NCBI RefSeq assembly: GCF_001443605.1
Contig: NZ_CP013118.1
Coordinates: 3,529,501-3,593,500 of the forward strand
Direction of reading: 5' to 3'
DNA: 64,000 nucleotides
Origin: Salinivirga cyanobacteriivorans
GTDB taxonomy: Bacteria; Bacteroidota; Bacteroidia; Bacteroidales; Salinivirgaceae
Part shown: piece by piece, positions 1 to 64,000 of the stretch
Numbering within the stretch: the stretch's first letter is position 1
How the letters are laid out: every line of letters begins with the position of its first letter
Notes under the pieces: generated by a model
Seen by the model: the letters and a program-made list of their open reading frames with translations, nothing else
What the model was told of the DNA's origin: nothing
The model's database searches: none
Translations under genes and position numbers: made by a program

Positions 1-2
1 AA

Positions 3-77
3 GATGAAATGAAGGCGCTGGCGACAAATGCTTTATACGCACTAACAAAAGAAATTGAAATAAAAGCGTATAAATAA
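3..77 (+). CDS. C-terminal end of an unidentified protein (cut by window start)
   Basis: An open frame enters from the left edge and stops at TAA 75-77, giving about 24 residues that end in IKAYK. A rho-independent terminator follows at 164-195, which fits the end of a transcription unit. The fragment is too short to place in a family, and I do not recognise it. Confidence 0.5.
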   Translation, partial: DEMKALATNALYALTKEIEIKAYK

Positions 78-163
78 CAAGTTTATATAACCAGTTCAAT
101 AAAACCAACCAGCTAGTGCATTAAGTATTATGTGCTAATTTTAAAAGGCTGTAAACAAATTAC

Positions 164-195
164 AAAGGGGCCTGTTTAAACGACAGCCCCTTTTT
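164..195 (+). terminator. Rho-independent terminator
   Basis: AAGGGGC and GCCCCTT arms enclose a short loop and are followed by a T run. It lies about 90 bases after the stop of the partial gene at the left edge. The rest of 78-433 (356 bases without a gene) holds only this hairpin and the promoter element at 344-351. Confidence 0.8.
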
Positions 196-343
196 CATTA
201 TAGTGCATTTGTAAGTAGAACTAAAATTGCACAGTTAGGGAAAACTAAAGGTATGTTTATCGGAGTTATTTGTTAATTGATCGAAAAAGACTGTAGGGTT
301 GTCAAATGCAGGGCAAATAATTTTTTTCTTAACAATTTGTTTG

Positions 344-351
344 TAAATTTG
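344..351 (+). promoter_or_regulatory. Bacteroidota -7 element (TAAATTTG) upstream of the M23 peptidase
   Basis: TAAATTTG matches the TAnnTTTG consensus of the primary sigma factor of Bacteroidota. It implies a transcript start near 358 and a leader of about 75 bases before the ATG at 434. No TTG at the usual -33 distance is seen. Confidence 0.5.
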
Positions 352-433
352 TACGGAACAGATGCAAACTTAGAGTGTCAATAATCTGTTAATGATTGTA
401 GGGAGTTGATATTCAATGGTTTAATATTTACTT

Positions 434-1378
434 ATGAGTTCAAATACAAGATACTATCTTGATCCACATACATTAACCTATAAACCTGTAAAGAAAAACA
501 GGAAGCTTTTTTATAGAACAACCCTCTGGGTATCTTCTGTAATTTTTGTATTATCCATAAGCGCATTTATATTTTTAAATAGCTATCGTTTAACTCCCCA
601 TGAATGGATACTTTCCAAGCAAAATGAAAGGTTAGCCGAAGAGATTATTCAAAAGAAAGATGCTATTATTGCTTTACGCGATACCTTAGTGGATATTGAA
701 GAGAATGATGATATCATTTACCGTCCATTTGCCGAAATAAAGCCTATACCCAAAGATATAAGGGAGGCTGGTTTTGGCGGTGTTGATCGCTACCGGGAAT
801 TTGCAGGAATGGAGTATGCCGATGATTTGAGTTCAGTGTTCCGGGAGTTTGATAAACTTAAAAAGCAAATCGAGATACAAAAAAAATCATTCAATGAGGT
901 TGAAAGTTTGGTGCAATATATTGATGAGTTTTATGCAGCAAAACCAGCAATAAGACCAATATCGCAGAAAGACGAGATTTATATTTCTTCACACTATGGC
1001 ATGAGGCTGCATCCGATTTATAAACGATGGAAAATGCACCATGGAATAGATTATGCGGCGCAAATAGGTAGTCCCGTTTATTCTACAGGCAAAGGCATTG
1101 TTAAAGCAGCTTATTATGCCTCAGGCTACGGCAAGGTAGTCAAAGTGGATCATGGGTTTGGTTATCTATCAATTTATGCACACCTTGATAAATATATTGT
1201 TAAGAAGGGTGATACTATAAGCAGAGGGCAGTTAGTTGGTTATGTGGGAAATACCGGCAGCTCAACCGGTCCACATCTTCACTATGAAATTAGGAAAAAC
1301 AATCAAACCCAAAATCCGTTATATTTTTATATGGACGATCTGGAACCATATGAATATGACAGGATCGTTTCTAAATAG
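434..1378 (+). CDS. M23 (LytM-type) metallopeptidase, membrane-anchored
   Basis: 314 residues. A basic N-terminus is followed by one membrane segment (about residues 26-48), a coiled-coil-like stretch (about 60-85 and 135-165), and a C-terminal LytM/M23 zinc peptidase domain from about residue 185. The zinc ligands of the family are visible: H202 and D206 in the HxGxD-type motif, and the HLH motif at 281-283. This layout is that of cell-envelope proteins that cut, or regulate the cutting of, peptidoglycan cross-links, with the catalytic domain in the periplasm. Bacteroidota carry such single-pass M23 proteins, often as activators of division or elongation hydrolases. All ligands are present, so it is probably an active peptidase rather than an EnvC-like degenerate activator. 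The next gene begins 33 bases later on the same strand and is probably co-transcribed. Confidence 0.9.
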   Translation: MSSNTRYYLDPHTLTYKPVKKNRKLFYRTTLWVSSVIFVLSISAFIFLNSYRLTPHEWILSKQNERLAEEIIQKKDAIIALRDTLVDIEENDDIIYRPFAEIKPIPKDIREAGFGGVDRYREFAGMEYADDLSSVFREFDKLKKQIEIQKKSFNEVESLVQYIDEFYAAKPAIRPISQKDEIYISSHYGMRLHPIYKRWKMHHGIDYAAQIGSPVYSTGKGIVKAAYYASGYGKVVKVDHGFGYLSIYAHLDKYIVKKGDTISRGQLVGYVGNTGSSTGPHLHYEIRKNNQTQNPLYFYMDDLEPYEYDRIVSK

Positions 1379-1411
1379 GCGTTTTGTGCAACCTCTAAAT
1401 TACTGCTGCAT

Positions 1412-2131
1412 ATGGAGAAAAAATTTATCGAAAGGTATGGTAGCCTTAAGAAGATAGAACCTTTAAAATCTATCACCGACGACGCCGTGTTGCCAAATAC
1501 ACTTGCGTTCGAATGTCCTTCCCCTTTTCCTGGTTATTACGGTTCAAAGCCAACTGAAGAAATCCCGCTGTATGTTTATTTTATTTTAGATGGGTATTTC
1601 CATTTGGAAGATTTGTTACTGATTAAAGAAGATATTAAAAAGGTAGTGGATTTTGACTTTCATGCGACCATTTGTGCGCTTGAATTTTTTGACGAAACCT
1701 TCAATGCTATAAGAGTCAGGCATGTAGAGGATTATGCGAAATTGCGTAAGTTGCAACAATTATTCGTTGAGCACGGAATTCATTTTCATAAGAAGTCAAG
1801 GAAGTACAAATACATTGAAGATGCATTTATACGAATTAAGAAATTTTTCCAATTGGAAGAAATAGAGCCTGGTCTCTTCTTCGACCTTGTAGAGCATGAC
1901 CATGGTTATATCAAGATTGACCAGCATCTTGAGATGAATGATTTTCTTGAAATAGCCAGACAAGTCGACTATAACCTGGACATTATTGATTACGATGCTG
2001 CATTGGCTTCCTATTTTGAAGACTATAAAGTGCATGATATGATCAGGATTTATACCGAAAAGATCAGTAAAGAACTGCTTCAAAATATAAAGGTCGAATA
2101 TGAAAAGAAAATTAAGAAATTGTTGAGCTGA
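1412..2131 (+). CDS. Conserved-looking protein of unknown function
   Basis: 239 residues, not recognised. There is no signal peptide or membrane segment, so it is probably cytoplasmic. The composition is acidic and aromatic with many Lys/Glu/Asp/Phe, and the C-terminus (from about residue 200) is helical and lysine-rich. It starts 33 bases after the M23 peptidase gene and ends at a terminator, so the two probably form one operon. That association is the only hint of function. Confidence 0.75.
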   Translation: MEKKFIERYGSLKKIEPLKSITDDAVLPNTLAFECPSPFPGYYGSKPTEEIPLYVYFILDGYFHLEDLLLIKEDIKKVVDFDFHATICALEFFDETFNAIRVRHVEDYAKLRKLQQLFVEHGIHFHKKSRKYKYIEDAFIRIKKFFQLEEIEPGLFFDLVEHDHGYIKIDQHLEMNDFLEIARQVDYNLDIIDYDAALASYFEDYKVHDMIRIYTEKISKELLQNIKVEYEKKIKKLLS

Positions 2132-2140
2132 AAAAAAGTA

Positions 2141-2173
2141 AAAAAGCTGCCCCCTAAAAGGAGCAGCTTTTTT
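2141..2173. terminator. Bidirectional rho-independent terminator
   Basis: AAAAAGCTGC and GCAGCTTTTT arms around a 12-base loop, with A and T runs on both sides. It sits between two convergent genes (unknown protein on +, chemoreceptor on -) and can end transcription from both. Confidence 0.85.
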
Positions 2174-2194
2174 CACTCTTACCATTGTAATACA

Positions 2195-3760
2195 TTATTT
2201 TTTCCTTTCTTCGTATTGAAAAAAGCTTATGAGTTCAATGAGTTGTTCAGCCTGGGAAGATAGTTCCTCAGCACTGCTCGAAAGCTCCTCGCTTGAACTG
2301 GCGTTTTGTTGCGCCACATTGTTTAGTTGCTGAACAGCTTTGTTTACCTCTTCAACACCACGTTTTTGTTCGTCACTTGCTGCAGAAATTTCTTTAACGA
2401 GTTCGGATGTTTTCTGTACTTCCGGCATCAGCTCATTCAATGAGTTTTCTGATTCTTCGGTAATTTTCAGGCTGTCTGAAGATAGTCCGATAATTTCATC
2501 TGCCGAGGCTTTACTTTTCTCTGCAAGTTTGCGAACTTCAGCAGCTACCACAGCAAAGCCTTTTCCGTGCTCGCCCGCTCTGGCCGCCTCTACTGCAGCA
2601 TTGAGCGCCAGAATGTTGGTTTGTGCTGCGATATCGTTAATTACATTGATTTTTTCTGCAATCATACGCATCGATTCCAGACTCTTGTGGCTCGATTCTG
2701 CCATTTGTTGCATGCTCTGATTCGATCTTTCTGATATCTTTTCTGTTTCTGCTGCATTGTTGGCATTTTGCTGTATGTTGGCTGTTACCTGCTCAATGGT
2801 CGATGAAACCTCTTCAATTGAAGATGCCTGCTCATTGGCACCCTGGGCTATTGACTGTGACCCTGAACTTATTTGATCGCTTGCAGAAGAAATTTCTTTG
2901 GCTCCTCCGTTGATGGAACTTACTATTTCGCGCAATTGTTTCACCATTTTTCGCATACTATCAGCAAGGTTGCCAACTTCATCGTTATTGTTAATGTCAA
3001 ACTTAACCGATAGCGTTCCAGTGGCAATTTTGTCTGCTATATGAGAAATCCGAACAATTGGTTTTGCCAGTCTTCTTCCCAGAAATAGAGCGGCTGCGAA
3101 TGTAATGATTAACAATACTACCAATGTTGAAATGAGCCAGGTCATAAGCTGTTGATACGATTTTTTTGTGTCCTCAACATAAGCGGCTAACGTTTCTTCT
3201 ATATCGTCAATGTAGTTTCCTGTACCCACGGCCCAATCGAAAGGCTCAAAATATAAACTGTAACCTCTTTTAGGTAGGGGTTCGTCAGATCCGGCCTTGG
3301 GAAACCAATAATCGGTATATCCGCCACCTGATTTTGCTGCATCAATAATTTCGCGAATGAGGTATTTCCCATTCACATCCTGTAAGTTCATTCGGTTCTT
3401 GCCTTCTGCATCTTTTCCAAGCAAAACCACATTTGTTCCGTCTGACCGGTCAGCCCAGAAATAACCTTCTTTACCATAGCGTAACTCTCTCAAGATATTT
3501 GCACCAAGAATTTTGGCACTATCCTGACTAATTATGCCACGTACACTTAGTTGATGAACCTGCTCCAGCATCGAGACAGCTGTTTCAACTTCAGATTTTA
3601 TTAAGTTGTCATAATCAGTATAGAGCAGTTCTCTTAATTGTTTTATATCCTTTTCATTCTTATTGGAAGAAATTATTCCGATAATGAGGCCTGATACAAG
3701 CGCGACAAAAAGCGCACTTACAACCGCCAGCAGAATAATTTTGTTGGTAATTTTATTCAT
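2195..3760 (-). CDS. Methyl-accepting chemotaxis protein with a Cache sensor domain
   Basis: 521 residues. There is a membrane segment at about 7-29, a periplasmic single-Cache-type sensor at about 35-195 (KEGYFW and GGGYTDYW blocks), and a second membrane helix at about 205-228. A HAMP linker (about 229-283) and a long coiled-coil signalling domain follow, with the highly conserved hairpin tip ([16 protein letters not shown]) near residues 380-400. It would sense a small molecule outside and control CheA/CheW inside. There is no CheB/CheR pentapeptide at the C-terminus. The gene lies 12 bases downstream of an outer-membrane porin on the same strand, so the two are probably co-transcribed. 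No other chemotaxis gene is in the window. Confidence 0.93.
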
Positions 3761-3772
3761 AACGAGTCTGTT

Positions 3773-5017
3773 TTAGAAGAAATACCTTGCTGCCAGTATT
3801 ATTCGGTGATTAACTGATTGCTCTGTTTCATCAAAAACACCATACTCATCCACAGATTCTTTAATACCATAATCTGCTGCATTATAAATGTATTCAAATC
3901 CAAATCTGAAATGATTGATGGTGTATGTAATACGGGGTGAGACTCTTAAGAGCTGACTTATTTTATCGCCGCGTATGTATGTGTTATCTAAATCGACTTT
4001 TTCTTCGGTTCCCAGGTTGCCGGTTAAGCCACCAAATATACCAACCTGTAAATTGTCGTTGGGTTTGTATGCCAGTTCTCCCCAAATAGAATAGATCTTG
4101 TACGGTGTATAACTGTAATTGTGTGTTTTATTAGAATCTGACAGGAGTTTTCCATAACCTCCAAGCATTACGTATTGACTCATGTTTTGGCCATAGCTGA
4201 ATTTTGCCTGGGCTGTAAAGCGGCCGGTGTTGTATTTTGCAAATGCATTAAAATTATAAGTGCCTATTGTGTTGTCGTTTATTGTATCTACACCAGTTGC
4301 AACTCTCGGTTCGAGCATCATATAACCAGCTGTTATACCTACCTGGAATCCTTTCTTTTTACCTGCAAGTAATTGTACCTGCATATCTGGTACTGCAGCA
4401 TCGCGCTGATCGTCCGAGGCATCGATTCCGCCATTTATGTCAGATGTGGGGCCTTTGCTGAAATGATATCCGTGTCCTAATGCTGCAAATGTGGCACGGA
4501 AGCCCGGTGTCAGATTGTAATCGAAGCGAATTTGTGGTGCCCTGTTGAGCGGGTTATAAATTGCTGCTGCACCAAAAGCCAGTACTCTGGGGAATACTTC
4601 GGGGCCAAACATAGGATGCCAGTATTGTCCCATCAGTAATGATGCTTTATCCCACTTTAATTTCATAAATGCATGTCTGATGCGAAACAGGTTTTTGAAG
4701 TCTTCGGATGTGCCAAAAAAGTCACCTTCTATTTTTCCGGACGATTGAGCGCCTAAAACTTCAGGTCCTTTTACATTAACCCCCAGTCGCGATTGAAGTG
4801 CCAGCATCTCGAGTTGTCCGTTCGTGTTATTGTCTCCTTTTCTGCTTGGGAAAAGATACAGTTCGGCATCTCGTGTTGTCACCGATTCGTAGGAGTCAAA
4901 AATAGATTCGTAATTGATGTATCCATACCATTTGACTACAGGTTTTTCGTTTTCCTGGGCTTTTACGCCACTGAAAAGACTGGCGAAAATTAAAAATAGT
5001 ACAATGCGGTTTCTCAT
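3773..5017 (-). CDS. Outer-membrane porin-like beta-barrel protein
   Basis: 414 residues. An N-terminal signal peptide is cleaved near residue 20 (GVKAQ). The mature part alternates polar and hydrophobic residues as in a beta-barrel and ends in RYFF, a typical C-terminal outer-membrane insertion signal. It resembles DcaP-type or other trimeric porins only in general character, and the substrate cannot be told. It precedes the chemoreceptor by 12 bases, suggesting that the pore and the sensor deal with the same nutrient. A TAnnTTTG element lies upstream at 5042-5049. Confidence 0.75.
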   Translation of the reverse strand: MRNRIVLFLIFASLFSGVKAQENEKPVVKWYGYINYESIFDSYESVTTRDAELYLFPSRKGDNNTNGQLEMLALQSRLGVNVKGPEVLGAQSSGKIEGDFFGTSEDFKNLFRIRHAFMKLKWDKASLLMGQYWHPMFGPEVFPRVLAFGAAAIYNPLNRAPQIRFDYNLTPGFRATFAALGHGYHFSKGPTSDINGGIDASDDQRDAAVPDMQVQLLAGKKKGFQVGITAGYMMLEPRVATGVDTINDNTIGTYNFNAFAKYNTGRFTAQAKFSYGQNMSQYVMLGGYGKLLSDSNKTHNYSYTPYKIYSIWGELAYKPNDNLQVGIFGGLTGNLGTEEKVDLDNTYIRGDKISQLLRVSPRITYTINHFRFGFEYIYNAADYGIKESVDEYGVFDETEQSVNHRIILAARYFF

Positions 5018-5041
5018 AAGAATAACAGTTTAAATTTGATA

Positions 5042-5049
5042 CAAAAATA
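5042..5049 (-). promoter_or_regulatory. -7 element (TATTTTTG) for the porin/chemoreceptor operon
   Basis: On the minus strand TATTTTTG fits TAnnTTTG and lies 25 bases upstream of the porin ATG. No clear TTG is present at the -33 distance. Confidence 0.45.
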
Positions 5050-5111
5050 AACTGAAATTTACTAAAAAATACTGGGTAAAAATACGCGATTGGGTAAAAG
5101 AAGAATAAAAG

Positions 5112-5912
5112 CTATAATAATCTTATTGAGAATATGGTTTGAGCAAGGTGGTCGCTAAAACTATTGTGTTTTTGCTTATATTTTTTTAATAGCCTTTGGC
5201 CTTCTGCTTTAGCCTGTTGTTTTATTCTTGTGCGAATGGCTTTCCTGAATACTCTTTTAGACATTTTATTGTCGACCTGCTCAAAAATAGGCCTGTGGGT
5301 GAGCTGTATTTGTAGTATTTCTGATTTGTTTTTTTCTTTTATATTAATTCTTGTAAGAAATTGCCAGTGCAACAGCCATGGGGGTAAAGTATGTTTTTGC
5401 TCATTTATTTGGCTTAATTTATAAAGCGTTTCGGTGTTTTTATTGTTGAATTGAGAAACCATAACCTTAAGCCACATAAGGTAACTGCCGCTTGCTGAAA
5501 GGGCAATTTGGGAGAGCAGGCTATCTGTTTTTTCGATTTGTTTCAGGCTTAGGCCTGTTTGCATGGCTGCCGTTTTGTAATATGTTTCATGATATTGGGC
5601 AATTGAGTCGTTTGGGTAAAGGGCTTTCTGCAGTGAATAGCAAATGTAGCTTTTTTGAGGTATGTTCATTTTTAAGTAAAATCTGCCTGCCTCGCTTAAA
5701 AAATGGCCATTATAGCTTCCTGTTGGATCATTTTTAATAATGTGAAAAAGGGTTTTTTCTACATCAAAAATATTTTGTTTCATTAATAGTTTGTTGCTCT
5801 GGGTATTGATATGTTTCAGGTAAAGATATTCTGTTTTTGTGCTGAACTGGCCCATTGCATAATTGCTAAATGTCAGAATTAATATAACAAATAAAATGGA
5901 TATATTCTTCAT
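5112..5912 (-). CDS. Exported protein of unknown function
   Basis: 266 residues. A signal peptide covers about residues 1-21 (ending AMGQ). The remainder is helical and rich in Lys, Gln and Leu. Residues about 55-95 have the spacing of a TPR-like helix pair, but no motif is clear. It begins 3 bases after the end of the 5916-6485 gene on the same strand, so the two form an operon. I do not recognise the family. Confidence 0.65.
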   Translation of the reverse strand: MKNISILFVILILTFSNYAMGQFSTKTEYLYLKHINTQSNKLLMKQNIFDVEKTLFHIIKNDPTGSYNGHFLSEAGRFYLKMNIPQKSYICYSLQKALYPNDSIAQYHETYYKTAAMQTGLSLKQIEKTDSLLSQIALSASGSYLMWLKVMVSQFNNKNTETLYKLSQINEQKHTLPPWLLHWQFLTRINIKEKNKSEILQIQLTHRPIFEQVDNKMSKRVFRKAIRTRIKQQAKAEGQRLLKKYKQKHNSFSDHLAQTIFSIRLL

Positions 5913-5915
5913 GAC

Positions 5916-6485
5916 TTAAAATTTGTAAGTGAGCATTAAAGAGGGTACGTAATTCTTTTGGCTGTAATTTATTTGGCTTTTTTCTAACTGCAGCTTTATT
6001 CCGTATTTGTATCTAATGAGTTCCTGTTTTTTTTCGAGCCGGTATTTCCCATGTATCCAGTCGAACAGCCACGAGCCCAAAATTAAGATCGAGGATGTAA
6101 TAAATAAATTTCGATCTTGTTTTAGGTTGCCTTTGCCCGTAATCATGTTTTCTGCCCTCTTGTCAAAGATAGTTAGCCGGTATGCATTGATTGCTAATCC
6201 GGTGTAGCCTGCAACTCGGAGTCCCAGTAATGTGTAGCCCACTGTGTTATCTTTGGCTTTGAAATGAATGTAACCTGGCACAATTAAACTATATGGCATA
6301 TCCATCATACGAATATTGCGCGATAGAAGACTGAATTCATCAGCAGTCATGTTTGCATTGATTCCTGGAGTTTTTATTTTATCGTCCTGTAATCTGGGGT
6401 ATATATCAAAATCCTGAGCGCTGCTCATTACTGATATAAAAGTGAAGGGGATAATCCACAAGAAAAATTTTTTCTGATACATCAA
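5916..6485 (-). CDS. Exported or membrane protein of unknown function
   Basis: 189 residues. A signal peptide at about 1-23 ends SSAQ. One or two hydrophobic stretches follow (about 82-102 and 125-145), then a basic segment, and the C-terminus ends TYKF, which could be a final barrel strand. It is reminiscent of the small Bacteroidota proteins that look like a short hydrophobic hairpin behind a signal peptide, but I cannot name a family. It is the first gene of a two-gene unit with the 5112-5912 gene. Confidence 0.6.
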   Translation of the reverse strand: MMYQKKFFLWIIPFTFISVMSSAQDFDIYPRLQDDKIKTPGINANMTADEFSLLSRNIRMMDMPYSLIVPGYIHFKAKDNTVGYTLLGLRVAGYTGLAINAYRLTIFDKRAENMITGKGNLKQDRNLFITSSILILGSWLFDWIHGKYRLEKKQELIRYKYGIKLQLEKSQINYSQKNYVPSLMLTYKF

Positions 6486-6571
6486 ATTATTATTAACATA
6501 TGTTCATTTAATGACTAATCGAACAACAGATATGTTGAGGATAATGTTTAGTAAAATTTTACTTGTATTTT

Positions 6572-7765
6572 TTAATACAAAAAGTCGTTGTAAGGATACC
6601 GTTTAGTATGTATGTCTTTTACTTTTTCGTATAGCATCTCTTTCAACTGATCGATATTGGTATTTTCTTTGGCTGAAATAAATATACAGGAATCATTGTT
6701 TTTCGCCATATAGCTACGCTGTAGCTCATCCAATGTCCAGTTTTCGCGGGTACGCTCTGTAAGGTCATCGTCTTCTTTAGCCGTATAGGTGTACTGGTCA
6801 ATTTTATTGAATACAAGGTGGGTGGGAGTATCTGTACAACCTATTTCGTTTAGCGTAGTTTCAACTACATCAATTTGTTCTTCATGATTTGGGTGCGATA
6901 TATCCACAACATGCAGTAGGATGTCTGCTTCGCGAACTTCGTCAAGTGTTGATTTAAATGCTTCAACAAGTGTTGTCGGGAGTTTCCTGATAAACCCAAC
7001 GGTATCAGACATTAAGAAAGGTAAATTACCAACAACTACTTTCCTAACGGTAGTATCGAGTGTGGCAAATAGCTTATTCTCGGCAAAAACTTCCGATTTG
7101 CTGAGCATATTCATCAATGTTGATTTTCCCACATTGGTATAACCTACAAGGGCCACCCGAACCATTTTGCCCCTGTTCTTTCGTTGGGTCGCCATTTGTT
7201 TGTCAATCTTACTTAACTGATCTTTAAGTCGCGCAATTTTATCTCTAATAATCCTACGGTCAGTTTCAATTTCTCGTTCACCGGGTCCGCGCATTCCAAT
7301 ACCACCTTTTTGCCTTTCGAGGTGGGTCCAAAGTCCGGCAAGCCTGGGAAGTAAATATTGATATTGGGCTAATTCAACCTGTACTTTTGCATGAGCAGTT
7401 TGGGCTCGCTGTGCAAATATGTCCAGGATAAGGTTTGTACGATCTATTACCCGGCCTTTAATAGATTTTTCGATATTGCGAATTTGTGATGGCGTAAGCT
7501 CATCATCAAAAATGACCATGTCTATTTCGTGCTCCTCCATGTAATTCTTAATATCATTGAGTTTTCCCGATCCAATGAATGTTTTTGGATTGGGCGTGTC
7601 CAGTTTCTGTGTAAACTGCTTCTTTGGTTCAACACCTGCCGTTTTGGCTAAAAAAGCAAGTTCATTCAGGTACTCTTCGGTCTGCTCCTCTGTCTGATGC
7701 TGGCTTATTATTCCTACCAGCACGGTTGTCTCTGCTACCTTTTTCTGTTCAATGATATCTTTCAC
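6572..7765 (-). CDS. hflX: GTPase HflX
   Basis: 397 residues from a GTG start at 7765. The frame continues up to an ATG at 7882, but those 39 extra residues are unlike the family. A TAnnTTTG promoter element (7817-7824) also falls inside that extension, so the GTG is preferred. The N-terminal HflX domain is at about 8-165 and a glycine-rich linker (GGIGMRGPGE) near 170. The G domain follows with GYTNVGKST (G1, about 205), DTVGFI (G3) and NKID (G4). HflX binds the 50S subunit and splits stalled or heat-damaged 70S ribosomes using GTP. It is a single-gene unit divergent from the nitroreductase. Confidence 0.93.
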   Translation of the reverse strand: MKDIIEQKKVAETTVLVGIISQHQTEEQTEEYLNELAFLAKTAGVEPKKQFTQKLDTPNPKTFIGSGKLNDIKNYMEEHEIDMVIFDDELTPSQIRNIEKSIKGRVIDRTNLILDIFAQRAQTAHAKVQVELAQYQYLLPRLAGLWTHLERQKGGIGMRGPGEREIETDRRIIRDKIARLKDQLSKIDKQMATQRKNRGKMVRVALVGYTNVGKSTLMNMLSKSEVFAENKLFATLDTTVRKVVVGNLPFLMSDTVGFIRKLPTTLVEAFKSTLDEVREADILLHVVDISHPNHEEQIDVVETTLNEIGCTDTPTHLVFNKIDQYTYTAKEDDDLTERTRENWTLDELQRSYMAKNNDSCIFISAKENTNIDQLKEMLYEKVKDIHTKRYPYNDFLY

Positions 7766-7816
7766 GAATAGAATTTTTATAATTTGGCTTGCGAATTTAC
7801 GGATTTTTTTGGGTTT

Positions 7817-7824
7817 CAAAAATA
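7817..7824 (-). promoter_or_regulatory. -7 element (TATTTTTG) for hflX
   Basis: The minus-strand TATTTTTG lies about 50 bases upstream of the GTG at 7765 and downstream of the in-frame ATG at 7882. A transcript from here could not contain that ATG, which supports the shorter protein. Confidence 0.45.
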
Positions 7825-7962
7825 TAGCTCCATCTTCGCATGAAATTAAGTAAAAAATGGTTTTTTGATGTGCCCTGGTCAATTTTATTAATATATTCGG
7901 GGCTGAGTCAAAAAATGTACGAATTTTGATAAATTATTCTAGGAATTTCAAAAAATATACCA

Positions 7963-8475
7963 ATGGATACCTTAAAGGCAATTATGAGCAGAAGGAGTAT
8001 TCGCAAATTTAAAGATACTCCGGTAACCGATGAACAAATTAAGAAAATACTTGAGGCGGCAATGAATGCTCCCAGTGCTGGGGACGGCAGACCATGGCAT
8101 TTTGCTGTTATAAAAGATCGTCAAAAACTCGATGCTTTTGCAGAAAAAGTTGATGATGGAAATGAGATGTTTAAACAAGCGCAGGCAGCGATTTTATTGG
8201 TTGGTGATCCTTCAAAAGAAGGTTTCCCTGGCTTTTACCCACAAGATTGTGCCTGTGCAGGTCAGAATTTGCAATTGGCCACGCATGAGCTGGGTTTGGG
8301 TACAGTTTGGATTGCATTGTGGAGCGTGAAGCCCAGAATCGAAGGAGTGAAGTCTGTAATAGATGTTCCAGAGAATTTGGAACCTTTTGCGTTATTCCCA
8401 ATTGGTGTTCCTGATGAGAAACTGGAGGAGGAATATCGCTATGACGTGGCGAAAGTTCATTATGAAAAATGGTAA
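7963..8475 (+). CDS. Nitroreductase family protein
   Basis: 170 residues. The N-terminal SRRSIRKF signature (about 9-16), the APSAGDGRPW segment and the C-terminal region FPIGVPDEK are characteristic of the FMN-dependent nitroreductase family. It is a compact, dimeric, cytoplasmic flavoprotein that reduces a substrate with NAD(P)H; the physiological substrate cannot be inferred. It is of the short subfamily common in anaerobes. It is a single-gene unit with its own terminator at 8494-8522. Confidence 0.9.
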   Translation: MDTLKAIMSRRSIRKFKDTPVTDEQIKKILEAAMNAPSAGDGRPWHFAVIKDRQKLDAFAEKVDDGNEMFKQAQAAILLVGDPSKEGFPGFYPQDCACAGQNLQLATHELGLGTVWIALWSVKPRIEGVKSVIDVPENLEPFALFPIGVPDEKLEEEYRYDVAKVHYEKW

Positions 8476-8493
8476 ATACACATTCTAAATTAT

Positions 8494-8522
8494 ACCCGCA
8501 AGTAAGGCTTGCGGGTTTTTTT
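8494..8522 (+). terminator. Rho-independent terminator after the nitroreductase
   Basis: ACCCGCAAG and CTTGCGGGT arms with a short loop, followed by T7. Confidence 0.85.
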
Positions 8523-8575
8523 ATGGTTAAAAAGTAATGATTTGTCGCTGGAATATTAGAAATAAAATCTTTGTT

Positions 8576-8583
8576 TAACTTTG
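8576..8583 (+). promoter_or_regulatory. -7 element (TAACTTTG) for the ATP-grasp gene
   Basis: A full match to TAnnTTTG, 20 bases before the ATG at 8604, which would give a leader of only about 14 bases. Confidence 0.5.
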
Positions 8584-8603
8584 TGTGCTTAAAAAAATAA
8601 AAT

Positions 8604-9767
8604 ATGTTACTTCTTGATAAACCATATGTTTCTGATCTACTGATTAATACAATCAGAAAAAATAACTGGCCTGTAGTGGGCACAAACATTGCCCGGGAAA
8701 TGGCTCCTGAATTGCAGGATCTGTTTATGAGCGATGAAGAGGCTGTTGCTGCTTATGAAAAAAATCCCATGATGTATGTGAACTCAGAAAATACAATATC
8801 GTGGATTAATGAAAATTTGGCCCATACAAAGCTACCCGAACAAGTCAATACATTCAAAAACAAAGGCTTGTTTCGCGATATGCTTAGTGAGCTTTACCCG
8901 GAATTTCGATATCAGAAAATTGAGTATCAGAATTTGAAAAGCTATAATCCGGAAGATTTTGGCTTTCCTCTGATCATAAAGCCTGCAGTAGGATTTTTTT
9001 CAATGGGTATATACGTGGTGGAGAATACAGAGGATTGGAATAGGGCACTTACAAAGCTGGAGCAGGAGCTTAAACAGGTTAGAGGAATTTACCCTGAAGA
9101 GGTGATGAATAGCCAGATGTTTCTGCTCGAACAACTTATACCAGGCAATGAGTATGCCGTAGACGTTTATTTTGACCAGGATAGTAAACCGGTGATTCTG
9201 AATATCTATGAACATATTTTTACTGATGCTAAAGATGTAAATGACCGGGCATATTTTACTTCTGTAAAAGTGATAGACAATACCCATGATGTATTCGAAG
9301 AGAAATTACAGTTTATTGGTAAAAAGACCGGAGTGAAACTTTTTCCGATGCACATCGAATTCCGTATTACTCCGGAGGGCGAAGCCATACCAATTGAGTC
9401 TAATCCATTGCGTTTCGCCGGGTGGTGTATGACCGACCTCAGCAAATATTCCTGGCGCATTAATCCATATGAATATTTTTTCAATCAACAAAAGCCAGAT
9501 TGGCTATCTACATTTAAAGGCCGTACAGGAAGACAATATAATGCTATTATTGCCGATATTCCACGAAATATTGATTTGGAAAAAATCGACTATGTAGATT
9601 ATAAAAAATTTGAAAATGATTTTTCCAATTTGCTACATATTCACAAAACTAATTACAGGCAGTATCCTGTATTTGCTTTTGCTTTTTCTGAGACAAGGTC
9701 AGCCGATAAAGAAGAGGTTGAACATTTTCTATATTCTGACTTAACGGAATATATACTGTTGAAATAG
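8604..9767 (+). CDS. ATP-grasp domain protein, substrate unknown
   Basis: 387 residues, cytoplasmic. The central part (about 95-285) has the features of the ATP-grasp fold: a lysine in a PLIIKPAVGFFSMG strand-loop near residue 125, the acidic LLEQLIPGNEYAVDVYFD segment near 175-195, and a late E.N segment (PIESNPLRFAG, near 265) that would bind Mg-ATP. Such enzymes join a carboxylate to an amine or thiol through an acyl-phosphate. No neighbour suggests the substrate: it has its own promoter, and the following gene is a lipoprotein 105 bases later. The first 60 residues would be the pre-ATP-grasp domain. Confidence 0.8.
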   Translation: MLLLDKPYVSDLLINTIRKNNWPVVGTNIAREMAPELQDLFMSDEEAVAAYEKNPMMYVNSENTISWINENLAHTKLPEQVNTFKNKGLFRDMLSELYPEFRYQKIEYQNLKSYNPEDFGFPLIIKPAVGFFSMGIYVVENTEDWNRALTKLEQELKQVRGIYPEEVMNSQMFLLEQLIPGNEYAVDVYFDQDSKPVILNIYEHIFTDAKDVNDRAYFTSVKVIDNTHDVFEEKLQFIGKKTGVKLFPMHIEFRITPEGEAIPIESNPLRFAGWCMTDLSKYSWRINPYEYFFNQQKPDWLSTFKGRTGRQYNAIIADIPRNIDLEKIDYVDYKKFENDFSNLLHIHKTNYRQYPVFAFAFSETRSADKEEVEHFLYSDLTEYILLK

Positions 9768-9872
9768 TGCGAGTTTATATCGGATTTTAAACTCTAATTT
9801 ATTTTTGTTGTTGCCTAAAATGTTTTTTCTTTGTAAACGACAGGGAGCTTAATAACTTAAATAAAACTAAAA

Positions 9873-10490
9873 ATGAGAAAAATTGTAATTTTTGCAGCTA
9901 TGATGGTTGCGTTGGCAGCTTGCAGTAATCAACAGGGTGAGAAAAAAGCCAATGATAGTCAGGAAATGACTAAATCTGAGGTAATGACCATTGATAACTT
10001 TTTTCAAAAAGGTGAAGAATTAGCCGGAAAAACAATATCAGTCAAAGGTCAGGTCGATCATGTATGTAAACATGGTGGAAAACGTATGTTCCTGGTTGGA
10101 AGTAAACCCGAATATCGTTTAAAAATTACCACAGGAGAAGATATTCCAAGTTTTGATGTTGCCTATGAAGGATCAGAAATGCATGTAACAGGAACAGTTG
10201 AAGTAATGAAAATGGACTCAGCTTACCTGGCAAACTGGGAAAAAGAATTACGCGAAGGAGCAGCTGAGGAGCATAAAGGACATGAGCATGGTGATGGAGA
10301 AGGAGATGGTACCGGAGAAGGAGAAGACCACGAACACGATCACACATCGCACGGTGAGCAAGCCGATATGGGCGAGCATATTCCTGGAATGGAAAAAGTT
10401 GAAGGTTACAGAGCAGAACTTAAAGAAACAGGAAAGGCATATATTCCTATCTTTTCTGTTGTAGCCGACAAGGTCGCTGAAACAAAATAA
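9873..10490 (+). CDS. Histidine-rich lipoprotein with an OB-like domain
   Basis: 205 residues. The lipobox LAAC gives a lipidated Cys at residue 17. Residues about 35-115 (ISVKGQVDHVCKHGGKRMFL onward, then VTGTVEVMKMD) look like the small OB-fold found in bacterial lipoproteins, with a Cys-His pair that may bind metal. Residues about 130-160 form an acidic, glycine- and histidine-rich run (repeats of HEH, DHEHDH, SHGE), typical of periplasmic Zn, Cu or Ni buffering segments. The next gene, 169 bases on, encodes a small PepSY-type membrane protein, so a role in metal or redox homeostasis is plausible but unproven. It has its own terminator. Confidence 0.7.
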   Translation: MRKIVIFAAMMVALAACSNQQGEKKANDSQEMTKSEVMTIDNFFQKGEELAGKTISVKGQVDHVCKHGGKRMFLVGSKPEYRLKITTGEDIPSFDVAYEGSEMHVTGTVEVMKMDSAYLANWEKELREGAAEEHKGHEHGDGEGDGTGEGEDHEHDHTSHGEQADMGEHIPGMEKVEGYRAELKETGKAYIPIFSVVADKVAETK

Positions 10491-10513
10491 TCTATAAATA
10501 AATTTCAGTAATA

Positions 10514-10544
10514 AAATCCCGGTGTGAGGCATCGGGATTTTTTT
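10514..10544 (+). terminator. Rho-independent terminator after the His-rich lipoprotein
   Basis: AAATCCCG and CGGGATTT arms (one internal mismatch), followed by a T run. Confidence 0.8.
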
Positions 10545-10659
10545 AATTTTGTGCATTTATTAAGTGTTAATAATCATTTATATAATCTGGCTGATGTAAT
10601 TTCATGCTAATCCATTTTTGTAGGTTGCATCGCCTAAATAATACCAAAATTGAAAAACC

Positions 10660-11229
10660 ATGAAGTGGAGAAAATTTAACAGAAATATACATCGTGACCT
10701 TGGGTATTTTTTTGTAGGACTAACCATAATTTATTCTGTATCGGGAATTGCACTTAATCATTTGCATCACTGGAATCCTGACCTAAAAACAGAAGAATAT
10801 CGAGGTGTGTTTGAACAAGTATATAACTTTTCAGATAACCGCGATGAAGCATCTCAGAAAGCCGTGAGTGAAATCGGCGTTAAATATCCTGTGAAAAGCA
10901 CTTCTTTGCAGCGCAATGGCAAAATTAAGGTTTTTCTTGATGTTGGTGATAACAATACCGGCTCCGTAATAATTGATCCCGACGATAATGCGTACAAAGT
11001 TTCGATTCTAAAAAAACGTGTCTTATTGCGGGAGATGAATCTCATGCATCGCAATAACTTAAAACAAATTTGGACCTGGGTAAGTGATATTTATGCGCTT
11101 GGTCTGATAATTCTTGCAATTACAGGCATGATTATTCTGAGAGGTAAATTTGGATTTAAGCGCTACGGCGTTTGGCTTGTAGGTGCAGGAATTGTAATTC
11201 CTATCGTAATCTTCATCATATACATGTAG
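10660..11229 (+). CDS. PepSY-associated TM helix family membrane protein
   Basis: 189 residues. The N-terminal signature KFNRNIHRDLGYFFVGLTIIYSVSG is a membrane helix led by a conserved His (residue 11) and followed by an Asn-His-His cluster (about 37-41). A periplasmic domain (about 50-115) follows, with a conserved MHRNNLK segment, then two more helices (about 140-160 and 168-188). Small proteins of this layout are common in Bacteroidota and belong with PepSY-TM proteins implicated in iron or siderophore reduction. A GTG-started MATE exporter begins 5 bases after the stop, so the pair is an operon. Confidence 0.8.
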   Translation: MKWRKFNRNIHRDLGYFFVGLTIIYSVSGIALNHLHHWNPDLKTEEYRGVFEQVYNFSDNRDEASQKAVSEIGVKYPVKSTSLQRNGKIKVFLDVGDNNTGSVIIDPDDNAYKVSILKKRVLLREMNLMHRNNLKQIWTWVSDIYALGLIILAITGMIILRGKFGFKRYGVWLVGAGIVIPIVIFIIYM

Positions 11230-11234
11230 TTCCC

Positions 11235-12548
11235 GTGAATAAAAAAATCCTCAGACTTGCCATTCCAAACATTGTCAGTAATATTACCATCCCGTTATTG
11301 GGTATGGTCGATTTAGCTTTAATGGGGCACCTCGACTCGGTAAATTATATTGGGGCAATTGCATTGGGCGCAATGATATTTAATTTTCTTTATTGGGGAT
11401 TTGGCTTTTTGCGAATGGGAACATCGGGTTTCACGGCCCAGGCTTATGGGCGAAGGAGTATGCCTGATAGTATTCATACTTTAGCGCGAGCTTTGCTTAT
11501 AGCCTTTATGGGAGCCTTATTGCTGATACTGTTACAGTACCCCATTGAAAAATTGACGTTTTGGCTTATCTCCAGTGAGCCGGAAGTTGAGCAACTGGCC
11601 CGGAGTTATTTTTATATTAGAATTTGGGCAGCCCCTGCAACAATAGGTATTTATGCATTAATTGGTTGGTATGTTGGAATGCAAAATACGCGATTTCCAA
11701 TGTTTATGGCTATACTAATTAATCTTGTCAATATAGGTCTCAATATACTATTTGTATTTGGGTTGAATATGAAGTCTGATGGAGTTGCGCTTGGTACATT
11801 ACTGGCGCAGTATTCAGGCTTGTTCTTTGGCTTATTCCTGTTTAGAAAATATTATGGCAAATTACTGAAGCACTTTAAACGCGAAAGTTTAAGAAACATC
11901 AGTATTTTAAAGGAGTTCATGACGGTCAATAAAGATATTTTTATTCGTACCTTATGTATAATTATCGTTTTTACCTTTTTTACAAGTTCATCAGCGGCAG
12001 TGAATAAACATATACTTGCAGTAAACACAGTTTTGCTACAGCTATTTTTTGTTTATTCTTATTTTGTAGATGGATTTGCCTATGCAGCCGAAGCCCTGAC
12101 CGGTAAATATTTTGGTGCGCAAGATGCAGTGTTGCTCAAAAAATCTGTTAAAAAACTATTCGCATGGGGACTGGGTATTGCAGTGGTATTTAGCGCTGTT
12201 TATGGTTTTGGATGGCGCCCTGTAATATGGTTGCTTACTGATAATACCAACGTGATTAATGCAGCAGGAGAGTTTTCTATTTGGATTGGTTTGATGCCAC
12301 TTTTGGCTTTTGCCTCTTTTTTATGGGATGGAATTTATATTGGAGCTACAGCCTCAGTGCAAATGCGTAATTCGATGCTTATTGCTACACTCGTAGTGTT
12401 TTTTCCGGTATTTTACATTTTGAGACCGTATTTTGGAAATCATGCTTTGTGGATTGCGTTGCTTGCATTTTTGCTCACTCGCGGTATAGCGCAATATTTT
12501 ATGGCAAATCGCGCTGTGTTTTCTAAAGTTTTATCGAAAAGGGTATAA
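11235..12548 (+). CDS. MATE family efflux transporter (DinF-like)
   Basis: 437 residues from a GTG at 11235. An ATG 63 bases earlier lies inside the PepSY gene and would add a Cys/His-rich tail foreign to the family. The product starts NKKILRLAIPNIVSNITIPLLG, the expected first helix of a MATE protein, and has about 12 membrane segments with internal two-fold symmetry. MATE proteins export organic cations or drugs using Na+ or H+; DinF-like members are common in this phylum. Translation is probably coupled to the PepSY gene, whose stop is 5 bases upstream. Confidence 0.9.
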   Translation: MNKKILRLAIPNIVSNITIPLLGMVDLALMGHLDSVNYIGAIALGAMIFNFLYWGFGFLRMGTSGFTAQAYGRRSMPDSIHTLARALLIAFMGALLLILLQYPIEKLTFWLISSEPEVEQLARSYFYIRIWAAPATIGIYALIGWYVGMQNTRFPMFMAILINLVNIGLNILFVFGLNMKSDGVALGTLLAQYSGLFFGLFLFRKYYGKLLKHFKRESLRNISILKEFMTVNKDIFIRTLCIIIVFTFFTSSSAAVNKHILAVNTVLLQLFFVYSYFVDGFAYAAEALTGKYFGAQDAVLLKKSVKKLFAWGLGIAVVFSAVYGFGWRPVIWLLTDNTNVINAAGEFSIWIGLMPLLAFASFLWDGIYIGATASVQMRNSMLIATLVVFFPVFYILRPYFGNHALWIALLAFLLTRGIAQYFMANRAVFSKVLSKRV

Positions 12549-12551
12549 AAA

Positions 12552-12584
12552 ACACCCCAAATATTGTTTCCAACTTTGGGGTGT
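12552..12584. terminator. Terminator between MATE and ugd
   Basis: ACACCCCAAA and TTTGGGGTGT form a perfect 10-bp stem in the gap between two convergent genes and probably serve both. Confidence 0.8.
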
Positions 12585-12609
12585 GATTTGTGTTTTTTAT
12601 GATTTTCTT

Positions 12610-13941
12610 CTATTCCGGTTTTACGGCTTTTCTGCCAATACTGTAATATATGAAACCTTGATTTTTCATTTCTGAAAGTTCATAAATATTCCTTCCGTCC
12701 ATGATCAGATGGTTCTTCATTAGCTTTTTCATTACATTGTAATTGGGTGTTCTGAACTCTGGCCATTCAGTTACAAGCAGTAATGCATCAGCATCAACAA
12801 GTGCTTCGTATTGATCGCGGGCGTACTGAATTGAGTCCCCAATTCGGCGCTTGCTCTCTTCCATTGCTACAGGATCATAACCTGTTATTTCTGCTCCTTC
12901 TGCCCTGAGTTTTTCAATAATTGACAATGCAGGAGCTTCACGCATATCATCGGTATGCGGTTTAAAGCTTAGGCCCCAAAGTGCAATTTTTTTACCTTTC
13001 AAATCATTGTTGAAATGGTACATTAATTTATTTACAAGCGTAGTTTTTTGACGCTCATTGACCGATTCAACTGCCTTAAGAATATCAAGGCTGTGGTTGT
13101 TTTTGTCTGAAGTATTAATTAAGGCTTTAACATCTTTCGGGAAACAAGATCCGCCATATCCGGTACCAGCATAAATAAATTTGTTTCCAATACGGCTGTC
13201 ACTTCCAATACCCCTTCTAACACTGTTTACATCTGCACCAACCAATTCGCAAAGATTGGCTATATCGTTCATAAAACTAATTTTTGTAGCCAACATGGAG
13301 TTGGCAGCGTATTTAGTGAGCTCGGCAGATGGTATGTCCATAGAGATTACCGGATGACCATTGAGGACAAAAGGTTTATAAAGCCGGCTTAAAATATCTT
13401 CAGCTTTCGCACTGTCGGTACCTATTACAATACGATCTGGTTTTAAGAAATCATCAATAGCATCGCCCTCTTTCAGGAACTCCGGGTTAGAAGCTACATC
13501 AAAATCGATATTTACACCTCTTTTGTCAAGTGCTTCTTTCAATGTTTTTCTGACTTTTTCAGCCGTGCCAATTGGTACTGTACTTTTAGTAACCACTACC
13601 ATGTAGTTTTCCATGTGTTCTCCTACTTCACGGGCTACATCAAGTACGTATTGTAAATCTGCAGAACCATCTTCATCAGGAGGTGTACCTACTGCAATAA
13701 ATACTGCGTCTGTGTCTTTTAAACTCTCTTGGAGTGATGTGGTAAAAAATAGTCTGTTTTTGTCGACATTGTTTTTTACCATTGGTTCAAGACCAGGTTC
13801 GTAAATGGGAATTATACCCTGACGAAGATCCTGTACTTTGTCTTTGTCAATGTCAACACAAGTTACAGTGACACCAGTTTCTGCGAAACATGTTCCGGTC
13901 ACCAGGCCTACATAGCCGGTTCCAACTACAGATATTTTCAT
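12610..13941 (-). CDS. ugd: UDP-glucose 6-dehydrogenase
   Basis: 443 residues. The N-terminal Rossmann fold has GTGYVGLVTG (residues 7-16). The catalytic region contains GGSCFPKD with the active-site Cys near residue 265, and the C-terminal UDP-binding domain includes the LWGLSFKPHTDDMREAP block (about 325-340). It oxidises UDP-glucose twice with NAD+ to UDP-glucuronate, a precursor for capsule, exopolysaccharide and lipid sugars. It is a single gene, not next to other polysaccharide genes here. Confidence 0.95.
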   Translation of the reverse strand: MKISVVGTGYVGLVTGTCFAETGVTVTCVDIDKDKVQDLRQGIIPIYEPGLEPMVKNNVDKNRLFFTTSLQESLKDTDAVFIAVGTPPDEDGSADLQYVLDVAREVGEHMENYMVVVTKSTVPIGTAEKVRKTLKEALDKRGVNIDFDVASNPEFLKEGDAIDDFLKPDRIVIGTDSAKAEDILSRLYKPFVLNGHPVISMDIPSAELTKYAANSMLATKISFMNDIANLCELVGADVNSVRRGIGSDSRIGNKFIYAGTGYGGSCFPKDVKALINTSDKNNHSLDILKAVESVNERQKTTLVNKLMYHFNNDLKGKKIALWGLSFKPHTDDMREAPALSIIEKLRAEGAEITGYDPVAMEESKRRIGDSIQYARDQYEALVDADALLLVTEWPEFRTPNYNVMKKLMKNHLIMDGRNIYELSEMKNQGFIYYSIGRKAVKPE

Positions 13942-14223
13942 TTTTTATTAAATATTTGGTTCAAAATAAGGTCGTTGTTTTTTTATTTGTAATAAATAGT
14001 GGCGCTAAGATAAGCAGATATTTTTTCTTAGAAAAGAACATGTTAGATTCGATTGTTAATCAATGGCTTAATATTTGTAAAAATTATATCTGCATGTTTT
14101 GATCAAAATCTGTTTTTTGTATCCAAAATTTTTGCCGTTTGAAGCGAACTTGTTGCAAAACATCCGGATCTTTCATTAGATGCTCTGCGACATGTATTTA
14201 TTGTAAAAAAACTTGATAATCTG

Positions 14224-14254
14224 TTGAATATCCGAAAAAAAAAGATTTATTTTG
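14224..14254 (+). promoter_or_regulatory. Probable promoter of rpsA (TTG-N20-TTATTTTG)
   Basis: A TTG at 14224-14226 and TTATTTTG at 14247-14254 match the Bacteroidota promoter with one mismatch in the -7 element. The implied leader is about 58 bases. The surrounding gene-free stretch 13942-14318 (377 bases) is the divergent control region for ugd and rpsA and shows nothing else I can name. Confidence 0.45.
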
Positions 14255-14303
14255 TGCGCTCAATAGATTTAATCTATAAATAAAGTCTAACTTACTAAAT
14301 TTA

Positions 14304-14309
14304 AAGGAG
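14304..14309 (+). promoter_or_regulatory. Strong Shine-Dalgarno site (AAGGAG) of rpsA
   Basis: AAGGAG lies 9 bases upstream of the ATG at 14319, an ideal spacing. Most genes in this window, as usual in Bacteroidota, have AT-rich leaders without such a site. It fixes the start codon and may mark special translational control. Confidence 0.75.
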
Positions 14310-14318
14310 TTTAATTAA

Positions 14319-16193
14319 ATGAACGAAGAAGAAAAAAATTTAGAAAATCAAGAGGTACAAGAACAAAAGCAAGCCACCTCTGTTCAGCAAACTGAAGAAT
14401 TTGACTGGGATAATTACGACAAAGAAGTTGATGATTATTCTTCTGAAGAACGCCAAGAGCTTGAAAAAATGTACGACGATACCATGTCTACCATTGGTGA
14501 AAATGAAGTGGTTGATGGTACTGTTGTTGCAATTACAAAGCGGGAAGTAATTATTAATATTGGTTACAAATCTGAAGGTATTGTAAACGCCAATGAATTC
14601 CGCTACAACCCTGACCTGAAGGTTGGAGATACTGTTGAAGTTTATGTTGAAACACAAGAAGACAAAGACGGACAGTTAAAACTTTCACACAAAAAAGCCA
14701 GAGCGCTCCGCTCATGGGATCGTGTGAACGAAGCACTTGAAAAAGACGAAATTATTAAAGGATACATCAAATGCCGCACAAAAGGTGGTATGATTGTCGA
14801 TGTATTTGGTATTGAAGCATTCTTGCCAGGTTCACAAATTGACGTGAAACCAATTCGCGACTACGATATGTTTGTAGGAAAAACCATGGAATTCAAAGTG
14901 GTTAAAATTAACCAGGAATACAAAAACGTGGTTGTTTCGCACAAAGCACTTATCGAAGCTGAACTTGAGCAACAGAAAAAAGAAATTATTGCCAAGCTTG
15001 AAAAAGGACAGGTTCTTGAAGGAACTGTTAAAAATATTACCTCTTACGGCGTATTTATCGACCTCGGTGGTGTTGACGGACTTATCCACATCACAGACCT
15101 TTCATGGGGGCGCATTTCACATCCTGAAGAGATTGTTGAACTTGACCAGAAACTCAATGTGGTTATTCTTGACTTTGACGATGACAAGAAACGCATTGCA
15201 CTTGGACTGAAACAACTTACCGAGCATCCATGGGATTCGCTTGATCCTAACCTAAAAGTTGGTGATAAAGTAAAAGGTAAAGTTGTTGTAATGGCCGATT
15301 ATGGTGCTTTTGTAGAAATCGCACCTGGTGTTGAAGGTTTGATTCACGTTTCAGAAATGTCATGGTCACAGCACTTGCGCAGTGCACAGGAATTCCTGAA
15401 AGTAGGTGACGAGATCGAGGCTGTTATTCTTACCCTTGATCGCGAAGAGCGCAAAATGTCACTCGGTATGAAACAACTCAAGCCGGATCCATGGCAAGAT
15501 ATTGAACAAAAATATCCGCTTAACTCAAAACATAAAGCTAAAGTACGCAACTTCACCAGCTTTGGTGTATTTGTAGAAATCGAAGAAGGTGTAGATGGAT
15601 TGATTCACATTTCTGACCTTTCATGGACCAAGAAAGTGAAACACCCTGCGGAATTTACCTCAATTGGTGCCGAAATTGAAGTTGTTGTCCTTGAAATCGA
15701 CAAAGACAACCGCCGCCTGAGCCTTGGGCACAAGCAATTGGAAGAAAACCCATGGGAAGTATTCGAAACCATTTTTGCTGTTGATTCAGTGCATGAAGGA
15801 ACCGTTACTGAAATGACTGAAAAAGGTGCTGTAGTTGCACTTCCATATGGTGTAGAAGGTTTTGCTACTCCTAAACACATGGTGAAAGAAGATGGCGGAA
15901 AAGTCGGAGTTGACGAAAAAGCGCAATTTAAAGTAATTGAATTTAACAAAGACGCTAAACGTATCATCGTTTCTCACAGCCGTATTTTCGAAGACGAAAA
16001 ACGTGCCGAAAACCAGGCTACTCGCAAAGCAACTAAGAGTGCTACCAAAAAACTGAAAGATAACCTCGAAAAAACAACGTTAGGCGATATTTCAGATTTA
16101 GCAGCACTTAAAGATGAAATGAACAGTGAGTCAGCTGCAAAGGCCGAGTCAAAGAAAGACGATAAGGCTGATGAAGGAAAAAAAGATGAGTAA
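14319..16193 (+). CDS. rpsA: 30S ribosomal protein S1
   Basis: 624 residues with an acidic N-terminal tail (about 1-55) followed by six S1 OB-fold repeats, roughly at 60-125, 140-210, 230-300, 315-385, 400-470 and 490-560. The repeats show the family pattern G.V..I..YG.FV.I..GV.GL.H.S(D/E).SW. The C-terminal tail (after about 575) is Lys/Ala/Glu-rich and probably disordered. S1 binds mRNA on the 30S platform and helps unfold leaders, which matters most where Shine-Dalgarno pairing is weak, as in this phylum. The strong Shine-Dalgarno site in front is therefore notable. A STAS protein gene follows 65 bases later. Confidence 0.97.
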   Translation: MNEEEKNLENQEVQEQKQATSVQQTEEFDWDNYDKEVDDYSSEERQELEKMYDDTMSTIGENEVVDGTVVAITKREVIINIGYKSEGIVNANEFRYNPDLKVGDTVEVYVETQEDKDGQLKLSHKKARALRSWDRVNEALEKDEIIKGYIKCRTKGGMIVDVFGIEAFLPGSQIDVKPIRDYDMFVGKTMEFKVVKINQEYKNVVVSHKALIEAELEQQKKEIIAKLEKGQVLEGTVKNITSYGVFIDLGGVDGLIHITDLSWGRISHPEEIVELDQKLNVVILDFDDDKKRIALGLKQLTEHPWDSLDPNLKVGDKVKGKVVVMADYGAFVEIAPGVEGLIHVSEMSWSQHLRSAQEFLKVGDEIEAVILTLDREERKMSLGMKQLKPDPWQDIEQKYPLNSKHKAKVRNFTSFGVFVEIEEGVDGLIHISDLSWTKKVKHPAEFTSIGAEIEVVVLEIDKDNRRLSLGHKQLEENPWEVFETIFAVDSVHEGTVTEMTEKGAVVALPYGVEGFATPKHMVKEDGGKVGVDEKAQFKVIEFNKDAKRIIVSHSRIFEDEKRAENQATRKATKSATKKLKDNLEKTTLGDISDLAALKDEMNSESAAKAESKKDDKADEGKKDE

Positions 16194-16258
16194 TAGCGTC
16201 ATATTTTTTTGGATGACTGGAAAGGATATCGTATTTTTATCTAAAATTCTTTACTCCT

Positions 16259-16615
16259 ATGGATTTTAAAATAGAAAAGAAAGATAAGTACACAGAGATT
16301 CAGGTAATGGTAGACAAACTGGATACGCACATTGCCCCATCTCTAAAATCAGAATTAGTGCTTATTGCCGGAAACGGTGAGAAAAACATTATTCTTGACC
16401 TGAGTAATGCTCGTTATTGCGACTCCTCAGGCCTTAGTGCAATTCTGGTTGCGAATCGCCTTTGTAAAAATGCCAATGGTGTGTTCGTTCTGTCCGGTCT
16501 TCAAACAGCTGTTGAACGTTTAATTACTATCTCTCAGCTTGATACTGTGTTGAACATTGCAGATGATATGGTGCAGGCTGAAGAAATGTTAAATAAAGAA
16601 CTTGATAAGGAGTAA
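16259..16615 (+). CDS. STAS domain protein (anti-sigma factor antagonist type)
   Basis: 118 residues, essentially one STAS domain. The segment DLSNARYCDSSGLSAIL (about 45-61) contains the DSSGL loop whose Ser is phosphorylated by HPK-type kinases in SpoIIAA-like antagonists. It may act in partner switching or as a membrane or regulatory scaffold; no cognate anti-sigma kinase lies in the window. Its TAA stop overlaps the ATG of rnz by one base (TAATG), so the two are translationally coupled. Confidence 0.85.
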   Translation: MDFKIEKKDKYTEIQVMVDKLDTHIAPSLKSELVLIAGNGEKNIILDLSNARYCDSSGLSAILVANRLCKNANGVFVLSGLQTAVERLITISQLDTVLNIADDMVQAEEMLNKELDKE

Positions 16616-17610
16616 TGCGTTTTGAGCTGACAATTCTTGGCTCCGGATCGGCATTACCTACATCAAACAGAAATACTACCGCTCAGGTACTAAATGTACT
16701 TGAGCGGTTTTTTTTAATTGATTGTGGTGAAGGTACTCAGCATCAGTTGCGTAAGTTTAAGCTCTCTTTCAACCACATTCATCATATTCTTATTAGCCAT
16801 TTACATGGCGATCACTTCTTTGGCTTGTTTGGCCTAATATCTACCATGAGCCTCGTTGGGCGCGATAAGCCACTCAATATATATGGCCCACCTGAGTTGG
16901 AGCATTTATTATGGACCGTTTTAAAACCTCAGTTCGAGAAAACGCCCTTCCCAATTAATTTTCACCCACTTCATGCAGAGACAACAGGCACCATTTATGA
17001 GGATAAAGTGGTTAAAATAACTTCATTCCCCTTAAAGCACAGTGTGCCGGTATGGGGTTTTTTATTTGAGGAGAAAGAACGGCTTAGGAAAATAAATTCC
17101 GATAAAATATCAGAATACAATATTTCCATTCCCGAGATTAATGAGATTAAAGCAGGAGGTTCGATTGTAAGGGAAAATCAAATTGTTTCTAATAAAGAAC
17201 TTACCTTTGATCCACTGCCACCCAGATCGTATGCTTTTATGACTGACACACTGCTCTCCAGGAGGTACATGGAATTAGTGAAAAATACTGACCTAATTTA
17301 CCATGAAGCAACATTCCTGAAAGAGGACCTGGCATTGGCCAGAAAAACCCTGCATACTACGGCACAGCAAGCAGGTATTTTTGCACATGAGGCACAAATT
17401 AAGCATTTGCTTATAGGCCATTTTAGCACCCGCTATAAAAGCGATGCATTGTTTGAGGAAGAGTGCCGCAAGGAATTTCAGTATGCTACTGCAGCACAGG
17501 ATGGGGACAAAATCATATGGCCCGACAATAAGCGAACTACTTTCCTGATCATCAGAGGGGAGGAGACCTTTGAACTTGCCATAAATAATGAAATTGCCGA
17601 AAGCCGCTAA
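16615..17610 (+). CDS. rnz: Ribonuclease Z
   Basis: 331 residues, a metallo-beta-lactamase fold. The N-terminus LTILGSGSALP and the HLHGDH zinc motif (near residue 62) are present, as are a late histidine (GHFSTRY, near 265) and the aspartate in SYAFMTDT (near 210). It matches the short bacterial RNase Z, which removes 3' trailers from tRNA precursors. It is somewhat longer than usual (about 305), the excess being at the C-terminus. It overlaps the STAS gene by one base. Confidence 0.92.
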   Translation: MRFELTILGSGSALPTSNRNTTAQVLNVLERFFLIDCGEGTQHQLRKFKLSFNHIHHILISHLHGDHFFGLFGLISTMSLVGRDKPLNIYGPPELEHLLWTVLKPQFEKTPFPINFHPLHAETTGTIYEDKVVKITSFPLKHSVPVWGFLFEEKERLRKINSDKISEYNISIPEINEIKAGGSIVRENQIVSNKELTFDPLPPRSYAFMTDTLLSRRYMELVKNTDLIYHEATFLKEDLALARKTLHTTAQQAGIFAHEAQIKHLLIGHFSTRYKSDALFEEECRKEFQYATAAQDGDKIIWPDNKRTTFLIIRGEETFELAINNEIAESR

Positions 17611-17650
17611 TGCTCCATTCTAATTGTAAATCTTGTTTCCGGTTTTGGCA

Positions 17651-18988
17651 CTAAAAAATGTAGCCCCAGTGGACATTAAAAAATATTTCCTTATTGTTGT
17701 TTTGCGCAACCTCAAATCTTCCAATCCAATCGTAATAGGTTAGAAAGTCAATCCCTGCGCCGATACTAACAGGTGTTACTTCAGCAGGAGAGCCATTAAT
17801 GTTTGTGCCATAACCTGCTTCAAAGAAAGTATTCAGAAAGATTGACAGAAAAGGTGCATTGAATTTTTTACTTGGAATCCAGTCAAAATTGAATCTTTTC
17901 TTTTTGAGAAGTGTGTATTTTAATTGTAATCGATTATTGATCAATAAGTCTTTGTGATAAATATAATCTTCGAAACCCCTGATATACCACGTTTTACCCG
18001 GGCCGGAGTAAAGGAAATGCGGGTATTGTTTCGTTAGTGATGCATACCCGTTAAACCCATAAGTGAGTGTAAACTTTGGACGAATGGGGTAGTGTGAACT
18101 AAAAGCAAGATCAGTAAATAAATAGTCCGCTGATCCAAACCCATATTCAGTTGTAACTTTGAGTTTGTTACCCTTCAGAGGATACATTATATAATCACCC
18201 TTGAAAAACTTGAAAGTATAACCAATAGCAAGGTATTCAAGATTATGTTTTGCAGGTTCCTCAAATAAGGTATTAATGTTTTGGTGATATCGGTATTTTC
18301 TGAACCCGCCATAAAAAAAGTGGCTGTAAAAGAATTCCGGCCGCCATCTGATACCAGCAATTAATCTACCTTCTCTGAAAATGTATCGATCTTGCTCAAT
18401 ATCAACGTAACGCTGATCAACAATAGATTGATGAATCTCCTTTTGCCTAAAATACGATACATCGATATTACCCCCAATATCAGGATGATTGAACAGACGT
18501 GGAAAAGCATAATTAATGCCGTATTGCTCACGTATACCCATACGTATTTTTAGTTTCAGCTTTTCATTGAGTCCCCTGAAGTTTCGTTCTTCGAGTATAA
18601 TGCCATAGTTTAGATAGTCTATCTCTTTTCTGCGCAACCAACTGGCCAGGTTATAGTCGGCATATTCAAAAACAGGAATAGGCCATAAATACCAGCGCTC
18701 CTGTACTTTCACTATGATGTTTGCGAGATGCTTGTGCCGTATGATATTTATATAAGCATAGTGAAAAAGGCGGGTATTAAGCAGGTTTTTCTTTGATTGG
18801 TTGATTTCAGCACTTAAATCAACAATGGTATCACCTTCTTCAAAGGTCAATTCCCGATGTAGAATTTTTGCGTGTGTTTTGTCATTTCCTTCAATAATAA
18901 TTTCATTAATAATGGTTGGTTTCTGTTTTTGACCAAACAGCATAAAACTTATGTGAAGGAGTATGGCTAAAGGCAGCAGAAAACGCAT
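17651..18988 (-). CDS. POTRA/BamA-TamA-like outer-membrane barrel protein
   Basis: 445 residues. A signal peptide spans about 1-19, and a single POTRA-like domain follows (about 25-95: INEIIIEGNDKTHAKILHRELTFEEGD). The rest has the strand pattern of a surface-antigen/D15 barrel and ends in an aromatic (HWGYIF). It is shorter than BamA (854 residues elsewhere in this window) and probably inserts or translocates a narrower set of clients, or is a two-partner-type transporter. Its start overlaps the end of the CBS protein gene by one base, so the two are co-translated. Confidence 0.8.
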   Translation of the reverse strand: MRFLLPLAILLHISFMLFGQKQKPTIINEIIIEGNDKTHAKILHRELTFEEGDTIVDLSAEINQSKKNLLNTRLFHYAYINIIRHKHLANIIVKVQERWYLWPIPVFEYADYNLASWLRRKEIDYLNYGIILEERNFRGLNEKLKLKIRMGIREQYGINYAFPRLFNHPDIGGNIDVSYFRQKEIHQSIVDQRYVDIEQDRYIFREGRLIAGIRWRPEFFYSHFFYGGFRKYRYHQNINTLFEEPAKHNLEYLAIGYTFKFFKGDYIMYPLKGNKLKVTTEYGFGSADYLFTDLAFSSHYPIRPKFTLTYGFNGYASLTKQYPHFLYSGPGKTWYIRGFEDYIYHKDLLINNRLQLKYTLLKKKRFNFDWIPSKKFNAPFLSIFLNTFFEAGYGTNINGSPAEVTPVSIGAGIDFLTYYDWIGRFEVAQNNNKEIFFNVHWGYIF

Positions 18989-19653
18989 CAGATGTCCAAA
19001 TACTGCATGAATGAATCGAAACGGTCTTTAATTACATCATCCATCTTGTCGTCTTCAGAATATGAGGCACTTACTTCGTATTCGTACCTTTCGAATGTGC
19101 GTAGAATGGATGTCAGGTCTTCTTTATTTACTTTTAGTGTTACACGCATTCGCATGGAATCGGTTATATTGGTAACATAGCAAGCTAAAATGCGGGCTTC
19201 GTTGCTTTCTACAATTTGTGCAATTTGACTCAATGAATAGTCATTGGCATGCATTTCAAGTATGATAATACTACCGGGCGAATCTGCAGCAAATAATTCC
19301 GAAAGACTCTCAATAAGCGTTGGCAATGTAATAAGCCCTTTGAATATTTTTTCGTTTTTTACCACAGGCAGGGCAGTCAGACTGAATTTGTGAAATAAAT
19401 TAATTATTTCCAAAATATGCTGGTGTGGCTCTACCTGGGCATTTATGTAATTCTTTTTGAGACTTTCGACGGGTACATCAAATGCATTGGCATCGTAAAT
19501 CATGGTATCTGAAATAAGTCCATGATAATTCTGATTATACACCACAGGCAGATGTGAAATCTTAAAGACTTCCATCCAACTCAGGGCTGTATTGCAATAG
19601 TCCTTGGGCTTGAGTGCCGGAACTACATCAGACATTATTTGTTCAGCAACCAT
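18988..19653 (-). CDS. CBS domain protein
   Basis: 221 residues. Two CBS motifs (about 5-60 and 68-125, with the usual LPVV segments) are followed by a C-terminal ACT-like region (about 135-205, with IILEMHANDYSLSQIAQIVE). CBS pairs bind adenosine ligands and regulate a partner. In Bacteroidota a protein of this type is often found next to pdxJ and nadK; here pdxJ is divergent, 66 bases away. Co-translated with the POTRA-barrel gene. Confidence 0.85.
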   Translation of the reverse strand: MVAEQIMSDVVPALKPKDYCNTALSWMEVFKISHLPVVYNQNYHGLISDTMIYDANAFDVPVESLKKNYINAQVEPHQHILEIINLFHKFSLTALPVVKNEKIFKGLITLPTLIESLSELFAADSPGSIIILEMHANDYSLSQIAQIVESNEARILACYVTNITDSMRMRVTLKVNKEDLTSILRTFERYEYEVSASYSEDDKMDDVIKDRFDSFMQYLDI

Positions 19654-19669
19654 AATGATGAAAAAACGT

Positions 19670-19677
19670 TACATTTG
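19670..19677 (+). promoter_or_regulatory. -7 element (TACATTTG) for pdxJ
   Basis: A perfect TAnnTTTG in the divergent gap between the CBS gene and pdxJ, 42 bases before the pdxJ ATG. Confidence 0.5.
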
Positions 19678-19719
19678 TACTCCTAAAGTAAACAAATCCT
19701 GTGCAAAAAAAAATATTTT

Positions 19720-20442
19720 ATGACAAGACTAAGTGTAAATATAAATAAAATAGCTACCATCAGAAATGCACGTGGTGGCAATATTCCTGATGTGAGGCTT
19801 GCTGCAATTAACTGTCAGCGATACGGGGCAGAGGGCATTACTGTGCACCCCAGACCAGATGAGCGACACATACGTTATCAGGATGTTCGTGATATCAAAC
19901 CCGAAATAGTAACGGAATTTAATATTGAAGGTTATCCATCTGAAGATTTTTTTAAACTGGTAAATGAAGTGAAGCCAAACCAGGTTACGCTTGTGCCTGA
20001 TCCACCTGATGCTTTGACAAGTAATGCGGGTTGGGATACTGTAAAGCATAAAGAGTTTTTGAAAGATGTAATTGCAAAATTCCAGGCGGCCGGAATCCGT
20101 ACATCTATTTTTGTGGAGACAGATCTTGAATTAATACGGCATGCAAAAGAGACGGGTACAAACCGTGTGGAACTTTATACAGAACCATATGCTTCGGAAT
20201 TTGTTAATGACCCATTAAGGGCGGTTGAACCTTTTGCGAAAGCAGCAGAGCTTGCAGGACAAATTGGACTGGAAGTAAATGCCGGGCACGATCTGAACCT
20301 GGATAATCTTGAGTATTTTGTTAAACATGTAAAACCCCTGCATGAGGTATCAATTGGACATGCCTTGATTAGCGATGCACTGTATTTTGGACTTGAGAAT
20401 GTAATTCAGATGTATTTGCGAAAAATTCACGATGCTCGCTAA
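19720..20442 (+). CDS. pdxJ: Pyridoxine 5'-phosphate synthase
   Basis: 240 residues, the full length of the family. It starts [19 protein letters not shown] and has [16 protein letters not shown] (about 35-50), [14 protein letters not shown] (about 88-101) and the late [15 protein letters not shown] (about 186-200), which are signature segments of the TIM-barrel PdxJ. It condenses 1-deoxyxylulose 5-phosphate with 3-amino-2-oxopropyl phosphate to make vitamin B6 in the DXP-dependent route. An alpha/beta hydrolase gene follows after 38 bases on the same strand. Confidence 0.97.
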
Positions 20443-20480
20443 GTTGGCAGAGCAACTGTTCAGAAAAACATATAATCTTT

Positions 20481-21275
20481 ATGAAGTTAAATAGTCAAAT
20501 AATTGGTAACGGTCATCCGCTTATAATTTTGCACGGACTTTATGGATCGTCAGACAACTGGTTATCACATGGGAAAGAACTGTCTGACCATTACGAGGTG
20601 CATTTGGTCGACCAGCGTAATCATGGAAATTCGCCACATTCCAAAGAGCATAATTACACTGCTATGGAAGGTGATTTGCTTCAGTATATGGATAACAATC
20701 AAATTGAGCGCGCTGTATTGATAGGGCATAGCATGGGAGGCAAAACAGCTATGTTTTTTGCATTGGCACATCCTGAACGTGTGAGTGCTCTTATTGTTGT
20801 GGACATGTCACCAAAAGCATACGATAGCCTTGAGGATGCCAAAACACTTTACCATAAAGAGATTTTTCAGGGGTTACGTTCACTTAATCTTCCGGCTTTG
20901 AAAGACCGTACAGAAGCCGAAGAGCAATTAGCCGAATATATTCCCCAGGGACGAATTCGAAAGTTTTTGCTGAAAAATTTACAAAGAAAAAAAGACGACA
21001 AATCTTTTTACTGGCAATTGAACCTTGAAGGGCTGTGGGATAGTCTCGATAATATTCTGGAAGGAATAGATCCCGAAATGACAAGTCCCGTGACAGCTTT
21101 CCCGGTATTGTTTATCAGGGGTGAGAAAAGCGGATATATCGATGATGATGCCATTCCTTTAATACGTGCAATATTTCCATACGCTGAACTGGAAACTATT
21201 GAAGACACCGGTCACTGGCTTCATGCTGAAAAACCTGATGATTTTATGCGTGTGGTGAATGAGTTTCTTGATTAA
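20481..21275 (+). CDS. Alpha/beta-fold hydrolase (YbfF/esterase type)
   Basis: 264 residues. There is an HGLYGSSDNW oxyanion segment (about 18-27), the nucleophile elbow GHSMGG (Ser near residue 83), a catalytic acid region (FIRGEKSGYIDDD, near 213) and a His in EDTGHWLHAEKP (near 247). The architecture and length fit the YbfF esterase group; the natural ester is not known. It ends in a 4-base convergent overlap with the exonuclease gene, so the two stop codons interlock. Confidence 0.88.
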   Translation: MKLNSQIIGNGHPLIILHGLYGSSDNWLSHGKELSDHYEVHLVDQRNHGNSPHSKEHNYTAMEGDLLQYMDNNQIERAVLIGHSMGGKTAMFFALAHPERVSALIVVDMSPKAYDSLEDAKTLYHKEIFQGLRSLNLPALKDRTEAEEQLAEYIPQGRIRKFLLKNLQRKKDDKSFYWQLNLEGLWDSLDNILEGIDPEMTSPVTAFPVLFIRGEKSGYIDDDAIPLIRAIFPYAELETIEDTGHWLHAEKPDDFMRVVNEFLD

Positions 21276-22006
21276 TCGGCATACTCAATTTGTTCATCGG
21301 TGAAAAGCGGCTCGTTTCTGTATCGCCGGAATAATTGCATGGTAGCAATAACATCTTTTTGGCAATATGTAACTATACGATCCAGGTCATTTTCTTCCCA
21401 GAAAATACGATGAACATCACTGCCGTCGATATCATCTTTGGGTGTGGGAATGTCGAATAAATGCGTTAAAACCGCCAGTGATGTATAGTTTTTGTAATCG
21501 CCGAATTTCCATAGTTCCATGGTGTCGAGGTGTTGTATTTCCCATGGTTTTTTGCCTGCAATTTGTAGTATGCCGGGCAGGAATACCCCATTTACCAACA
21601 TGCGTCGCGCTATATAAGGAAAGTCAAACTCTTTGCCGTTGTGGGCACACATAATTTTCGATGGTGTTGAGAAGCTTTTATTCAGCATTGCGGCAAAATC
21701 TTCCAGTAATTTTTTTTCATCTTTCGAAGCAAATGACTTTACCCTGATGCGTTCCTCAGTAGTTGCAACACCGCATGAGATGCATACTATTTTGCCAAAT
21801 TCTGCATATATTCCGGCCCTGGAATAAAGGTTTTCTGCATTATCTTCCTCACTTTTAGCTAACCTGTTCGCCTTTTTATCCCAAAGCTCTTTTTCTGCCT
21901 CATCCAGTTCTTCATAGGCGGGTTTTAAAGGAACAGTTTCAATATCAAGAAACAAAATGTCGCTAATGTTGATGTCGTATAGGCTTTTATGTTGCATATG
22001 TCGCAA
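21272..22006 (-). CDS. 3'-5' exonuclease of the PolB-related DEDDy type
   Basis: 244 residues. DEDDy exonuclease motifs are in order: LDIET (motif I, near residue 20), NGKEFDFPYI (motif II, near 125) and YCQKDV (motif III with the Tyr and Asp, near 218). It matches the predicted stand-alone exonucleases related to the PolB proofreading domain, likely acting on DNA or RNA 3' ends. Its ATG lies 2 bases beyond the stop of udk on the same strand, so it forms an operon with uridine kinase. Confidence 0.85.
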   Translation of the reverse strand: MRHMQHKSLYDINISDILFLDIETVPLKPAYEELDEAEKELWDKKANRLAKSEEDNAENLYSRAGIYAEFGKIVCISCGVATTEERIRVKSFASKDEKKLLEDFAAMLNKSFSTPSKIMCAHNGKEFDFPYIARRMLVNGVFLPGILQIAGKKPWEIQHLDTMELWKFGDYKNYTSLAVLTHLFDIPTPKDDIDGSDVHRIFWEENDLDRIVTYCQKDVIATMQLFRRYRNEPLFTDEQIEYAD

Positions 22007-22008
22007 TG

Positions 22009-22614
22009 TTATTCAAGATTCATTCTGATAATCTGTGTGAGAATATCTATAGCTACTTTATTTTTTCCACCTTGTGGCACAATCAGGTCAGCATACGATT
22101 TTGATGGTTCAATAAATTGTACATGCATTGGCTTTACCGACTTATTATAACGCTCAAGTGTCTTTTTTACAGATCGGCCTCTTTCTTCCATATCACGACT
22201 AATTACCCTTATAAGGCGTTCATCTGCATCTGCATGTACGAAAACTTTTATGTCGAAAAGGTTGCGTAGCTCCGGGTTTGTTAAAACCAGAATTCCTTCT
22301 ACAATAATAACCTTCTTAGGTTTTACTTCTGTGTACTCATCGCTGCGGGTGCAGGTTACGTATGAGTATATTGGTTGTTGAATTGGTTGGTTCTCCTGTA
22401 ATTCTTTGAGGTGTTTTATAAGTAAATCAAATTCTAAAGAGTTGGGATGGTCAAAGTTAATCTCCATGCGCTCCTCCATTGGGAGGTGGCTGTTGTCTTT
22501 GTAGTAAGAGTCTTGCGACAGCACGCTAACCATGTCGTTGGGAATTGATTCTATGATTTTGCGTACAACTGTCGTTTTCCCGGAGCCTGTTCCGCCTGCA
22601 ATGCCTATAATCAT
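22009..22614 (-). CDS. udk: Uridine kinase
   Basis: 201 residues. The P-loop GGTGSGKTT is at residues 6-14, with the SQDSYYKD and NFDHPNS blocks characteristic of uridine/cytidine kinase and the VEGILVL Walker-B-like strand (near 103). It phosphorylates uridine and cytidine for pyrimidine salvage, and the length is typical. It is followed after 2 bases by the DEDDy exonuclease gene. Confidence 0.95.
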   Translation of the reverse strand: MIIGIAGGTGSGKTTVVRKIIESIPNDMVSVLSQDSYYKDNSHLPMEERMEINFDHPNSLEFDLLIKHLKELQENQPIQQPIYSYVTCTRSDEYTEVKPKKVIIVEGILVLTNPELRNLFDIKVFVHADADERLIRVISRDMEERGRSVKKTLERYNKSVKPMHVQFIEPSKSYADLIVPQGGKNKVAIDILTQIIRMNLE

Positions 22615-22774
22615 TTTTGGGTTAAAGTTAAAAAAATCCTTGCTTTATGAAAAACCCATGCTGCAGAAGGCAAAAAAAATGAGTTAAGTTGACACTTGTT
22701 TTATCTTTTTTCATTTGATGAAGCCTTATTTTTCTGTTTTTTATATCTTCACCAGTTCTAAAACGATATCGTTT

Positions 22775-23776
22775 ATGAGTGAATTATATCCTATAAAGTT
22801 TACCCCAATATTTAAGCAGAAAATTTGGGGTGGTGATCGTCTGAAAAATGTGCTCAATAAAAAAAATGCAACAGACCATACTGGCGAGAGCTGGGAAATT
22901 TCGCCACTGCCAGAAAGCGAGTCAGTGGTTGGTAATGGCTTCCTTGCAGAAAACACATTGTCTGAAATTATTGAAGTTTATATGGGCGATTTGGTTGGTG
23001 AATCCGTTTTTAATCGTTTTGGAACAGGTTTTCCCTTATTGCTGAAATTTATTGATGCCCAGGATCTACTTTCAGTACAGGTGCATCCGGATGATGAAAT
23101 GGCACAAGAAAAATATGGAATGAATGGTAAAACCGAAGTATGGTATGTGGTTGAGGCTACCAATGATGCTTACTTATATTCCGGCTTTAATCAAAAACTC
23201 ACAAAACAGCACTTTAAAAAAGATATTGAACAAAAAACGGTTAAAGATACACTCAATAAAGAAAAAGTAGGCAAAGGAGATGTGTTCTTTATACCTGCCG
23301 GCAGAATTCATGCCACAGGGCCGGGTGTGCTTTTCGCGGAAATTCAACAAGCATCTGATATTACTTATAGAGTGTATGACTGGGATAGAAAAGACCGTGA
23401 TGGGAATTTGCGGGAACTACATGTCGATGAAGCGCTTGAGGCCATGGATTTTGAGGTGGCAGATAGTTACAAAACTGAATATAGCACTAGTGAAAACCGG
23501 CCTGCGCCAGTTGTTAGTTCGCCTTATTTCATCGTAAATAAACTGCATCTTACAGAGAAATACGATGCTGAATATAACCTAATTGACTCTTTTATTGCAT
23601 ATATGTGTGTTGAGGGTAGGGTATCAATTGAATACAAACCAGGGAAAACAGAAATGCTGGAAAAGGGTGACACTGTTCTGATACCAGCTGTCTTTGAATC
23701 TATAAAATTAATTCCGGATGAATCTGTTGAATTATTGGAAGTTTATATTCCTGACGCTGGCGCTACTTCTGAATAG
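22775..23776 (+). CDS. manA: Mannose-6-phosphate isomerase, class I
   Basis: 333 residues from the ATG at 22775. An upstream in-frame ATG at 22715 would add 20 hydrophobic residues not seen in the family. The product starts YPIKFTPIFKQKIWGG. The zinc-binding residues of type I PMI are visible in SVQVHPDD (near residue 98) and GKTEVWYV (near 113), plus HATG (near 175). It interconverts fructose 6-phosphate and mannose 6-phosphate. Its last 59 bases overlap the start of the DUF1571 gene in another frame. Confidence 0.92.
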   Translation: MSELYPIKFTPIFKQKIWGGDRLKNVLNKKNATDHTGESWEISPLPESESVVGNGFLAENTLSEIIEVYMGDLVGESVFNRFGTGFPLLLKFIDAQDLLSVQVHPDDEMAQEKYGMNGKTEVWYVVEATNDAYLYSGFNQKLTKQHFKKDIEQKTVKDTLNKEKVGKGDVFFIPAGRIHATGPGVLFAEIQQASDITYRVYDWDRKDRDGNLRELHVDEALEAMDFEVADSYKTEYSTSENRPAPVVSSPYFIVNKLHLTEKYDAEYNLIDSFIAYMCVEGRVSIEYKPGKTEMLEKGDTVLIPAVFESIKLIPDESVELLEVYIPDAGATSE

Positions 23777-24590
23777 TTTGCTTTGTGTCGTGCAGGTGGA
23801 GGCTCAAGAAGTTGATCAGGAGGCAGTTGATCTCTTAACCGAGGTGGATAGTGTGCTTGGCAATAGTTCTGGAATGGAATTTAAAGCAGAGCTTATGGCC
23901 CGTATGATCGGCCATGATTATCATCAGGTGGCATTGTTCAAAATTCAGAAAGATCCACTGAAAATTTATTATAGGCAATATGAACGGAATCCGATAGAGT
24001 TACTTTATGATGAAACGGTGGATAAAGAAAAGGCACTTATTAATCCGGCCGGTTTTCCCTACACAAATTTACATCTTTCTCCGTATTCTGCATTGATCTT
24101 AAAAAGACAGCATCACAGTATTTTTGAAGCCGATCCTGCATTTATGTTAGAACAACTTTTTTATATGTTTGAAGCTTGCAAACCCGATAAATGTACAATA
24201 TCGCTGACAGATACCATTTTAAGAAATAAAACATATAAAAAAATCACCTACATCAATACATATTATAAACTTAAGGATATTAAAGTGAATGCACCCGTCA
24301 GCTTACTCGATTTTGCCAGGGAGCACCATGTGAATTTTTATTCCATAGTACTGAATAATGAGAATTTATCGGTATCGTCAAAACTCAAAAAAGGTGATTC
24401 TGTAAAAGTACCTTCTTCATACGCAAAGAAAATTGTCATCGTTTTAAAAGCAGCTTCGAGACATATTCATTCAATAACGGTTTACGATAATGAGGGCGTG
24501 TTTGAACACTACAAATATCTGTGGTTCAAAAATAATGTTGTATTTTCGCCCCATGATTTTTCACCTGAAAACCCGGATTATAACTTTTGA
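23718..24590 (+). CDS. DUF1571-type exported protein
   Basis: 290 residues. A signal peptide at about 1-29 ends VEAQE. The body (about 40-170) resembles the DUF1571 family of periplasmic proteins, with LFKIQKDPLKIYYRQY. The C-terminal part (about 185-240) looks like a small LysM-like or barrel segment. The coding start lies inside the 3' end of manA in another frame: the overlap of 59 bases encodes nearly all of the signal peptide. The gene ends 3 bases before engB, so manA, this gene and engB form one operon. Confidence 0.75.
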   Translation: MNLLNYWKFIFLTLALLLNSLLCVVQVEAQEVDQEAVDLLTEVDSVLGNSSGMEFKAELMARMIGHDYHQVALFKIQKDPLKIYYRQYERNPIELLYDETVDKEKALINPAGFPYTNLHLSPYSALILKRQHHSIFEADPAFMLEQLFYMFEACKPDKCTISLTDTILRNKTYKKITYINTYYKLKDIKVNAPVSLLDFAREHHVNFYSIVLNNENLSVSSKLKKGDSVKVPSSYAKKIVIVLKAASRHIHSITVYDNEGVFEHYKYLWFKNNVVFSPHDFSPENPDYNF

Positions 24591-24593
24591 ATT

Positions 24594-25190
24594 ATGGAAA
24601 TAAAGCAATCTCAGTTTATAGTAAGCAATGAGGATTACCGAAAATGCCCGGAGCATGATAAACCAGAGTATGCTTTTATTGGCCGGTCAAATGTTGGTAA
24701 ATCCAGTTTAATTAATATGCTCACGAATCGCAAAAGCCTTGCGAAGATATCTGAGAATCCGGGTAAAACCATGTTAATTAATCATTTCCTGATCAATGAT
24801 CAATGGTACCTGGTCGATTTACCCGGGTATGGTTTCGCCAAACGCTCAAAAAAACTAAGAGCCAGGTTAAGAAAAATTATTAATAACTACATATTGAATC
24901 GGGAGGAGTTAACCTTGCTTTTCATTCTTATAGACGTAAGGCACAAACCAATAAAATCTGATTTGGATTTTATTCATTGGACCGGAGAGCAGGGTATTCC
25001 CGTAGCACTTATTTTTACAAAAGCCGATAAAACCAGGAAGCATGAGTTAAACTCAAATATTGAGCTCTATAAGCAGGAATTGAAGAAAAACTGGGAAGAG
25101 TTGCCAAAGATTTTTATAACCTCAGCTTTGAAAAAACAAGGGCGCGATGAATTACTTGCTTATATAGAGCAGATTAATAAAGAGATTTAG
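24594..25190 (+). CDS. engB: Ribosome biogenesis GTPase YihA/EngB
   Basis: 198 residues. G1 [11 protein letters not shown] (about 30-40), G3 DLPGYGFA (about 76-83) and G4 TKAD (near 145) are intact, and the length is typical. EngB (YsxC) is an essential GTPase in 50S subunit assembly. Starts 3 bases after the DUF1571 gene. Confidence 0.96.
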
Positions 25191-25237
25191 AATTAATTTA
25201 AATGACTAAAATAAATTAATTGCTAGAATTAAATCTT

Positions 25238-25245
25238 TACCTTTG
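25238..25245 (+). promoter_or_regulatory. -7 element (TACCTTTG) for prs
   Basis: A perfect TAnnTTTG 28 bases before the ATG at 25273. It overlaps an in-frame ATG at 25243, which therefore cannot be on the transcript, so 25273 is the start. Confidence 0.6.
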
Positions 25246-25272
25246 CATAAAAATTCCCAAAACCCAAACAAA

Positions 25273-26211
25273 ATGTCAATTGAATCCCCCATCAAGATCT
25301 TCTCAGGAGAAAAATCAACCTACCTGGCAGAAGAAATTGCCCGTGCATATGGTACAAGGTTAGGAAAGTATACTTTACAAAAATTCAGTGATGGTGAATT
25401 CCAGCCTTCCTTTGAAGAGTCTGTGCGAGGAGCCCACGTATTTATGATTCAGTCTACTTTTCAGCCAAATGATAATTTGGTAGAACTTATGATGATGATT
25501 GATGCTGCCAAGCGTGCTTCGGCTTACAAGGTTATTGCTGTTATACCCTATTTTGGATTTGCAAGGCAGGATCGAAAAGATAAACCGCGTGTAAGTATAG
25601 GTTCCAAAGTAGTTGCAGATACCCTGCATTCGCTAGGTGTTTCCCGTGTTATGACCATGGACTTGCATGCTGACCAAATACAGGGATTTTTCAATGTACC
25701 GGTAGATCATCTTTATGCTTCTTCACTTTTCGTACCCTATATCAAATCACTCAAACTGAAAAACCCGGTAATTGGCTCACCCGATATGGGAGGTACAAAA
25801 CGTGCCAATGCCTATGCACGTTTCCTTGAAACACCTATGTTGGTTAGTCACAAATCGAGAGAAAAAGCCAATGTCGTGGGGCAATTGACAGTTATAGGGC
25901 CGGTAAAAGATCGTGATGTAGTGATTGTGGATGATATGATTGATACCGCGGGAACGGTTACCAAGGCATCTGAAATTATGATGGAAAAAGGAGCCAATAG
26001 TGTTCGGGTTGTGGCAACCCATCCTGTATTGTCTGGTCCGGCAATGGAGCGTATTGAGAAGTCGCCCATAGAAGAGGTCATTGTGAGTAATACAATTCCA
26101 CTCAAAGAAAAGTCAGATAAGATTACGGTTTTGTCTGTTGCCAACATTTTTGCCGATACGATTAAAAAAGTTTATCATAGAGAATCGATTAGTGGCAATT
26201 TTATTGTATAA
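25273..26211 (+). CDS. prs: Ribose-phosphate pyrophosphokinase
   Basis: 312 residues from the ATG at 25273, which matches the usual length. It begins with IKIFSGEKSTYLAEEIA. The ATP region FGFARQDRK (near 97), the flexible loop and the PRPP-binding signature VVIVDDMIDTAGT (about 217-229) are present. It makes PRPP from ribose 5-phosphate and ATP for nucleotide, His, Trp and NAD synthesis. rplY and pth follow on the same strand but rplY has its own -7 element. Confidence 0.96.
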   Translation: MSIESPIKIFSGEKSTYLAEEIARAYGTRLGKYTLQKFSDGEFQPSFEESVRGAHVFMIQSTFQPNDNLVELMMMIDAAKRASAYKVIAVIPYFGFARQDRKDKPRVSIGSKVVADTLHSLGVSRVMTMDLHADQIQGFFNVPVDHLYASSLFVPYIKSLKLKNPVIGSPDMGGTKRANAYARFLETPMLVSHKSREKANVVGQLTVIGPVKDRDVVIVDDMIDTAGTVTKASEIMMEKGANSVRVVATHPVLSGPAMERIEKSPIEEVIVSNTIPLKEKSDKITVLSVANIFADTIKKVYHRESISGNFIV

Positions 26212-26218
26212 TTTTTTA

Positions 26219-26226
26219 TATATTTG
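26219..26226 (+). promoter_or_regulatory. -7 element (TATATTTG) for rplY
   Basis: A perfect TAnnTTTG just after the prs stop. It gives a leader of about 80 bases before the rplY ATG at 26314. Confidence 0.5.
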
Positions 26227-26313
26227 CGCCCTGAAAAAATGACGTTTAAAGTGTGATGGGAAACCGTTACCCTTTGACCGCTGGTTTTGAGTAACACAAA
26301 AAACGTTTAAACA

Positions 26314-26970
26314 ATGAAAGTATTTGAATTAAAAGTAACGAAGAGAGAGCAGACAGGTAAAAAAGAAACCGTGAAGCTGCGTAAGCAAGAAATGGTACCT
26401 TGTGTAATGTATGGTACAGACGAGATTATGCATTTTTATGCCCATAAAAATGAGTTTAAAGACCTCGTTTATACTGATAATGTATACAATGTTAGGTTGG
26501 ACATTGAAGGTACAAAACATGATGCGATTATGCAGGACATACAATTTCATCCTGTTACAGACGAAATTTTACACATCGACTTTTTAGCAATAAAAGCAGA
26601 TAAACCATTTACCGTAGCTTTACCAGTGAACATAGTAGGTACTTCACCTGGTGTATTAGGTGGCGGTAAATTAAGACAAAAAAGACGCTACCTGAGGGTA
26701 AGAGGATTGATTAACGACATGCCTGAAAAAATTGATGTCGACATCTCTAAACTTCAGGTTAATGATGGTATTAAGATTGGTGATATTGAATCGGATAAAT
26801 TAACATTTGTTGATCCACATCAGAGCCAAATCCTTGGTGTTATTTCAGGTAGAGCTGCTGCAGCTGCAATGGAAATTGCCGAACCTGAAGAAGAGGGTGA
26901 AGAAGCTGAAGGAGGTGAAGAAGCTGAAGGTGCTGCTGAAGGAGCTGAAGAAGAGTCAAGCGAAGAATAA
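26314..26970 (+). CDS. rplY: 50S ribosomal protein L25/general stress protein Ctc
   Basis: 218 residues. The N-terminal L25 domain (about 1-90) binds 5S rRNA, and the TL5-type C-terminal domain spans about 95-185. The last 35 residues are a run of Glu, Gly and Ala, a common disordered tail in the CTC form. The gene lies upstream of pth, a frequent pairing across bacteria. Confidence 0.95.
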   Translation: MKVFELKVTKREQTGKKETVKLRKQEMVPCVMYGTDEIMHFYAHKNEFKDLVYTDNVYNVRLDIEGTKHDAIMQDIQFHPVTDEILHIDFLAIKADKPFTVALPVNIVGTSPGVLGGGKLRQKRRYLRVRGLINDMPEKIDVDISKLQVNDGIKIGDIESDKLTFVDPHQSQILGVISGRAAAAAMEIAEPEEEGEEAEGGEEAEGAAEGAEEESSEE

Positions 26971-26983
26971 AATCACTTTCACC

Positions 26984-27547
26984 GTGAAATACCTGATCGT
27001 AGGTTTAGGAAACATTGGCGAAACGTACAGAGGTACGCGCCACAATATAGGATTTCAAATATTGGACGCTTTTGCCGAAGCGTCCAATGTTTCTTTTACC
27101 CCTGCTCGCTATGGTGATAGGGCTGATGTTAAGTTTAAAGGACGGCAGTTTATTCTTATTAAACCGTCGACTTATGTAAACTTAAGTGGAAAGGCAGTGA
27201 ATTACTGGCTTCAAAAAGAAAAACTTTCAACCGACCATTTATTGGTATTAACCGATGATCTTGCTCTTAACTTTGGCACCATCAGGATTAGAGCCAAAGG
27301 GTCTGACGGTGGCCATAACGGATTAAAAAATATTAATGAATTAATTGGTACCAATAAATATGCGCGCCTGCGTTTTGGAATAGGTGATGAATTTCACAGG
27401 GGGAACCAGGTCGATTATGTGCTGGGGAAATGGGAACAGGAAGAGAAAAAACAACTTCCTGAGCGCATTGAAACATGCATAGATGCTGTTAAAGCTTTTG
27501 GTACGGTAGGTATTCAGCGGGCAATGAATCAATTCAACAATAAATAA
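26984..27547 (+). CDS. pth: Peptidyl-tRNA hydrolase
   Basis: 187 residues from a GTG at 26984, 13 bases after the rplY stop. The frame is open further upstream, but that part overlaps rplY and translates its acidic tail in another frame. The product starts KYLIVGLGNIG and shows GTRHNIGF with the catalytic His (near residue 22) and KPSTYVNLSG (about 62-71). It releases peptides from peptidyl-tRNA that drops off ribosomes. The stop falls within the palindromic terminator at 27536-27561. Confidence 0.95.
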   Translation: MKYLIVGLGNIGETYRGTRHNIGFQILDAFAEASNVSFTPARYGDRADVKFKGRQFILIKPSTYVNLSGKAVNYWLQKEKLSTDHLLVLTDDLALNFGTIRIRAKGSDGGHNGLKNINELIGTNKYARLRFGIGDEFHRGNQVDYVLGKWEQEEKKQLPERIETCIDAVKAFGTVGIQRAMNQFNNK

Positions 27548-27561
27548 ACTTATTTATTGTT
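27536..27561. terminator. AT-rich palindrome covering two convergent stop codons
   Basis: AACAATAAATAA and its exact reverse complement are separated by 2 bases and followed by T5. The pth stop and the stop of the minus-strand CAP gene both lie inside it, so it can act as a compact bidirectional terminator. Confidence 0.6.
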
Positions 27562-30006
27562 TTTATTTGAGATTTGCGGCTCACCACACTCTTCACAATA
27601 AAACTGCTTTATATAAGGGTTCTCAAATACACGATATGAGAAATGCTCGCCATCGAATAGCCTGCAATAACGATCTGCATTTATTTGATAAGCCTTTCGC
27701 ATTACCCTGGCAAATTTTCTGCTGAGTAACCGATCTCCGAACCGACTACATAATGAAAGGTATGTAAAAACCATATCTTCAGGCGCAGCAGGCGATTCTA
27801 CAAAAGCATCAAGCATTTTTATCGCAAAAGCATAATCTTTATTCTGAATGAATAGTTCTGCCAGCCTTAATGAGTTTTCAATGCTTTCTTCTGTAATATC
27901 AACAATTTCTTTTATTTGTTCCAGCCGGTCTTCAATTATATCGTCGCGATCCTCATTTAACGAATCAGCAGCATTGATAACTTTAAATTGAAACCGCATA
28001 TTCAGATTGTCAACAGTCTCTTTTGTGAATGACTTATAATAAAAGCGGTCAATATCGTTTTGTATATCTTCTATTTGTCTTTCATCTTTTAACGGCTCAT
28101 ATTTTACCCTGCATAAGGCATGGTTAAAAGCAATGTATTCATTATACCTGTCGAGTTCGTGCAACTCTGCTATGCGTTCCTTATGCTGCCTTGCAGAGGT
28201 GTTTGTGCCTTTCATTTCTAACCAGAGTTTATTCATGAGCAGGCCGGCAAACTCTGATTTTTCTGGAATTTCCTGGTTGTAGACAGCTGACATTGGGTAC
28301 TGTCCATTCATGACCTTTTTCATGATGTATTTCTGAATTGAAAGGGCAAGTGGCAAATCTCTTTTATCAATAGCTTTATTGAATTTGCTAATGACGAATT
28401 CCTGCTCTTTGGGCCCTGAAATGTCATAGGTCACCTTCATGTCGATTTGAGCATATCGGTGCTTCTTTAAAATCGGTTCCAGTTTTTTCGAAAGATTATA
28501 TTTCCTGATATAGTCCTGGGCTTCCTGCATACTCATGGATGCAAGCACATTGTGTTGTGTCGATTGTATGTCTCTTCTGAACTGATCCCAGGCCGGTTCA
28601 GTTTTTATCTCCGAAATTATGCTGTCTTTTTGCCGTTTCCTTAAGGCATTTACAATGCTTTGCGCTCTTTTCTTTTGAAGCATGGTGTTTTCGGTTTCTA
28701 TACCCTCAATGGATGAGAAAGCCGAAATATTAAGTTCATAAATAAGGAAGTCGGGTTCGTTCAGTAGCTTTAAGAAAGGTTCTATGTCTTCGGTTCGATA
28801 AGTATATTTTTTCTTTTCAAATGGTATTCTAAAGCTGAGTTGCGTACTATCTGCTACTGGATGATAGTCAAACTTTGAGTTTATGGTTACTGTATCGGCC
28901 AAAATTTTAAGTGGCTGTTTGTATTCACCTTCGCAATCAGAAAGAAAAGAAGCAGGTATACTTTTACATACATGGTTGTCCTGAATCAACAATAAATTTA
29001 ATTCATAATCTTCATTGGCTAATTCGTCGGGCAGTTTGCCAAGCGGAATTTTAACTTCTCTTACATACTTCCCTTCGATTTCATTTTTTCGCCAGAACTC
29101 ATTACTGTAAACCGGGTTCAGTCTCATACCGCGATTAACCAGGCTGTAATCTACCTTGTTTGGTGCACCACACAGGTACTGGTCTTTAGAAATAATGTCA
29201 ATTGCCAGACCATCTTTTCTTTCTCTAAGGAAACGTTTAAGTGGTCTTGCATTGTCAAAGTCCAGATATATCTTGTTTTTATCATTTATGGTCAAAGCCG
29301 ATTGCAGTAAACTTAAATTTTCAAGTCTGTCTATGCGTCTGCAGGCGCGGTCATCATAGTGTTCCAGCCTTTTCCACCAAAAGAATGCTGGTTGGGTTAC
29401 TTCAATTGCAAGATTTTTGGTTTGTTTTGCCCCGGTATTATCTGTCAGAAAATTACCAAGTATCATGGAAATGTATACGCGTCTTTTCTTTTTTCCCAGC
29501 GATATTCCAATACCCATTAGGGTATATTCATCGGAGTAGAGGTGTTCTGAATCACGGCCCGAGTTAAACCATTCAAAAGCAATATTGTCAGCTAATTTTT
29601 TGTATGTGTAATAAATTCCGCGCTTTTTAATTAATTCTCTTTCAATAAGTTCCAGTCCTCTGCCTGAGCCGCCGAAATACTGCAGTCTCTCTGATGTAGT
29701 GGATAAATCTTTATTTTTATTTTCTAGCGTGCGGTCTTCAATTTCCACCATGTAATCAGCCTGGAGTTTCGCTGCGTTGGTGAGTATCTCAGATTGTTCA
29801 TACGGGTCAAAACCACGTTCTGTGCGCACTTCATTAATGCGCATGAATACGAGTTTTTCAATAAAGGCTTCCTGAAAAAAGCCAGGGTCAACTTCCTGAG
29901 TAGCGTTTAATACTTTGTTGCCGACCATATAATTCTCTCCGGTCTGGCTGTAAGTAAGAAAATTTCCTAAAAAAAGAATACTTAATAAAGCAACAATCGT
30001 CCGCAT
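27550..30006 (-). CDS. Large exported CAP-domain protein with an OmpA-like segment
   Basis: 818 residues. A signal peptide lies at about 1-20 (LTYSQ). Residues about 45-190 resemble a CAP/SCP-PR1 domain (MRINEVRTERGFDPYEQSEILTNAAKLQADYM), a secreted fold of varied function. A middle region (about 385-520) includes SAFSSIEGIETENTMLQKKRAQSIV, which is like the peptidoglycan-binding OmpA C-terminal motif. The C-terminal 250 residues are helical with TPR-like spacing and end in a CEECGEP metal-ligand-like motif. The combination is not one I know by name. It is a single-gene unit, probably periplasmic. Confidence 0.7.
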   Translation of the reverse strand: MRTIVALLSILFLGNFLTYSQTGENYMVGNKVLNATQEVDPGFFQEAFIEKLVFMRINEVRTERGFDPYEQSEILTNAAKLQADYMVEIEDRTLENKNKDLSTTSERLQYFGGSGRGLELIERELIKKRGIYYTYKKLADNIAFEWFNSGRDSEHLYSDEYTLMGIGISLGKKKRRVYISMILGNFLTDNTGAKQTKNLAIEVTQPAFFWWKRLEHYDDRACRRIDRLENLSLLQSALTINDKNKIYLDFDNARPLKRFLRERKDGLAIDIISKDQYLCGAPNKVDYSLVNRGMRLNPVYSNEFWRKNEIEGKYVREVKIPLGKLPDELANEDYELNLLLIQDNHVCKSIPASFLSDCEGEYKQPLKILADTVTINSKFDYHPVADSTQLSFRIPFEKKKYTYRTEDIEPFLKLLNEPDFLIYELNISAFSSIEGIETENTMLQKKRAQSIVNALRKRQKDSIISEIKTEPAWDQFRRDIQSTQHNVLASMSMQEAQDYIRKYNLSKKLEPILKKHRYAQIDMKVTYDISGPKEQEFVISKFNKAIDKRDLPLALSIQKYIMKKVMNGQYPMSAVYNQEIPEKSEFAGLLMNKLWLEMKGTNTSARQHKERIAELHELDRYNEYIAFNHALCRVKYEPLKDERQIEDIQNDIDRFYYKSFTKETVDNLNMRFQFKVINAADSLNEDRDDIIEDRLEQIKEIVDITEESIENSLRLAELFIQNKDYAFAIKMLDAFVESPAAPEDMVFTYLSLCSRFGDRLLSRKFARVMRKAYQINADRYCRLFDGEHFSYRVFENPYIKQFYCEECGEPQISNKNNK

Positions 30007-30122
30007 ATACTATAAATCAAAGTGCTACAAAACTAACAATTAATTTAAAACAAAACCAATCAATTCAACCCGTTTTACAGAAAATGAGAACGAATAGAAC
30101 TAAATTTTTGTATATGTATTAT

Positions 30123-30130
30123 TACATTTG
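30123..30130 (+). promoter_or_regulatory. -7 element (TACATTTG) for the S4 protein gene
   Basis: A perfect TAnnTTTG 18 bases before the ATG at 30149, in the gap divergent from the CAP gene. Confidence 0.45.
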
Positions 30131-30148
30131 TTGAAAATATTTTGAATT

Positions 30149-30535
30149 ATGAGTGATTCAGAAGCAGTAAGAGTAGATAAATGGTTGTGGGCCGTAAGGG
30201 TTTTTAAAACACGCAGTCAGGCAGCTGAAGCATGCAAGAAGTCAAGAGTGCTGATTGATGGTGATGCAGTTAAGCCCGGCAAATCTATAAATGTGGGTAC
30301 CATTATCGATGTTAAAAAACCACCTTTGATTCATACCTACAAAGTTTTGGCACTTGCTGAAAAAAGAATGGGAGCCAAGCTGGTTAAAGATTATATGGAA
30401 GACCTGACCCCGGAGGAAGAACTGGCCAAAATCGACATGATGCGTTTCAATATTGATGGTTACAGACAGCGTGGCAAAGGCCGTCCCACCAAAAAAGAAC
30501 GCAGGGAGCTTGATGATTTTAAAGGTAAAAAATAA
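30149..30535 (+). CDS. RNA-binding S4 domain protein (HslR/Hsp15 type)
   Basis: 128 residues. An S4 RNA-binding domain lies at about 6-65 (VRVDKWLWAVRVFKTRSQAAEACKK), followed by a basic C-terminal tail with GRPTKKERRELDDF. It matches the Hsp15 family, which binds 50S subunits carrying nascent chains after premature dissociation. Single gene, convergent with guaA and ending 13 bases from it. Confidence 0.9.
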   Translation: MSDSEAVRVDKWLWAVRVFKTRSQAAEACKKSRVLIDGDAVKPGKSINVGTIIDVKKPPLIHTYKVLALAEKRMGAKLVKDYMEDLTPEEELAKIDMMRFNIDGYRQRGKGRPTKKERRELDDFKGKK

Positions 30536-30548
30536 CTGATCCGTAATA

Positions 30549-32084
30549 TTATTCCCATTCAATAGTGGCCGGTGGTTTCGAGCTGATATCGTATACTACG
30601 CGGTTTACACCTTTTACATTATTAATTATTTTGCTTGAAACTTTACTTAGAAAATCATAAGGCAAATGTACCCAGTCGGCAGTCATCCCGTCGGTAGAAG
30701 TTACGGCGCGTAATGCTACCACCTGCTCATAGGTTCGTTCATCACCCATTACACCTACCGATTGAATAGGTAAAAGAATAGCGCCGGCCTGCCATACATC
30801 GTCATAAAGCCCCTGTTCACGCATTTCTCCAATATATATACTATCTACTTCTTGCAGAATTCTGACCTTTTCTCTTGTGATTTCGCCCAGTATGCGTATA
30901 GATAGACCGGGACCCGGAAATGGATGGCGTCCGATTAATTGATTTGAGATATTCAGGGTTTTTCCAACTTTTCTTACTTCGTCTTTAAAAAGCAATTTGA
31001 GCGGCTCAATAATTTTCAGGTTCATGGTCTCCGGTAGTCCACCCACATTGTGATGCGATTTAATAGTCGCCGAAGGACCGTTTACCGAAACTGATTCTAT
31101 TACGTCAGGATATATGGTGCCCTGGGCAAGCCATTTTACATCTTTTATTTTAGTGGCTTCTTCATCAAATACTTCGATGAATACACGACCTATTATTTTT
31201 CGTTTTTGTTCAGGGTCACTTACACCTTCAAGTTGATCAAGGAATTTGTCGCTGGCATCAACACCTTTTACATTTAATCCCATGTCTTTATACGAAGCTA
31301 AAACTTCGTCGAACTCATTTTTACGCAACAAACCGTTATTGACAAATATACAATTCAGCTGTTTACCAATGGCTTTGTCAAGTAGCACTGCAGCTACACT
31401 GCTATCTACACCCCCCGATAAACCAAGGACCACTTTTTCGTCTCCTATGGTTGTCTTTAACTCCTCTATTGCAGCTCCTGCAAACGAAGCCGCTGTCCAG
31501 TTGCCTGAAACGCCACAAATATCTTTAACAAAGTTCTCTAAAAGCTTTTTGCCCTCTGTTGTATGATATACTTCTGGATGAAACTGGATGCCAAAGGTGT
31601 TTTGTGCTTCTATTTGAAAAGCACCATTTTTTACGTCATGTGTACTGGCAATAGGTTTAAAGGTCTCTGGCATATTTATAATGGTATCGCCATGCGACAT
31701 CCAAACCTGTGTGTTAAGAGTTAATCCCCTGAAAAGTGGTGATTTTTGGTCAATGGATGTAAGGTTGGCACGACCATACTCGCGGTGTTTCGATGGAGTT
31801 ACTGTACCACCTGATTCATGTGCAAGATATTGGGCGCCATAGCACACCCCAAGAACCGGGAGCTTACCCTTTATCTGCGACAAATCGGGTACGGGGGCAT
31901 CTTTATCTCTTACTGAGAACGGACTACCCGATAGAATAACGCCTTTAAAGCTACTGTCGAGTTGAGGTGTTTTGTTATAAGGGTGTATTTCACAATAAAC
32001 ATTTAATTCTCGTACACGTCTTGCGATTAATTGAGTGTATTGCGATCCGAAATCCAGAATAAGAATTTTTTCTTCCAGTACCAT
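30549..32084 (-). CDS. guaA: GMP synthase (glutamine-hydrolysing)
   Basis: 511 residues from the ATG at 32084. An upstream in-frame ATG at 32165 is rejected because a TAnnTTTG element (32102-32109) sits between them. The class I glutamine amidotransferase domain has the nucleophile in GVCYGAQ (Cys near residue 83). The ATP pyrophosphatase domain has GLSGGVDSS (near 227), and the C-terminal dimerisation domain ends PPATIEWE. It converts XMP to GMP in purine synthesis. Confidence 0.97.
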
Positions 32085-32101
32085 TTTGTAAAATTTTGCC
32101 G

Positions 32102-32109
32102 CAAACTTA
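32102..32109 (-). promoter_or_regulatory. -7 element (TAAGTTTG) for guaA
   Basis: A perfect TAnnTTTG on the minus strand, 17 bases upstream of the guaA ATG. It decides the start codon. Confidence 0.55.
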
Positions 32110-32281
32110 CATAAATTTTGTTTATTCTGCCCTACATTTTGAATCAACAATGCATTAAAAATCAACTCTCAATAAATAGAGAAACATAAATGGTTCAAAA
32201 TCGTATGATTTTATTGATATTCAGCAGAAAATATTCTTTATATTCGTCCTTATCAAAGATCCCTTATAATATTAAAAATAA

Positions 32282-33160
32282 ATGAAGATTGGAATTTATA
32301 GTAGATCTATCCAGGAAACATTTTTCCCGATAATGGGAGAAATTTTGAGTTTTTTTAATCAGCGATCTGCAAGCCTGCATATACATTCAAATTTCGCAAG
32401 TCAACTCAGGAAAAATGGTTTTAATATAGATGGAGTTAAAGAATTTGACCATTACAATAACCTGGATCCCGAATTGGAAATGATGATTAGTATTGGCGGC
32501 GACGGTACATTTCTTGAGACAGTAACCTACATTAGAAACAGAAATATTCCTATACTGGGAATTAATAGCGGTCGACTTGGTTTTTTGGCCGATATAGCAC
32601 CAAAAGACATCATTGAAGCCCTTAATGATGTCTTTGATCATAAGTATACAATTGAAAATCGTTCGCTTATTGGAATGGAAACCTCCGAACCACTGAATTG
32701 CGAGTTCCCATATGCATTGAATGATTTTACCATCAGGAAAAATGATCAATCCACACTAGTAAAAATTCATACCTGGGTAAATGGTGAGTTTCTGAATACA
32801 TATTGGGCCGATGGGCTAATTATTTCAACGCCCACAGGTTCAACTGCTTACTCTTTGTCGGTAGGAGGCCCGATTGTTGTGCCTGAAACCAATAATTTAA
32901 TTATCAGCCCAATAGCCTCGCACAATTTGACCGTGAGACCGTTAGTGGTAAGTGCAGACCATAAAATAACATTTAATGTAGAAAGCCGAACAGATACACA
33001 TATTGCTTCGCTTGATGCACGTACATTTTTCTTTGAAAAATCCATGAGTTTCTCTGTAAAAAAAGCTCCTTTTTCAATTAGGATAATAAAAATAGAAGGT
33101 CATTCGTACTTTAATACCATAAGGAATAAACTTATGTGGGGAATTGATAAAAGGAATTAA
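32282..33160 (+). CDS. nadK: NAD kinase
   Basis: 292 residues. The GGDGTFLETV motif (near residue 65) and NSGRLGFLAD (near 95) of the diacylglycerol/NAD kinase fold, and GSTAYSLSVGGP (near 185), are all present. It phosphorylates NAD+ to NADP+. It heads the run that leads into the barrel proteins, uppS, bamA, skp and murI, an order typical for Bacteroidota. Confidence 0.96.
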   Translation: MKIGIYSRSIQETFFPIMGEILSFFNQRSASLHIHSNFASQLRKNGFNIDGVKEFDHYNNLDPELEMMISIGGDGTFLETVTYIRNRNIPILGINSGRLGFLADIAPKDIIEALNDVFDHKYTIENRSLIGMETSEPLNCEFPYALNDFTIRKNDQSTLVKIHTWVNGEFLNTYWADGLIISTPTGSTAYSLSVGGPIVVPETNNLIISPIASHNLTVRPLVVSADHKITFNVESRTDTHIASLDARTFFFEKSMSFSVKKAPFSIRIIKIEGHSYFNTIRNKLMWGIDKRN

Positions 33161-33286
33161 AGGATTAATCAAAATATGAATGTAATTCAGTAAAATATGG
33201 CTAAAATTGCTGTAAGCTTTTGATAGATTCTTAAATATGTATATTTTTACAAATTGGAATAATACAGCTTTCTAAAAATCAATGGA

Positions 33287-34183
33287 ATGAAAAAAATAGT
33301 TGTAATCGGAATATTAGCCCTCCTGCTTCCTAATCTAATCTCGGCCCAAAGTATGCGATGGAAACGTACCCGCTACGAATTATATGGTGGCCTTGGGGCA
33401 ACAAATTTTCTTGGAGAGTTAGGAGGAGGAGAAAAATCAGGAGGGCAATTTTGGCAGGATTTTGATTTTTCTGCAACCCGTCCACTTATATCTGTTGGGA
33501 TGCGCTATAAAATTCTTGAGCCACTGGCGGTAAAAGGTGCACTTAGTTTTGGATATTTGAGTGGCGATGATAAAGACTCAGAAAACCAGGACCGAAAAGA
33601 CAGAAATTTGCATTTTCGTGCACCAATTATTGAGCTTGGCGTGCAGGCAGAATATTCCATTATTAAAGAACGCATCAGCCGATACAGGAGATCCAGAAGA
33701 CGTGGGGGTTTTTCCTTAGCCAGTCTGAACCTTAATACCTATGTATTTACCGGAGTTAATGTTTTTTGGTTCAATCCGCAGGCCAAAGCACAAGATGGTA
33801 AATGGTATAACTTACAACCAATTGGTACCGAGGGGCAGGGTAAAATCGCAACCCGTGAGAAATATAACCGGCTTGCAATTTCTATACCTCTGGGCTTTGG
33901 CTTTAAATATCCCATAACCCAAAAAATTAGTGTGGGACTCGAATATGGAGGCCGAATAACATTTACCGATTACATCGACGACGTTAGCACAACTTATGTA
34001 GATCCTGCATTTTTTGATGACCCTGTGGAACAATACTTGCAGGACCCCAGTACAGAAAATTATCCGGCTGTAGGAGGGAATGATATCCGGGGGAATCCCA
34101 AATATGATGACTATTATATGTTTATGGTAATAAATGTAACATATAAATTGCGCACCGGTCGCAACGGAATGCCGAAATTTTAA
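33287..34183 (+). CDS. Outer-membrane beta-barrel protein (DUF6089-like), first of three
   Basis: 298 residues. A signal peptide ends near residue 20 (ISAQ). The mature part opens with a strand ELYGGLGATNFLGELGG and has the alternating pattern of a small barrel, ending TYKLRTGRNGMPKF. It shares the opening pattern (YEL..G.G..NF..) and the closing KLRTGR/KLKTGR with the next gene, so the two are paralogues. No function is known. Conserved position upstream of uppS and bamA suggests a role in envelope biogenesis. Confidence 0.75.
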   Translation: MKKIVVIGILALLLPNLISAQSMRWKRTRYELYGGLGATNFLGELGGGEKSGGQFWQDFDFSATRPLISVGMRYKILEPLAVKGALSFGYLSGDDKDSENQDRKDRNLHFRAPIIELGVQAEYSIIKERISRYRRSRRRGGFSLASLNLNTYVFTGVNVFWFNPQAKAQDGKWYNLQPIGTEGQGKIATREKYNRLAISIPLGFGFKYPITQKISVGLEYGGRITFTDYIDDVSTTYVDPAFFDDPVEQYLQDPSTENYPAVGGNDIRGNPKYDDYYMFMVINVTYKLRTGRNGMPKF

Positions 34184-34215
34184 TCTATATTTGTTAGTTA
34201 AAAGTAAGAAACAAA

Positions 34216-35175
34216 ATGCAAAAACAATTACATATGAAGTTTATAGCGCATTTCCTGCTTTTTGTTGTAATTTTCATAAGCCTGACTAACAGTGCCGAAG
34301 GTCAGGTTTATAAATGGAGAAAACTGCGTTATGAGCTAATTGCCGGCGGTGGTGTCTCAAACTTTATGAGTGATGTAGGTGAAGCTGAGAATAGCGGCCT
34401 GTCAAAATATTTCTGGACCAATGTCAATACATGGCGACCCGTTGGAGTAATTGGTATGCGAATGGCATTCAGCGACAGGCACAAGGCGAAAGCAGTACTT
34501 AGCACCGGTTTTCTGTATGCGAATGATGCTTATGGCGCATGGCCCGAAAATCAATACGAAGTAAGAACATCAATAACAGAGATATCTGCACAATATGAGT
34601 TCTACATTATTAGGGAACAGAAGAAAAGAAATATTTATAACTTCCTGGGAGCCTCTCAAAGATTCAGAAACTTTGTTTTACCAACTTACCTTTTTGCCGG
34701 TATTAGTGGTGTATATTTCAATCCTAAAACACTATTCGATGACGAATGGGTTGCATTAAGGCAGTATAATACCGAAGTGCTGCCCAACGGAAAAGAGACC
34801 TATTTCCCCGTAGCACTGGCTATTCCTGTGGGTATAGGCATCCAATTTAAAATAGCCAAATATATTTCCGTTAACATAGAGGCAGGATGGAGATTAGCTT
34901 TTACCGATTATATGGATGACCTTGGTCACGGCGATTATCCAGATCTTGAAGAGGCTATTGCAAATGGAGATTATACAAGAGCAGCACTATCTTATCGCGG
35001 ACACGGCTTCGACCGCATGAGCGATCAGTTAAGACAATCACTCGAGGAATATGTGCCTAGTGGAAGCAGGAGTGTCGGCGAATGGTATGACCAGTATCAG
35101 TTCGTTACTGCTACATTGAACTTTAAACTGAAAACCGGAAGAAAAGGACAACCAAGACTTAGGTTATATCGTTAG
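34216..35175 (+). CDS. Outer-membrane beta-barrel protein (DUF6089-like), second of three
   Basis: 319 residues. The signal peptide is read from either Met1 or Met7 (MKFIAHFLLF), ending near SAEGQ. It begins YKWRKLRYELIAGGGVSNFMSD, clearly related to the preceding gene (RWKRTRYELYGGLGATNF). It ends FKLKTGRKGQPRLRLYR. It starts 32 bases after the first barrel gene and ends 5 bases before the third, so all three are co-transcribed. Confidence 0.75.
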   Translation: MQKQLHMKFIAHFLLFVVIFISLTNSAEGQVYKWRKLRYELIAGGGVSNFMSDVGEAENSGLSKYFWTNVNTWRPVGVIGMRMAFSDRHKAKAVLSTGFLYANDAYGAWPENQYEVRTSITEISAQYEFYIIREQKKRNIYNFLGASQRFRNFVLPTYLFAGISGVYFNPKTLFDDEWVALRQYNTEVLPNGKETYFPVALAIPVGIGIQFKIAKYISVNIEAGWRLAFTDYMDDLGHGDYPDLEEAIANGDYTRAALSYRGHGFDRMSDQLRQSLEEYVPSGSRSVGEWYDQYQFVTATLNFKLKTGRKGQPRLRLYR

Positions 35176-35180
35176 TATTT

Positions 35181-35861
35181 ATGAAAAAACTGGGAATTAT
35201 TTTTCTGTGTTTATTAATGTATCATGTCGGCGTTTCTCAAAAGAACGCCGATATTGGTTTAATGCTCGGTGGAACAACCTATATGGGTGACGTGAACCAG
35301 GAAACACCTTTCAGAAGTGTTAAGCCTGCTGCAAGTGCTTTTTACAGATACAATTTTCATACACGTCTTGCGTTGAAGGGGAGCATTCAATATGCACGCC
35401 TTACAGGAGACGATGCAATGTCTGAATTTGATTACCAAAATTTAAGAAATCAGCAGTTTAGTACCAACATGCTTGGGGCTTCTGCTTTTGTGGAGTTTAA
35501 CTTTTTACATTTCGAACAAACTGTGCGTTATCGCTACGCCACGCCATATATTGGTGCAGGTCTGGGGTTTATGCTTATGGATTTTAAACTCGCAGCAAAT
35601 ACCCTTGAGAATATAACCATTCCATTTGGATTGGGTGTTAAAATTGGACTTACAGAACGTTTGGCAATGGGTTTGGAGTACACATTGCACAAAACTTTTC
35701 GTGACGATTTAGATAAAATTTCTGACTGGAGATATAATTCCTCAGGAAGTTTTCCGTTAAAGCAGAGGGCAAATCCTCAAAACGATGATTGGTTTACATT
35801 TTTTGGTGTTTTCCTATCGTATAAATTGAAAGATTGTGTAACTTGCCCCGCCTATTTATAA
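35181..35861 (+). CDS. DUF6089-family barrel protein, third of three
   Basis: 226 residues. A signal peptide of about 19 residues (GVSQ) is followed by ADIGLMLGGTTYMGDVN, the opening typical of the DUF6089 family of small barrels. It is shorter than the two preceding proteins and ends in LKDCVTCPAYL with two cysteines. It lies 21 bases upstream of uppS, in the same operon. Confidence 0.75.
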   Translation: MKKLGIIFLCLLMYHVGVSQKNADIGLMLGGTTYMGDVNQETPFRSVKPAASAFYRYNFHTRLALKGSIQYARLTGDDAMSEFDYQNLRNQQFSTNMLGASAFVEFNFLHFEQTVRYRYATPYIGAGLGFMLMDFKLAANTLENITIPFGLGVKIGLTERLAMGLEYTLHKTFRDDLDKISDWRYNSSGSFPLKQRANPQNDDWFTFFGVFLSYKLKDCVTCPAYL

Positions 35862-35882
35862 AATAACAGAAGAGAGAGGACG

Positions 35883-36632
35883 ATGAAGACCCTGAAGGAA
35901 CAAGTAGCTGAAGGCCAGCTACCTAGACATGTCGCCATTATTATGGATGGTAATGGTAGATGGGCCAAAAAGAAAGGTAATAAACGTATTTTTGGGCATA
36001 AAAATGGTGTTGCTGCTGTTAGAGAAACTACAGAAGCTGCCGCTGAGGTTGGTGTTGATTACCTTACATTGTATGCTTTTTCTACCGAAAACTGGAATCG
36101 CCCTCGAACAGAGGTTGATGCACTCATGTCACTGTTAATACAAACCATTAACCAGGAAACCTCCACACTCCTAAAAAATGATGTCAAGCTCGAAACAATA
36201 GGCGATATTACATCCTTGCCTAAAGATGTACAAAGAAAACTCGTGGAAGCAAAAGAAAAGACCGCAACCAATAAGCGTACCACGCTTACGTTGGCATTAA
36301 GTTACAGTTCGCGCTGGGAGATAAATAAAGCGCTCAAAAATATTGCGAAGAAAGTAAGCGATGGAGAGATTGAAGCAGATCAGGTGGATGAAACTACATT
36401 GATCAATCATCTTGAAACCGCTCAAATGCCTGATCCGGAATTGCTCATCAGAACCAGTGGTGAACAAAGGTTAAGTAACTTCCTATTGTATCAGTTAGCA
36501 TATTCAGAATTATATTTTACCCCAAAACTTTGGCCCGATTTCAGAAAAAATGATTTCTTTGAGGCGATTTTAGCTTTTCAAAGCCGGGAAAGACGTTTTG
36601 GCAAAATTAGTGAACAACTACAAAAAAAATAA
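35883..36632 (+). CDS. uppS: Isoprenyl transferase (undecaprenyl diphosphate synthase)
   Basis: 249 residues. The MDGNGRWA signature with the catalytic Asp is near residue 22, followed by GHKNG and the C-terminal RTSGEQRLSNFLLYQ (about 197-211). It builds the C55 lipid carrier for peptidoglycan and glycan export. It is placed 10 bases before bamA, so both lipid carrier and outer-membrane assembly are made from one transcript. Confidence 0.96.
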   Translation: MKTLKEQVAEGQLPRHVAIIMDGNGRWAKKKGNKRIFGHKNGVAAVRETTEAAAEVGVDYLTLYAFSTENWNRPRTEVDALMSLLIQTINQETSTLLKNDVKLETIGDITSLPKDVQRKLVEAKEKTATNKRTTLTLALSYSSRWEINKALKNIAKKVSDGEIEADQVDETTLINHLETAQMPDPELLIRTSGEQRLSNFLLYQLAYSELYFTPKLWPDFRKNDFFEAILAFQSRERRFGKISEQLQKK

Positions 36633-36642
36633 CTAGACGGGA

Positions 36643-39207
36643 ATGCGTAGAATAAGCTTATTATTAGTAATTTTTAGTTTCATTTCATTATCAGGACTTA
36701 CACAGGTATCGCTCAATAACACACTTAATAATCTTGATTACAACAACCCCAGGGAATTTGAGATAGGTGGGGTTACAGTATCCGGGGTCAAATTTCTTGA
36801 TCATGGGGTATTGGTATCGTTATCAGGATTGCAGGTGGGTGAAACCATTGAAGTGCCTGGAGAAAAAATTTCAAAAGCAATTAAAAACTTGTGGGAACAG
36901 GGGCTGTTTTCAGACGTTGAAGTAAAAGCCACAAAAATAATTGGCAATAAAATCTTTTTGGATATCTACCTTCAGGAACGACCGCGGCTTTCTGCCTTTT
37001 ATTTCAAGGGTATAAGAAAATCGCAGGCTTCCGATATTAAGGAAAAGCTTACTTTAGTAAGAGGTACACAGGTTACAAAGAGTAAAATCCAACGTGCTGT
37101 AAATACCATTTCCAATTATTTCGTAGATAAAGGTTATTTGGATGCCAACGTTGAGGTGATACAAAAGCAAGATACAGCGCTCAATAATCATGTAGTACTT
37201 GGTTTTGATATCGACAAAAATGAACGTGTTAAAATTGCATCAATAAATTTCCATGGCAACGAGACTTTCAGGGATGGCCAACTGCGCCGGAAAATGAAAG
37301 ATACCAAACAAAAGACCTGGTACAATATTTTTAAACGTTCGAAATATATCGAGGCCATATATGAGAAGGATAAAAAGAAAATCATAGATTTTTATAACGA
37401 GAATGGATATCGCGATGCCAAAATTACACGTGATTCAATATATAGAAACGAAGATAGTTTAGTTGTAATTGATATTTTTATACAGGAAGGAAACAAATAC
37501 TATTTTCGTGATATAGACTGGGTTGGTAATACAAAGTACAGTAATGAGCAATTAAGTATTGTGCTTGGTATTAAAAAAGGAGATGTTTACGACGAAACCA
37601 TTTTGCAAAAGCGGTTAAGAGGCGCTCAGGATGCTGTAAGCACGCTATACCTCGATAACGGATACCTGTTTTTTAATGTCACACCAGTAGAAGTAAATAT
37701 AGAGGGAGATAGTATAGACCTTGAAATGCGCGTCTACGAAGGTAAGCAAGCCAGAATTAACAGGGTTACAGTGGTTGGTAATACAAAAACACACGACCAC
37801 GTAATACGCCGGGAACTTAGGACAAAACCTGGTGAATTGTTCAGCCAGACAGATGTACAACGTTCTATTCGTGAGTTGGCTACATTGGGATATTTTAATC
37901 CTGAAAAACTTAATGTGAATCCCCAACCAAATCCTGCCGACGGTACAGTTGATCTTGAATACATTGTAGAAGAACGTCCGAGCGACCAGATTGAGCTTTC
38001 AGGTGGTTACGGTGCAGGAATGTTTATTGGTACACTTGGATTAAGGCTTACCAACCTTGCCATTGGCGACTTCTTTAAAAAAGGTGCCTGGAGACCACTT
38101 CCAACTGGTGATGGCCAATCGTTGAGTATTCGCGGGCAAACCAATGGTACTTATTACAAGGCACTCAGCGCCTCGTTTACTGAGCCATGGCTTGGTGGAA
38201 GAAAACCAAACTCATTAACCGTATCGTTTTATCATACCGTTCGCTCGGTTGATCAACGCCTCTACGATGTGGAACGTTTTATGAAAGTGACAGGTGGGTC
38301 TGTTGGATTAGGCCAGCGCCTGGAATGGCCCGATACATATTTCTTATTGAATAACAGTGTTAGTTTTGAGCACTATAACCTCAGGGAATACAGCTCTTAT
38401 TTCTTTATTGATAATGGTCGCTCAAATAATTTGAGTTTTACCACTGTGTTTTCAAGAAATTCTATCAGTCAGCCCATATATCCCAGAAGCGGTTCACTAG
38501 TCTCTCTGTCTTTACAAATTACACCACCTTATTCATTGTTTAAAGATAAAGATTTTTGGAAACTGTCAGAATCAGAGAAAGACGAAATCCGCACAGATAT
38601 CGCCGATGAAGCAGCTGCAGATTATGAAATTGAAAAGCGTCAAAATGCTAAACGATACAAATGGATTGAGTATCACAAATGGAAATTTAAATCATCAAAC
38701 TTTACTTCAATTATTGGTAAATTAGTATTAAACACCAATCTGGAGTTCGGTTACCTTGGTTATTTCAGCAACAGCATCGGACCCTCACCATTTGAAAGCT
38801 TCCAATTAGGTGGTGACGGTTTATCAGGTTATAATTTGTATGGTACAGAAACTATTGGGTTGAGAGGTTATGCAAACCAGGGGCTTTCAGGACAATACGG
38901 TTCTCTAACGCCTCAGCAAGGAGGTAACCTGTATGAGAAATTAACTTTCGAATTGAGGTACCCTCTTTCATTGAATCCAAATGCTACCTTCTATGCACTT
39001 ACCTTCTTTGAAGCAGGTAATGCATGGTACGATTTTAACGAATTTTCGCCATTTGACTTGAAGCGTTCTGTTGGTGTGGGACTGAGAATTTACCTCTCTA
39101 TGTTTGGTATGTTGGGTATCGACTATGGTTATGGTTTCGATGATATTCCAAACTTACCAGATGCAAATAAAGGGCAATTTGCGTTTTCCATTGGCCAACG
39201 TTTCTAA
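36643..39207 (+). CDS. bamA: Outer-membrane protein assembly factor BamA
   Basis: 854 residues. Signal peptide at about 1-21. Five POTRA domains cover about 35-450 (for example DIDWVGNTKYSNEQLSIVLG and RVTVVGNTKTHDHVIRREL), and a C-terminal 16-strand barrel ends in QRF. The VRGF-type loop is represented by LRGYANQG (near 742). It is the core of the BAM machine that folds barrels into the outer membrane. The linker after the fifth POTRA and the long insert at about 635-690 (rich in Lys/Glu) are typical of Bacteroidota. Two Skp chaperones follow. Confidence 0.96.
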   Translation: MRRISLLLVIFSFISLSGLTQVSLNNTLNNLDYNNPREFEIGGVTVSGVKFLDHGVLVSLSGLQVGETIEVPGEKISKAIKNLWEQGLFSDVEVKATKIIGNKIFLDIYLQERPRLSAFYFKGIRKSQASDIKEKLTLVRGTQVTKSKIQRAVNTISNYFVDKGYLDANVEVIQKQDTALNNHVVLGFDIDKNERVKIASINFHGNETFRDGQLRRKMKDTKQKTWYNIFKRSKYIEAIYEKDKKKIIDFYNENGYRDAKITRDSIYRNEDSLVVIDIFIQEGNKYYFRDIDWVGNTKYSNEQLSIVLGIKKGDVYDETILQKRLRGAQDAVSTLYLDNGYLFFNVTPVEVNIEGDSIDLEMRVYEGKQARINRVTVVGNTKTHDHVIRRELRTKPGELFSQTDVQRSIRELATLGYFNPEKLNVNPQPNPADGTVDLEYIVEERPSDQIELSGGYGAGMFIGTLGLRLTNLAIGDFFKKGAWRPLPTGDGQSLSIRGQTNGTYYKALSASFTEPWLGGRKPNSLTVSFYHTVRSVDQRLYDVERFMKVTGGSVGLGQRLEWPDTYFLLNNSVSFEHYNLREYSSYFFIDNGRSNNLSFTTVFSRNSISQPIYPRSGSLVSLSLQITPPYSLFKDKDFWKLSESEKDEIRTDIADEAAADYEIEKRQNAKRYKWIEYHKWKFKSSNFTSIIGKLVLNTNLEFGYLGYFSNSIGPSPFESFQLGGDGLSGYNLYGTETIGLRGYANQGLSGQYGSLTPQQGGNLYEKLTFELRYPLSLNPNATFYALTFFEAGNAWYDFNEFSPFDLKRSVGVGLRIYLSMFGMLGIDYGYGFDDIPNLPDANKGQFAFSIGQRF

Positions 39208-39212
39208 AATTT

Positions 39213-39357
39213 AAAATTATAAACATATGAAACCTCCATGTTTAACCATTAAACACATACGAGCATGATTATTCAGAGCAATAAATATAAAAGGCTTGTT
39301 GTTAGGAAAAAAGAGGTTCCATCTGACCACTAAAATCATAATTATAAACAGATGAAA
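39213..39357 (+). other. Repeated start-region sequence and 13-codon reading frame between bamA and skp1
   Basis: The sequence around the first skp ATG (AATTATAAACAGATGAAAC) is nearly repeated at 39213-39231 (AATTATAAACATATGAAAC). The upstream copy opens a short frame, ATG 39226 to TGA 39267, of 13 codons. This could be a leader frame or only a duplication scar. The rest of the 144-base gap shows nothing else. Confidence 0.35.
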
Positions 39358-39867
39358 CGGACTAGTCTAATTTTGCTGATGCTCCTGCTTTTTGCAGGTA
39401 TTAGCAGTGCACAACGATTTGCATACGTAGATACAAGATACGTACTGGACAATATTCCTGAATATGAATCTGCCCAGGAGCAACTGGATATAATTGCTCA
39501 GGAATGGCAGGATGAGATAGAAGCCATGTACAGTGAAATAGAAAAACTATACAAGGAGTACGAAGTAGAGAAGGTTTTATTAAGCGATGAGCTGAAAAGG
39601 AAGCGTGAAGAAGAAATACTGCAAAAAGAGCGGGAGGTAAAAGAGCTTCAGAAAAAGCATTTTGGTCAGGAAGGCGACCTTTTCCAAAAGCGCCAGGAGT
39701 TAATAAAGCCTATCCAGGATGAAGTTTTTAATGCCATAAAAGAAATAGGCGAAAAAGGAAATTACGCAGTTATTTTTGATGTCGCATCTGGCATGGGCAT
39801 TTTATATAATGATCCTAAGTACGATAAAAGCGATGAGGTACTTGAAAAACTAGGTTATCAAAATTAA
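39352..39867 (+). CDS. OmpH/Skp-family periplasmic chaperone (copy 1)
   Basis: 171 residues. A signal peptide at about 1-20 (SSAQ) is followed by the OmpH opening FAYVDTRYVLDNIPEY. A long Glu/Lys-rich coiled coil (about 45-125) forms the tentacles of the Skp trimer, and the C-terminal strand has YAVIFDVASGMGILY. It holds unfolded outer-membrane proteins in the periplasm for BamA. Tandem with a second copy 54 bases later. Confidence 0.92.
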   Translation: MKRTSLILLMLLLFAGISSAQRFAYVDTRYVLDNIPEYESAQEQLDIIAQEWQDEIEAMYSEIEKLYKEYEVEKVLLSDELKRKREEEILQKEREVKELQKKHFGQEGDLFQKRQELIKPIQDEVFNAIKEIGEKGNYAVIFDVASGMGILYNDPKYDKSDEVLEKLGYQN

Positions 39868-39880
39868 CTTTGTATATTTG
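39865..39880 (+). promoter_or_regulatory. Two overlapping -7 elements before skp copy 2
   Basis: TAACTTTG (39865-39872) starts in the stop codon of skp copy 1, and TATATTTG (39873-39880) follows directly. Either would allow skp copy 2 (ATG 39922) to be transcribed apart from the bamA operon. Confidence 0.5.
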
Positions 39881-39921
39881 TATCACTTAAAATTTGAATG
39901 TAGAATTAAAGAAATAACGTA

Positions 39922-40437
39922 ATGAAGCGAGTATTATTAGTTTTAACGGCTTTAGTAATTGCAAGTGGTCTTACATTTGCACAAAAAGATCTCAAAATAG
40001 GGCACATTAATTCCAACGTTTTAGTGCAGCAAATGCCCGAATTTGAGCAAGCCCAAAAAGAGCTCCAAAAGTATGCCAAGGACCTGGAAGGTGCCCTGGG
40101 CGAAATGCAAACAGAATTGCAGACCAAATATCAGAACTACTCTCAAAGAGCAGATTCGCTTACGCCACTGCTTCGCCAGGCAAAAGAAGAAGAAATTACA
40201 GAATTGCAGCGCAGAATGGAAAACTTCAGAACATCTGCCCAGGAAGACTTGAGAAAGAAAGAGATGGAGCTGCAGCAGCCCATTATTACCAAAGTTCAAA
40301 AAGCCATTGATGATGTAGCACAAGAGAATGGTTTTACCTACATTCTTGATGCTGTTGAAGGCGGACCAGTACTTTACACAGCCCCTTCAAGTATTGATAT
40401 TACACCAATGGTGAAAAAGAAATTGGGCGTACAGTAA
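39922..40437 (+). CDS. OmpH/Skp-family periplasmic chaperone (copy 2)
   Basis: 171 residues, the same length as copy 1. The signal peptide is at about 1-20 (LTFAQ), followed by LKIGHINSNVLVQQMPEFEQAQKEL. A coiled coil lies at about 35-125, and the C-terminal strand reads FTYILDAVEGGPVLY. Roughly a third of residues match copy 1, so the duplication is old. It has its own promoter candidates and ends at a terminator. Confidence 0.93.
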   Translation: MKRVLLVLTALVIASGLTFAQKDLKIGHINSNVLVQQMPEFEQAQKELQKYAKDLEGALGEMQTELQTKYQNYSQRADSLTPLLRQAKEEEITELQRRMENFRTSAQEDLRKKEMELQQPIITKVQKAIDDVAQENGFTYILDAVEGGPVLYTAPSSIDITPMVKKKLGVQ

Positions 40438-40461
40438 GACATTTTTTACAATCTAAAATAG

Positions 40462-40493
40462 AAGGCTATCTTTGTATCAGATAGCCTTTTTTT
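40462..40493 (+). terminator. Terminator after skp copy 2, enclosing the murI -7 element
   Basis: AAGGCTATCT and AGATAGCCTT form a 10-bp stem with a 7-base loop, followed by T7. The murI ATG is the very next base after the hairpin and T run. Within the stem and loop lies TATCTTTG (40467-40474). Confidence 0.8.
40467..40474 (+). promoter_or_regulatory. -7 element (TATCTTTG) for murI inside the upstream terminator
   Basis: A perfect TAnnTTTG 20 bases before the murI ATG. It occupies the left arm and loop of the terminator hairpin, so the DNA serves as promoter for murI and, as RNA, as the end of the skp transcript. Confidence 0.45.
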
Positions 40494-41282
40494 ATGGATA
40501 AGAATAAAGCAATAGGTGTTTTTGACTCTGGTTTGGGTGGTATAAGCGTTTTAAACCATCTTACGGAATTATTACCAAAAGAGCATTTTATCTATGTGGC
40601 AGATAGTTTATGGTGCCCTTATGGAAGTAAAAGCTATACCGAGTTGAGAAAAAGGGCAGACCAGATAGTAAATTATTTGCTTAGCCGGGGTGTGAAAATG
40701 ATTGTTGTGGCCTGCAATACTGCCACAGCGGCTGCTATAGATTATTTAAGATCGCGTTACGATTTGCCTTTTGTAGGGATGGAGCCGGCAATAAAACCAG
40801 CCGCAAAACTCACACGAACCAATGTGGTGGGAGTATTGGCTACACCTAATACATTTGACGGTCATCTTTTTCAGGAAACACGAGAAAAATATGCCAGCTA
40901 CGTTGATGTGCTGATACAAAAAGGTTGTGGCCTTGTAGAGCTCGTTGAGAATAATGAAACAGCCAGTAAACGAGCTTTCGATTTACTAAAGGAATATACC
41001 CGTCCCATGCTGCATAAAAATGCAGATTACCTGGTATTGGGCTGCACTCACTACCCATTTCTGATTCAGACAATTGAAAAAGTGGCCCCGGAATTAAAAA
41101 TTATCGATCCTGCTTTACCTGTAGCAAAACGAGCAAAACAATTGCTCGCAGAGCAAAATGGATTAAGCAATAAGCAACAAGGGAAATTACAGTTGTATAC
41201 TACCGGCGAGTTGCAAAAACTGCAGAATTTTGCTGCCACTTTTGTGCAAACAGACTACGAAACAGATAGTATTTCAATTTGA
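40494..41282 (+). CDS. murI: Glutamate racemase
   Basis: 262 residues. The two catalytic cysteines are visible in VACNTATAA (near residue 74) and LGCTHYP (near 184), with IGVFDSGLGG at the start. It makes D-glutamate for peptidoglycan. It ends the envelope gene block and is convergent with the gamma-carbonic anhydrase gene. Confidence 0.96.
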   Translation: MDKNKAIGVFDSGLGGISVLNHLTELLPKEHFIYVADSLWCPYGSKSYTELRKRADQIVNYLLSRGVKMIVVACNTATAAAIDYLRSRYDLPFVGMEPAIKPAAKLTRTNVVGVLATPNTFDGHLFQETREKYASYVDVLIQKGCGLVELVENNETASKRAFDLLKEYTRPMLHKNADYLVLGCTHYPFLIQTIEKVAPELKIIDPALPVAKRAKQLLAEQNGLSNKQQGKLQLYTTGELQKLQNFAATFVQTDYETDSISI

Positions 41283-41299
41283 AAATTTTTCTGTTAAAC

Positions 41300-41821
41300 C
41301 TATTGCTCTTCTTTATACCAACCAGCATACATCGTGTAATTATTGGCAATTTTCTCTATCATTTCCTGCGTTTGTTCCGGGTCAATATCTTTTACCTTTT
41401 TTGCTGGTATGCCAGCATAAATACTGTTGGGTTCTACTTCAGTGCCTGTTAAAACCAAAGCATTGGCTGCGATAATGGTATTGTTGTGAATAACCACATG
41501 GTCGAGCACTGTTGCTCCCATGCCAATTAATACATTATCGTGAATTGTTGCTCCATGAATGGTTACATTATGACCCACTGAAACATTATTGCCAATATGC
41601 ACTTGCGATTTTTGATATAAAGTATGTAAAACACTCCCATCCTGGATGTTGACTTTGTTTCCAATGCGAATTGCATTTACGTCTCCGCGTAAAACCGTAT
41701 TAAACCAAATTGTACACTCATTTCCCATTTCCACATCTCCAACGATGGTGGCGTTATCTGCAAAAAAACACTCTGAACCCCACCTGGGATCAAAGCCTCT
41801 GACTGATTTTATTAATGCCAT
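41300..41821 (-). CDS. Gamma-carbonic anhydrase-like hexapeptide-repeat protein
   Basis: 173 residues forming a left-handed beta-helix of hexapeptide repeats (IGNKVNIQDGSVLH, VSVGHNVTIHG, VLIGMGATVLDHVV). The three His positions that bind metal in the gamma-class are present near residues 66, 83 and 88. Members are called YrdA/PaaY/Cam-like; activity as a carbonic anhydrase is not assured. Divergent from korA across a 289-base control region. Confidence 0.88.
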   Translation of the reverse strand: MALIKSVRGFDPRWGSECFFADNATIVGDVEMGNECTIWFNTVLRGDVNAIRIGNKVNIQDGSVLHTLYQKSQVHIGNNVSVGHNVTIHGATIHDNVLIGMGATVLDHVVIHNNTIIAANALVLTGTEVEPNSIYAGIPAKKVKDIDPEQTQEMIEKIANNYTMYAGWYKEEQ

Positions 41822-41894
41822 AGTATAATTTTACTTATAATTGATATAAATAACATTTAGGGCAACAAAACTATTAAAAACACTTCAATTTTTG

Positions 41895-41925
41895 TTTGCC
41901 GAAATTTAAGATTGCCTTAACTTTG
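41895..41925 (+). promoter_or_regulatory. Full Bacteroidota promoter for korAB (TTTG-N19-TAACTTTG)
   Basis: TTTG at 41895-41898 and TAACTTTG at 41918-41925 are separated by exactly 19 bases, a full consensus match. The transcript would start near 41932, leaving a leader of about 180 bases before the korA ATG. Confidence 0.7.
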
Positions 41926-42038
41926 CTTTCAAATTACAAACCAAAACGTTTATCAATCAACCAAAAAGAATTTAACTTATATGGGGTTAAATTCACAATT
42001 AAAAGTCGAATCTGTTTGCGTACATAAGTTTTTTATGG

Positions 42039-42062
42039 TGCTGTGTGATCACTCGCACAGCA
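42039..42062. promoter_or_regulatory. Palindrome in the korAB leader
   Basis: TGCTGTGTG and CGCACAGCA pair over 9 bp (one G-T) around a 6-base centre. It is downstream of the promoter and 49 bases before the korA ATG, so it could be an RNA hairpin in the leader or an operator. There is no T run, so it is not an ordinary terminator. Confidence 0.45.
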
Positions 42063-42110
42063 TTTATAATACGCACGAGGTTCGCTTTTTGTTTATTAAA
42101 TAAATAAGCT

Positions 42111-43958
42111 ATGGCAACTACAAAAAAGAAGATTGAAAAAGAAGAGGTTGTTATCCGGTTTTCTGGAGATTCCGGCGATGGAATGCAGATGACCGGTACA
42201 CAATTTTCTAACACAACTGCACTTTTGGGTAACGACGTTTCGACGTTTCCTGATTACCCGGCAGAAATCAGGGCACCTCAAGGAACCGTTGGTGGTGTTT
42301 CCGGATTTCAGTTGCATTTTGGAAATGCGAAGGTGCACACTCCCGGGGATTATTGCGATGTACTTGTTGCAATGAACCCTGCAGCGCTTAAAGCTAACCA
42401 AAGATGGGTTAAAAATGGCGGTACCATTATCGTCAATATTGATAGTTTTTCTGAAAAAAACCTTAAAAAAGCAGGTTTCGATGAAAATCCACTTCCTGCA
42501 TTTAAAAAGGGTGATTATAACGTTATTGAAGCTCCTATACAAACTTTAATTCACGAAGCTGTAAAAGACTTAGGGCTGGACATGAAATCGATTGAAAGAA
42601 CCAAGAATATGTTTGCCCTTGGCATTACATATTGGTTGTTCAACAGGCCCCTTAACCATACAGAAACCTTTTTTGAACAAAAGTTTGCCAAGAAACCAGA
42701 AATTATTGAAGCCAATATTCTGGCGCTTCATGCAGGGTATAATTATGCCAATACAGTTGAAGCCTTAAGCTCACATTACGTGGTTAAAAAGGCTGAACTT
42801 GAAAAAGGGGTTTACCGCAATATCAATGGAAATACTGCCACAGCATGGGGGCTAATTGCAGCAGCTGAGAAAGCTAAGATGCCACTCTTCTGTGGTTCGT
42901 ATCCCATTACTCCTGCTTCTGAAATTTTGCACGAGCTTTCTGCACGAAGAGATCTGGGTGTAAAAACTTTCCAGGCTGAGGACGAAATTGGTGGAATAAC
43001 CACTGCTATTGGAGCAAGTTTTGCCGGGAATTTTGCTGTTACAACAACTTCAGGCCCAGGACTTGCCCTTAAAACTGAAGCTGTTGGTCTGGCTGTTATT
43101 GCAGAATTACCGCTTGTTATTGTTGATGTGCAACGTGGCGGGCCATCGACAGGTTTGCCCACAAAAACGGAGCAATCAGATTTACTGCAGGCCATATACG
43201 GACGACATGGCGAGAGCCCTGCTGTTGTAATAGCTGCCAGTAGTCCATCAAATTGTTTTCAGTATGCCTTTGAAGCGGGTAGAATAGCGTTGGAGCACAT
43301 GGTGCCTGTGATACTCTTAACAGACGGGTTCCTTGCTAATGGTTCGGAACCATGGCGTGTACCTGAAATGAGTTCACTTCCTGCAATTAAAGCACCATTT
43401 GTCGAGCCAAGTGAAAAGGAATATTTGCCTTATGAAAGAGACCCGGAAACACTTACCCGTAAATGGGCTGTGCCGGGGATGAAAGGTTTTGAGCACAGAG
43501 TAGGAGGTCTCGAAAAAATGGATAAAACCGGAAACGTTTCCTATGTGCCCGAAAATCACCAACTCATGAGTGAGTACAGGCAGGAGAAAGTTAATAAAGT
43601 TGCAGACGATTTCCCGTTGCCTTATGTTGAAGGTGCCGATGAGGGCGAGCTTCTGGTAATTGGATGGGGCGGAACTTATGGCCATCTTCATACTGCTGTA
43701 ACTGAACTGCAGGAAGAAGGTAAAAAACTAAGTTTTGTACATTTTAATTATATCTATCCATTGCCTAAGGGTGTTGAAAAGATATTTGAGAAGTTCGATA
43801 ACCTATTGGTGTGCGAATTGAATCTTGGGCAGTTTGCCGATTATCTTAGTATAAAAGTACCCGGTTATAAATACCAAAAATACAATAAGGTACAAGGCCT
43901 TCCCTTTACTGTTGATGAATTGAAAAATGCGTTTAATAAAATATTGGAGGACAAATAG
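42111..43958 (+). CDS. korA: 2-oxoacid:ferredoxin oxidoreductase, alpha subunit with fused gamma domain
   Basis: 615 residues. Residues about 12-190 are the gamma-type domain (RFSGDSGDGMQMTG). Residues about 215-600 are the pyrimidine-binding alpha domain, with GSYPITPASEILHELS, TTTSGPGLALKTEA and DVQRGGPSTGLPTKTEQSD. Together with KorB it forms an oxidoreductase that decarboxylates a 2-oxoacid to its CoA ester and reduces ferredoxin. This subunit plan is shared by 2-oxoglutarate enzymes, which is the favoured substrate, but pyruvate or branched-chain oxoacids cannot be excluded. korB starts 2 bases after its stop. Confidence 0.93.
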   Translation: MATTKKKIEKEEVVIRFSGDSGDGMQMTGTQFSNTTALLGNDVSTFPDYPAEIRAPQGTVGGVSGFQLHFGNAKVHTPGDYCDVLVAMNPAALKANQRWVKNGGTIIVNIDSFSEKNLKKAGFDENPLPAFKKGDYNVIEAPIQTLIHEAVKDLGLDMKSIERTKNMFALGITYWLFNRPLNHTETFFEQKFAKKPEIIEANILALHAGYNYANTVEALSSHYVVKKAELEKGVYRNINGNTATAWGLIAAAEKAKMPLFCGSYPITPASEILHELSARRDLGVKTFQAEDEIGGITTAIGASFAGNFAVTTTSGPGLALKTEAVGLAVIAELPLVIVDVQRGGPSTGLPTKTEQSDLLQAIYGRHGESPAVVIAASSPSNCFQYAFEAGRIALEHMVPVILLTDGFLANGSEPWRVPEMSSLPAIKAPFVEPSEKEYLPYERDPETLTRKWAVPGMKGFEHRVGGLEKMDKTGNVSYVPENHQLMSEYRQEKVNKVADDFPLPYVEGADEGELLVIGWGGTYGHLHTAVTELQEEGKKLSFVHFNYIYPLPKGVEKIFEKFDNLLVCELNLGQFADYLSIKVPGYKYQKYNKVQGLPFTVDELKNAFNKILEDK

Positions 43959-43960
43959 CA

Positions 43961-44974
43961 ATGGCTGAAGTAAATAAATTAACTCCGAAAGATTTTAAAA
44001 GTGATCAGGAAGTACGCTGGTGCCCGGGTTGTGGCGACCATGCTATTCTGAATGCTGTACAAAGAACAATGGCGAATCTTGGTATTCCACGCGAAAAGTT
44101 CGCAGTGGTTTCAGGTATCGGTTGTTCATCCCGTTTTCCCTATTACATGAATACTTATGGATTTCATGGTATTCACGGTCGTGGAGCAGCCATTGCCAGT
44201 GGTCTGAAGGTTGCCAACCCCGATTTGTCAGTGTGGCAAATTACCGGTGACGGCGATGCCATGGCAATTGGTGGAAACCATTTTATTCATGTAATTCGCC
44301 GGAATATCGATATGAACCTTCTGCTCTTTAATAATGAGATTTACGGATTAACGAAAGGGCAGTATTCACCAACATCACAGTTGGGTGCAAAGTCAAAAAC
44401 TTCTCCTTTTGGAACCGTTGAAAACCCATTCCATCCCGGAGAATTAGTTATTGGTGCACAAGGCCATTTCTTTGCCCGTGCTATCGATAACCAGGTTAAG
44501 GTAACAACTGAGATTTTTGAACAGGCAGCACGCTTCAAAGGGACCTCAGTGGTGGAGATTCTGCAAAATTGTGTCATTTTTAATGATGCCATCCACGAAG
44601 ATATTGTGAGTCGGGATGTCCGTGATGACCGTACAATTTTGCTTAAGCACGGTGAAAAAATGATTTTTGGTAAAGAGAAAGACAAAGGCTTGGTTCGTGA
44701 TGGTCTTAAATTGAAAGTTGTCACTATAGGTAAAGATGGTTATACCATTGAGGATATTTTGACACATGATGCCCATGAAGCGAATCCTGGTATGCATCTT
44801 ATGCTTGCCAATATGCGATATCCTGATTTCCCGGTAGCACTGGGTGTGATCAGGGCTGTTCCGGCCGCAACTTATGAAGAACGTCTCGATCAGCAAATTT
44901 CTGAAGTGCAAAAGCAATCTAAAATTAAAAACATGGATGACCTTATGCGTACAGGTGATACCTGGGAAGTTTAA
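43961..44974 (+). CDS. korB: 2-oxoacid:ferredoxin oxidoreductase, beta subunit
   Basis: 337 residues. It carries the [4Fe-4S]/TPP motif RWCPGCGDHAIL (about 19-30) and the thiamine-diphosphate segment GDGDAMAIGGNHFIH followed by NNEIYGLTKGQ (about 95-132). There is no added ferredoxin domain, so an external ferredoxin must accept the electrons. It lies 2 bases after korA, with a GGAGG inside the end of korA at a good distance for re-initiation. The pair has a strong promoter and its own terminator. Confidence 0.94.
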   Translation: MAEVNKLTPKDFKSDQEVRWCPGCGDHAILNAVQRTMANLGIPREKFAVVSGIGCSSRFPYYMNTYGFHGIHGRGAAIASGLKVANPDLSVWQITGDGDAMAIGGNHFIHVIRRNIDMNLLLFNNEIYGLTKGQYSPTSQLGAKSKTSPFGTVENPFHPGELVIGAQGHFFARAIDNQVKVTTEIFEQAARFKGTSVVEILQNCVIFNDAIHEDIVSRDVRDDRTILLKHGEKMIFGKEKDKGLVRDGLKLKVVTIGKDGYTIEDILTHDAHEANPGMHLMLANMRYPDFPVALGVIRAVPAATYEERLDQQISEVQKQSKIKNMDDLMRTGDTWEV

Positions 44975-44993
44975 TGATTAATATATGAAAACA

Positions 44994-45021
44994 TAAAGGC
45001 TGCTTTTGGCGGCCTTTTTTT
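44994..45021 (+). terminator. Terminator after korAB
   Basis: AAAGGCTGC and GCGGCCTTT arms (one T-G pair) followed by T7. Confidence 0.8.
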
Positions 45022-45104
45022 ATGAACAATTATTTGATTTCTGTTGTCTCTTTCAGGATACATCTTTTTATTTTATTAAATTTAACCTGTTAAAAACAAA
45101 AACT

Positions 45105-45566
45105 ATGATTACGTTAAAGGCTGGCGATAAAGCTCCTGATTTTCAGGCAAAAAATCAAGACGGTGAACCAATCACTTTAAGCGACTTCAAAGGGAAAAAA
45201 CTTATTCTTTATTTTTATCCAAAAGATAATACACCCGGATGTACTGCTGAAGCTTGTAATTTAAATGATAATTACAGTGAGCTTACTGATAAAGGGTTTG
45301 AAGTGGTTGGAGTGAGTCCTGATAATATTGAATCGCACCAAAAATTTATTGCCAAATACAATCTCTCTTTTCACCTCGTAGCCGATCCCGAAAAAGAAGT
45401 AATAAATAAATATGGTGTATGGGGAGAAAAAAACATGTACGGTAAAAAATCAATGGGTTTGCTCCGTACTACTTTTGTTATAGATGAAGACGGCATTATT
45501 CAACATGTTTTTAAACGTGTAAAAACGAAAGATCATACCAATCAAATATTGGAAAAAGTAAATTAA
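45105..45566 (+). CDS. bcp: Thioredoxin-dependent peroxiredoxin (BCP/PrxQ type)
   Basis: 153 residues from the ATG at 45105. The frame opens at 45006, but those 33 residues are Phe-rich and follow the korAB terminator directly. The peroxidatic Cys lies in PGCTAEAC with the resolving Cys five residues on (near 45 and 50), as in PrxQ. It reduces peroxides and is recycled by thioredoxin. recA begins one base after its stop, so the two are co-transcribed. Confidence 0.93.
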
Positions 45567-45567
45567 C

Positions 45568-46590
45568 ATGACCAAAGCACAAAAAAGCGCTGATGTAAGC
45601 GCAGAGAAAAAAAAGGCTTTGCAGGCCACATTAGACAAAATAGAAAAGAGTTATGGTAAAGGAACCATAATGAAAATGGGGGATAGTGCTATTGAAGATA
45701 TTCCCTCCATTTCAACAGGTTCCATAAGCCTTGATTATGCGCTGGGTGTGGGAGGCTTCCCTCGTGGTAGGGTTGTCGAAATATACGGACCTGAATCATC
45801 GGGTAAAACTACCCTGGCCATACATGCCATTGCTGAAGCACAAAAAGCCGGTGGTATAGCAGCATTTATTGATGCTGAACATGCTTTTGACCGTTTCTAT
45901 GCCGAAAAGTTGGGGGTAGATATAGAAAATCTTTATATCTCTCAGCCCGATAATGGCGAGCAGTCACTGGAAATTGCCGATAGCCTGATACGTTCCGGAG
46001 CCATAGATATTTTAGTAGTGGATTCTGTGGCAGCCCTAACACCAAAAGCCGAGATTGAAGGCGAAATGGGCGATTCTAAAATGGGGTTGCAGGCAAGACT
46101 AATGTCTCAGGCCCTTCGAAAGCTTACCGCAAATATTAGTAAAACACATACCACATGTGTTTTTATTAATCAGCTTCGTGAGAAGATTGGCGTAATGTTT
46201 GGCAACCCGGAAACTACCACAGGGGGTAACGCCCTTAAGTTTTATTCGTCAGTGCGTGTCGATATACGAAAAATAAGCACCATAAAAGATGGAGATGAAA
46301 TTGTGGGTAGTCGTACACGTGCAAAGATTGTGAAAAACAAAGTTGCTCCACCATTTCGCAAGGCCGAGTTTGATATTATGTATGGCGAAGGAATTTCTAA
46401 ATCAGGCGAAATAATTGATTTAGGTGTGGATTACGGAATTATTAAGAAAGCCGGCTCGTGGTTTAGCTATGGCGAAACAAAGTTAGGTCAGGGTCGTGAA
46501 TCTGTTAAGCAGGTTGTGATAGATAATCCGGAGCTTGCGGATGAACTGCAACAGAAAATAATTGATAAACTCAACAATCCGGAGGAATAA
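45568..46590 (+). CDS. recA: Recombinase RecA
   Basis: 340 residues. Walker A is GPESSGKTT (about 72-80), Walker [11 protein letters not shown] (about 148-157), the L2 region includes [20 protein letters not shown], and the C-terminal domain is present. It forms filaments on single-stranded DNA for repair, recombination and the SOS response. No SOS box of a known type is evident; it follows bcp directly. Confidence 0.98.
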
Positions 46591-46607
46591 TTAAACTGAG
46601 ATAGAAC

Positions 46608-46644
46608 AGCCGGATGATGCCCTGAGCCTCTATCCGGCTTTTTT
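46608..46644 (+). terminator. Terminator after recA
   Basis: AGCCGGAT and ATCCGGCT arms, a 16-base loop and T6. Confidence 0.8.
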
Positions 46645-46671
46645 GTAATTAATTGTTAAGAAATAGATATT

Positions 46672-47724
46672 ATGGGGTTTAAAAATTTATTAATCATACT
46701 AACCGCATCGGCGCTTTTATGGAATTGTGCGGGGAGTGATGACTCGAAACAAACCGATTCACAGCAAAAGGAAGTCGCCGCACGTGATAGTGTACAGCAA
46801 AAAATTGACAGTTTATCGAAAGTTATAAGGGAAACCCCCAGGGAAGACACACTGTTTTATCAGCGAGCAAACTACCATTTAATGAATGGTGATGTAAACA
46901 ATGCCATCAATGATATGGAGATTGCCTTGAAGTTGAACCCAGACGAACCAGATTATTACCTTGATTTGGCAGAATGGGAGCTAAGAAGAGGCGAGTCGGG
47001 CATTGCAAAGAATTTATTGGAGGAAATGCACAAAAAATTTCCCGAAAATGTGGAAGCCATGGTTCGGTTAGCAAATATTTATATGGCTGTGGAGCAGTAT
47101 AAAGAAGCCCGAACCTATTTAATCAAGGCTTCAAGGGTAGAGCCCGAAAATGCAAAGTTATACCTTTTAAGTAGTATGATTTTTCAGGAGATGGAAGATG
47201 CCGAAAGGGCAATTGAAGATTTGTACAATGCTTTAAAATATGATCCTGATTATTACGATGCACATATAATGCTTGGGCTTATTAATGCACGTTTAGGTAA
47301 AGACGTAGCCATTGACCACTACATGAATGCCATGCGTGTGCAGCCCGATAATCCTGAGGCAGTATATAACCTGGGTATGTATTATCAGGAAAATAAGCAG
47401 TATGAAAAAGCCATTGAAACTTATAAAAAAGGCTTAAATAATATCGATAGCACACATCAACACTTTCTTTTTAATTTAGGCTATATTCTGGAAAATTACA
47501 GGGCCAACCCTGATAGTGCTGTTTATTATTATCAGAGAGTAATTGAAAATTATCCTGAAGATTACCGGGCATTTTACAGAATCGGGCAGTGCCACGAAGC
47601 CATGGGGCAGGAAAAAAAGGCTATGGCCAGTTATGAAATGTGCTTAAAGATAAATCCTGATTTTGATTTGGCTTACAATGCCTTATCGCGCTTGAGTGAG
47701 AAGTACAATAAACAACGCCAATAA
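46672..47724 (+). CDS. TPR-repeat lipoprotein
   Basis: 350 residues. The signal peptide ends in a lipobox with lipid Cys at residue 19 (LLWNC). About eight TPR units span residues 60-345 (for example NAINDMEIALKLNPDEPDYY and EKAIETYKKGLN). A periplasmic, lipid-anchored scaffold for protein-protein contacts is likely. An S9 peptidase lipoprotein gene follows 25 bases later in the same direction. Confidence 0.88.
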   Translation: MGFKNLLIILTASALLWNCAGSDDSKQTDSQQKEVAARDSVQQKIDSLSKVIRETPREDTLFYQRANYHLMNGDVNNAINDMEIALKLNPDEPDYYLDLAEWELRRGESGIAKNLLEEMHKKFPENVEAMVRLANIYMAVEQYKEARTYLIKASRVEPENAKLYLLSSMIFQEMEDAERAIEDLYNALKYDPDYYDAHIMLGLINARLGKDVAIDHYMNAMRVQPDNPEAVYNLGMYYQENKQYEKAIETYKKGLNNIDSTHQHFLFNLGYILENYRANPDSAVYYYQRVIENYPEDYRAFYRIGQCHEAMGQEKKAMASYEMCLKINPDFDLAYNALSRLSEKYNKQRQ

Positions 47725-47749
47725 TCAATCTTAACTAAATAACAATATT

Positions 47750-49855
47750 ATGAGAATCCTGATAAGTTTAATGATTGCACTTTTTGCCTTTTCATGGTCA
47801 TGCAATCAAGATGCTGGTAAAACAGCAACAGAAAATACTCCACAGCCGGAATTCAATATTGAGTTAACACAGGCTGAAAAGGATGGTGGTGTAATGACAC
47901 CTGAAATTTTGTGGAAATTCCGCCGCTTAAGCGATCCACAGCTTTCACCCGATGGTAAAAAAGTTATTTTTGGGCTTACCGTATACGATGCTCCAACCAA
48001 TGAAAGCAAGACAGAAATTTTTATGATTCCTTTTAATGGGGGTGAGGCTGAAAAAGTTATGGAACTTGGTGGGTCACAGTTTAATCAGCGCTGGCTCGAT
48101 AATGAGCAATTTGCGTTCATTAGCACCCATGAGGGAACTGCCCAGGTGTACAAAGCATCTGTGAGTGGAGCTGACCCAAAAAAAGTAACAAATATTGAGG
48201 GCGGCATAAATAGCTTTGAATACAGCCCCGATGGAAGCAAAATTTTATATACAAAAGATGTTAAAGTTGTAAAGGATCTTGAAGACAAATATCCGGACTT
48301 ACCAAAAGCAAATGCCATTGCAGCCGATGATTTAATGTACCGCCACTGGAATCACTGGAACGATGATAAATTCAGCCACATATTTTATGCATCAACCGGT
48401 GATGGCCTGATAAAAAAAGGAAAAGACATTATGAAAGATGAACCATGGGACTCGCCACTTTCACCATGGTTCGACAATGCACAAATTACATGGTCGCCCG
48501 ATGGCAATACGATAGCCTATACTTGCAAAAAACTTACTGGTAAGGAGTATGCCGTTTCTACAAATTCTGATATTTATTTGTACAATTTACAAACCGGTGA
48601 AACTGCTAACATAACCAAAGAAAATAAGGGTTATGATAAATACCCGGTTTATTCACACGATGGCCGTTATATCGCTTATGAATCTATGGAAACGCCGGGT
48701 TATGAGTCAGATAAAAACAGGTTGTTTGTGTATGATACTGAAACCCAGACACGCCAATACCTGACTAAAGATTTTGAGGAGAATGCCTCAGGATTAACCT
48801 GGTCAGAAGATGACACTAAAATTTATTTTGTAAGCGGTATTCATGCAACTTATCAACTGTACAAAATGGATGTGCAGTCACGCGAGGTTACCCAAATCAC
48901 AGACGGACATCACAATTATCAGTCGTTTGCATTGAACGGTAATAAAATGTTGGGCATGAAAATGAAACATAGTATGGCCAGCGAATTGTTTGTGGTTGAT
49001 GAGGAAAGTGGTGAAGAAACCAGGCTTACGCATGTGAACAAGCATATTTATGACCATATTACCATGGGCAAATCAGAAGAACGATGGGTAGAAACCACTG
49101 ACGGTAAAAAAATGCTTGTATGGGTTATTTATCCGCCAGATTTTGATGACACAAAATCGTATCCTGCATTGTTATATTGCCAGGGTGGTCCACAAAGTGC
49201 AGTTAGCCACTTTTTCTCTTATCGCTGGAATTTCCAGATGATGGCAGCCAACGATTATGTTATTGTGGCTCCTAACCGTCGTGGATTACCAACTTTCGGA
49301 CAGGAATGGAACCGCCAAATTTCCGGCGATTATAGTGGACAAAACATTGATGACTATTTTTCTGCCATCGACGCATTAAAAAAAGAGCCTTTTATTGATG
49401 AAGAGCGGTTGGGTGCTGTTGGTGCAAGTTATGGCGGATATTCGGTATTTTACCTCGCCGGACATCACCAAGGCCGCTTCAGTGCATTTATTTCACATTG
49501 CGGAATGTTTAATTTCGAAAGTTTTTATGCAGCCACAGAAGAGACTTTTTTCCCGAATCACGACATCGGTGGTGCGTTTTGGGATAAAGATAATAAAGTG
49601 GCACAGCGCTCTTACGAAAATTCTCCACATAAGTTTGTTCAGAACTGGGATACCCCAATTATGATCATTACAGGTGGAAAAGACTTCCGTATTCCATACA
49701 CGGAATCATTGCAGGCATTTAACGCTGCTCAGCTGAACGACGTGCCAAGTCGTTTGCTGTATTTTCCCGAAGAGAGCCACTTTGTGTTGAAACCACAAAA
49801 CAGCATCCTTTGGCAGCATGAGTTCTTCGGATGGCTTGATAAATATCTGAAATAA
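47750..49855 (+). CDS. S9 family (prolyl oligopeptidase/DPP-like) serine peptidase
   Basis: 701 residues. A lipobox-like SWSC near residue 18 suggests a lipoprotein. A seven-bladed beta-propeller follows (about 55-430, with repeated LSPDGKKV, YSPDGSKI, WSPDGNTI blades). The C-terminal alpha/beta-hydrolase domain has the catalytic triad Ser560 (GASYGGY), Asp645 and His677. Such enzymes cut short peptides after Pro or Ala outside the cytoplasm and support peptide use. It is probably co-transcribed with the TPR lipoprotein gene. Confidence 0.92.
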   Translation: MRILISLMIALFAFSWSCNQDAGKTATENTPQPEFNIELTQAEKDGGVMTPEILWKFRRLSDPQLSPDGKKVIFGLTVYDAPTNESKTEIFMIPFNGGEAEKVMELGGSQFNQRWLDNEQFAFISTHEGTAQVYKASVSGADPKKVTNIEGGINSFEYSPDGSKILYTKDVKVVKDLEDKYPDLPKANAIAADDLMYRHWNHWNDDKFSHIFYASTGDGLIKKGKDIMKDEPWDSPLSPWFDNAQITWSPDGNTIAYTCKKLTGKEYAVSTNSDIYLYNLQTGETANITKENKGYDKYPVYSHDGRYIAYESMETPGYESDKNRLFVYDTETQTRQYLTKDFEENASGLTWSEDDTKIYFVSGIHATYQLYKMDVQSREVTQITDGHHNYQSFALNGNKMLGMKMKHSMASELFVVDEESGEETRLTHVNKHIYDHITMGKSEERWVETTDGKKMLVWVIYPPDFDDTKSYPALLYCQGGPQSAVSHFFSYRWNFQMMAANDYVIVAPNRRGLPTFGQEWNRQISGDYSGQNIDDYFSAIDALKKEPFIDEERLGAVGASYGGYSVFYLAGHHQGRFSAFISHCGMFNFESFYAATEETFFPNHDIGGAFWDKDNKVAQRSYENSPHKFVQNWDTPIMIITGGKDFRIPYTESLQAFNAAQLNDVPSRLLYFPEESHFVLKPQNSILWQHEFFGWLDKYLK

Positions 49856-49877
49856 GTTTGAGGCCAATAATAAAGCA

Positions 49878-49910
49878 AAAGGCGTTCTTCTTTCGAGGAA
49901 CGCCTTTTTT
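49878..49910. terminator. Terminator after the S9 peptidase
   Basis: AAGGCGTTC and GAACGCCTT arms around a loop, followed by T6. It lies between convergent genes. Confidence 0.8.
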
Positions 49911-49935
49911 AATACAGCTATGAAAAAATTACTGG

Positions 49936-50292
49936 TTATTTGGTCTGGAAATTAAAATTGATCTTAATTCTGTAAGTCTTTCCATAAAGATCGGGGTTTT
50001 CAACCGAAATCAGTTCCATTTGCTTTTTGATATAATCTGCAAATGCTTTCTTTCCCTGCACGTCTTCAACTTCGATCCAGCCCTCTTCGTTTACTTTAAA
50101 AGTAGTCCAAACGTGAGCTGATTCGCTGCGGCTGGTTAATTCTGCGGGAAACTGCACAAGTTGCTCAATGGCTGTGTAAAGTTCTTGATCGGAGTTTGCA
50201 GTGGCACTGATTGCCGGAAAGGCAAAACTTGATGTTGTGTTCATTAACAGTGCGATGAAAATTGCGGCGGTGATTGTTTTTAAATTTTTCAT
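49936..50292 (-). CDS. Small exported protein, twin copy A
   Basis: 118 residues. A signal peptide at about 1-24 ends SSFAF. The mature part (about 85 residues) has HVWTTFKVNEEGWIEVEDVQG and a closing KTYRIKINFNF, a strand order reminiscent of the TonB C-terminal fold, though this is only a resemblance. It is nearly identical to the 51513-51869 protein, differing at a few residues in the signal peptide and the C-terminus. The similarity includes the DNA just upstream of the ATG. The two copies face the same way and bracket the iron transporter gene. Confidence 0.75.
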   Translation of the reverse strand: MKNLKTITAAIFIALLMNTTSSFAFPAISATANSDQELYTAIEQLVQFPAELTSRSESAHVWTTFKVNEEGWIEVEDVQGKKAFADYIKKQMELISVENPDLYGKTYRIKINFNFQTK

Positions 50293-50577
50293 GGGTTTAA
50301 GTTTTAAGGGTTAATTTTGGGTTTGTGTTTATTTGGTATTTGCCAAATATGTGCCAAAAGAAATAAAGTGTTAGTAATGAATGGTTTATGTGTTGAGAGG
50401 TGTGTCTTTTGTGTGCGATTTCGGACACTGATGTTGTTTTATGATACAGTTGGTAGAGTTTTGTAATATGCAGAAATTAAGTGATTTGTATGGTTGGTCA
50501 TTTTTTGAAGGGGATCACTGAATATTTTGCTAGTTTGCTGGTTTGAATTAAGTTTGTTTTCTGAAAATATTTGCGCA

Positions 50578-51462
50578 ATGGAAAGTATAAGGTTGTCAAA
50601 AGAGCAGATTGAGCAGGTAAAAACGTTTCAAAAAAATGAAATTACCGAATATCAAATCTATAAAAAACTTGCCCGTACTATAAAAACAGATAATAGTCAG
50701 GTGCTGGAGCAAATAGCCAATGATGAACTGGAACATTACAACTTCTGGAAGCAATATAGTGGTGTGGATGTAAAGCCCAATAAATGGAAAATATTTAAGT
50801 TTTATTGGATCACGCGTATTCTTGGACTAACGTTTGGTATTAAATTGATGGAGCGTGGAGAAGAAGATGCACAAGCCTCTTACAACGAAGCTGCAAAATA
50901 TATTCCCGAAGCTGAAAAGGTTGTGGACGATGAAGACAGGCATGAGCAGGAACTGATTGAAATGATTGAGGAGAAAAAACTGAACTATGTCGGATCCATT
51001 GTATTAGGTTTGAATGATGCGTTGGTCGAGCTTACTGGAGCATTAGCAGGTTTTACACTTGCCTTGCAGGATACAAGACTTATTGCACTGGCCGGACTTA
51101 TAACCGGTATTGCAGCCTCTTTCTCAATGGCAGCTTCAGAATACTTGTCTAAGCGATCAGATGAAGATGAGAAAATATCAGAAGCCTTAACCTCTGCGTT
51201 GTACACAGGTTTTGCTTATATTATAACTGTGTTTATACTGATTTTACCGTATCTGCTCATAGATAATTATTTTGTTTGTCTGGGGCTTACCATGGCATTT
51301 GCCATTCTAATAATTCTTTCATTCAATTATTACATTGCTGTTGCCAAAGATCTGAATTTTAAAAAGCGTTTCTGGGAAATGGCACTTTTGAGTTTGGGTG
51401 TTGCCTCATTGACATTTGGAATTAGCTACTTTGTGCGGATGTTTTTTGGTGTTGATGTTTAA
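50578..51462 (+). CDS. Ferritin-like domain fused to a VIT1/CCC1-type iron/manganese transporter
   Basis: 294 residues from the ATG at 50578. An upstream ATG at 50527 would add 17 hydrophobic residues ahead of the conserved soluble domain. Residues about 5-130 form a ferritin/rubrerythrin-like helix bundle with metal-ligand pairs EIT.YQIY, NDELEHY and DEDRHEQEL. Residues about 138-290 hold five membrane helices with the VIT/CCC1 signature GLNDALVELTGALAG and SMAASEYLS. It probably oxidises or senses Fe(II) and exports iron or manganese. It lies between the twin small-protein genes and ends at a terminator. Confidence 0.9.
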   Translation: MESIRLSKEQIEQVKTFQKNEITEYQIYKKLARTIKTDNSQVLEQIANDELEHYNFWKQYSGVDVKPNKWKIFKFYWITRILGLTFGIKLMERGEEDAQASYNEAAKYIPEAEKVVDDEDRHEQELIEMIEEKKLNYVGSIVLGLNDALVELTGALAGFTLALQDTRLIALAGLITGIAASFSMAASEYLSKRSDEDEKISEALTSALYTGFAYIITVFILILPYLLIDNYFVCLGLTMAFAILIILSFNYYIAVAKDLNFKKRFWEMALLSLGVASLTFGISYFVRMFFGVDV

Positions 51463-51470
51463 CCAAAAAA

Positions 51471-51500
51471 AAAGCCGGCTTTTGGCCGGCTCGGGTTTTT
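51471..51500. terminator. Terminator after the VIT-type transporter
   Basis: AGCCGGC and GCCGGCT arms with a short loop and a nearby T run, in the gap before the convergent twin copy B. Confidence 0.75.
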
Positions 51501-51512
51501 AGTTAGGTTCAA

Positions 51513-51869
51513 TTATTTTTCCTGGAAATCGAATTTAATTTTAATACGATAGGTCTTTCCATAAAGATCGGGGTTTTCAACCGAAATCAGTTCCATTTGC
51601 TTTTTGATATAATCTGCAAATGCTTTCTTTCCCTGCACGTCTTCAACTTCGATCCAGCCCTCTTCATTTACTTTAAAAGTAGTATAAACGTGAGCTGATT
51701 CGCTGCGGCTGGTTAATTCTGCGGGAAACTGCACAAGTTGCTCAATGGCTGTGTAAAGTTCCTGATCGGAGTTTGCAGTGGCACTGATTGCCGGAAAGGC
51801 AAAACTTGATGTTGTGTTCATTAACAGTGCGATGAAAATTGCGGCGGTTAGTGTTTTTGAATTTTTCAT
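51513..51869 (-). CDS. Small exported protein, twin copy B
   Basis: 118 residues, the same length as copy A (49936-50292) and almost the same sequence. The visible differences are in the signal peptide (residues 4 and 7), W/Y at residue 62, and the last ten residues. The 5' flanks are also alike (GGGTTTAA..TTTTAAGGGTTAATTTT), so the duplication took in the promoter side. The near identity at DNA level suggests a recent event or gene conversion. Function unknown; probably periplasmic. Confidence 0.75.
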   Translation of the reverse strand: MKNSKTLTAAIFIALLMNTTSSFAFPAISATANSDQELYTAIEQLVQFPAELTSRSESAHVYTTFKVNEEGWIEVEDVQGKKAFADYIKKQMELISVENPDLYGKTYRIKIKFDFQEK

Positions 51870-52108
51870 GGGTTTAAATTTTAAGGGTTAATTTTTCGGG
51901 TTAATTTTTTTGGGTTTCTGTATCTATGACGCACTATTTTCTGATCTGTTACAGGGTTGGGTGAAAAATAATTTTCGAATTGTTTTAAATTGTTGTAATT
52001 GAGACTATTACGTGTGGGTGAAAATATAAATTAATCCGAAATTAATTAAATACCATCTATAAATTGCTTTGTATATTGAACATTTGTTCATAATTTTACA
52101 AAAAAAAT

Positions 52109-53065
52109 ATGTCAGATTTGGTATTTGGACCAGTCCCATCACGGCGGTTAGGGAGTAGCATTGGAATCAATAATATTCCGCCTAAAAATTGTTCTTATGC
52201 CTGCGTTTATTGTCAGTTGGGTAAGGCCATAAAAATGGATGTTGATCGGAAGTCATTTTATGCCCCCCGGGAGGTTATTGATGCAGTGAAAGAACGTGTA
52301 AGAATTGCAGAAAATAACGGAGATAAAATAGATTACCTGACCTTTGTGCCCGACGGTGAAGCTACGCTTGATATTCATCTTGGTGAAATAATTGAAGGGT
52401 TGAAGCCCTTAAATCAAAAACTTGCAATTATAACCAACAGTTCACTAATCGATAGGGCAGATGTACGTGAAGAATTGATGCAACTTGATTTGGTTTCATT
52501 AAAAGTTGATGCGATTACAGAATCTGTATGGCGCAAAACAGATCACCCACACCGTGCATTGGATTTCAACAATATTTTGAAAGGTATAGAACTTTTTGCC
52601 GGCCAATACCTCGGTAAGCTAATTACAGAAACAATGCTAATTGAGGGTTATAACGATCAAACTTCTGAATCACATCTTCTGGCAGATTTCATTGGTACAA
52701 TCAATCCGCATACGGCATATATTTCTATACCAACACGCAGTCCGGCACGAAAAGGTGTAAAGCCTGCGGCTGAAGAAACCATTAACCGGGCCTACCAGAT
52801 ATTTTCATCAAAAATCAGGGGGGTTGAGTATTTAGTAGGTCATGAAGGTAACGCTTTTGCCCATACTGGTGATACGCGTTCAGACCTTTTGAGCATTACA
52901 GCAGTACATCCGATGCGGGCCGATAGTGTAAAAGCTTTTCTTGAAAAGGATGGGGAGGACTGGTCACTTGTGCAGGAACTGATTGATGACGGCGCTTTAC
53001 TTGAAACATTTTACAACGGGTATCATTTTTATGTGCGCAAATTAAAGCAAAACAATCAGTTTTAA
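52109..53065 (+). CDS. Radical SAM protein (COG0731-like)
   Basis: 318 residues. The cluster motif CSYACVYC (Cys at about 28, 32 and 35) is the CX3CX2C of radical SAM enzymes. The opening VFGPVPSRRLGSSIGIN and the following FVPDGEATLD block mark the group related to wyosine-type tRNA enzymes (COG0731), found in many bacteria that lack wyosine. The C-terminal 60 residues resemble a winged helix. Substrate unknown. Single-gene unit. Confidence 0.88.
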   Translation: MSDLVFGPVPSRRLGSSIGINNIPPKNCSYACVYCQLGKAIKMDVDRKSFYAPREVIDAVKERVRIAENNGDKIDYLTFVPDGEATLDIHLGEIIEGLKPLNQKLAIITNSSLIDRADVREELMQLDLVSLKVDAITESVWRKTDHPHRALDFNNILKGIELFAGQYLGKLITETMLIEGYNDQTSESHLLADFIGTINPHTAYISIPTRSPARKGVKPAAEETINRAYQIFSSKIRGVEYLVGHEGNAFAHTGDTRSDLLSITAVHPMRADSVKAFLEKDGEDWSLVQELIDDGALLETFYNGYHFYVRKLKQNNQF

Positions 53066-53211
53066 GGGGTTGGTTCTTTTATCCTTTTTGCCTGAATCTC
53101 AACAGGCGTGCGTGGGAATATGTTGCACAATATATTTTTTCTGTCAAATGATGTACAGATTTTGTCATCAATTGTGTTGATTATTTGTTTTAATTATAAA
53201 ATCGACAAAAT

Positions 53212-54147
53212 ATGAAAATTAGTATAATAGGTGCCGGAAATGTAGGGGCCACATGTGCCAACGATATAATTAACCTGAATCTTGCCGATGAACTTGTACT
53301 CCTTGACGTAAAAGAGGGTGTGACAGAGGGTAAGGCGTTGGATTTATGGCAAACTTCTTCTATACGTCAGTTTGAAACTTATGTGTATGGTGTAACAGAC
53401 GACTATGAAGCCACAAAAGATTCCGATGTAGTAGTAATTACCGCCGGACTGCCACGTAAACCCGGAATGTCGCGCGATGACCTTATCGAAATAAATGCAG
53501 GTATTGTGCAGCATGCCACAAGGGAGATCATAAAGTATTCTCCTGATGCCAAAATTGTAATTGTTTCTAACCCACTGGATGTGATGACATACGCGTCATT
53601 CATGGCTACCAATGGTAAAAACCCGAATGAAGTATTTGGTATGGCCGGCATACTTGATGCAGCGCGCTACAAAGCTTTCATAGCTGAGGAATTAAATGTG
53701 AGCCCCATTAGTGTTCATGCTATTTTAATGGGCGGGCACGGCGATACAATGGTACCACTACCACGTTATACTACCATTTCATCGGTGCCTGTTACCGAAT
53801 TGCTTTCGAAAGAAAAACTCGATACCATTATCGAACGCACAAAATACGGTGGCGGCGAACTGGTAAAATTAATGGGTACTTCTGCCTGGTATGCCCCGGG
53901 GGCTGCTGCAGCACAAATGGTGTCGGCAATTGTGAAAAATTCACGTCGACTTTTCCCTGTTAGTGCATACCTGCAGGGCGAATATGGATTGAATGATTTG
54001 TATATGGGAGTACCCGTAATTCTTGGCCGGAATGGTATTCAGCAAATTATAGAGCTTAAACTGAATGACGAGGAGTTGGAATTGGTGCATAAATCAGCTG
54101 AATCAGTAAAAAGTGTACTTGAAGTACTCAGACAAAAAGTAAAATAA
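53212..54147 (+). CDS. mdh: Malate dehydrogenase (copy 1)
   Basis: 311 residues, LDH-like type. The NAD-binding GAGNVGAT is at 7-14 and the acidic residue after the second strand (LLDVKEG) selects NAD. The substrate arginines are in GLPRKPGMSRDDL (about 79-91), and the catalytic His in GGHGDTMVPLPRY (about 174). It converts malate and oxaloacetate. A second, clearly related copy follows 205 bases on, after a terminator at 54173-54200. Confidence 0.95.
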   Translation: MKISIIGAGNVGATCANDIINLNLADELVLLDVKEGVTEGKALDLWQTSSIRQFETYVYGVTDDYEATKDSDVVVITAGLPRKPGMSRDDLIEINAGIVQHATREIIKYSPDAKIVIVSNPLDVMTYASFMATNGKNPNEVFGMAGILDAARYKAFIAEELNVSPISVHAILMGGHGDTMVPLPRYTTISSVPVTELLSKEKLDTIIERTKYGGGELVKLMGTSAWYAPGAAAAQMVSAIVKNSRRLFPVSAYLQGEYGLNDLYMGVPVILGRNGIQQIIELKLNDEELELVHKSAESVKSVLEVLRQKVK

Positions 54148-54172
54148 ATTTTTTCTCATAGCTGGATAGTTT

Positions 54173-54200
54173 GGGAGGTGCATTGCGCCTCCTTTTTTTT
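54173..54200 (+). terminator. Terminator between the two mdh genes
   Basis: GGAGGTGC and GCGCCTCC arms (one G-T pair), three-base loop, followed by T8. It shows the two genes are separate units. Confidence 0.85.
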
Positions 54201-54352
54201 GTTTTAATATAAATATATGGTTATATGATAATATTTGAATATTATATTGGTTTTTATTAAATTGGACCTTACAACAGTTCGGTTAAAATTAAGGCAACCT
54301 TTTAGTTGAGTTGTTGTTTAATGAACATAACGTAAACCAAAAATATTTAATT

Positions 54353-55294
54353 ATGAGAAAAGTTTCAGTTATCGGTGCCGGAAATGTTGGTGCAACATGT
54401 GCCAATGTTGTGGCCAGGAAAAACATTGTGAATAATGTGGTGCTGCTCGACATTAAAGAAGGTGTTGCAGAAGGTAAAGCCCTTGATATGTGGCAAACCT
54501 CATCTGTTGACTTTTTCCATACGCGCGTGCATGGCGTCACCAATGATTACGAAGCCACAAAAGACTCAGAAGTGGTAGTTATTACCAGCGGATTACCCCG
54601 CAAACCGGGAATGTCGCGCGACGACTTGATTAGCACCAATGCTAAAATTGTAAAAGAGGTAACTGAAAACGTAGTTAAATACTCGCCTAATGCCATTATT
54701 ATTGTAGTGTCAAACCCACTTGATGTAATGGCTTACACGGCTTTCAAAACGGCGGGTCTACCAAAAGAGCGCGTAATTGGTATGGCCGGTATACTTGACT
54801 CGAGCCGTTACAAAGCTTTTTTGGCCGATGAATTGAGTATTTCGCCAAACTGTATTCAGGGGCTGCTGCTAGGAGGGCATGGCGATACCATGGTGCCGCT
54901 GCCCAGATATACCTCCGTGGCCGGGATTCCTGTACAACAATTAATTGATAAGGATCGGCTCGATGCCATTATTGAGCGCACCCGCAAAGGTGGCGGTGAG
55001 CTGGTAAAACTGATGGGAACCTCAGCATGGTATGCCCCGGGAGCTGCAGCAGCACAAATGGTAGAAGCAGTAATCGACGATCAGCAATGTTTCTATCCCG
55101 TTGCAGCCTATCTCGATGGCGAATACGGGCTAAACGATCTTTATCTGGGAGTGCCTATTATTTTAGGACGTCAGGGCATTGAGAAAATTATCCAGATCGA
55201 CCTGAACAAAGAAGAACGCGATATGCTGGACAAATCTGCCGAATCAGTGAAAGAGACCCTGGAAACCCTGAAAGGTATGAATATTCTGGATTAA
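54353..55294 (+). CDS. mdh: Malate dehydrogenase (copy 2)
   Basis: 313 residues from the ATG at 54353. The frame opens at 54311, but the shorter form aligns end to end with copy 1. The same motifs are present: GAGNVGAT, LLDIKEG, GLPRKPGMSRDDL and GGHGDTMVPLPRY. By eye the two proteins share well over half of their residues, with conserved blocks through the active site. Both appear catalytically competent, so a difference in cofactor, regulation or partner is possible. Own terminator at 55316-55347. Confidence 0.95.
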   Translation: MRKVSVIGAGNVGATCANVVARKNIVNNVVLLDIKEGVAEGKALDMWQTSSVDFFHTRVHGVTNDYEATKDSEVVVITSGLPRKPGMSRDDLISTNAKIVKEVTENVVKYSPNAIIIVVSNPLDVMAYTAFKTAGLPKERVIGMAGILDSSRYKAFLADELSISPNCIQGLLLGGHGDTMVPLPRYTSVAGIPVQQLIDKDRLDAIIERTRKGGGELVKLMGTSAWYAPGAAAAQMVEAVIDDQQCFYPVAAYLDGEYGLNDLYLGVPIILGRQGIEKIIQIDLNKEERDMLDKSAESVKETLETLKGMNILD

Positions 55295-55315
55295 CCACAT
55301 AAAAATACCGTACAG

Positions 55316-55347
55316 AAGCGCTTTGCCGGAGGGTAAAGCGCTTTTTT
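55316..55347 (+). terminator. Terminator after mdh copy 2
   Basis: AAGCGCTTT and AAAGCGCTT arms around a loop, followed by T6. Confidence 0.85.
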
Positions 55348-55546
55348 GATGTGAAGATGTTTTTTTTCAGCGTATACTTTTAATATTACAGGGTAATTTA
55401 AGATCCTGAGACAGCAAACATTATGAATGCTTGTTCTTGGAAATCGCCATATCGAATACTTTTAATTTTAGTATCAAACAAAACATGCCTGTATTTGTCT
55501 TTAATCTAAAGGCTTTAAAGCCTGCCATATTTAATAATTCTAAATA

Positions 55547-56059
55547 ATGAGAATTGTTCTAATTGCCATATTATTTGTAATGACAACGAATTGTAGTTCT
55601 CAGGGACAGGATAAAAAAGAGACACAAAAGATGAATAATCCGTATTATTCGCGTACAGATACTACCCATTTAAACGTATCCGATAAGGAATGGAAAAAGA
55701 TTTTGCCCGAAGATGTTTATCGTGTGGCACGAAAAGAGGGCACAGAACGACCCTTTACAGGAAAATATTGGGACAGTGAAGCTAAAGGAACTTATTACTG
55801 CGCTGTTTGCGGAAACAAGTTGTTTCGTTCCACTGCTAAGTTTGCCAGTTCATGCGGATGGCCAAGCTTTTTTGAGCCGGTCAGGCCCAACAGTGTAAAT
55901 TATAAACCCGACCATTCATTGGGTATGAACCGCATAGAGGTAGAATGTGCCCGCTGCGATTCGCACCTGGGACACATTTTTGACGATGGCCCGGAGCCTA
56001 CCGGAAAGCGCTTCTGCATGAACTCCATTGTGCTCGATTTTGAACCCGATGAGAAGTAA
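55547..56059 (+). CDS. msrB: Peptide-methionine (R)-S-oxide reductase, exported
   Basis: 170 residues. A lipobox-like TTNC near residue 16 suggests a lipoprotein. The MsrB domain (about 40-165) has zinc Cys pairs in CAVCGNK and CARCDSH, the CGWPSFF segment, and the catalytic Cys in RFCMNS (near 157). It repairs oxidised methionine in proteins, here probably in the periplasm. It is the last conventional gene before the repeat array. Confidence 0.93.
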   Translation: MRIVLIAILFVMTTNCSSQGQDKKETQKMNNPYYSRTDTTHLNVSDKEWKKILPEDVYRVARKEGTERPFTGKYWDSEAKGTYYCAVCGNKLFRSTAKFASSCGWPSFFEPVRPNSVNYKPDHSLGMNRIEVECARCDSHLGHIFDDGPEPTGKRFCMNSIVLDFEPDEK

Positions 56060-56563
56060 AAACATGATCGGAGGGTAATTACATTATCCAAAACTTTTCA
56101 AAATTCATTTTGCTTTATGTTCATTAATGTGGATCACTTCATAAAGTTGTGGATTTGTATTGAATTGTCTATGTCGAATATATTACGAGCCATTTGATGC
56201 TACAGCAAAAAGACATGGTTTGAATTGTTAGAATGTGAAAAACATTTCAGAAGTAACCTGAACAAACTCCCGTAAATAACAATAGATCGTAGATTAAACG
56301 GATGCATACTGATAACGTTTGGGGTTATGATTGGAATTCCTCGGGTTTCAGTACCAGGTTTTTTTGTAAAAAGGCACAATTATGTTTCTCCTTATCCCTG
56401 AAAATCAGCTTATCTAAGATATCAGAGATGTTATTTTATTCAAATAATTACCGAACACTATGCTACGACGAGAGCAAACATATGATATTTGGATTAATTA
56501 ATCCGTATAATCCGCGTTCTATTCTCGTGTTTTGTGCAATGGGGCACCCAATTTTGGCATAAC

Positions 56564-56597
56564 CCTACTTTTTTTGCTACAGGTCAAAAAAAGTAGG
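56564..56597. repeat. Hairpin 1 of segment B (first copy)
   Basis: CCTACTTTTTTTG and CAAAAAAAGTAGG form a perfect 13-bp stem around the 8-base loop CTACAGGT. Copies 2 and 3 keep 12 of these pairs. The T7/A7 tracts would make a terminator on either strand. Confidence 0.75.
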
Positions 56598-56641
56598 CAA
56601 AAAAAACCCGCCGCTTACAGAAAAGTGCTAAAAATCTATTC

Positions 56642-56716
56642 GTTATGGCTAAAGTTTACGAACTCACTTCGATTAAAAAATCGAAGCTCAAACAGCGCAA
56701 ACTTTGACGCCATAAC
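56642..56716. repeat. Long composite hairpin of segment B (first copy)
   Basis: GTTATGGC pairs with GCCATAAC and AAAGTTT with AAACTTT. After an internal loop, CTTCGATT pairs with AATCGAAG around AAAA. The same structure is at 57343-57417 and 58043-58117. A small hairpin CGCAT/ATGCG follows at 56733-56750. Confidence 0.75.
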
Positions 56717-58811
56717 AAACAGATTTTTTTAACGCATTTTTCTTCATGCGGCTAGCTGGCAACCATTTACCTGCTGCTCAACAACAAGCCCCAAAGCGAG
56801 TTGGCCGTTATCACACATGCCTGGATCCATATAACACAATTTAATTATAATAAACGAAACGGAACGGGTCACCCAAAACAGAAAAAATAAGAGTCAAGTT
56901 GCTAATAATCAATTTTTATTTTACCAAGTATCGTTTTCATGTACAAAACAGGATAAAAACTTATCAGCTAAGCATTTTTCTTTAAATATCTTCGATAAAC
57001 GGATGCATACTGATAACGTTTGGGGTTATGATTGGAAATCCTCGGATTTCAGTACCAGGTTTTTTTGTAAAAAGCCACAATTATGCTTTTCCTTATCTGT
57101 GAAAATCAGCTTATCTAAGATATCAGAGATGTTATTTTATTCAAATAATTACCGAACACTATGCTACAACGAGAGCAAACATATGATATTTGGATTAATT
57201 AATCCGTATAATCCGCGTTCTATTCTCGTGGTTTGTGCAATGGGGCACCCAATTGTGGCATAACCCTACTTTTTTTGCTACAGGTCAAAAAAAGTAGACA
57301 AAAAAACCCCGCCGCTTACAGAAAAGTGCTAAAAATCCATTCGTTATGGCTAAAGTTTACGAACTCACTTCGATTAAAAAATCGAAGCTCAAACAACGCA
57401 AACTTTGACGCCATAACAAACAGATTTTTTTAACGCATTTTTCTTCATGCGGCTAGCTGGCAACCATTTACCTGCTGCTCAACAACAAGCCCCAAAGCGA
57501 GTTGGCCGTTATCACACATGCCTGGATCCATATAACACAATTTAATTATAATAAACGAAACGGAACGGGTCACCCAAAACAGAAAAATTAAGAGTCAAGT
57601 TGCTAATAATCAATTTTTATTTACCAAGTATCGTTTTCATGTACAAAACAGGATAAAAACTTATCAGCTACGCATTTTTCTTTAAATATCTTCGATAAAC
57701 GGATGCATACTGATAACGTTTGGGGTTATGATTGGAATTCCTCGGGTTTCAGTACCAGGTTTTTTTGTAAAAAGCCACAATTATGTTTCTCCTTATCCCT
57801 GAAAATCAGCTTATCTAAGATATCAGAGATGTTATTTTATTCAAATAATTACCGAACACTATGCTACGACGAGAGCAAACATATGATATTTGGATTAATT
57901 AATCCGTATAATCCGCGTTCTATTCTCGTGGTTTGTGCAATGGGGCACCCAATTGTGGCATAACCCTACTTTTTTTGCTACAGGTCAAAAAAAGTAGACA
58001 AAAAAACCCCGCCGCTTACAGAAAAGTGCTAAAAATCCATTCGTTATGGCTAAAGTTTACGAACTCACTTCGATTAAAAAATCGAAGCTCAAACAACGCA
58101 AACTTTGACGCCATAACAAACAGATTTTTTTAACGCATTTTTCTTCATGCGGCTAGCTGGCAACCATTTACCTGCTGCTCAACAACAAGCCCCAAAGCGA
58201 GTTGGCCGTTATCACACATGCCTGGATCCATATAACACAATTTAATTATAATAAACGAAACGGAACGGGTCACCCAAAACAGAAAAATTAAGAGTCAAGT
58301 TGCTAATAATCAATTTTTATTTACCAAGTATCGTTTTCATGTACAAAACAGGATAAAAACTTATCAGCTACGCATTTTTCTTTAAATATCTTCGATAAAC
58401 GGATGCATACTGATAACGTTTGGGGTTATGATTGGAATTCCTCGGGTTTCAGTACCAGGTTTTTTTGTAAAAAGCCACAATTATGTTTCTCCTTATCCCT
58501 GAAAATCAGCTTATCTAAGATATCAGAGATGTTATTTTATTCAAATAATTACCGAACACTATGCTACGACGAGAGCAAACATATGATATTTGGATTAATT
58601 AATCCGTATAATCCGCGTTCTATTCTCTAAAAAAAATCCAACCGTTATTAAAAAAGCCCACAACTTTTTCAACTGATCCATTAATGTACTATGATTTCTT
58701 TTGATTATGGTCTATTATTATTTGCTCTAAATCACTTTTTTTAATAATTTTGATGTTTTTTAGTAGATTAATATAGCTACTGATTGATTTTAAAAACAAA
58801 ATAGCTGCAAA

Positions 58812-59357
58812 ATGAATAAGATTACGTTAAATTATATTGGTATTTTGTTTTTGGTGGTGATTGCCAGTTGCTTAATACATGAGTTCGGCCACTATGTCAC
58901 AGGCGTATTTTTAGGAAACGATATGGGTATGAATCTCAACAGGGCCTATCCGGTTGAGGGCAGCTATGCAGCATCATGGCATTACCCGGTTGTGGTAAGT
59001 GCGGGGCCTGTAATTACCATACTTCAGGGTATTGTTGCACTTGTTTTAATGTATGTTTTTGGACCTGCAAAATGGCTTTATGGCTTTTTAATAGAACCGG
59101 TAACGTTAAGGATTTGGCCTTATTTGGTTAGTCCTTTAATGTCGCAGGACGAGGCTATTGTGAGCGATCACCTGGGGATGTCGCCCTGGATTTTACCAAT
59201 TTTTGTGTGGCTCTTGCTTGGCGCATTAGCCTGGTGGGGTAGTAAAAAAATGAAGGTCTCTTTGAAGTTTGCTGTTTTCACAATCCTCCTGGTTTTAGTG
59301 ATCTTTCAAGTTGTATTGCGTTCAAATAATTTGGTGGTCTCCTTAATCCATAATTAG
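58812..59357 (+). CDS. Small M50-like membrane metalloprotease
   Basis: 181 residues, with membrane helices at about 8-28, 60-90, 95-115, 130-148 and 152-175. The HEFGH at about 23-27 fits the HExxH zinc motif at the end of the first helix, as in M50/site-2-type proteases. The usual second motif (NxxPxxxxDG) is not seen, so activity is uncertain. It lies right after the repeat array and has no clear partner. Confidence 0.65.
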   Translation: MNKITLNYIGILFLVVIASCLIHEFGHYVTGVFLGNDMGMNLNRAYPVEGSYAASWHYPVVVSAGPVITILQGIVALVLMYVFGPAKWLYGFLIEPVTLRIWPYLVSPLMSQDEAIVSDHLGMSPWILPIFVWLLLGALAWWGSKKMKVSLKFAVFTILLVLVIFQVVLRSNNLVVSLIHN

Positions 59358-59519
59358 ATTTTTTATATCTGATGATGCCATTACGCCTCATTGAGCCAGT
59401 GGTTTAAGTGGTTTGTGTGTGCTGCTATTAGCTTATTTACCGCATTATGCCGGAATCGGGTATGGCATAAACCGGAAAATGCGTTATATTGAAATGCCAA
59501 TACAGCAGAAATTAAAATT

Positions 59520-60614
59520 ATGCAACAAATCACCCAACCCACACTGATCCTCGACGAGCGAAAATGCAAAACCAACATTGCCCACATGGCCCGTAAGGCA
59601 GAAGATGCCGGGGTGGAATTTCGCCCGCATTTCAAAACCCATCAGTCGCTGGAGATTGGCCAGTGGTTTAAGGAACACGGCATTGCCAAAATAACGGTCT
59701 CCTCGGTGGGTATGGCACAGTATTTTGCCACGGAATGGGACGATATACTCATTGCTTTTCCGGTAAATGTGCGGGAGCTTACGGCCATTAACGAACTTGC
59801 AGGCCGGGTAAAGCTGAGCCTGCTGGTAGAAAGTGTGGAAGTGCTCGAACTGCTGCATGAAAAGCTGACCCATCCTGTGAGTTTTTACATTAAAATTGAC
59901 ACCGGAGCACACCGCACGGGTGTGGCGCCCACAGATTTTGCGTCTATCGACCAAATCCTGGCTGCAGCCAAACAGCCGGGCAAACTAAAGTTTGTTGGCT
60001 TTTTATCCCATGCCGGGCACACTTATCATACCAATGCCATTACGGATATTCTTAAAATTCGGAACGACGAAAATTTGGCCATGCTCCAATTAAAAGCGCA
60101 CTATATTGGGTCACATCCCGGTATTATTGCTTCCATAGGTGACACACCATCGTGTAGTTTGGTTGACCATTTTTTAGGGATAGATGAAATTCGCCCGGGC
60201 AACTTCGTGTTTTATGATCTCATGCAATTGAGCTTTGGCTCCTGTAGCCCCGGCCAAATTGCAGTTGCTTTGGCCTGCCCGGTAGTTGCATTGCATAAAG
60301 ATCGCAATGAGATGGTGATCTATGGCGGAGGCGTGCATCTTTCGAAAGATATGCTCCGAATTAATCAAAATTCGGTTTATGGCCAGCTTGTTGAAAAAGA
60401 GGGTGATGGCTGGGTTGAGCCCATTCCTGGAATGATTGTAAAACGCTTGTCGCAAGAGCATGGCATCGTTAGTTTGCCCAAAACGCAGAACGATAAATTT
60501 GACATTGGCGATTTGGTGTACGTGTTGCCCGTGCATTCGTGCATGACTGCCGACATTTACAGCCAATACATCACCACTGATGGTAAAAATATTGAACGAT
60601 TTCGCCACAGCTAA
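59520..60614 (+). CDS. DSD1-family PLP enzyme (D-threonine aldolase / D-serine dehydratase-like)
   Basis: 364 residues. The alanine racemase-like PLP barrel comes first (TPTLILDERKCKTNI), with the Schiff-base Lys in RPHFKTHQS near residue 39. A C-terminal beta domain follows, with the HSCMTAD motif (His and Cys near residue 340), which binds the metal in this family. It would act on a D-beta-hydroxy amino acid, by aldol cleavage or dehydration. Base composition is more GC-rich than its neighbours. A TfoX-N gene follows 29 bases later. Confidence 0.85.
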   Translation: MQQITQPTLILDERKCKTNIAHMARKAEDAGVEFRPHFKTHQSLEIGQWFKEHGIAKITVSSVGMAQYFATEWDDILIAFPVNVRELTAINELAGRVKLSLLVESVEVLELLHEKLTHPVSFYIKIDTGAHRTGVAPTDFASIDQILAAAKQPGKLKFVGFLSHAGHTYHTNAITDILKIRNDENLAMLQLKAHYIGSHPGIIASIGDTPSCSLVDHFLGIDEIRPGNFVFYDLMQLSFGSCSPGQIAVALACPVVALHKDRNEMVIYGGGVHLSKDMLRINQNSVYGQLVEKEGDGWVEPIPGMIVKRLSQEHGIVSLPKTQNDKFDIGDLVYVLPVHSCMTADIYSQYITTDGKNIERFRHS

Positions 60615-60643
60615 AAAAGAATGACACAAAACAAATTAAAACA

Positions 60644-60991
60644 ATGGCCTACGACGAACACCTGGCATATCGCATAAAGCATGTTTTAGAAGCACAAAAA
60701 GTATTCTTCGAAGAAAAAAAGATGTTTGGCGGCTGTTGCTTTATGGTTGATGATAAACTATGTGTGGGTGTGATGAAAGATGAACTCATTGCCCGCATCG
60801 ATCCCTGGCATTCCGAAGAGCTCATGGCTCAAAAAGCGTGTGCACCTTTGGATAAATCGGGCCGTTCCATGAAAGGCTTTGTGCTGGTACCACCCATTGA
60901 AGTAGACATGGATACCGACCTGGAAACATGGGTACAACGCTGCCTTGAATTTAATCCTGAGGCCCGGCGCAGCAAGCGAAAAAAACAATAA
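60644..60991 (+). CDS. TfoX N-terminal domain protein
   Basis: 115 residues with the TfoX-N pattern: KKMFGGCCFMVDDKLCVGVMKDELIARIDP, then a KGFVLVPP segment near residue 85 and a basic C-terminus. The N-terminal domain alone is common in bacteria that do not use the Sxy/TfoX competence route, so no competence role is implied. Probably co-transcribed with the DSD1-type gene. Confidence 0.85.
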   Translation: MAYDEHLAYRIKHVLEAQKVFFEEKKMFGGCCFMVDDKLCVGVMKDELIARIDPWHSEELMAQKACAPLDKSGRSMKGFVLVPPIEVDMDTDLETWVQRCLEFNPEARRSKRKKQ

Positions 60992-61139
60992 AAAAAGCCC
61001 TGTTTTGTGGTCTGTTTTTTTTGCAACCATCATTGGTCCTGCACATTGCACTTTTGTTGCAAAAAATTAGGAATTGCAAGCAACCTTTGTTACATTTGAA
61101 AAGCCATGAATTGTATTAATAATCGTTTACAAAAAATAG

Positions 61140-61221
61140 ATAACCGCAACAAAAACCTGCACTTATCCACCGAATGGTAGCTGGATAAGTGCAATAACTT
61201 GCAGTTATACGCTAGTTAGCA
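61140..61221 (+). other. Candidate attC-like site preceding cassette 1
   Basis: A folded site: ATAACCGCAA pairs with TTGCAGTTAT (9 of 10), and a perfect 12-bp inner stem (TGCACTTATCCA at 61158-61169 with its complement at 61182-61193) closes a 12-base loop. Two possible R' boxes follow, GTTATAC (61204-61210) and GTTAGCA (61215-61221). The second is the one matched by the R'' of cassette 1. The 337-base stretch 60992-61328 holds only this site and the toxin promoter region. Confidence 0.45.
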
Positions 61222-61274
61222 AAAATGCCTCCAACCCTGACCGTTTAAAATTCTGATAAAAAACTGCAATTAAT

Positions 61275-61289
61275 TTACCAAATTGGTAA
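61275..61289. promoter_or_regulatory. Palindromic operator candidate for the HigBA pair
   Basis: TTACCAA and TTGGTAA are separated by one A. The site is 40 bases before the HigB ATG and just upstream of a near-consensus -7 element (TATATTTA, 61298-61305). It is a natural place for autorepression by the antitoxin. Confidence 0.5.
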
Positions 61290-61328
61290 CCTTTTTGTAT
61301 ATTTACCGAATAAATAATTAAGGACAAT

Positions 61329-61622
61329 ATGAGAGTTATTGCGAAAAAGATACTTAGAGAGTTTTGGGAAAAATATTCTGATTCTGAGAATCAATTAAAA
61401 ACGTGGTATAAAGAAGCAAGCAAGGCGAAGTGGACTGACCCAAATGACATCAAGAATCATTACCCAACCGCAAGCATTCTTAAAGCAGGACGAGTAGTTT
61501 TTAACATATGTGGAAATAAATATCGACTGATAGTTCAAATTAACTATGAAAGACAATGGGTTTTTATCCGATTTATTGGCACACACAAAGACTACGACAA
61601 GATTGACGCAAATATAATTTAA
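61329..61622 (+). CDS. HigB-type type II toxin
   Basis: 97 residues. It starts MRVIAKKILREFWEKY and contains SILKAGRVVFNICGNKYRLIV and FIRFIGTHKDYDKID, the signature of the HigB_toxin family of RelE-fold mRNA interferases. It cuts mRNA at the ribosome when not bound by its antitoxin. As in other hig modules, the toxin comes first and the antitoxin gene starts 5 bases later. It lies in cassette 1. Confidence 0.88.
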   Translation: MRVIAKKILREFWEKYSDSENQLKTWYKEASKAKWTDPNDIKNHYPTASILKAGRVVFNICGNKYRLIVQINYERQWVFIRFIGTHKDYDKIDANII

Positions 61623-61627
61623 TTGTT

Positions 61628-61984
61628 ATGGATATAAAAGTGATTAAAAACGAAACAGATTATCAGCAAGCGTTGGAAAGACTTGAAGAAATCTTTGACG
61701 CACCGACTGATTCACCAGAAGGAGATGAAGCGGAAATTTTATCCATTCTGATAGAAAAGTATGAGGATAACCATTATCCTATTGACGACCCAGATCCTAT
61801 TGAAGCGATTAAATTTCGAATGGAACAAATGGGCATGAAAAAAAGCGATTTAGCGAAAGTCATTGGATATAAAAGCAGAGTTTCTGAGATTCTCAATCGA
61901 AAAAGGAAATTGACGCTAAAAATGATTCGTCAATTGCATGAGAATCTTAAAATTCCTTACGAGTCCTTAATAGCAGATTATTAA
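61628..61984 (+). CDS. HigA-type antitoxin with HTH domain
   Basis: 118 residues. An acidic N-terminal half (about 1-60, toxin-binding) is followed by an Xre-type helix-turn-helix at about 65-115 (MKKSDLAKVIGYKSRVSEILNRKRKLT). It neutralises the HigB protein and is expected to repress the operon through the palindrome at 61275-61289. Its stop is 8 bases before the R'' box of the cassette end. Confidence 0.88.
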   Translation: MDIKVIKNETDYQQALERLEEIFDAPTDSPEGDEAEILSILIEKYEDNHYPIDDPDPIEAIKFRMEQMGMKKSDLAKVIGYKSRVSEILNRKRKLTLKMIRQLHENLKIPYESLIADY

Positions 61985-61992
61985 AGCACTTT

Positions 61993-62177
61993 TGCTAACA
62001 GCGGCGAGTGAGAATTTTGCGCTGCAGCTGGTTTTAAGGTTCGAGGAGTTAAATAAACATCGCCAAAACTTCGTTTTGACGATTAAATGAATAAATTTGT
62101 AAAACAAAGTTTTGGCTACATGCAGATTTTTAGGATATTACAAGTAAACAAAACTCTCACCAGCCGCAACGTTAGCG
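61993..62177 (+). other. attC-like recombination site of cassette 1
   Basis: R'' TGCTAAC and R' GTTAGCG bound a 185-bp imperfect palindrome. GCGGC pairs with GCCGC, and GTGAGA (62008-62013) with TCTCAC (62155-62160). Inside, CCAAAACTT (62063-62071) pairs with AAGTTTTGG (62107-62115). Offsets between arms leave unpaired bases, as attC recognition needs. It is longer than most attC sites (about 60-140 bp). Confidence 0.6.
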
Positions 62178-63110
62178 TTCATATTAACAACTTGGCACGA
62201 TGAATAGAAACAAAACAATTAAAACTTTAATACTCGCCTTAATTCTGTTTGTGGTTATTTATATAATTATTTATACCATTTTCATTATTGAAGGACCTTT
62301 CCCGATTGGAAAAGGAATTGAAAAAAGTGATTGGTTGATTTTCACAAGTGGTTATCTGACATTAATTGGAACTTTGATAATCACTTTCGCAGTCTATTAC
62401 CAAAATAAAAAGTTTAAAGAAATTGAATTTGAGAAAGCGAGATACAGTCAATTGCCATATTTTAAACTTATTAAGGCAGAAATAGACAAAGAGTTTGAAT
62501 TATTAGAAGAGGGTTATCTATTAGATTGCCCATCGCTCGTTAATGAAAACGATGTATTAAAATGGTATGGAAAAGAGACTAATGGTAATGTTGCCGTTTG
62601 TCCAAAAAATAAAATAAAATTTGAAGCTGTTTATAAGATAAAAAACTTTGGAATCGGAACTGCAATGAAGGTTTCTTTAAAACATAATGACAATGAATAT
62701 CATTACAAGGAACATTTAAAAATTGATGATTCAGTTTTCTTTAGAATAGACATAGGTAATTTAAAAAAAGAATCTCAGTCATTGATTCTTACTTTTCACT
62801 TTTACGACATTTACAACAATGAATATAAACAAAAATTGATTTGCGATTTTAAAATTGAAGGTTCAACATTTTCATTTGGAATTTCTCAAAAGCAGTTTGA
62901 GCCTGAATTAATAAAAAATACGAAACGCTAACAAAAGCTATATGTAATGCGGGGTTCAGCGGGTACTTCAACCGCAGTTCTTCGTTGCAACAACGCCAAT
63001 TCGTCTTTGACGATTTGGCTATAAAAACTAAAATATGAATAAACGAATTGGCTCAGTGGCAGCCTGACAGTGAAACATTTCAAAGTCCCGCACTCCACAT
63101 AGCCAAACCG
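62172..63110 (+). mobile_element. Integron-type gene cassette 2 (membrane protein)
   Basis: The unit begins TTAGCG after the G at 62171 and ends at the G of GTTGGGC (63110). Its terminal site opens with CGCTAAC (62926-62932), the exact reverse complement of G plus its own first six bases. The single gene fills the cassette, and its stop codon lies inside R'', a common economy in cassettes. Confidence 0.65.
62200..62931 (+). CDS. Two-helix membrane protein of unknown function (cassette 2)
   Basis: 243 residues. Membrane helices at about 8-30 and 45-67 are separated by a short loop. The remaining 170 residues are a soluble, charged domain with beta-rich segments (IKFEAVYKIKNFGIGTAMKVSL, SLILTFHFYDIYNNEYK), like an immunoglobulin-type sandwich. 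The layout, two helices then a cytoplasmic beta domain, is seen in many uncharacterised accessory proteins. I cannot name a family. It is the only gene of cassette 2, AT-rich, and its TAA stop is within the R'' box. Confidence 0.75.
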   Translation: MNRNKTIKTLILALILFVVIYIIIYTIFIIEGPFPIGKGIEKSDWLIFTSGYLTLIGTLIITFAVYYQNKKFKEIEFEKARYSQLPYFKLIKAEIDKEFELLEEGYLLDCPSLVNENDVLKWYGKETNGNVAVCPKNKIKFEAVYKIKNFGIGTAMKVSLKHNDNEYHYKEHLKIDDSVFFRIDIGNLKKESQSLILTFHFYDIYNNEYKQKLICDFKIEGSTFSFGISQKQFEPELIKNTKR

Positions 63111-63116
63111 TTGGGC
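62926..63116 (+). other. attC-like recombination site of cassette 2
   Basis: R'' CGCTAAC and R' GTTGGGC (a full GTTRRRY match) bound a 191-bp folded site. GCTAT pairs with ATAGC (63099-63103), and TGCGGG (62948-62953) with CCCGCA (63087-63092). Inside, GCCAATTCGT (62995-63004) pairs exactly with ACGAATTGGC (63043-63052). Confidence 0.6.
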
Positions 63117-63359
63117 AAAATATGATAAGCACAGCCGAACATATTCAATGGGTGAGTATAGAAAGTATTGCATAGTTAATGCAGAAACCTGAATTATGAT
63201 ATGAATGACAAAATATTAAATTAATATTAATAGTGTAGTTAATGTGGAGATTTTTATGTTAAAACAAGATAATTCTAATTATAAACAATTATCGGTCTGA
63301 CTTACTCCATACAAAACAGTATTATGAATGAATCCAATATAATATCATGAAGTTAACTA
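63111..63359 (+). mobile_element. Start of a third cassette, interrupted
   Basis: TTGGGC at 63111 begins a further unit. It holds no sizeable gene before the insertion sequence: the only frames are about 17 codons (63122-63175) and 14 codons. The expected R'' (GCCCAAC) is not found in the window. The IS630-type element appears to have landed in it. Confidence 0.4.
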
Positions 63360-63372
63360 GTGTCATGTCAAG

Positions 63373-63403
63373 TTTGATATTTCGGGTAAAAGTATTATCT
63401 TTG
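63373..63403 (+). promoter_or_regulatory. Full promoter of the transposase (TTTG-N19-TATCTTTG)
   Basis: TTTG at 63373-63376 and TATCTTTG at 63396-63403 are spaced by exactly 19 bases, a perfect Bacteroidota promoter, 11 bases before the transposase ATG. Confidence 0.65.
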
Positions 63404-63414
63404 AAGAAACTGCC

Positions 63415-64000
63415 ATGAAAAAATATAAGGTTACATTGACAGAATCAGAGATAGAAATCTTGGAAGAAATCACAAGAAAAGGTAAGCGTAGTGCGATGAT
63501 AATAAGGAATGCCTATATCTTGCTTAATAGCAACCAGGGTTCTAATGGAAAAAGTCAAAAGGATGAAGATATCGCCAGCTTTCTCAATATTACAGTCCGT
63601 ACTGTAGAGAACATACGGGAGAAATTTGTGTTAGATGGTTTTGAAACAGCCTTGTATGGTAAATCAAGCCCAAGGGAATACAAGGCTAAGGTTGATGGCG
63701 ATGTGGAAGCCCACTTAATAGCATTGAGTTGCAGTGAGCCACCCAAAGGCCGTGTCAGGTGGTCGTTACGCTTGCTTTCTGATAAAATGGTGGAACTTCA
63801 ATACATCGATAAAATATCCCACGAAACGGTGCGAACCGTTTTAAAAAAACGAATTAAAACCGTGGAAAGTAAAGGGTTGGCTAATATCACCACGCAACAA
63901 TAGCGCATTTGTCGCCCAAATGGAACAAGTACTCGATGTATATAAATTGCCATACAGTGAGGAATTCCCGGTGGTGTGCATGGATGAATCGCCTAAGCAA
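63415..64000 (+). pseudogene. IS630-family transposase, reading frame shifted once, 3' end outside the window
   Basis: The first frame (63415-63903, 162 residues) has the N-terminal helix-turn-helix of IS630 transposases (EILEEITRKGKRSAM, then ASFLNITVRTVENIREKF) and HETVRTVLKK. After the A7 run at 63843-63849 the family sequence continues in the frame one base later: KNELKPW, then AFVAQMEQVLDVYKLPY and PVVCMDESPKQ, which carries the first DDE Asp. Reading through requires one A fewer, or slippage at the A7. It may be a true frameshift mutation or a slippage-dependent product. Confidence 0.75.

Follow-up and report, generated by a model that had tools for sequence, protein, structure and literature searches.

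A dispersed non-coding element with long target duplications as the probable source of a 700-bp tandem array in Salinivirga cyanobacteriivorans

A 64,000-nucleotide stretch of the Salinivirga cyanobacteriivorans genome (the whole of which is here called the window) contains a tandem array of the form A-B-A-B-A-B-A with a period of about 700 bp, and the locus raises the question of how such an array comes into being and by what steps it grows. The array, first described in an earlier note made from the sequence letters alone, was recovered at the positions given there: four copies of a 232-bp A segment start at 56295, 56996, 57696 and 58396 (spacing 701, 700 and 700), separated by three B segments of nearly the same sequence. 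Measured against the third A copy, the four 232-bp copies show 1, 7, 0 and 0 mismatches, in order. Repeats of 232 and 468 bp are indeed present, but they do not coincide with the functional borders, which enclose an element of 426-427 bp and a target of 274 bp; the 468-bp segment originally called B includes 43 bp of A that are missing from the first A copy. Tandem Repeats Finder did not list the window array, the longest period in its output being 500. The features as delimited here are collected in Table 1.

Table 1. Array units and the surrounding older repeat, with positions in the window and segment assignments as interpreted in this study
Feature	Position	Strand	Remarks
Older repeat element (family II), insertion target	56131..58679		inverted ends GGATCA..TGATCC
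A1, first target-duplication copy	56295..56525	+	231 bp; without the first 43 bp of A
B1, MITE	56526..56952	+	427 bp; ends CGTGTTTTGTGCA..TGTACAAAACAGG
A2, target duplication	56953..57226	+	274 bp
B2, MITE	57227..57652	+	426 bp; long hairpins as single-stranded DNA, z = -3.1
A3, target duplication	57653..57926	+	274 bp
B3, MITE	57927..58352	+	identical to B2 (426 bp)
A4, target duplication	58353..58626	+	identical to A3 (274 bp)

That the array carries no gene was borne out as far as the searches reach: ORFs of 86 codons (scanned in two copies) and 66 codons gave no Pfam match at E 0.01, and no Rfam match was obtained at E 1 over 55500-59500. On its two sides lie msrB, with a SelR domain, and a gene whose weak match to an M50-like membrane protein stayed below the cut-off; the gene downstream of the array had no match in 5 relatives. 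The array lies inside an older repeat element (family II), with arms at 56130-56152 and 58658-58680 and ATTAATGT on both sides (56123-56130 and 58680-58687). A second copy of this composite, bounded by the same ends and including the insertion, was found at locus L009 (G000, about 2189.8-2191.7 kb).

From its structure, B is best read as a non-coding transposable element (MITE) of 426-427 bp with inverted ends. When a single unit was used to search the whole genome, at least 56 places were returned (40 of the 76 candidates scored), comprising 33 parts of B without A, 5 whole units and 18 parts of A; the two segments, whose separate occurrence had been proposed as a check, therefore both occur separately in the genome. 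The B cores reside in elements ending CCTGTTTTGTGCA and TGCACAAAACAGG, and this pair forms the terminal inverted repeats, changed by one or two bases in the window copies. A search of the genome for the exact 13-bp end gave 37 matches, and one for its reversed form, used as a control, gave 0; for the 12-mer, with one mismatch allowed, the figures were 127 and 22. For further comparison, 21 loci with both ends located were taken from among the matches listed, L013 counting as two (L013a and L013b). The elements at these loci are short, multi-copy and devoid of a transposase gene, spanning 365-1006 bp with one exception, a 2.7-kb copy in L084 holding a transposase-like ORF (weak NF033559 match, E 6e-4) that is probably a nested IS. 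In being short, non-coding, multi-copy and hairpin-forming, with inverted ends, B resembles other bacterial MITEs.

The identity of A became apparent from the flanks of these elements. Seventeen of the 21 MITE loci are flanked by long direct repeats, which amount to 16 different A sequences, as two of these loci represent one insertion. At 15 loci the repeats abut both element ends cleanly, at lengths of about 40, 44, 46, 60, 66, 71, 77, 97, 101, 105, 110, 162, 173, 274 and 283 bp; at L012 and L019 they abut within 4 and 2 nt, and these unmatched bases are counted in the lengths of A. The repeats are displaced by truncation or a neighbouring insertion at two further loci, namely L009, which is the same insertion as the window MITE, and L020, where they are present and an IS1634 copy has inserted next to the MITE. 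No simple flanking repeat was found at the remaining four (L028, L017, L013a and L013b). Both complete elements found in the congener G002 also carry flanking repeats, one of 65 bp abutting the element and one of 46 bp that is offset by 6 nt on one side. Repeats that abut the inverted ends of a dispersed element and differ in sequence from one independent locus to the next are what target duplication on insertion would leave. That B is mobile and bounded by terminal inverted repeats, and that A is the long target duplication it made, had escaped the earlier note; if A is made by B, the initial A-B-A needs no chance repeat. Usual MITEs make short target duplications, as opposed to the range of about 40-283 bp for the MITE described here.

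At L013 (3984-11346; G000 2779283-2786645), a segment with 1144- and 407-aa ORFs lies between two directly oriented MITEs, and the outer flanks have 166 bp (100%) of the end of an upstream gene in common; the pair resembles a composite transposon flanked by a single long target duplication.

Forms of A without the element were also found. At G000 85480-85751, a contiguous stretch without B matches unit positions 660-700 and 1-232 at 91% and 90% identity and so covers 272 of the 274 bp of A. At L021, A contains the final 66 codons of a gene that we take to be M16-peptidase-like; this gene end is present in two copies here and in a single copy in each of G001 and G002 (69% identity), with no element end in either fetched counterpart locus. 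The uninterrupted A and the congener gene carrying A once can be read directly from the sequences and are consistent with sites as they would stand before insertion.

The relations among the units indicate how the array grew. B2 and B3 show 0 differences, as do A3 and A4; mismatches occur at 8 columns between B1 and B2 and at 8 between A2 and A3/A4. Perfect period-700 identity extends over 759 bp (57169-57927 vs 57869-58627). These copy relations are those given in the earlier note, and its view that a B unit between direct A repeats was amplified recently and by exchange is supported, the perfect 700-bp duplication of the last unit pointing to very recent amplification. Gene conversion, which had been suggested alongside, is not required, as one duplication of B2-A3 yields B2 = B3 and A3 = A4 with A2 still divergent; this is the pattern that a single unequal exchange would leave, and unequal recombination thus suffices for the last two units. 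In all, six arrays with five different periods were found (window, L009, L011, L024, L084 and L087), corresponding to 6 of the 17 MITE loci with repeats, or 5 of 16 if the window and L009 are counted once. In one and the same insertion, B is present three times in the window and twice at L009, showing that copy number changes. At L087, B2 = B3 and A2 = A3; at L084 all four A copies are identical; and at L024 (46-bp A) the three inner copies are identical and the outermost has diverged (12/46 differences). Within the fetched loci, no arrays of autonomous IS were seen.

Several other origins for the array were weighed. An assembly artefact is very improbable: the array is known from assembled sequence alone, but that assembly is a single 4.81 Mb contig (completeness 99.98), and six arrays with five different periods, whose units differ in sequence, were recovered. 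Slightly less remote, though still quite improbable, is the repeated, independent insertion of B at neighbouring places. Nested and adjacent elements do occur (L020, L026), yet all internal A copies of the window array have the same ends, B2-A3 equals B3-A4 over 700 bp, and no differing A boundaries were seen in the window. It is scarcely credible that A and B together form an ordinary satellite with no transposition involved, for although the tandem form and near identity of the units are those of a satellite, other copies of B in the genome are accompanied by other A sequences, and the repeats lie directly against the ends of the element. We return to insertion of B with duplication of A, followed by exchange, and to the transposase that could be responsible.

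The likely mobilizer of B is the IS1634 family, whose transposase would act on the MITE ends. Seven full-length copies and one partial copy above the cut-off are present in the same genome, each full-length IS being about 1.62 kb with ends CCTGTTTTCCGGAT; family membership is given by NF033559 (344.8 bits against a cut-off of 100). Duplications were found at all six scorable copies (91, 209, 142-143, 88, 241 and 111 bp; L123, in a CRISPR-like array, and L127, interrupted, were left out), so that the AT-rich 5-6 bp listed for the family is replaced here by 88-241 bp. As a control, an unrelated resident IS, whose transposase is about 408 aa long, showed long repeats at 0 of 16 copies and 9-10 bp of identity at 12 of 16. 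The excluded L123 copy (G000, about 1.120-1.124 Mb) lies within a CRISPR-like array whose period is about 66 nt.

A passage of a 2008 review (PMC2266710) gives 5-6 bp for the IS1634 family as a whole and names IS1549 and IS1634 themselves as two atypical exceptions, which makes the short duplication a usual rather than a defining trait. One IS1634 member in Geobacillus made a 6-bp repeat, according to a passage in PMC8024623, and this counts against a general long-duplication habit.

An IS1634-family transposase above the cut-off was found in 43 of 198 genomes of the order, the present one included. Among related IS elsewhere (71 of 80 named loci examined, from one scan, mostly in Bacteroidota metagenome assemblies), 28 have flanking repeats of 19-573 bp, 42 have none and 1 lies at a contig edge. 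Thirty-two of these last 43 loci were re-examined as repeat-free relatives, with repeats sought to about 1.1 kb and several flanks shorter than 350 bp (once Ns): both ends were located in 30, duplications of 5 and 10 bp were seen in two, and none in 28. Of 33 relative loci measured to their ends (the 28 with repeats, L241 and 4 more), 29 were resolved, 24 of them at 100% identity; L198, L237, L241 and L258 were not. The habit of long duplication extends to the resident IS and to many related IS1634-family elements.

The link between the MITE and this family was sought in the terminal sequences. The MITE end CCTGTTTTGTGCA is found at both ends of L257 (Balneolia metagenome assembly), an autonomous IS1634-family member with which B therefore has a terminal sequence in common, and at one end of L241, L243 and L248; close variants occur at L195, L211 and L260. 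Among these seven relatives, a long duplication is present at L195 only (221 bp), L241 has 10 bp, and none was found at L211, L243, L248, L257 and L260, the right flanks of L248 and L257 being short (419 bp at L257). L196, with a MITE-type end on one side, has a duplication of about 452 bp. No transposase with exact MITE ends was found in the genome itself; the resident IS and the MITE have in common only CCTGTTTT and an inner motif, GGGTGTCCCGT..TATTT, whose offset in the resident IS matches that in the MITE at L023 (79-106 / 79-105). This match (24/28 identical, E 0.017) comes from one of 18 MITE sequences compared.

The joints were compared at 52 elements (19 MITE, 6 resident IS and 27 other IS). 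On the right, CAGG is followed by A in 47 of 52; on the left, CCTG is preceded by T in 45 of 52. One position further out, 43 have a purine on the right and 50 a pyrimidine on the left. When read on each strand, both ends follow the same rule, CAGG^AR. The 48 duplication lengths used range from 16 to 572 bp, a 36-fold spread (L206, with doubtful ends, and L173, the same locus as L209, were left out beforehand; L196 and L250 were measured by hand), and show no helical phasing at 10.5 bp (R = 0.04, n = 48). At other periods, p was about 0.025 (10.0) and about 0.007 (11.0), uncorrected with five periods tried; the lengths seem enriched near multiples of 11, and phasing is not claimed.

Taken together, we consider it quite probable that B is an IS1634-related MITE that makes a long, variable target duplication, and that A-B-A grew by unequal recombination between A copies; the explanation is held slightly less firmly because of the weak record of relatives with MITE-like ends. 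Insertion of the non-autonomous B would produce the duplication (274 bp here, about 40-283 bp at other loci). A single joint rule combined with a widely varying, unphased distance suggests that the two element ends attack 5'-AR sites on opposite strands, each independently, and the gap between the joined ends would then be filled by host repair to give the duplication. The long flanking A copies would serve as substrates for homologous unequal exchange, taking A-B-A to A-B-A-B-A-B-A, with the perfect duplication of one 700-bp B-A unit as the putative latest step. We consider it unlikely, though worth serious attention, that replication or repair makes the duplication instead, with one end joined, a variable stretch copied by template switching of the polymerase, and the second end joined afterwards; an A-B tandem could arise in the same event. 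The widely varying, unphased lengths and the four identical A copies of L084 would suit such a process, but the preference of both joints for CAGG^AR is expected if the transposase picks both sites, and the array units differ by age. For independent joining of both ends by the transposase, we tentatively extend the proposal: the Bacteroidota IS1634 branch and its MITEs may integrate with uncoupled ends at opposite-strand 5'-AR sites, free of helical phase, such that the element carries its own recombination substrate, sparing genes hit at their ends and making tandem arrays.

The effect on neighbouring genes was scored at 14 MITE loci, leaving out the window and L009, where A lies in another repeat. 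No ORF of at least 100 codons (mechanical calls) spans A at any of them, and at 5 of 14 the end of an ORF falls within A and is preserved. Among the six resident IS, 2 ORFs are broken, and an ORF end is kept at 3 loci. Ten MITE loci have a called ORF no more than 300 bp away on each side, and seven of them (L011, L012, L018, L019, L023, L027 and L082) lie between converging ORFs.

Other repeats were noted in passing. Intergenic tandem arrays with periods of about 330-425 bp occur at L025 (3719-5718), L032 (4283-6359), L033, L035 and L036; they belong to a different repeat family, marked by AGAACRCGGATTA..TAATCCGCGTTCT motifs, and CTGTTTTGTGCA ends, with one mismatch allowed, are absent from them, L025 having one site outside its array. 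The window repeat 49936-50323 / 51513-51902 was considered as another long duplication and rejected, being a pair of paralogous 118-aa ORFs (49936-50292 and 51513-51869, 94% DNA identity); these flank a 311-aa ORF, presumably a rubrerythrin/VIT1-type membrane protein. The adjacent genes at 53212-54147 and 54311-55294, which we take to be malate dehydrogenase-like, have 66% DNA identity and are presumably an old tandem duplication.

Long variable duplications are already known for IS1549 (Mycobacterium smegmatis) and IS1634 (Mycoplasma mycoides), with target repeats of 8-514 bp, and no mechanistic model had yet been proposed for them in the relevant passage of the 2008 review (PMC2266710). These two resemble the present case in their long variable repeats and in belonging to the same DDE transposase family as the resident IS, but they are autonomous IS, as opposed to a gene-less element, in another phylum, that forms tandem arrays. 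BrickBuilt, the minisatellite MITE of Porphyromonas gingivalis described in PMC4596501, is likewise a Bacteroidota element linked with tandem repeats; its 23-nt repeats sit inside the element, whereas here the repeat unit is the element plus the duplicated target. In the openly licensed literature searched, no account was found of a MITE that makes such duplications, of arrays that arise from them or of the trait being common in Bacteroidota. What is new here is the MITE with long duplications, its arrays, the joint motif and the spread in Bacteroidota. The 48 lengths, the joint motif and a control IS from the same genome make models of duplication testable. Long duplications can keep a gene intact when the element lands at the gene end, and they illustrate a route by which a transposon may create new tandem repeats.
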